DNA from: a virus | Length of the DNA: 26,577 bases | IMG/VR virus record: IMGVR_UViG_3300009705_004212 | Coordinates: 1-26,577 of that record | Reading direction: 5' to 3' (one strand) | Shown here: piece after piece, positions 1 through 26,577 of the stretch | Layout of the letters: each line of letters begins with the position of its first letter | How positions within the stretch are numbered: position 1 is the stretch's first letter | The notes under the pieces: model-generated | Databases searched by the model: none | What the model was told of the DNA's origin: nothing | Seen by the model: only the letters and a program-made list of their open reading frames with translations | Made by a program: the position numbers and the translations under genes

Positions 1-1
1 A

Positions 2-616
2 AACTCTTCAAATGGTAAAACCTCATTTAGGATAGAAAATATTTTTTGTGGAAGTAAAGAGCCAATAAAGCATTCTTTCTTAAAAGATAAAAATAAAAAT
101 ATATCAACAAAGGCTTATGGCATTCTGTTTCCAATAAAAAGAATTGGTAATGAGAAAATGACTCCATTGTATATAGATATTTGGACAGATTCTGATGTGT
201 GCATGAATAATATAATTTGTAATAAATTATCAAATGTGAAAGCAACAGACCCCGTGTCCAGTGATGATATTTATTATAAGTGTATTTTTCTACTACCTAT
301 GTGGAAAGTTTTAGAAGCTTCTTTCCTGGATGATGGCATAAAGATGTTTTTATCTAAAATTTATAATTTAGATATTGAAAAATTTAATGATATAGACTTT
401 AATGATAAAAAAAATATATCGAAAGAATTATCATTCTCTGAAGGTTTTGCGAATATAAACGATAGCAAGAGCTCTATATTAGTTCCGAGCACGAGATCTG
501 AGGAATTCTTTTTTTCCACAAATCGTGAAAAGATACAAAACCACATAATTAATGTGTCTGGGTATAATGAATATGTTGAAAATTATACTATTAATAATCG
601 CGCAGTTAATGTATAA
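2..616 (+). CDS. 3' end of an unknown protein, 5' end outside the window
   Basis: The frame is open from base 2 to the TAA at 614-616 (204 residues). The gene therefore begins upstream of the window, and the internal ATG at 158 should not be taken as its start. The sequence is rich in Asn, Lys, Ile and Asp, with a short hydrophobic stretch around CIFLLPMWKVL and no Cys-pair or nucleotide-binding motif that I recognise. It ends 44 bases before the giant gene at 661 and reads in the same direction. The Asn/Lys-rich composition matches the other AT-rich genes here. I do not recognise the family; a virion or accessory phage protein is possible but unsupported. Confidence 0.75.
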   Translation, partial: NSSNGKTSFRIENIFCGSKEPIKHSFLKDKNKNISTKAYGILFPIKRIGNEKMTPLYIDIWTDSDVCMNNIICNKLSNVKATDPVSSDDIYYKCIFLLPMWKVLEASFLDDGIKMFLSKIYNLDIEKFNDIDFNDKKNISKELSFSEGFANINDSKSSILVPSTRSEEFFFSTNREKIQNHIINVSGYNEYVENYTINNRAVNV

Positions 617-660
617 ATCTTCACATTAGTACTTGTCATAACAAACCTGGGTTTTATTAA

Positions 661-3600
661 ATGAAAAAAGAAAAAAGATTAACTTTATTAAGAAAGTATT
701 TTAAAAAGTCTGCAACGGATAAGTCATCTGATGAGCCTAGGGTTTCCCCTGTTATAGTCAGGCTAATTACAGATCTGCTAGAGCTTCATGAAGAGGGCGC
801 TCTTTCGGAGATTAGCGATGAGGTCTCAGGGTCAGTTATTGAAAACCTATTGGGGGCATACGAAAGGCTTAGCGCCGGAAGAGATGATTCTGAGGGGTTG
901 CTTGTAGAAGATTACGACGTGCTTGATACAAGTGGAGACCGGATTAGTGACGACAGGTATGTGCCGGAAGATGAAGATGACTGGCTTGCGGAGGAGCATG
1001 AGCCTGGGGCTACGGTACAGACTACCATGCAGGAGGACTATGAAAACGTTCTGTCGGACTATGATGAAGTCATCTATACGATAATAGAACAATCATTTGG
1101 CGAGGGAGATATAGAGACTGGCATTGAAAATATGATATCAGAGGATAAAGACTTTGTCTCATCCTATGTATCAAGTGCTTTCTCAACCCTAAGCAGGGCT
1201 CTCGATAGTCTGGATAAACATTTTCCAACGGATTCGTTTTCAGGTAGCAGTGATAAGGAGCTGGCCAGCAGAATAAAGTACATAGAAACGTACAGGGAAG
1301 AGGTAAGGGGTATGTACAAAAACCTTAGTGGCCTTTCCGGACTTGGCAAAACCATAGAGAATGCGAATGACGCTATATCAATCCTGAGAGGCTATAGAGA
1401 GGGCCGAAGCGGTGGGACAGTTGAGGAGCCCGCTGGTGATCCTGGTGGCGAAACAATGATATTTGGACCAGACCGGCAGCCGGGGAAGCCCGGTCGGAGA
1501 AAGATTCGCCCCCTCGACGACCCTGCGGGGAAGGCCTCCAAGCGTAATAAGAAGTATTTGTTAACAGAGGAAGTTGCGCCATCCCGTGTTATGAATGATC
1601 ATTCTAATATCGATCAAGAAGACTTAACGACTGATTGGTCAGTTGTTTCCAGCCAGCTATCTTCATTTTCTGAAGGATTTTTTACAGATGTTGATTCCGA
1701 TATTTTAAATGGCGTAGAAGATAGGATGACCATAGAGCAGAAAGAGCTGCTTATTAGAGATAATTTTGAAAAGTTTGCTACAAATCTTTCTAGTGAGATA
1801 ACTTTAATAAGGAATAGGCTGATAGATACTTCAATTGGGTTTGGTGGACGCATATCTAATGAGGCTAACATCAGCAAGGCAATATCTAGCTTGAATAACC
1901 TATATGCATCCTTATGGGTTTGGGATCAGATAAATAAGATAAGAATAAAGAGTATGGACATAGGGTATGTAAATACGATCAAGATATCTGGAACATACAG
2001 TATCATCAGGCACCTTAAGTCTGTCGGAAGATCCACGCTAAGGAATTTCGTGGAGAGCGCAATTATATGCTCAAGAACAAAGCTTATGTTTAGGAAGGTT
2101 AGGAATGACGAGGGAGCTTATGACGAAGACTTAACCGCTAGGTTTATGCAAGAGGTTGTAAATCAAATTATAAATAAGATGTCTGCCGCCATTAAAGATG
2201 GGAGTAATAAAGAAAATATAATTAAGTATATAGGTACGATTCCGATAAACCAAACCTTGTTGCGAATAAATGCCAAAAATATTATAGATGTAGAATCCGG
2301 GGTTGTCGCATCAAAGACTGTTGTTAATAACAAGTATACAAAGTGCCCTGTGTGTAGCAAACAAATACTTTGGGGATTAAATGGTGGTGGTTCAGATAAG
2401 GAGAAAATCGATAGGTTTAAGGAAAAAAATCTTGGTAATTTTAAGTATGTTCAATATTCCTTTTATAGGGCCGATGGATCTCTAATAGATATAAATGACT
2501 TAATCGAACCTTCAAGCACCTTAATTAGTGACGCCGATGCAGACGCCGATGCCGATCACGGATGGAAGTCTAAGGAGTATTCCGGAACAAAAACGTGGAT
2601 AGAGATAAGCAATATGATCTACTCTGGAGACAAGAGTGACCACGCAGAGGGCCTGAGAAGAAGGTCCGAAGTGCTTGCTTACTTTGGCGGAGAGCCGCTG
2701 AATAATGGAGAGGAGGTAAGAATAAGGGACTCTAGGTTTGGCTGCCCATATGATTCTGAGAATGACCACTGTGGACTTGCGGTTTCTGAAGACGGAGATG
2801 AGTTTATGTTCGGATGGAATGGATCCGGCAGGACAGTTATTTCTGGTGATAAAAGCAAAGGGCCTACTAGACTTGATTTTTATGGCAAGAGAGATGGAGA
2901 TAATTATTATACAAACTCAATAACCGAAGGCAATGAGCAGAACGCGAACCATATGGCTAAAAAATATGGAAATGGTGGATATAAGTTTTCAAAGCATTGC
3001 TTCTCATGCCCATGCAGAATTACTCAAGACGTTGCAAAAGATGATGGCAAATTTTTATATAAATATAATTATATGGCGATACCGTACTTTGGAGTGCACT
3101 CTGCAGATAATATATCTAATTATGAATTATGGAAAGAGAAGTCTCCAATAGGGCTTCCGACAGCCCCCGATGGTAGTGTTGATGATACAATTGGTGATAA
3201 TACGGTTGGGTATGTTATTTGCGGTGCATCAACATCTCTGTCATCTTTCTCCAGAAGTGGACAGCTCTCTATCAGCTCTCTTTTTCAGTCGATATATGAA
3301 GCAGAGGGGTCTGGAGACAAACCAAGGGGAACTGCGAAGAGGCTTTCTGAATGGCTAATATCAAATGGCGTTGACCCATTTGATATATATGAGTTTGTAC
3401 ATACTGGAAAATACCACTCTGTGGATTTAGAGATTCCTCCAGGGGAAGGGGAGGCATCGGACCCGATTCCTGCCGCATCTTTGCCAGAGGGTTTTTTCTC
3501 ATCACCGGCTGACCGAGGATATACAGATCTTTATATGAGTGAGCAAGACCCTAAGCCGCCCGCCTTGGATGAGAAGGGAACTGTGGTACGAAGAAGGGGC

Positions 3601-6600
3601 GGTGTCGACAACAAGGAAAGTGCGCTTATACGCAGAAGTAGGAGAAGAAAAAACAATCTTAAAATTATAAACATTACATCTTCTTTGGATATAAATAAGT
3701 CAAAGAGGTTGCACAAAATATCGGAGCTTTTGTCTACAGCTATGGCCAAGTCGATTGACTCTGATATATATGACATCATCGGAGGCTTATCCCTATCATG
3801 TCCTAATGGACATAAGTTTTCCATATCTCAGAGTATTAACTTTGCGAATAATAATATGGCAAGAAAGATAAGGGGGATGACGAGGATAGGTGAATATAGT
3901 TCTGAACATAATGCTCTAATGGCAAATGGATCATTTGAAAATTATAAAAAATTAGGAATTATAAAGGAGGTTTCTGATTTCGATAACCATCAGCAATATG
4001 ATAAATGGACGGTATCATCATCGTCAAAAAGAGACCCGTCAAGGCTATCGTTCCTTGGGCCGGATGGTAGGTATTATAAAATAAGTGAAGTGTGGAACCC
4101 TGGAAAGGGTGGCTTTTTGGCTACAGCCTGGAACACTAGATCTACCGCAAGGGCTCCTTACTCATTTACTGATCCGATAGTTGAATTTAGAATGAACTAT
4201 GAGCTATCAGACAAAGAGTATGTTAAATCAAAGTCAACCACAAAGGGAGAGGATGATTCTGGAGAGTCCTCGGCTTTAGAAGGGGAGATGGTAAGATCAG
4301 TTGAGGAATCTGTTGGTGGAGAGGAAACAAACGTCACCGATGATGCAAGGACAATAGACGAGCAACTTTCAGAGGGCTATCATCTGGTTCAGCCAATACC
4401 TCATCCAAGCAGGCTTTCTGCGAACGCAGATACCGTTAGGATCCAGGTAAAGCAGCTCTCTATATCTGTTGAGTCTATTTTAAATGTAATAGCCCAATGG
4501 AGGGATAACGCAGTCGACTCTTCGTTTAACATGGCTTTTGCATATCCAGAAAACATTTGTTGCACTGAGGATGACTACCGGACTATAAAGACGAGCATTC
4601 CGGAGATAATAGACATTGCTGTTGGGCCAGAAGACCTGGAGAAAACCTCCCTACAGGTATTTGAAGATCTGAAATCAAACTTGTTTGATTCATATCTAGA
4701 TGGTGTTGATTTGAACAGAATTCATTTAATGATTCCAAATTATACATATGAGTATGTATCAAATATGATATATGAAAATATATCGAGTTCGTTAAAATCT
4801 GTAATTGGGTTAGAATATAATGATGAAATCAGACTAGATACAAAGTCCGAAGCCTTTTCTGACATAGTCAACATACTCTTTCCGTTAAAAAGATTTAGCC
4901 CGGTGTCTCAAAAGGCAAGTTACGGCAAGGAGTTAGTGAGGAAGGAGTTTATAGGGAAGTTATACATGGTTGCTTCTGCAATATATTTATCCAGAGCTAT
5001 GGAGAAATACGCAAATAATTACCATAATCCGGCGTCATCAAATTATGTTGGATATAGATTGCCATTAGACTTAGACGCAAACTCTGCTTTTAATGTGTCA
5101 AAAGAGCAGATATCTGGATTTCCGTCAGAAGTCATAAGGGATCTGGAACGCGGAACAGATCAGCTCCTAGACGCAAATGGAGGCATTGTCGGGGAAATAC
5201 AATATGATGTGGATGAGTCTGGGGCTATTTTGAATGAGGATGAAATATTAAGAAAGATTAAATCTGCATATCACTTCTCAATAAAAGAAGATTTGGAAAA
5301 TATAGATAGCATAGTCTTCTCCAGGGATGTTTTAGACGCCGCTAGGGAGTATATATCAAACATGGCGATCGACAAGATCATAGAACCCATATCTAATACG
5401 GACAGTGTTTTGCAATATATGGATGAAAACGGCTATGTTAAAATAGATGATGGAAGTTATTCATATGAAGACAGGATTAGGGCAATATCAGGCATACTAG
5501 ATCAGGCTAGGGCGATTGAGGATAAGGGGGTTAGGTCTCATAAAGCGGGAGCTAAGAACAAACAGCTTATGTCATTTTTGACAGAACATGGTATAGACCC
5601 GGTTTTCTATAGGAATAAAACAATCTTTGATGCAATGACCTCTTCCTCTCAGGTTGCAACAGTAAGCTTTAGGCCATACATGGATGAGTGGGAGGGACCT
5701 AGCGGTCAGGATTATGTTCAGCCATATAAGCCTCAAATTCCATCTTCTTTAAAAATTATGTTTGCGTACCCAACAAAAGAAACTGTTGCCGCCCAGAAGG
5801 ACTTTTTTAACAAAGATACGATGACTATTAGGGCCTTCATGAGATATCCGATAATATCTCTGCCATCACACAACAGTGGGTTTTTAGTATCGCAGAAACG
5901 AGGAACTGAGGTTGGCCATTTTGTTGTGTCAAGGCTAAGGCCGCTGGGCTCTAGGACGGCAAAGATAGAGGGCCAAGAGCTTCAGGATTTTATATCTTCA
6001 AAAAGGTTGTACGAAGTTGATGCATATACAGAAATGCTGGATAATATGGGCTTTAATATATGGTTTGTCTCTCAACTAGAATACCCCGCGAAAGGGGTTT
6101 CTTCCAAAACATATTCACCATTATTTGGGCATCTTGATAGCGAGGGGAGCCCCAAAAAAGATCTCAAGGCAAACATTTCAAGCATCTTGGATCATCCAGC
6201 AACAGAGGCTGGGGTGGATGAAAATGGAAATGATTTTTACATAAATTCATTATTCAATTATGATAGCAGGTTGTGGCAAATTGGAAGGGTTGGGAAATCT
6301 AGTGCCACTGGCGCTGTATTTTCGTATCCAATATCTGAAGAAAATCTTATGAGGTATGATAGTCCAATCGGAGTGATCCTTCCTTTTGATCTATCACCAT
6401 CGTCATCAAACATGGGTACGAACCAGGAAAGGAATCTGGCCAAAGTGTTTAGGAATGCGCTTCCTATAGCAGATATAAACTTTATTGTCGAGATTGACAA
6501 TATGCCAATAGATATAGGGTTTCTTGTCCAAAAAACGAAGGGGGCGTTTCTGAAAGGCCTTTCTGATATAGATAAAAGTTATAATTCATATAGGGCAGGG

Positions 6601-7818
6601 GTCAATAAAATAAAGTCTAATAGCTCTACTAGTGCGGAAGAAAAGTCTCAATTGGAAATGGACGAAGCGATGAAGTTAAATGATAGAGCCGCTGGAACTG
6701 TAAATTCAATATCTAGGCTTAATTATTCAGTAAGAACATCTGAGTCTGCATCCAAAAAGCGTTCGGCGCCAGCAATTCCCGGCAGCGATCCTTACGTGTC
6801 TGCTATTTCAAAGCTGGATACTCCAATTTGGAGATCGTCAATTAGGCCGTCAATACCCCTCGTGGATCCTCAGACTGCGTACAGGTTGGTAAGCGGAGAA
6901 CAATACAGTATTTCTGGACTAGTGCCAGAGCTAACGTCCGAAGAAAAGAACGCCCTTTATAAGTTTATTGTTGATGTATATGGATTAAACGTAATTGGAA
7001 AAGTATTTTCGCCGCTAATGGAGCGAGGTGTTGGCTCGACGTTATCACCAGAAGAGACGCTGGACTTAGAAAATGTTGTGAAGGATTATGCCGAAAATAA
7101 ACTTGGATTCGAGCTTACCGATGATGAGTATATGGGTCGCAAAAAAGTAAAGGGCGCCAGGGATAAGGGAACTCCGGCAGAAAGGGTACAGCTTATTTTA
7201 GACAAGCTCAATGCGCTAAGGCCGAATGTGGTCGGCATTGGGAAAAAGACAAGCCTTACAGTTAAGAACAACAACCACCTTGCAAACGTTATGGGAATCG
7301 ATCCTGGAATGTATTACAACCTATCCCAAGAGTCGGCCATATCTTACGTGCCTGTTTCTGTTCCGGTTGAGTTATTTGGACAAGAGTGGAAGAAGGGCTG
7401 GACCCCTATAGATACGAAGACTGTCTTGCAAACTAGAGATGTGCAAAGAGGTTATAGGGTAGACGAAGACGGTAGAAAAATTCCAGTCAGGGATTCGCTT
7501 CTTGCCGGAAGAATTAGCGCCGCAACATTAGATTATTTCCGTGGAACACAGACGGGGGATGTTGCGAGCATAGATCAACATGGCGCAGAGATGTCAAAAG
7601 TTGTTCCTGGCACAGCATCCGGTGTAGAGGGCATTGTCGGATTGGCGACGAAGATGAAGAGGAACTTATTATTACACATGGAAAGAAGACTCAAGGGTTT
7701 GAGCATAGAAAAATTAAGTGAAAAAAATGATTTATTAAATAAAATTTCTTACAGGCGGAGGAGACTCTTTAGTATAATTAAGACCAATGGGCATGGTGCC
7801 GATTACAAACTTAAATAA
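661..7818 (+). CDS. Giant 2385-residue phage protein with Cys-pair zinc-site candidates
   Basis: A single uninterrupted frame codes for 2385 residues, so the gene is clearly real, but I do not recognise the family. Residues about 55-115 are very acidic. Residues about 250-300 form a Gly/Pro/Arg-rich linker, and residues 624-632 are an Asp-Ala alternation (DADADADAD). Metal-site candidates are C562-x2-C565 (CPVC), C695 with H703/C704, H779-C780-x2-C783-x-C785, and C1047-PNG-H1051. A basic patch lies near residue 985 (RRRG and RRSRRRK). No signal peptide, long membrane segment or polymerase-type DxDGD motif is seen. The sequence before the ATG has no good Shine-Dalgarno. Size, position and the N-terminal YFKKSA motif shared with later genes suggest a virion protein, for example an injected or core component. 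This is inference. Confidence 0.9.
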   Translation: MKKEKRLTLLRKYFKKSATDKSSDEPRVSPVIVRLITDLLELHEEGALSEISDEVSGSVIENLLGAYERLSAGRDDSEGLLVEDYDVLDTSGDRISDDRYVPEDEDDWLAEEHEPGATVQTTMQEDYENVLSDYDEVIYTIIEQSFGEGDIETGIENMISEDKDFVSSYVSSAFSTLSRALDSLDKHFPTDSFSGSSDKELASRIKYIETYREEVRGMYKNLSGLSGLGKTIENANDAISILRGYREGRSGGTVEEPAGDPGGETMIFGPDRQPGKPGRRKIRPLDDPAGKASKRNKKYLLTEEVAPSRVMNDHSNIDQEDLTTDWSVVSSQLSSFSEGFFTDVDSDILNGVEDRMTIEQKELLIRDNFEKFATNLSSEITLIRNRLIDTSIGFGGRISNEANISKAISSLNNLYASLWVWDQINKIRIKSMDIGYVNTIKISGTYSIIRHLKSVGRSTLRNFVESAIICSRTKLMFRKVRNDEGAYDEDLTARFMQEVVNQIINKMSAAIKDGSNKENIIKYIGTIPINQTLLRINAKNIIDVESGVVASKTVVNNKYTKCPVCSKQILWGLNGGGSDKEKIDRFKEKNLGNFKYVQYSFYRADGSLIDINDLIEPSSTLISDADADADADHGWKSKEYSGTKTWIEISNMIYSGDKSDHAEGLRRRSEVLAYFGGEPLNNGEEVRIRDSRFGCPYDSENDHCGLAVSEDGDEFMFGWNGSGRTVISGDKSKGPTRLDFYGKRDGDNYYTNSITEGNEQNANHMAKKYGNGGYKFSKHCFSCPCRITQDVAKDDGKFLYKYNYMAIPYFGVHSADNISNYELWKEKSPIGLPTAPDGSVDDTIGDNTVGYVICGASTSLSSFSRSGQLSISSLFQSIYEAEGSGDKPRGTAKRLSEWLISNGVDPFDIYEFVHTGKYHSVDLEIPPGEGEASDPIPAASLPEGFFSSPADRGYTDLYMSEQDPKPPALDEKGTVVRRRGGVDNKESALIRRSRRRKNNLKIINITSSLDINKSKRLHKISELLSTAMAKSIDSDIYDIIGGLSLSCPNGHKFSISQSINFANNNMARKIRGMTRIGEYSSEHNALMANGSFENYKKLGIIKEVSDFDNHQQYDKWTVSSSSKRDPSRLSFLGPDGRYYKISEVWNPGKGGFLATAWNTRSTARAPYSFTDPIVEFRMNYELSDKEYVKSKSTTKGEDDSGESSALEGEMVRSVEESVGGEETNVTDDARTIDEQLSEGYHLVQPIPHPSRLSANADTVRIQVKQLSISVESILNVIAQWRDNAVDSSFNMAFAYPENICCTEDDYRTIKTSIPEIIDIAVGPEDLEKTSLQVFEDLKSNLFDSYLDGVDLNRIHLMIPNYTYEYVSNMIYENISSSLKSVIGLEYNDEIRLDTKSEAFSDIVNILFPLKRFSPVSQKASYGKELVRKEFIGKLYMVASAIYLSRAMEKYANNYHNPASSNYVGYRLPLDLDANSAFNVSKEQISGFPSEVIRDLERGTDQLLDANGGIVGEIQYDVDESGAILNEDEILRKIKSAYHFSIKEDLENIDSIVFSRDVLDAAREYISNMAIDKIIEPISNTDSVLQYMDENGYVKIDDGSYSYEDRIRAISGILDQARAIEDKGVRSHKAGAKNKQLMSFLTEHGIDPVFYRNKTIFDAMTSSSQVATVSFRPYMDEWEGPSGQDYVQPYKPQIPSSLKIMFAYPTKETVAAQKDFFNKDTMTIRAFMRYPIISLPSHNSGFLVSQKRGTEVGHFVVSRLRPLGSRTAKIEGQELQDFISSKRLYEVDAYTEMLDNMGFNIWFVSQLEYPAKGVSSKTYSPLFGHLDSEGSPKKDLKANISSILDHPATEAGVDENGNDFYINSLFNYDSRLWQIGRVGKSSATGAVFSYPISEENLMRYDSPIGVILPFDLSPSSSNMGTNQERNLAKVFRNALPIADINFIVEIDNMPIDIGFLVQKTKGAFLKGLSDIDKSYNSYRAGVNKIKSNSSTSAEEKSQLEMDEAMKLNDRAAGTVNSISRLNYSVRTSESASKKRSAPAIPGSDPYVSAISKLDTPIWRSSIRPSIPLVDPQTAYRLVSGEQYSISGLVPELTSEEKNALYKFIVDVYGLNVIGKVFSPLMERGVGSTLSPEETLDLENVVKDYAENKLGFELTDDEYMGRKKVKGARDKGTPAERVQLILDKLNALRPNVVGIGKKTSLTVKNNNHLANVMGIDPGMYYNLSQESAISYVPVSVPVELFGQEWKKGWTPIDTKTVLQTRDVQRGYRVDEDGRKIPVRDSLLAGRISAATLDYFRGTQTGDVASIDQHGAEMSKVVPGTASGVEGIVGLATKMKRNLLLHMERRLKGLSIEKLSEKNDLLNKISYRRRRLFSIIKTNGHGADYKLK

Positions 7819-7834
7819 CATGCCTGGAGGCGTT

Positions 7835-8116
7835 ATGGATAACAGCATTAATATTTTTGAAGAAGAGGCTAGGCCGAATAATCTAAACGGAATAGACGTA
7901 GACATTGTTCGCTCTATGGTGAAGCAGATGAGCGAAATTGATGAGCAGATTAAAGACCTGAGGGCAGACAAGAAGGAGTTGATTGGTGACTTCATTGATA
8001 ATCATGACGTTCCTAAGAAGGAGATCATGATTGCAATTAGAATGCTAAAGGGAGATATAGATCCAGATGTAACCTCATATTTGTATGCAAACTTAGCGGA
8101 CATAGTTGATATTTAG
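7835..8116 (+). CDS. Small helical charged protein, unknown
   Basis: This 93-residue protein starts at the ATG at 7835, which is preceded by GGAGG at 7826-7830 with 4-base spacing. The in-frame ATG at 7787 would overlap the giant gene and has no ribosome binding site. The centre (MVKQMSEIDEQIKDLRADKKEL) is a charged heptad-like helix, followed by a second helical part containing VPKKEIMIAIRMLKG. A helix followed by Lys-rich turns loosely recalls small nucleoid-type proteins of the GapR/DUF2312 kind, but no diagnostic residues allow that call. It sits directly before the hydroxylase and DNA polymerase genes, so it may be expressed with them. Confidence 0.7.
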   Translation: MDNSINIFEEEARPNNLNGIDVDIVRSMVKQMSEIDEQIKDLRADKKELIGDFIDNHDVPKKEIMIAIRMLKGDIDPDVTSYLYANLADIVDI

Positions 8117-8125
8117 GGCATATTT

Positions 8126-8599
8126 ATGGTAGGATTTGCTCTTGGATGGATATATGGCCACCTTTTTGAGTGGGCTATACACAAATACGTGCTGCACTCT
8201 AGCCGTTGTAAAAAAAAGAATAATATTTTATCATTTCATTTTTTAGAACATCATTCTAATGCCAGGGCAAATAATTTTACAGACTCATCGTATAGCGGAC
8301 TTCCAGTTAATCGGGATTCTGCAGGAAAGGAGGCCTTATCCTTGCTCTTAGTTCTTATCATACACGCTCCCTTGCTGTATATATCAAAAGGATTCTTTTT
8401 AGCGCTAATGGTTTCTTTAGCCGAATATTATTACAAGCACAGAAAGGCTCATACCAATCCGGAGTGGGCCAGGCATAATCTTTCATGGCACTACGAGCAT
8501 CACATGTGTAAGGATCAAGATTCTAACTTTGGAGTTAGGTCAGACTGGGTAGATGTATTCTTGGGAACAAGAAAATATACAATAAACAATCTAAAATAG
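8126..8599 (+). CDS. Fatty acid hydroxylase / sterol desaturase-like membrane di-iron protein
   Basis: The 157-residue protein carries the histidine clusters of the membrane-bound di-iron fatty acid hydroxylase superfamily: H19-x4-H24, H38-x3-H42-H43, H105-x3-H109 and H122-x2-H125-H126, with a further H117. A hydrophobic hairpin at about residues 70-100 separates the two halves, and an N-terminal hydrophobic stretch (residues 1-18) precedes the first cluster. This is the arrangement expected for an enzyme whose iron centre faces the cytoplasm, with substrate in the membrane. Members hydroxylate or desaturate fatty acids, sterols or carotenoids using oxygen; the substrate here is unknown. The protein is shorter than most members (often over 200 residues) and close to a minimal catalytic unit. 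It sits between a small unknown gene and dnaE, so it is a probable auxiliary metabolic gene. Confidence 0.85.
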   Translation: MVGFALGWIYGHLFEWAIHKYVLHSSRCKKKNNILSFHFLEHHSNARANNFTDSSYSGLPVNRDSAGKEALSLLLVLIIHAPLLYISKGFFLALMVSLAEYYYKHRKAHTNPEWARHNLSWHYEHHMCKDQDSNFGVRSDWVDVFLGTRKYTINNLK

Positions 8600-8609
8600 G
8601 AGCTTACGT

Positions 8610-11600
8610 ATGGAAAAATCACCATTTGTTTCTTTGCACAACCATACAGAGCAGGGTTCCCCTCTTGATGGTATGAATAACATAGACGAACTTTTTAACC
8701 AAGCAAAGTCATTGGGTCATAAGGCTATTGCTATAACCGATCATGGCACACTAACTGCGCATTATGACGCATGGAAGGCCTCTAAAAATACTGGCGTAAA
8801 GCTCATTCCGGGAATGGAGGCTTACTTTGCCCCCAGCTTGGAAGACAGAAAGTCTTATCACCTTGTTCTAATCCCAAAAAATCATAATGGGTATAAGAAT
8901 ATATTGAGATTAAATTATGAATCATATAAAAACCAAGTCTCTGGATATATGGGAAAAAAGACGCCCAGAATAACATGGGAGCACCTAGAGGAGTTTAATG
9001 AAGATGTTATATGCCTAACAGCATGTTCGAACGGCCCAATTGCAAAAGCATTAATTGCGGACGAAGAAGAGAATGAGGCGATTTCGAGACTGATTAGGCT
9101 AAAGAGTATTTTTGCTGATAGGCTATATCTTGAGCTTCAGCCACACAGTTTGAAGACTGATGACGGAAAGGTTGATCAAGTAAGGTTAAATAATGCTTTG
9201 ATAAAATATGCTAAAATACATAATGTAAAATATGTAGTTACGTCTGATGCCCACTATCTTGATGCCAACCATGCAAAGTATCATGATATGATGCTTGCGA
9301 TAAAAGACAAGAAGGCTGTTGATGATCCAGATAGATTTCGTTATGGTGTTCAAGATATGTATCTTAAGAATCATGATGAGATAACTGAATTCTTCGGAGA
9401 AGAAATCGCTACAGAGGCTATGAGGAACTCTTCTGATATAGCAGATATGTGCGATGAGCCAGAGTATCTTGAGCCCAAAGGACCACGCCTGCCAAGATTC
9501 CCCATAGAGAGTGAGAGCGACTATGGAGAATTTAAGAAATGGACTGGCAGCGGAAAAGATGACGTTGATGAGGATAAGGCATTTCTCAGGTTTAGGTGCA
9601 TGAAGAGCTTCAAAGATAAGTTTTCAGAATTAAATATTTCTGATAAAACTAAATATTGGAGCAGGGTTAAGTATGAGTTATCTATATTGGAAGCTAGAAG
9701 TTTTTCCTCATATATGCTTATTGTGTCTGATTACATAAATTGGGCTAAACAAAATAATATTCCAGTTGGCCCAGGAAGAGGCTCTGCTGGCGGAAGCCTT
9801 GTTTCTTTTTTAATTGGAATAACGTCTGTTAACCCGATGGAGTTTGGATTATTATTTGAAAGATTTCACAACAAAGAGAAGGAATCCTTTCCGGATATAG
9901 ATACGGATTTTGCAGATCCATCAAAAGTTAAGGAATATCTTAAGGGGAAGTACGGAGAGGATAGGGTTGCATCTATATCTAACTGGTCGACCCTATCCCC
10001 TAAGGTTATAATAAAGGATGTAGCCAGGTCGCTAAGGCTAGATGGGGATAAATCGACTGCGTTTAAAATAGCAAACCATATAACATCTATAATGCCTGAT
10101 GCGAGAAGCATAGAGGACGCCATGGAGGTTAGCAAAGAATTTAAGTCATACATGCTAAGGTATCCGAAGCTGTATGACTATGCGTCAAAGCTGCAGGGCC
10201 TAACAAGAAACTGGTCTGTTCATGCGGCAGGAATTGTTATATCGGATGAACCATTATATAACTTTGTTCCGCTAAGAATTGACGAATCAGGACATCTTGT
10301 TACACAGTGGGAAAAGACGAGATGCGAAGAAAATGGCTTAATAAAGATGGATATATTGGGGCTAAAAACCCTTACTGTTATTGACAATGTATTTAAAAAT
10401 ATAAAAAATACGAAAGATATAGAGATAAGTATAGAGGACATACCTATTGATGATAAAGAAACATATGAAATGATATCAAGTGGAAATAACGCTGGAATTT
10501 TTCAGCTGGAGGCATCACTGTCTCCACTCTGCCAGAAGATAAAGCCGGTAAATGTAAGAATGATTTCTGACATTAATGCAATGGGCAGGCCGAGCTGTTC
10601 TGCTCAGGACAGGAAGAATTACATACAGAGAAGATTCGGGATAGAAGATGTCAGTTATAGGCACTCTACACTGGAGAAGGCCTTGGGTGGTACGTATGGA
10701 GTCTCCCTCTATGAAGAGGGAATGATGGCTATAGCGAAAGATTGTGCCGGATGGGATCTAAACCAGGCTGATGCTCTTAGAAAAATAACTAAGCAGAAGG
10801 GAAAGGACCCGGGCTTGGTCCTCAGGACAGAGGCATCTTTTTTGAAAGATTGCATGAGTAAGACAGGTATGTCTTATGAGCAGGCCAAGGATATATGGGA
10901 TAATGAAATAATCCCATTTGGATTGTATGGCTTCAATAAGTCTCACTCTATTTTATATTCTCATATATCAGTATATACGGCATGGCTAAAGAGGCACTAT
11001 CCAACCGAGTTTATGTGCGCACTGCTAAATTCAGAAGATCCTAATTCTGACAAAGCTCAGGAATATATAAATGAATGTGGATCGATGAGCATAAGCATAT
11101 TGGCTCCCGATATAAACCATAGTGATGGAAACTACTCTATAAAAAGTGGCTCTGAAATCGTAACTGGGCTATCTGCTATCAAAGGACTTGGGGGTGCGGC
11201 GATAAAGGAGATGATAGGTAATAAGCCATATGATAGCTTTTCAGAATTTTTAGTTAAAAATAGCGGAAGAACGGTTGGAAAGACGGCAATACAATCCCTA
11301 TCTAAGTCTGGTGCGTTTTCAACATTTGGAAGAACCAGAATGGATATTTTTGAGAATTATCAAAAGTATCGAACAAAGCTTAGGTCTGCTGTGGCAAAGG
11401 ATAAAGATATTGATGATGTAGTTCTTCCGGAGTATAATGAAGAGTGGGATAGAAAGAAGCTGCTACTGTTTGAAAAAGAAGTTCTCGGCAGAACTATAAG
11501 CGGGTCCCTTCATGAGGTTTTTGATGGGTTTTTTACAAAAAGTTATTCCGTGACTCCATTAAAAAATATTTCACTTACCAATACTGGTGATAAAATAAAA

Positions 11601-11858
11601 ATCGAAGTAATAGTTAATTCAAAAATAAAAGAATTTAAAATAAAGAATGGGAAGAATATAGGTAGGAAGTTTGCAAAGTATCTGGTGGAGGACGTTGATG
11701 GAGAAACTTGCGATTTGACATTGTGGGCAGATCAATACGATAGACTTAGAGCGCGGCTTGTAGACGGTATACCAATAAAGGCAATTTGTAGAATAAATGA
11801 GTATATGGGGCAGAAAAGCCTCAGCCTTGTTGAAATAGAAAGGATATATGGAGGATGA
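8610..11858 (+). CDS. dnaE: DNA polymerase III alpha subunit (DnaE-type) with apparently intact PHP domain
   Basis: The 1082-residue replicative polymerase starts with a PHP domain (about 1-270). Its metal-ligand pattern looks complete: H10-x-H12, D44-H45, E70, H84, C139, D213-x-H215. The C-family palm has PDIDTDF with catalytic D429 and D431, the GPGRGSAGGS motif ahead of it, and the third aspartate D581 in KMDILGLKT. The thumb/fingers region includes the FNKSHS segment. An EKEVLGR motif near 950 and a C-terminal OB-fold-like region (about 980-1082) complete the DnaE order. Unusual details: the usual ALYRPGPM region reads AMGRPSCSAQ, and the MGKK-type motif reads ITKQKGKD. I see no clear QxxLF clamp-binding peptide. 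The start has an AGGAG ribosome binding site. It should copy the phage genome, possibly proofreading with its own PHP domain. Confidence 0.96.
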   Translation: MEKSPFVSLHNHTEQGSPLDGMNNIDELFNQAKSLGHKAIAITDHGTLTAHYDAWKASKNTGVKLIPGMEAYFAPSLEDRKSYHLVLIPKNHNGYKNILRLNYESYKNQVSGYMGKKTPRITWEHLEEFNEDVICLTACSNGPIAKALIADEEENEAISRLIRLKSIFADRLYLELQPHSLKTDDGKVDQVRLNNALIKYAKIHNVKYVVTSDAHYLDANHAKYHDMMLAIKDKKAVDDPDRFRYGVQDMYLKNHDEITEFFGEEIATEAMRNSSDIADMCDEPEYLEPKGPRLPRFPIESESDYGEFKKWTGSGKDDVDEDKAFLRFRCMKSFKDKFSELNISDKTKYWSRVKYELSILEARSFSSYMLIVSDYINWAKQNNIPVGPGRGSAGGSLVSFLIGITSVNPMEFGLLFERFHNKEKESFPDIDTDFADPSKVKEYLKGKYGEDRVASISNWSTLSPKVIIKDVARSLRLDGDKSTAFKIANHITSIMPDARSIEDAMEVSKEFKSYMLRYPKLYDYASKLQGLTRNWSVHAAGIVISDEPLYNFVPLRIDESGHLVTQWEKTRCEENGLIKMDILGLKTLTVIDNVFKNIKNTKDIEISIEDIPIDDKETYEMISSGNNAGIFQLEASLSPLCQKIKPVNVRMISDINAMGRPSCSAQDRKNYIQRRFGIEDVSYRHSTLEKALGGTYGVSLYEEGMMAIAKDCAGWDLNQADALRKITKQKGKDPGLVLRTEASFLKDCMSKTGMSYEQAKDIWDNEIIPFGLYGFNKSHSILYSHISVYTAWLKRHYPTEFMCALLNSEDPNSDKAQEYINECGSMSISILAPDINHSDGNYSIKSGSEIVTGLSAIKGLGGAAIKEMIGNKPYDSFSEFLVKNSGRTVGKTAIQSLSKSGAFSTFGRTRMDIFENYQKYRTKLRSAVAKDKDIDDVVLPEYNEEWDRKKLLLFEKEVLGRTISGSLHEVFDGFFTKSYSVTPLKNISLTNTGDKIKIEVIVNSKIKEFKIKNGKNIGRKFAKYLVEDVDGETCDLTLWADQYDRLRARLVDGIPIKAICRINEYMGQKSLSLVEIERIYGG

Positions 11859-11859
11859 T

Positions 11860-12351
11860 ATGATTATATGCCCAAAGTGTGATTTTGAGGTCTCGTACAA
11901 AATGAGGCATTCTATAGAGCTAAATTCATGCCCATCCTGTGGCAAGGTTCTTTTGAATAATATAGAGATTAGGAGAATATCTTCGATAAGCTCAAGGTTA
12001 AATTCTCAAGAATTTTCTGAAAAAATGGGAGACTCGCTGATATCTGATGTATCATTTTTTATATATTTTCATATAGTCAAAGCCCTATCTAAAGATAATG
12101 GTGAGCAGAGCAATCCGGTCATTAAAGATAGCATAGATGACTCTGAAGGTTTGGATGACGATGATGATGATGAACTAGATCTTAAGGCAATAAGGGATGA
12201 AGTTGAGACGGAAGTGCTAATCAAAGAAGACGCTCACCCACTTGATGATGATGAGTTGGAAGCCGACAGAGTCTCTAGGCTCAGAAGTTTGGCCAGAAAA
12301 CAAAAAATGGCTTCAAAAAACCCTCTAAAGGTAAAGAGAATATCTAGTTAA
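11860..12351 (+). CDS. N-terminal zinc-ribbon protein with acidic middle
   Basis: This protein has 163 residues from the ATG at 11860, one base after the dnaE stop. I prefer this start because GGAGG at 11850-11854 lies 5 bases upstream; the in-frame ATG at 11848 overlaps dnaE and sits inside that signal. The N-terminus is a compact Cys4 zinc ribbon: C4-x2-C7, then C24-x2-C27 (CPKC and CPSCG). A long acidic segment (about residues 95-135, with a run of five Asp) is followed by a basic C-terminus (KVKRISS). Zinc ribbons of this type are usual in phage DNA- or RNA-binding accessory factors, but this one is not assignable. Tight linkage with dnaE and SSB suggests a role in replication or transcription. 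Confidence 0.8.
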   Translation: MIICPKCDFEVSYKMRHSIELNSCPSCGKVLLNNIEIRRISSISSRLNSQEFSEKMGDSLISDVSFFIYFHIVKALSKDNGEQSNPVIKDSIDDSEGLDDDDDDELDLKAIRDEVETEVLIKEDAHPLDDDELEADRVSRLRSLARKQKMASKNPLKVKRISS

Positions 12352-12352
12352 A

Positions 12353-12658
12353 ATGATTAAGGCTATTGGAAATAAAAAAATAGAACTAAGCAAAGAAGAG
12401 TATTCGTATTTTCTATCATTAAAAGATGTATTTGGAGAGAGCTCGTTTATAGGCCTGTTCGAAACAGATGATAGCGGGAGTATAACATTAATAAAGCCAG
12501 GATTGGATAATCCGACCTCTATGGCTGTTATATTTTTTCTTTTAAATGTTATGTTAAATCAACGGTTGAGAAGGCTTGATAATAAGATTGCTAAAATTGA
12601 AAACATCGAAAGCAGAATAAGAATTCTAGAAGAGGGAACAAAAAATGAAATCACTTAG
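12353..12658 (+). CDS. Small protein with C-terminal coiled coil, unknown
   Basis: The 101-residue frame begins two bases after the preceding stop, without an obvious Shine-Dalgarno, which suggests translational coupling. The first half is mixed alpha/beta. A hydrophobic segment (MAVIFFLLNVML, about residues 57-68) leads into a charged heptad-like C-terminal helix. The hydrophobic stretch is too short and too flanked by charged helix to be a confident membrane anchor. The 3' end overlaps the next gene by 14 bases. I do not recognise it. Its place between a zinc-ribbon gene and a possible recombination mediator suggests a small partner in the replication complex. Confidence 0.7.
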   Translation: MIKAIGNKKIELSKEEYSYFLSLKDVFGESSFIGLFETDDSGSITLIKPGLDNPTSMAVIFFLLNVMLNQRLRRLDNKIAKIENIESRIRILEEGTKNEIT

Positions 12659-13181
12659 TGAATTGATATCTATTGATAATTTTTCTATAGAAAATATAGA
12701 TATAACAGAGATAAATCGCTTGGCTACTTTTTTGCCAAAAAACGGTATAATTGATGTGAACATAGCGGAACGATGCTTGGTGTACACAGTAGAGGGCCAG
12801 AACCTATGCCAAGAGAAAATAGTTCAATTGGAAAGATGGATTGGTATAAAAGAATCTGATAAAAATAAGGCATGGTCCACAGCAGCGTTGGAAAGGGCGA
12901 AGGCCGGTGGGCTAAAAACCGTAAAGGAAAAGGAATGGTTTGCACAATCTGATGAAGATTATATAGCGGCGTACAATAACTTAGCACTTGCTAAGGCGTC
13001 GAAGAAATGGTTTGAAAGTAAGGCTGGTTACTTTAGTACATGGCACTATGCATTAAAGACATTTTTAAGAAGAGATTATTCTTTAGAGAGGTTGGGAGAT
13101 AGTTCAAATATTAGTTTTGAGTCATCGCATGAAAATAGTCATGCAGATGATGATATGTGTGGAGATATTGGTTGGAAGTAG
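12645..13181 (+). CDS. Helical protein, possibly a UvsY-like recombination mediator
   Basis: The 178-residue protein starts inside the end of the previous gene, behind a GAGGGA ribosome binding site. It is mostly helical. A central Ala/Lys-rich region (ALERAKAGGLKTVKEKEWF) is followed by a long helix rich in Ala, Lys, Trp and aromatic residues (residues about 105-145) and an acidic Ser/Asp/His tail. The helix, basic middle, helix plan and the position next to a phage SSB, in a genome that also has RecA and RuvC, recall UvsY-type mediators that load the recombinase onto SSB-coated DNA. No diagnostic motif proves this, so the functional assignment is a guess from plan and context. It is about 40 residues longer than T4 UvsY. 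Confidence 0.75.
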   Translation: MKSLSELISIDNFSIENIDITEINRLATFLPKNGIIDVNIAERCLVYTVEGQNLCQEKIVQLERWIGIKESDKNKAWSTAALERAKAGGLKTVKEKEWFAQSDEDYIAAYNNLALAKASKKWFESKAGYFSTWHYALKTFLRRDYSLERLGDSSNISFESSHENSHADDDMCGDIGWK

Positions 13182-13201
13182 CCAATCTTTAATTAACAAA
13201 C

Positions 13202-13216
13202 GTGGTAAGAAACCAC
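13202..13216 (+). promoter_or_regulatory. Hairpin in the SSB mRNA leader
   Basis: GTGGTAAGAAACCAC forms a perfect 5-bp stem with a 5-base loop, followed by an A-rich single-stranded stretch and the strong AGGAGA ribosome binding site at 13225-13230. T4 gp32 represses its own translation by binding a folded leader plus an unstructured AT-rich ribosome site, and this layout resembles that. The resemblance is inference; the hairpin itself is seen. Confidence 0.4.
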
Positions 13217-13235
13217 AACAAAAAAGGAGATAAAA

Positions 13236-13895
13236 ATGGCGAATGTAACATTTGGAGAAGTAGATTGGAATGCTGGAGACTCAGGGGGCTCTTCGTCTTC
13301 GGCTAGTGATTTCATGAGACTAGAGCAGGGTGAGAATGTAGTTAGGGTTATGGGTAATCCAACTCAGTTTTATGTTCACTGGTTGACATGTTCAGATGGT
13401 AGTAAGAAAAAGGTTGTTAGCCCAATCGATAATCCAGAAATGGTAAAAAGGCTTGAAGATGCCGGATTCAAAAGACAAGCACGCTGGCTTGTTAAGGTGT
13501 TGGACCGAACAGACGATAAGTTTAAGGCACTTGAGATTGGAGCGCAAATTTATAATGGGATTAGGGCGCTATATAACAACGAGAAGTGGGGCAAGGTGAC
13601 TTCGTATGACCTAAGTGTGATGAGGGGCTCTCCCGGCCAACAGCCGTTGTATAACGTCACTCCAAATCCGAAAGAGGATTTAGATAGCACATTTAAGACG
13701 CCATGGGTTGACTTCAATGATCGCATGAACTTTGAAAAGATAATCTCGCCAACACCTTCAGAGGATATATGTGAGATGCTTGGATGGGCCATTTCTGATG
13801 TGAATAGCGGATCTGATGCGAATAGCGGAAGCTCAGATGAGTCTTCATCTAGCGATGAGTCTTCATCTAGTGACTTTGAGTTTGATTTTGAATAA
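13236..13895 (+). CDS. ssb: Single-stranded DNA-binding protein, phage type
   Basis: The 219-residue protein follows a strong AGGAGA site 5 bases before the ATG. The core (about residues 25-175) has the pattern of phage SSBs with FMRLEQGENVVRVM near the start, then RWLVKVLDR, FKALEIGAQIYNGI and KWGKVTSYDLSVMR, consistent with an OB-fold. The zinc-binding CPLC segment that many relatives carry between the first strands is missing; residues DNPEMVKRLEDAG occupy that region. The C-terminus is a Ser/Asp-rich linker ending in the acidic-aromatic DFEFDFE, the type of tip SSBs use to recruit partner proteins. It is the last gene before a strong terminator, consistent with high expression. The protein should coat single-stranded DNA during replication and RecA-driven recombination. 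Confidence 0.88.
   Translation: MANVTFGEVDWNAGDSGGSSSSASDFMRLEQGENVVRVMGNPTQFYVHWLTCSDGSKKKVVSPIDNPEMVKRLEDAGFKRQARWLVKVLDRTDDKFKALEIGAQIYNGIRALYNNEKWGKVTSYDLSVMRGSPGQQPLYNVTPNPKEDLDSTFKTPWVDFNDRMNFEKIISPTPSEDICEMLGWAISDVNSGSDANSGSSDESSSSDESSSSDFEFDFE
13836..13871 (+). repeat. Tandem 18-bp repeat in the SSB acidic tail
   Basis: Two adjacent copies, GATGAGTCTTCATCTAGC and the same with a final T, encode DESSSS twice. A looser repeat of AATAGCGGA lies just upstream (13803-13829). This looks like slippage-type expansion of the disordered linker before the acidic tip. Confidence 0.85.
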
Positions 13896-13914
13896 TCTAA
13901 CTTATTAACTCTAC

Positions 13915-13956
13915 CAAAATGGGAAGATAGGCACACGCTTATCTTCCCATTTTTTA
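13915..13956 (+). terminator. Strong intrinsic terminator after the SSB gene
   Basis: An 11-bp perfect stem (ATGGGAAGATA paired with TATCTTCCCAT) encloses a short loop that can itself pair GC with GC. Flanking A and T tracts lengthen the stem, and it runs straight into a T-rich tail. It separates the dnaE-to-SSB block from the ruvC-recA block. Confidence 0.9.
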
Positions 13957-13982
13957 TAATCATATAAAGTATAATTAAGATT

Positions 13983-14525
13983 ATGGTTAGAACTCTCGGG
14001 CTAGATATATCTTCAAGTGTTATAGGCTGGTCTGTTCTCTCGAACGAGAACAATGTGATGTCACTTGAACAGTATGGACATATAAAGCCACCACCTTCAA
14101 AAGCTGGCAGCCTGGCATTCAGAATGAACTCCGCATTCGATAGTATGTCGGAACTGTTTAATAAAATAAATCCAGATGTAGTTGCAATAGAATCATATGC
14201 AAGTAAGTTTTCTGCAGGAAGAAGTAGCGCGAGAACCATTATAGTTTTGTCATCATTTAATGAGATGATATCAATGGCCTGCTTAAGGGAGCTTGGCTTC
14301 GAAACAGAGAAGTATGCTGTTTCGAAGATTAGATCAATTTTATCTAAAAAATATGGTATGAAGTTAGTTACAAAAGATGATGTGTTTGATTTAGTTAGAA
14401 ATGAATTTTCTAATTTTATTATAAGGAAAAATAGGAATAATAAAGTTGCAAAAACAGTTTACGATGAGAGCGATTCGATAGCTGTAGCATTAACCAGTAT
14501 TTTAATTAATAAGGGAGAATTTTAA
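13983..14525 (+). CDS. ruvC: RuvC-like Holliday junction resolvase
   Basis: The 180-residue protein has the RNase H-fold acidic quartet of RuvC: D8 in LGLDISSS, E70 in DVVAIES, and D161 and D164 in YDESDSIAVAL. GRSSARTIIVLSSFN fits the central helix, and AVSKIRSILSKKYG fits the DNA-binding loop region. The length matches cellular RuvC (about 170-180 residues). It should cut four-way junctions from recombination or resolve branched DNA before packaging, with two metal ions held by the acidic residues. It has no Shine-Dalgarno, and a TATAAT lies only 7 bases before the ATG. Its product is followed at once by groEL, whose ribosome site (GGGAG) lies within the ruvC 3' end. Confidence 0.9.
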   Translation: MVRTLGLDISSSVIGWSVLSNENNVMSLEQYGHIKPPPSKAGSLAFRMNSAFDSMSELFNKINPDVVAIESYASKFSAGRSSARTIIVLSSFNEMISMACLRELGFETEKYAVSKIRSILSKKYGMKLVTKDDVFDLVRNEFSNFIIRKNRNNKVAKTVYDESDSIAVALTSILINKGEF

Positions 14526-16175
<1,650 letters not shown>

Positions 16176-16196
16176 AAATAAAATTGGAGTTTATTG

Positions 16197-17348
16197 ATGC
16201 CTAAAATTATAACACAGAGTGAAGCAGAGAGAGAGATTATAAAGTTTTTTGGAGATGACACTGTATTTATGAATGGAGATATATCATCGATAGGAACATA
16301 TGATGTCATAAGCACTGGAAGTGAAACTCTTGATTTCGCGATTGGAATAGGGGGAATTCCAAGAGGGAGGGTAACTCAGCTAGCAGGCCAGGAGAGCTCT
16401 GGAAAGACGATGCTCGCCCTGTCATGTATAAAAAGTTATCTAGATGAAAACCCAGATAACACGGCATTATTTATAGATGCCGAATATACATATGATCCAG
16501 AGTGGGCGTCATCTCAGGGGGTTGATGTCTCTAGGGTTATGGTGATAAAGACTAATGATGCAAAAAAAATATTCGAAGGGCTGATCGGAAAAGTATCTGT
16601 AAATAGCGCTACAAAGAAGGTCTCAAAGAAGATGAAGGGTATATTGGATTACATAATAGACGGCGAAGATCCAAGGTTTAAAAATCTTGGAATAATAGTC
16701 CTAGATTCAATTGCGGTTTTAAACACCCCGCTTGAGATGGCGGCTGACATTGGAAAGGCCAATATGGCCCCAATACCGAGATTTTTATCAACAGAGTTAA
16801 AAAAATTAACACCAGTTATAGCGGAGGCTAATGTAGCCTTCGTGGGAATAAATCAAGTGAGGGTGAATCTCGGCCAGATGTTTGGAGATCCCACAACATC
16901 TCCTGGGGGAAAGGCACTCAAGCACGCGTGCAGCCTTATGATTAATATGGCTCCAATATTTAGATCTGAAACTGTCATAAACGACAGCTCTGGAGATCGG
17001 GTTGGACACATGGTTCGCGCAAAGATTGGGAAAAACAAAGTTGGAACCCCATTCAGAAAGGCAGAGTATAGCGTGAAGTATTCAGAAGGAATTGTGAATC
17101 AAAATATAGAGGCTTTGGATCTGGGAGTTAAGTTTTCCATAGTTGAAAGGCCAAATAACAGAAATTATATTATATATGGTGAGAAAATACTTGGAAGAGA
17201 TAATGCCATTAAGTATTTGGATGAAAATACAGAAGTGGCAAATAGAATTTTCTCTGAAGTAAGGGGGATATACTTGGGTAGGAGCTATATTAGTGCCCCA
17301 TCACATGAAGAGCCTGATGAAGAAAACCCATTAGTTGCTTCGCTTTAA
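16197..17348 (+). CDS. recA: RecA-family recombinase
   Basis: The 383-residue protein starts at the ATG at 16197, with GGAG 7 bases upstream; a TTG three bases earlier is less likely. The RecA core has Walker A GQESSGKT (residues 64-71), the catalytic glutamate E96 in FIDAEYTYDPEWA, Walker B in LGIIVLDSIAVL, and the DNA-binding loop 2 region GINQVRVNLGQMFGDPTTSPGG. About 25 extra residues rich in Lys (VSKKMKGILDYI and neighbours) are inserted just before Walker B. The C-terminus is acidic (EEPDEENP), like the regulatory tail of cellular RecA. It should form the nucleoprotein filament for strand exchange, working with SSB and RuvC nearby. The sequence is closer to cellular RecA than to T4 UvsX. 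Confidence 0.96.
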   Translation: MPKIITQSEAEREIIKFFGDDTVFMNGDISSIGTYDVISTGSETLDFAIGIGGIPRGRVTQLAGQESSGKTMLALSCIKSYLDENPDNTALFIDAEYTYDPEWASSQGVDVSRVMVIKTNDAKKIFEGLIGKVSVNSATKKVSKKMKGILDYIIDGEDPRFKNLGIIVLDSIAVLNTPLEMAADIGKANMAPIPRFLSTELKKLTPVIAEANVAFVGINQVRVNLGQMFGDPTTSPGGKALKHACSLMINMAPIFRSETVINDSSGDRVGHMVRAKIGKNKVGTPFRKAEYSVKYSEGIVNQNIEALDLGVKFSIVERPNNRNYIIYGEKILGRDNAIKYLDENTEVANRIFSEVRGIYLGRSYISAPSHEEPDEENPLVASL

Positions 17349-17363
17349 TAAGGACGATAAGAA

Positions 17364-17723
17364 ATGCTTGTAAATTGTAATGTCGGATGTAAGCTTGGCA
17401 TAACCACTACTATTGCAAAATTAGATATGGATACCAATCAGGCTATATGCATGGAGTGTGGGTATGAGATTTTAAATATGTCTTACTTCTCCAAACAAAA
17501 TATGAAAAATAGTGGAGACATTATAAGCAAAAGGAAAAATAGGGCTTTTTCTTTTCAGTGTATTACTTGTGAAACAATCGTCGAAACAATGTATTCAGAT
17601 GATGGTATAATTGGGGTTGGATGTGATAACGGAGATTGTTCTTTTAAGATTCCATCGCCAATGATCGAAGCCTTAAAGCATAACAGAAACTATAAAGAAG
17701 AGGGCACCCAAGAGGATGAGTAA
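17364..17723 (+). CDS. Protein with two Cys4 zinc sites, upstream of the primase
   Basis: The 119-residue protein has eight cysteines in two regular sets: C5-x3-C9 with C29-x2-C32, and C66-x2-C69 with C87-x4-C92. Each set fits a zinc ribbon. A short basic stretch (SKRKNR, residues 55-60) separates them and the tail is acidic. It starts behind AGGA, and its last codons overlap the primase start by 8 bases, so the two are translationally coupled. The following primase lacks its own zinc-binding domain, so this protein could supply template recognition in trans. That is inference: the spacing is not the CHC2 pattern of DnaG. A transcription accessory factor is the alternative. Confidence 0.8.
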   Translation: MLVNCNVGCKLGITTTIAKLDMDTNQAICMECGYEILNMSYFSKQNMKNSGDIISKRKNRAFSFQCITCETIVETMYSDDGIIGVGCDNGDCSFKIPSPMIEALKHNRNYKEEGTQEDE

Positions 17724-18465
17724 TTATCTTGAAATTTTGGCTAACATATGTCATTCAAATTTGAAAAACTCAAAGAAGTCTATGGAATATTTGAGAACCG
17801 GCAGGGGTATTAGCGATGATATTATAAAATTATATAGCATCGGGTATTTTCCTCAGAACCTTGAAAAAATATACGACTATATACCAGAAGAGTTTTTAAT
17901 AAAACTAAATATATCTAGAAACAGGGCGGGCAGCCAGTTTTCGGATTATTTCTCTTTGGTCTTCCCAATAACCTCAGAGTACGGCAAAGTTGTCGGAATA
18001 AGCGGCAGAACATTAATTGATGAAGAGCAAAGAAGTTTTATAAAAATACCAAAGTATAAAAATAGTTCATATAAAAAATCAAATTATTTTTTCGGATTAG
18101 ACAAAGCAAAAGAACATATTGTTAGGGAAAATTCAGTTTATGTAGTCGAAGGATATTTTGACCAGATATCAATGTTTCAGTATGGTATAAAAAATTGTGT
18201 AGCGATATGTGGAACATCTTTTTCAAAAAATCATTTTATAAAGTTATCTAGATATTGTGATAAAATAATATTTATTTTAGACAATGATGATGCGGGAATG
18301 GATTCTTCATTGAGAATATATGATAAATATATTAATAAAGGAATTAAAATTAGGTTAAAAAATATTCCTAGTCGGTATAAAGATGTTGATGAGTATTTTG
18401 CTAATCATGGTAATTCAAAAGAATCTTTTTTAAAAGATGCAGTAAGTTACGTTCCAAATTTTTAA
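17716..18465 (+). CDS. dnaG: DnaG-type primase catalytic core without zinc or helicase domains
   Basis: The 249-residue protein matches the RNA-polymerase core of bacterial DnaG. An N-terminal subdomain has SLVFPITSEYGKVVGISGR, followed by a TOPRIM domain with the acidic triad E145 (VVEGYFD), D189 and D191 (ILDNDDAG). ICGTSFS matches the conserved AxxGT turn. Typical DnaG is about 600 residues; the N-terminal CHC2 zinc domain and the C-terminal helicase-binding domain are both absent. It should make RNA primers for the DnaE polymerase encoded upstream. Template recognition may be provided by the adjacent Cys4 protein, with which the gene overlaps. No replicative helicase is in the window. The sequence becomes very Asn/Lys/Ile-rich toward the end. 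Confidence 0.9.
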   Translation: MSNYLEILANICHSNLKNSKKSMEYLRTGRGISDDIIKLYSIGYFPQNLEKIYDYIPEEFLIKLNISRNRAGSQFSDYFSLVFPITSEYGKVVGISGRTLIDEEQRSFIKIPKYKNSSYKKSNYFFGLDKAKEHIVRENSVYVVEGYFDQISMFQYGIKNCVAICGTSFSKNHFIKLSRYCDKIIFILDNDDAGMDSSLRIYDKYINKGIKIRLKNIPSRYKDVDEYFANHGNSKESFLKDAVSYVPNF

Positions 18466-18475
18466 AGATAGTAGT

Positions 18476-18901
18476 ATGGGAAACAGTAAGTCATATCAGT
18501 ACAAAATCGTAGAAATATCCTTTGATCAATCAAAGTTGAATAATTTTTCAACTGAGAGATCCATAGGTAATGTTCTGTCTGATAACCAATTTTCAGAAGA
18601 GATTCAGGAATTGCGAGAAGACCTCTTGGATGAGATTTATTCTATTATAAACGGAAACTATCTAACGGAACATCAGAAGAAAATATTATTTATGAGGCTT
18701 ATGGGGAAGACGCAGAATGATATAGCGGAACATCTTGGCATTACACAATCTGCCGTGCATAAGGCTATGCATGGAAATATAGATTATAAGAATAATAAAA
18801 AAAGATATGGTGGAATAGTTAAAAAATTGAAGAAAATATGTACAACTAATCCTAACATTCAGAGTATTTTAGAAAGAATAGAAGAAGTAAGAAGTATTTA
18901 A
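18476..18901 (+). CDS. Sigma-70 region 4-like HTH protein
   Basis: In this 141-residue protein, residues 63-98 (LTEHQKKILFMRLMGKTQ then NDIAEHLGITQSAVHKAMHG) form a clear helix-turn-helix of the sigma region 4/LuxR type, with the usual 'hit the genes again when growth-permitting' spacing of hydrophobic and Gly positions. A basic segment (YKNNKKRYGGIVKKLKKI) follows. No region 2 is present, so it is not a complete sigma factor. It could be a promoter-recognition adaptor for host polymerase or a DNA-binding regulator. It ends the recombination-priming block, and a promoter lies directly downstream, before the putative virion genes; a role in switching those genes on is attractive but unproven. 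No clear ribosome binding site precedes the ATG. Confidence 0.8.
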   Translation: MGNSKSYQYKIVEISFDQSKLNNFSTERSIGNVLSDNQFSEEIQELREDLLDEIYSIINGNYLTEHQKKILFMRLMGKTQNDIAEHLGITQSAVHKAMHGNIDYKNNKKRYGGIVKKLKKICTTNPNIQSILERIEEVRSI

Positions 18902-18921
18902 ATATACTAATTAAATTATAA

Positions 18922-18950
18922 TTAACTAGAAGTTCAGACTTGTGTATAAT
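18922..18950 (+). promoter_or_regulatory. Sigma-70-like promoter for the 19000 gene block
   Basis: TTAACT (18922-18927) and a perfect TATAAT (18945-18950) are separated by exactly 17 bases in the longest intergenic gap of this half (18902-18999). Transcription would start near 18957, leaving a leader of about 40 bases with AGGAG ahead of the ATG at 19000. The -35 matches the consensus at four of six positions. AT-rich DNA gives such matches by chance, so this is moderate. Confidence 0.5.
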
Positions 18951-18999
18951 TTATTTTCTATTAATAAATAAAACAAATTTTGTAGGAGTATCATAAGAA

Positions 19000-19473
19000 A
19001 TGTCAATAGATAAAGCGCTTATAGATTTTTTTGAAAAAAAGAGTAAGAATTTAGCATCTAAAAATAGAATTAAATACTCAGAAGACATTCTTATAAAGAA
19101 GATTGCCTTTGATTATTTCAAAGTTGATAATGACCCATATGAAGGCCTCTGGAAGATGGAGGAGCGCGATGGAGAAAAGTATTTAGTAAGAAGTTCCGAG
19201 GCGGACAGTCATCAAAAGACAATTGGTGATTGGACCGCAGTTAGCGATCATTCGAAATCAAATATTACTTTGGCGTATAAGAGCGTTCCAGTAGCTCTAT
19301 TATCGTCCAGCGAATATAAATTTGACAAAGAAAGCATAATGACCTTCAAGTCTGCACTGCTAGATATCATTGGTAAGGATGATGGCGTGGTTAAGGATAT
19401 ACTAGGTCTGCAACCAAGGGCTAAAACCGAAGCTTTGTATAATACGTTTCCGGAGTTAAAAAAGTTTCTATAA
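19000..19473 (+). CDS. Unknown protein, first of the putative virion block
   Basis: The 157-residue protein has AGGAG upstream. The first 40 residues are a basic helix ending in ILIKKIAFDYF. The rest looks like a compact alpha/beta domain: GLWKMEERDGEKYLVR, then WTAVSD, ITLAYKSVPVA and a helical C-terminus (FKSALLDIIGKDDGVVKDIL). There are no cysteines and no catalytic motif that I recognise. It follows the predicted promoter and precedes two larger unknown genes by short gaps, so it is probably co-transcribed with them. The IKKIA element resembles motifs near the N-termini of its neighbours. A structural or assembly protein is the best guess. Confidence 0.8.
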   Translation: MSIDKALIDFFEKKSKNLASKNRIKYSEDILIKKIAFDYFKVDNDPYEGLWKMEERDGEKYLVRSSEADSHQKTIGDWTAVSDHSKSNITLAYKSVPVALLSSSEYKFDKESIMTFKSALLDIIGKDDGVVKDILGLQPRAKTEALYNTFPELKKFL

Positions 19474-19491
19474 AATGGGATGAACTAAAGA

Positions 19492-21048
19492 ATGGATAAT
19501 ATTTTAAAAATTGCGTCTGAGGCCAGCAAGATGCTGGACAGACTTGAAAACGGTACAAGGTATAGGATCTCCGAAGTTTTAGGCGAATTTAATAAAATTG
19601 CTGATAAAAACTCTTCCGATCTTTTGGTTTGTAATGCCAGAGATGTATTGCACAAGGTTTCTAAAAAGCAAGAGTTTATAACTCAGAGAGAAATAACGGA
19701 AGTTTACAACAGCCTGTATGGGCTTTCTGGCAACAGAAGTATATTCAAACAAGCGCTCGGTGGGTTCCTCTTGAGTGGACATGGAGAGCCCCCTAAGAGC
19801 TCTGCTAATTACTCGAAAAACAGGGATCGCCACGAAGTTGCGCTAGAGCCAATGTATGAAAAACAAGCTTTGGCGGAATCATTTTCAACTATATTTTCTC
19901 TAGATGGAACACCATCTATTGGCCAATTTAATAATGGGGTTGAGAAAAAAGCAGAAAAGTTTGCAAAGGCTCAGCTAAATTCTATGGAACATTATCCATA
20001 TAGTGTAAAGGCCTTGGATGGAAATGAGCATTATATACTATGCGTTGCATCTTTTGACACCCCAAGCTTTACCAAGGTTGATGTAAAGATCCCAGTTCAG
20101 GTTTCTGGTGGTATTCCAAAGTTTCCAGATAGCTTTATTGACGGGTCTTCTGTTGAAGGTCTGAATAAGAAAAATCTAACTGTGTATATTAAAAATGCAG
20201 TAAATCAGGTTTCTAAAAACTCTGTTCACAAGTTCGCCTCAGAAAGAAGTCTTGAATTTTTAAGAACAGAGCCTGCGGTTTTGCCAACAAGTTTAAACCA
20301 ATTGGCAGACCTGGATAGTCATATAGTCACGGCAACATCTAAATTTGAAAAAAGAGAAGTTGACATGGGCAGAAATGTTGTCGCCGCTGAATTAAAGTCC
20401 ATGGGGCTTTTTAATCCGCAGGTTAAGGTGTCTCATTGTACAGATTCTGATATCGTATTTGCAGCACATATAAAGACTGCATCTGGCATTCAAGAAATAT
20501 TAATCCCAGTAGAGGTTCAGAATGGCTCCGCAATCTTGCCTAGTACGTTTGAGCATAATTCAGAACTATACAGATTTAACTCTAAGAATATTAACAAGAT
20601 TACAAAAAATAGCAATCATAAATCTGAAAACATAACGGTTAGGGACTCTGGCTCTATTGGCAATATGTCATACCATGAACTCATGGATAGGGTAATAGAC
20701 GGAGTTTCTGGTGGTGATTATGGAATGTCAGAAGAGGCGCTCATCACGATAAGTAACAAATTTGATGGCGAAAAGTATAAAGTTGCATTAAGTACATTTA
20801 CAGACATATTAAAAGCTTCATCTAAGAATACGAAGCGAGAAGAGATGGTTAAGAGGGCTATGAATAATGGCGACTTAATAAACATTCCAACGTCAGTTGA
20901 GCCTTACTCTCCAAAATTTGGCACGCCATTGAGCAAGCTAGACTTTGACGAAAAAGGTGATTTGTACCTAAGAAGAAGAACGGCTAAATCAGAGAACTTG
21001 AAAGATTCTGGTTCTGGAATATCATCCTATAACATTGTATTAACTTAG
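19492..21048 (+). CDS. 518-residue putative virion protein with a duplicated domain
   Basis: The frame is long and clean. Residues about 157-243 and 295-377 are two diverged copies of one domain: each begins with an Ala/Lys helix ending in LxSM, has a central strand ending IPVxV followed by a Gly-containing turn and a Pro/Ser-Phe element, and closes with an Asn/Lys-rich NKKNL or NSKNI helix. An N-terminal helical part (1-60, with EFNKIAD at 32-38) and a C-terminal part (390-518) flank them. No enzymatic motif is visible. The gene sits 18 bases after the 157-residue gene and 9 before the next. Repeated domains of this kind are usual in phage tail, baseplate or head decoration proteins, but the function is unassigned. 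Confidence 0.85.
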   Translation: MDNILKIASEASKMLDRLENGTRYRISEVLGEFNKIADKNSSDLLVCNARDVLHKVSKKQEFITQREITEVYNSLYGLSGNRSIFKQALGGFLLSGHGEPPKSSANYSKNRDRHEVALEPMYEKQALAESFSTIFSLDGTPSIGQFNNGVEKKAEKFAKAQLNSMEHYPYSVKALDGNEHYILCVASFDTPSFTKVDVKIPVQVSGGIPKFPDSFIDGSSVEGLNKKNLTVYIKNAVNQVSKNSVHKFASERSLEFLRTEPAVLPTSLNQLADLDSHIVTATSKFEKREVDMGRNVVAAELKSMGLFNPQVKVSHCTDSDIVFAAHIKTASGIQEILIPVEVQNGSAILPSTFEHNSELYRFNSKNINKITKNSNHKSENITVRDSGSIGNMSYHELMDRVIDGVSGGDYGMSEEALITISNKFDGEKYKVALSTFTDILKASSKNTKREEMVKRAMNNGDLINIPTSVEPYSPKFGTPLSKLDFDEKGDLYLRRRTAKSENLKDSGSGISSYNIVLT

Positions 21049-21057
21049 GAGAAGGTA

Positions 21058-22182
21058 ATGTCTAGATTTTCAGATATCTTAAAGAATGGGTTTGAGTCAG
21101 AAAGCAGAAAGGGCAGAAGGCAGTCTAGGGTGGTATACCTAGACTATTGTACCTTTAAAAAGATGGCCCAAGAAGAGCAGCACGGAATACTTCAACACTT
21201 CAGATCTGAAAATAGAGGCTATCCGACTAGGGACCAGTACCACACAATGAGAGGTGTTCCATCCTCTCCATCTCCCGGTCAAACTCCAAGTGATAACTCT
21301 GAGATAGCAAGGATGTATGGCGTTAACCCCAGGCAAGAAGACTCTGAAGTTATAGAGATGAACAGGCCGAGGTCTCTATCTACAAGGTACTCTCCAGATA
21401 GAATTGGGGTTCAGGCACGAAGGGTTTCCGATGGTGTTTGGCAAGATCCATATACAAATAGAGTGTATGATTACAATGATGGGTTTAAAACAGAATCTGG
21501 AGAAGAGTTTCCTGGTGGCCATGTTGCGTTGCAGAGTCATATGATAGGGTTAGCAAGTCATCTTGATTCAGTCGGTCTTTATAAAGAGGCAGACTATCTT
21601 GATGCTATAGTAAAAAAAGCTGGCTCCTTTGGGGGTTTTGAATTCTCTTCCACCAATAATGAAGAAGATACTTTAAGTCATGAGGAACTTCGCACTTTGC
21701 ACAAACTATATGCGCAAAAAAATGGCATAGATTACAGTCTATATGACGATATTCCGAAAGAAATTACTGATGCGTTTATAGGTCTGGATAAGCAAAGCCC
21801 ACTCGTAAGGGAGCTTCTTGGGCTGGATAGCGGAGAGGCTATTGTGCATGAGCCTGCCGACGACCCACCAGCTAAAGGATTACTCGATTGGGACAAACCA
21901 GTGGGAACGTCTTACGCAGACCGAATGCTCGCAGGAAAACCAACTCGTTCTGAAGACCACCCTGAGGAGGGGGCGGATTACAACATAGCTGTTGCTTCCG
22001 CAATTCAAATACTTAAAAATATAAGTCGCTCGGCTTCAGCTCGGAGCAATGCTTATGGTTTCATGGAAATGGTGTTCGAAGAATTGGCCGGAAAAGAGGC
22101 AGTCGAGGCGCTAAGTGCAGCAAGATCGGCTATAGACCAGAAATCTGAAGAGGGTGGAAGCGGAAGGGGCTTTTTGGGGTAA
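21058..22182 (+). CDS. 374-residue unknown protein, putative virion or assembly factor
   Basis: The protein starts with GGAG upstream, 9 bases after the previous stop. The N-terminus is basic (RKGRRQSR) and contains TFKKMAQ at 32-38. Residues about 60-125 are Pro/Ser/Arg-rich and probably disordered. A helical hairpin, LASHLDSVGLYKEADYLDAI (about 165-184), is followed by KKAG and an acidic alpha-helical C-terminal half. The tail is Gly/Ser-rich. There are no cysteine pairs and no enzyme motifs. The short hairpin recurs in weaker form in the 485-residue protein downstream, which hints at a shared interaction module. The stop overlaps a small ORF start (TAATG). Function unknown. Confidence 0.85.
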   Translation: MSRFSDILKNGFESESRKGRRQSRVVYLDYCTFKKMAQEEQHGILQHFRSENRGYPTRDQYHTMRGVPSSPSPGQTPSDNSEIARMYGVNPRQEDSEVIEMNRPRSLSTRYSPDRIGVQARRVSDGVWQDPYTNRVYDYNDGFKTESGEEFPGGHVALQSHMIGLASHLDSVGLYKEADYLDAIVKKAGSFGGFEFSSTNNEEDTLSHEELRTLHKLYAQKNGIDYSLYDDIPKEITDAFIGLDKQSPLVRELLGLDSGEAIVHEPADDPPAKGLLDWDKPVGTSYADRMLAGKPTRSEDHPEEGADYNIAVASAIQILKNISRSASARSNAYGFMEMVFEELAGKEAVEALSAARSAIDQKSEEGGSGRGFLG

Positions 22183-22265
22183 TGAAAGCGAAGGGTCCAT
22201 GGGGCTCAATTTTGTTTTTTTTATCAATGTATGCTGCAATATTTATAGCTCACTGCCAATTATAA
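22182..22265 (+). CDS. Candidate 27-residue membrane mini-protein, TAATG-coupled
   Basis: An ATG overlaps the previous stop codon by one base (TAATG), a typical coupling signal, and opens a 27-codon frame ending in TAA. Residues 2-4 include two lysines (KAK), residues 9-23 are a continuous hydrophobic helix (SILFFLSMYAAIFIA), and the end is HCQL. That is the plan of a single-span membrane peptide with a basic inner side. A G-rich stretch (AAGGGG at 22164-22169, GGGG at 22176-22179) lies upstream. It fills much of the 156-base gap before a terminator. Phage membrane peptides often act in lysis or exclusion, but there is no homology to support a role. It could be chance. Confidence 0.4.
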   Translation: MKAKGPWGSILFFLSMYAAIFIAHCQL

Positions 22266-22287
22266 ATTTTTAAAAATGTATAAAGCT

Positions 22288-22326
22288 CGCTACTATTAAG
22301 TAATATTATAGTAGCGTTTTGTTATT
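22288..22326 (+). terminator. Intrinsic terminator ending the putative virion block
   Basis: CGCTACTAT (22288-22296) pairs perfectly with ATAGTAGCG (22308-22316) around an 11-base loop and is followed by TTTTGTTATTTTT. The ribosome site for the next gene (GGAG at 22330-22333) begins just beyond the T-tract. Confidence 0.8.
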
Positions 22327-22338
22327 TTTGGAGAAAGT

Positions 22339-23016
22339 ATGAACAACAAAGTCTTGAGACATCCGGATAAAGAAGAGATAATAAAAATGCTTCTTAATGG
22401 CGAGTCTGTAAAGGAAGTAGAGAGATGGATAAAGAAAAAGCATCCAAGGTCAAAGAGGCTTCAGATATCTTATATGACGCTTCAAAAGTTTAGAGCAGAA
22501 AGTTTAAACTTAAAGGGCGATATTCTTGATGATATAAAAAACCGTAGAGCGGAAGGCCAGAAGCAAGATGAGGTTCTGGAGCAGAAGATGATGATTGAGG
22601 CATCTTCTGCATATCAAGAAAAGATAGACGAGATAGCATCTGCAGAATTAGATGTGACAAGAAGGCTTCTTGAGATGGACAAACTAGTTACCTCCAGGAT
22701 TGAGTTCTATTACAACTTGCTGCAACAGGGTGGTTCCATAAAGGAAGATAAGATCTTTCTTGAATACATAAACACTTTAAAGTCATTGATGCAGGATTGG
22801 AAAAAGTACATTGAGGGCGTTGCAGACCAAAAGATTGAACATAATATTAATTTTAATGTTATTAATACGCAGGTTTCTGTTCTAAAAGATTCTGTATGTG
22901 AGATTCTTCAAGATATACAGCCAGAACTAATACCAGTATTCCTGGATAGAGTAAATGATAAAATACAAAAAATAGATGCGGATTCAATAGATTATAATGA
23001 GGTAATAGATGTCTGA
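22339..23016 (+). CDS. HTH plus coiled-coil protein, small-terminase candidate
   Basis: The 225-residue protein starts 5 bases after GGAG. Residues about 8-50 (HPDKEEIIKMLLNGESVKEV, then a basic KKKHPRSKR loop and ISYMTLQKFRAES) form an HTH-like unit with a loop between helices. A long charged helical region (about 60-165) could form a coiled coil, and the C-terminus is acidic. N-terminal HTH, central oligomerising helices and an acidic tail is the plan of phage small terminase subunits, which select genome DNA for packaging. No large terminase is present in the window to support this. A nucleoid-type or regulatory DNA-binding protein is the alternative. The 3' end overlaps the next gene by 8 bases. 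Confidence 0.8.
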   Translation: MNNKVLRHPDKEEIIKMLLNGESVKEVERWIKKKHPRSKRLQISYMTLQKFRAESLNLKGDILDDIKNRRAEGQKQDEVLEQKMMIEASSAYQEKIDEIASAELDVTRRLLEMDKLVTSRIEFYYNLLQQGGSIKEDKIFLEYINTLKSLMQDWKKYIEGVADQKIEHNINFNVINTQVSVLKDSVCEILQDIQPELIPVFLDRVNDKIQKIDADSIDYNEVIDV

Positions 23017-23281
23017 TGAGAATTTAATATTAAAGATAGAAAATTTAGATAAGCTGAGAAATCCAGAAGAGCCTATCGGATTTATAAACTGGATAAAGAA
23101 AAACCTAGATCTGTACGGGGATGACGAAGAAGAGGTGCCTATAGAGCACATTAGAACGTACTTAAAGTACATTATGGATGAGGTGAAATCCTCTAATTCA
23201 AATATAGATGAGTCAAATAAATTATTATGGATTAGAAAAATAAAAAGACTAAGAAAAGGCCTAAAGGCTATTGAGCAGTAG
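23009..23281 (+). CDS. Small acidic/basic helical protein, unknown
   Basis: This 90-residue protein overlaps the end of the HTH/coiled-coil gene by 8 bases, so it is translationally coupled to it. It contains GFINWIKKNLDLYGDD, an acidic run (DDEEEVP), then a helical half ending in a strongly basic segment (WIRKIKRLRKGLKAIEQ). No metal or enzyme motif is present. It may be a partner of the preceding protein. I do not recognise it. Confidence 0.7.
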   Translation: MSDENLILKIENLDKLRNPEEPIGFINWIKKNLDLYGDDEEEVPIEHIRTYLKYIMDEVKSSNSNIDESNKLLWIRKIKRLRKGLKAIEQ

Positions 23282-23295
23282 ATGGGGAATATGTT

Positions 23296-24753
23296 TTGAA
23301 AAAATTTAATAATAAAATAAATAATTTTTTTTTAAAGAATGCGTCATCACTTCATAATACGTCTGATTATTTTTTAGACCTGTATATAAATGAGGCGGAA
23401 AAGATGTCTAAATTTTCTGTAAATAATAAAAAAGATTACATAGTTGCATCAAATACCATAAAGTTTTTAGAATCTTTAAATATTGAAAAAAATAATAACT
23501 ACATTGCAGATATTGTAAAAAAATCTAGAAGTGCTAATATTAAAAATAGTAATGATTGTTATTACTTTATATTTAAATCTATATTGGAAGATGAAATGAT
23601 AAATAAAAAATCATATCCGTCAGTTTTTGCTATACCAATTGATGGCATAGTGGAAGAGTATGATTTAAATAAGTGGGGAGAATTAGTTCATAAAGTTTAT
23701 GATGCTGTAAATTCCGGAGATATGACATATGCAAACGCTATTGATTACTATTCTGGATTTTTGGAATCCGACAACGAGTCTTTTAATTTTAAAAAATGGA
23801 TTGAATATTACAAATCTGGAGAGCATCTAAAGTACAGCTTAGAAGAGGGAGATATGAAGAAAAAAGCAAATATGCCAGTTGAGTTAATTTCTGGATTATA
23901 CCACGACACTCCGACTATAGATCATGATCATATAGCTGAAAGCTCTGGTATGTCCATGGTGTTAAAAGAAAATTATAAAAAATGGAAGGGTCAGTTCAAT
24001 GCCGCTCTAAGAAGGATTGATAGGCTCTTAAGAGGTAGCGAGGATTACGTTGACCCAGAAACCTATGATTCTTTAGCTGACGACCTGCATACTTTGAGCA
24101 AACATGTGAATAGGGTTAGGATGTCAGTAACTGCATCAGACCTCGCGATAAGGACTGCTAATAAGTTCGAAAAAAGGGGGTTCTCCGAAGGTGCTAGCAT
24201 ATTGAGAAAGTTCGCACAGGAGGTTCCTCCAGACATGGAGATGACCCCGGGACCGGCAGAGCAGGCTCCGGTAGCGCAGGAGCAGGCTCCGGGGGCTCCT
24301 GGGGAGTTGGCTGATGTGGTACCTGCTGAAACACCAGAGGAGCCTGAGCCTGAACCTATAGACATAAAAGATATCAAGCCAATACCCGGCCCATACGCGG
24401 GTGAGTACGCACAGCTTGCAGGAGATATAAACCTATCTGATGCGTCAGTAAAGCTGGAAGAGGTGGCCGGAATGCTTGCAGACAGAAGGGTTATAAGGTT
24501 GCTGGCAGAGTTTGATATAATGTTGGATAAGCTTGGTATAGCGTCTATGTTTCCAGAACTTGCAGAGTCTCAGGCAAAATTAATCGATTCGTATGGATAC
24601 GCGTTAACAAGGGTTTCTAAAATGCTTGGTATGATTTCAAGTAGCAACAAACTTGTAGAGATGTCAGATGATAGTGGCGCTCCGGAGCAACAAGAAGAGG
24701 GCGAGTCTACGGTCCAGCAGCCAGAAGTGCAGCCGGATCAGGAGCTGGTCTGA
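23296..24753 (+). CDS. 485-residue unknown protein with Pro/Glu-rich linker
   Basis: The frame begins with TTG at 23296, 7 bases after GGGGA; the nearby ATG at 23291 is out of frame and stops at once. An in-frame ATG at 23404 with GAGG upstream is an alternative, but the TTG start keeps the FFLKNAS element seen near other N-termini. Residues about 1-190 are Asn/Lys-rich. Residues about 215-310 are helical and include TANKFEKRGFSEGASILRKF. Residues about 312-365 are a Pro/Glu/Ala/Gln linker whose DNA is locally GC-rich and repeats AGCAGGCTCCGG at 24260 and 24281. A helical domain follows (about 375-455), then an acidic Gln-rich tail. Probably a phage structural or assembly protein; unassigned. 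Confidence 0.8.
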   Translation: MKKFNNKINNFFLKNASSLHNTSDYFLDLYINEAEKMSKFSVNNKKDYIVASNTIKFLESLNIEKNNNYIADIVKKSRSANIKNSNDCYYFIFKSILEDEMINKKSYPSVFAIPIDGIVEEYDLNKWGELVHKVYDAVNSGDMTYANAIDYYSGFLESDNESFNFKKWIEYYKSGEHLKYSLEEGDMKKKANMPVELISGLYHDTPTIDHDHIAESSGMSMVLKENYKKWKGQFNAALRRIDRLLRGSEDYVDPETYDSLADDLHTLSKHVNRVRMSVTASDLAIRTANKFEKRGFSEGASILRKFAQEVPPDMEMTPGPAEQAPVAQEQAPGAPGELADVVPAETPEEPEPEPIDIKDIKPIPGPYAGEYAQLAGDINLSDASVKLEEVAGMLADRRVIRLLAEFDIMLDKLGIASMFPELAESQAKLIDSYGYALTRVSKMLGMISSSNKLVEMSDDSGAPEQQEEGESTVQQPEVQPDQELV

Positions 24754-24776
24754 GATTTGCCCGGGAGGTTTAAACA

Positions 24777-25598
24777 ATGGACTCAGATCTAAAAAATATT
24801 TTTAGCGAATTATATGCGTTGTCAAAATATTATTTAACGGACACACCATACCTTGTCGGGGGTGTTCCAAGGGACCAGATTATTAGTGGTACCGCAACTT
24901 TGGGAAAAGTTAATTCTATTGATCTAGATATTACAACAAATAGTTCAGATTCAATGAGGTTGGCGATATTATTTGCCTCAAGAAATAACTTTAGATTTAG
25001 AATTTTTGATGATAGGCACATAACAGTTTTTCTTAAAGATTTTAATATAGACTTTTCAAGTAATTATATATCCAATAGGGCTGTCAACTTTTTAAAATCA
25101 GAACAGTGCGATGATTACCTGTGTCCTGCATTTCCAGAAATAAAGGATAAGGTTACTGAGGTTTATAGTAGAGATTTTACTATAAATGCATTGCATCAAA
25201 ATATCAAAACCGGAGAGATTGTTGATATATTAGGAAGGTCTTTTGACGACATAAGTGATAGGGTGATAAAAACTATTCTGCCACCTGAGATAACAATATA
25301 TGATGATCCAAGGAGGGTGTTCCGAGCTATAAGGTTTTCGACTAAGTTTGGCTTTGATATTGATAATAATATAAAAGATTATGTTAAAAATAATAAAAAT
25401 ATATTTACCAGCCCATCTGTAAAAGATGGTTATATATCATCACAAATATCAACATCCATGGAGCATAATTCTGAAAAAACAATAGAGATTTTAAGAGATA
25501 TGGACATACTTGGAATCATCCCAATGACAGGCTTGTTTAAAGAGTATATAATAGACAATAAGCTGGTTATAGAATATCTTGATAGCTCAAGCGCATAG
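24777..25598 (+). CDS. cca: CCA-adding enzyme (class II tRNA nucleotidyltransferase), C-terminally short
   Basis: The 273-residue protein follows a strong GGGAGG site (24763-24768). It has the class II nucleotidyltransferase order: GGVPRDQIISG (28-38), metal-binding D49-x-D51 in IDLDITT, SRDFTINAL in the neck region, and DDPRRVFRAIRF with TKFGFDID, the nucleotide-recognition helix. The body domain is partial: it ends after EILRDMDILGIIP. Typical enzymes run about 370-410 residues, so the tRNA-binding tail is largely missing. It should add or repair the CCA end of tRNAs, or act as a related poly(A)-type polymerase; the motifs cannot separate these. No tRNA gene is in the window. An auxiliary role in keeping tRNAs functional during infection is likely. 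Confidence 0.88.
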   Translation: MDSDLKNIFSELYALSKYYLTDTPYLVGGVPRDQIISGTATLGKVNSIDLDITTNSSDSMRLAILFASRNNFRFRIFDDRHITVFLKDFNIDFSSNYISNRAVNFLKSEQCDDYLCPAFPEIKDKVTEVYSRDFTINALHQNIKTGEIVDILGRSFDDISDRVIKTILPPEITIYDDPRRVFRAIRFSTKFGFDIDNNIKDYVKNNKNIFTSPSVKDGYISSQISTSMEHNSEKTIEILRDMDILGIIPMTGLFKEYIIDNKLVIEYLDSSSA

Positions 25599-25681
25599 TG
25601 GACAAGGTGGAAAGAATTGATGATGTTTTGAGAATTTATCATGATGATTTTGTGTTATATGAAAATAAAATAATTAAATGA
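25598..25681 (+). CDS. Possible 27-residue ORF (GTG start) after cca
   Basis: A GTG overlaps the cca stop codon (TAGTG) and opens 27 codons ending in TGA at 25679-25681. The product would be acidic (MDKVERIDDVLRIYHDD...). It could be a coupled mini-gene or the remnant of a longer cca C-terminus in another frame. There is no recognisable ribosome site. Weakly supported. Confidence 0.2.
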   Translation: MDKVERIDDVLRIYHDDFVLYENKIIK

Positions 25682-25705
25682 TTAGTACTAATTACTAATA
25701 TTTTT
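25681..25705 (+). terminator. Weak AT-rich hairpin, possible terminator
   Basis: ATTAGTA (25681-25687) and TACTAAT (25693-25699) pair perfectly around a 5-base loop and are followed by ATTTTT. The stem has a single G-C pair, so termination would be weak. It could instead be an operator-type inverted repeat ahead of the next gene. Confidence 0.35.
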
Positions 25706-25738
25706 ATGATAATTGAATACTTTTAGGATTTTTAAATT

Positions 25739-26206
25739 ATGATTAGAGGAAAAAGCACTTCGAAGCAATGCCCTTTTGGGCTAGATATTCCATTTGGGTG
25801 TAAAAACGCAGGCAGTTCTGTGTCTTTGATGATTCCGGTGGAAGACTTAGATGATGAAGAAAAAGAAGGTCATATTGAGTATAATAATAAAAGCTTAGTA
25901 TCTGCCATCATGATTGAGGCTTCAGTCTGCCCATTTGCGAGTCAAATTTTTGAAGAAAGCCAATGTACAAATTGTTCTTTTAACACAAAGGGCATTCCAT
26001 TAGCATCTGGACTAGATGGTTTAAATTCCGGCATCGATTATCCGCATGTGTGGAGGTCGACCACAGAGTCTACTTTTGGCCCAGAGGTAGATGCTTTTGA
26101 TTATTATTCAGATAATCAAAATAGATTAATCCCGAATTCTATAGCTAGAAGCAGCTATATAGGTCTAATAAAAAATATGTTGGAGAGTAAACATGAACCA
26201 AAATAA
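25739..26206 (+). CDS. Cys-rich unknown protein with CPFG and CTNC motifs
   Basis: The 155-residue protein has five cysteines: C11 (QCPFGLDIPFG), C21 (CKNAG), C64 (CPFAS), C76 and C79 (QCTNCSF). The repeated CPF element suggests two half-sites that could bind one zinc ion or an iron-sulfur cluster. An acidic stretch (EDLDDEEKEG) lies between them, and the C-terminal half is Ser/Asn/Tyr-rich. AGGA lies about 10 bases upstream in an AT-rich gap. The 3' end overlaps the next gene by 14 bases. I do not recognise a named family. Confidence 0.75.
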   Translation: MIRGKSTSKQCPFGLDIPFGCKNAGSSVSLMIPVEDLDDEEKEGHIEYNNKSLVSAIMIEASVCPFASQIFEESQCTNCSFNTKGIPLASGLDGLNSGIDYPHVWRSTTESTFGPEVDAFDYYSDNQNRLIPNSIARSSYIGLIKNMLESKHEPK

Positions 26207-26577
26207 TACAAAAGTCGCCTACGAGGAAACTGTCAGCTACCTGGAAGATGTTAACTATACAGAGGATGGTGACAGAGAGCACGATCAGGAAGAAGGCATG
26301 GAGTCTGTATCTGAGTTTCTAGAAGAGTCTGCAGGCGATATAGCGAAAGCCCTAGAGGACCTTGGATCTGATTTTGATGAAGATGACTTAATATCAATAG
26401 AGTTCGACGAAGGTTCATATATTCCAGGAACAAAAAGAAAGTCCGACGAGTTTCAAGAAGATGAGAAAGAGGGTGACTGGGCAAATGATAATGATGTATC
26501 AAAATTCATGGGATGGCTGGGCGATGCATACCCCACCGGAATTCCAGAGCATGATGGGACATCTATAACCGGCTGCG
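26193..26577 (+). CDS. 5' end of an acidic protein, cut by the window end
   Basis: An ATG at 26193, preceded by GGAG at 26182-26185, opens a frame that stays open to the last base (128 residues visible). It overlaps the Cys-rich gene by 14 bases. The visible part is very acidic, with many Asp/Glu clusters (DGDREHDQEEG, DFDEDDL) and little hydrophobic content until KFMGWLGDAYPTG. No motif is recognised. Its acidic composition could reflect a scaffold- or DNA-mimic-like role, which is a guess. Confidence 0.75.
   Translation, partial: MNQNNTKVAYEETVSYLEDVNYTEDGDREHDQEEGMESVSEFLEESAGDIAKALEDLGSDFDEDDLISIEFDEGSYIPGTKRKSDEFQEDEKEGDWANDNDVSKFMGWLGDAYPTGIPEHDGTSITGC

Follow-up and report, generated by a model that had tools for sequence, protein, structure and literature searches.

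The window, the whole 26,577-nucleotide stretch of the uncultured virus record IMGVR_UViG_3300009705_004212, encodes a DnaG-type primase that consists of a catalytic core, and the gene just before it encodes a protein with two four-cysteine sites. This arrangement raises the question of where the zinc domain of the primase is to be found. The preliminary description of this DNA had proposed that the two neighbours may form a two-subunit primase with a different zinc fold. We therefore examined the core, its neighbour and their relatives in other viral contigs.

The primase core and the protein encoded before it

The 249-aa primase (Table 1) matched the Pfam families DNAG_N (2.1e-16) and Toprim_2 (8.8e-20), and Pfam reported neither a CHC2/zinc domain nor a DnaB-binding domain in it. 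Among PDB entries it matched RNA polymerase domains from bacterial DnaG proteins, for example residues 110-338 of the A. aeolicus enzyme (2au3, E = 5.5e-28). E145, D189 and D191 were unchanged in 11 of 11 relatives, and the equivalent residues E159, D203 and D205 were kept in a divergent group, clade B. The C-terminus lies about 20 aa past KDVDEYF, the last acidic motif of the TOPRIM domain, indicating that two further regions of bacterial DnaG are missing as well, the remainder of the polymerase domain and the domain that binds the helicase. The protein thus holds DNAG_N, TOPRIM, the catalytic Glu and the DxD expected of a DnaG-type catalytic core, as the preliminary description had read it, and has neither the CHC2 domain in cis nor the C-terminal helicase-binding domain of a full bacterial DnaG. 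Judging from these matches, the 249-aa protein is probably the catalytic part of a DnaG primase whose halves are encoded by separate genes, and it is predicted to synthesize primers.

Table 1 Features of the primase locus (positions in the window)
Feature	Position	Strand	Basis
RecA-like recombinase, gene 5' of the Cys8 gene	16194..17348	+	Pfam RecA 2.5e-53; gene order
Cys8 double-zinc-ribbon protein (predicted), 119 aa; Cys 5, 9, 29, 32 and 66, 69, 87, 92	17364..17723	+	ORF; invariant Cys; AlphaFold2
8-nt overlap ATGAGTAA of the Cys8 and primase-core genes	17716..17723	+	Sequence; short overlap or gap usual in relatives
DnaG-type primase catalytic core, 249 aa (DNAG_N and TOPRIM)	17716..18465	+	Pfam and PDB matches
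E145 codon, TOPRIM glutamate (VEGYFD)	18148..18150	+	Sequence; invariant
D189-N-D191, TOPRIM DxD (LDNDDAG)	18280..18288	+	Sequence; both Asp invariant
Sigma-70 region-4-like HTH protein, 3' of the core	18476..18901	+	Pfam Sigma70_r4_2 2.6e-6; relatives in same order

The preceding gene, which we call Cys8, was confirmed to encode two Cys4 sites (CX3C-X19-CX2C followed by CX2C-X17-CX4C) and to overlap the core gene by eight bases. All eight cysteines were unchanged in 11 relatives (33-44% identity), and in a larger set of 48, seven of the eight showed little or no variation; the second site takes the form of a plain CX2C...CX2C ribbon in clade B. AlphaFold2 predicted two units, each of a beta-ribbon and a helix, from the 48 sequences (pLDDT 83), while a model from just 11 sequences was poor (pLDDT 59). 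The invariant cysteines together with the two-unit fold argue that Cys8 is no chance cluster of cysteines.

No Pfam or PHROG family matched the Cys8 protein of the window at 0.01, the match to Pfam TFIIB (E = 0.017) falling short of this cut-off. When the model was compared with solved structures by Foldseek, the nearest folds were ribbons of the TFIIB/RPB9 type, none of them significant (best 1pft, E = 0.59, probability 0.30), and the single fold match in BFVD was an uncultured-phage protein, A0A6J5RS84. A divergent CHC2 ribbon (PF01807) was ruled out by the missing Pfam match, an hhalign value of 4.9%, and the presence of two all-Cys sites rather than one C-H-C-C site. Its sequence predicts the Cys8 protein to be a double zinc ribbon that belongs to a family not yet described and is distinct from the DnaG zinc domain. 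Another zinc-ribbon protein (167 aa, CPKC ... CPSC) is encoded at 11848-12351 of the window, directly 3' of the DNA polymerase III alpha gene; it weakly matches phrog_4875, as do the Cys8 proteins of clade B.

A standalone CHC2 protein encoded upstream

In viral contigs, the relatives of the core form two groups, both of uncultured large phages: clade A, sharing about 50-60% identity with the window core and including a few members near 43%, and clade B, at 32-38% identity and on contigs of up to 480 kb. Whole records were searched with PF01807 in three sets, and a single match above the curated cut-off was obtained for 6 of 7, for 18 of 21 and for all 19 of 19 records. Together the sets comprise 46 distinct records, some of them near-duplicates; 42 were positive, and the four negative ones are fragments with a length of 16-35 kb. 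One standalone CHC2 gene and one core are present in each of the 42 related records that measure 49 kb or more, and the CHC2 gene always lies upstream, at 20.1-30.7 kb from the core and on its strand. An additional CHC2 match in record G044 lay below the cut-off (E = 0.05). Among the 24 loci read, the CHC2 protein measures 177-212 aa and its C, H, C and C (CPxxxHK ... CFGC) are invariant; elsewhere the open frames are of similar size. It is laid out as a zinc ribbon followed by a C-terminal extension of about 85 aa in a protein of about 180 aa. An sbcD-like gene follows the CHC2 gene in the loci read of both clades.

The window record (26.6 kb) stops short of the CHC2 gene, whose presence in this marine phage we infer from the 158.7-kb contig IMGVR_UViG_3300027779_000011, identical to the window at 12,746 of 12,747 and 12,357 of 12,357 bases in the stretches compared. 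The CHC2 gene of that contig lies about 6.6-7.2 kb before the start of the window, about 24,000 bases from the core. Because the gene is outside the window, it could not be seen when the locus was first described. Of the two-subunit primase proposed then, the division of the enzyme stands; the missing zinc domain is assigned to the distant CHC2 gene of the 42 large records and not to the neighbour with a different zinc fold.

As would be expected of a split DnaG, the matches of the CHC2 protein and of the core follow one another along shared reference proteins: residues 6-132 and 110-338 of A. aeolicus DnaG, and residues 45-99 and 128-364 of PHROG 6444. The overlap of the two matches in A. aeolicus DnaG led to the idea that the CHC2 extension shares ancestry with the N-terminus of the core, a duplication-and-loss route to the split, which was not supported (hhalign 0.2-0.4%).

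We further compared evolutionary rates through partial correlations between pairwise distances, with the other genes as controls and p values from permutation, in 16 genomes of clade A and 19 of clade B. The correlation between core and CHC2 protein was 0.57 in clade A, the top of 28 pairs, and 0.48 in clade B, the second of 36 (p = 0.0005 each). It was stable to dropping any one genome (jackknife 0.49-0.65 and 0.44-0.52, respectively), and the adjacent-gene control, CHC2 protein with sbcD product, gave 0.06 and 0.11. These correlations, from which shared phylogeny is removed only in part and among which several other pairs also reach low p, support rather than prove that core and CHC2 protein act together in trans.

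The Cys8 gene, its neighbourhood and the competing explanations

The Cys8 gene was found in the same locus for 124 of 131 distinct cores, 41 of 45 in clade A and 83 of 86 in clade B, and at the loci without it the core is always at, or cut by, a contig end. Gaps between the two genes are mostly -41 to +29 nt; other small ORFs interrupt the pair in 4 of 147 clade-B loci (L232, L298, L301 and L302, the last with repeats of a 'HREDGPA' motif protein), and no fusion was seen among the loci. No Cys8 relative without a core was found in viral contigs. The 50,697 cultured phage records contained no Cys8 relative, and none was found in GTDB genomes at the sensitivity of the pattern used; a scan of genome contigs with the Cys8 alignment gave no relative. 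Co-occurrence of the pair in other phages, which the initial proposal had named as a check, therefore holds across both clades, and the homologues apart from primases that would have spoken against it did not appear in these searches.

The surrounding order is ssb-ruvC-groEL-recA-Cys8-core-sigma in clade A and ssb-ruvC-dnaJ-Cys8-core-sigma in clade B, where recA is located elsewhere. Between ruvC and Cys8 the chaperone is thus exchanged, groEL followed by recA in clade A (14526-17348 of the window) for dnaJ in clade B (L106-L122 and relatives; DnaJ confirmed for L122). The dnaJ-Cys8 adjacency was interrupted in 0 of 80 clade-B loci, making it at least as tight as Cys8-core, and ssb and ruvC, an unrelated pair, are neighbours in both clades alike; adjacency alone is accordingly no proof of a complex between the Cys8 protein and the core. 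The interval between the core and the sigma-like gene is often invaded in clade B (36 of 85 gaps exceed 100 nt), while Cys8 and core are rarely split; the invaders in the loci read (L108, L110, L116, L118 and others) are apparently homing-endonuclease-like genes. Elsewhere in the window, a 2,385-aa protein with several Cys pairs (661-7818) had no Pfam match at E 0.01, and a 157-aa protein (8126-8599) has histidine clusters that resemble, by eye only, the motifs of membrane fatty-acid hydroxylases or desaturases.

We consider it probable that the primase of these phages is a DnaG split into the core and the standalone CHC2 protein encoded 20-31 kb upstream, the two assembling and acting in trans. 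By analogy with DnaG, T4 and T7, the CHC2 protein would be the half that recognizes the template and finds the start site in trans, and it would hold the 5' end of the primer during polymerisation by the core, as does the zinc domain of DnaG or T4 gp61. Its extension may, with less support, link it to the core or the helicase. The Cys8 protein would be made together with the core as a separate double zinc ribbon and would not replace the CHC2 domain; should it take part in priming, it would most likely be an accessory anchoring the core to single-stranded DNA, to the helicase or to the CHC2 subunit. This role is a guess and the weakest part of the best explanation. Only tentatively, then, do we suggest a DnaG-type primase of three subunits, in which the core and a CHC2 protein acting in trans are joined by a double-zinc-ribbon subunit that is obligate, is co-translated and has no counterpart in known primases.

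The constant pairing of Cys8 and core can also be read in other ways. That the Cys8 protein replaces the CHC2 domain by a different zinc fold in a two-subunit primase, as first proposed, would agree with the strict adjacency and overlap across two divergent clades, with the absence of Cys8 homologues without a core, and with the correlated rates of Cys8 and core in clade B (0.29, p = 0.0005). The correlation is, however, only 0.02 in clade A (p = 0.43), every large record has a canonical CHC2 protein, the profiles of Cys8 and CHC2 do not match (hhalign 4.9%), and phage G has a split core with no match to the Cys8 profile in the two regions examined, those of its CHC2 and core genes; we regard this reading as unlikely. 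Considerably more credible, if somewhat short of an even chance, is that the working primase is the core with the CHC2 protein and that Cys8 is a mere co-transcribed neighbour with another job, such as a transcription-type zinc ribbon or an accessory of recombination or chaperones. Its nearest, non-significant folds are of the TFIIB/RPB9 type, it directly follows dnaJ in clade B and recA in clade A, and unrelated pairs such as ssb-ruvC adjoin in both clades too; yet Cys8 never occurs without the core, although groEL, recA and dnaJ move around it, and the gene overlap suggests coupled translation.

Two further explanations concern the CHC2 protein itself. The sbcD-like gene 3' of the CHC2 gene, seen in both clades, makes another CHC2 partner conceivable and counts against the split model, so that the CHC2 protein might serve SbcCD or recombination while the core primes without any CHC2 domain. 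This is very unlikely given that the rates of the CHC2 protein follow those of the core (0.57/0.48) and not those of sbcD (0.06/0.11), that PF01807 is the primase zinc domain, and that the CHC2 gene of phage G comes after genes for a DnaC-like loader and a helicase. Host DnaG might instead provide the zinc domain, with the phage proteins just modifying priming, since zinc domains of DnaG can act in trans between subunits to regulate primer synthesis, as stated in the title of Corn et al. 2005, which PMC5204125 and PMC6163395 cite. The phages nevertheless keep their own single CHC2 protein and a family-C polymerase, and four of the largest records also have a DnaB-like helicase, leaving this explanation extremely improbable. 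At loci L129 and L155-L157, a small CX2C zinc-ribbon gene follows the DnaB-like gene in 4 of 4 cases, and a DnaC-like ATPase gene precedes it in 3 of 4.

Relation to known primases

The split into a CHC2 ribbon and a core is already known, and it also occurs without a Cys8 gene beside the core, as in phage G. The new element here is Cys8, a double-zinc-ribbon partner that is constantly present and fits no curated family. It was present at every intact core locus seen and, if it truly acts in priming, would be a new type of subunit for bacterial-style primases. In a broad range of large, uncultured phages the DnaG primase is kept as more than one protein, which offers a natural system for the action of the zinc domain in trans; an annotation that stops at the core gene overlooks half of the enzyme.

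According to section 3.4.1 of Iyer et al. 2021 (PMC7824862), a standalone primase-type zinc ribbon tends to occur along with the DnaG-like primases of group 2 jumbo phages. These phages likewise encode the CHC2-type ribbon and the TOPRIM part as separate proteins; they differ in having a family-B polymerase, whereas the phages here have a PHP-containing Pol III alpha and a Cys8 gene directly linked to that of the core. The passages of that section report no Cys8-like partner. Our search of the literature on split primases, including those of mycobacteriophage, yielded nothing usable. PF01807 had no match in phages RaK2, GAP32 and 121Q, and the primase of RaK2 reads as a single fused protein.

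The closest cultured parallel compared is Bacillus phage G (NC_023719), whose subgroup has Pol III alpha with PHP according to the same source (PMC7824862). As here, both DnaG halves are in separate genes: gp229 is a CHC2 protein of 210 aa and gp419 a TOPRIM core of 235 aa, and the profiles built here detected both (2.8e-8 and 2e-22). Unlike here, the two genes are 154 kb apart, no Cys8 homologue lies beside the core, and the CHC2 gene is located by helicase and loader genes, three genes after the helicase gene, rather than by sbcD. The two genes (161481-162113 and 315772-316479 of NC_023719) are both annotated 'DNA primase' with no comment on being halves of one DnaG. Just upstream of the CHC2 gene, gp228 (104 aa) has eight Cys and is unmatched by the Cys8 profile.

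Bacterial DnaG, as in A. aeolicus, shares sequence homology with both the CHC2 protein and the core in one polypeptide, whereas the core here ends soon after TOPRIM and lacks both the remaining polymerase domain and the C-terminus that binds the helicase. In T4 gp61 and T7 gp4, the zinc ribbon scans the template and holds the 5' end of the primer (PMC10359460); unlike here, this domain is in cis and has no double-ribbon partner. T4 gp61 consists of zinc and polymerase domains only and contacts the helicase partly via a helix-turn-helix after the zinc ribbon (PMC10359460), a post-ribbon motif to which the C-terminal extension of the CHC2 protein may be a parallel.
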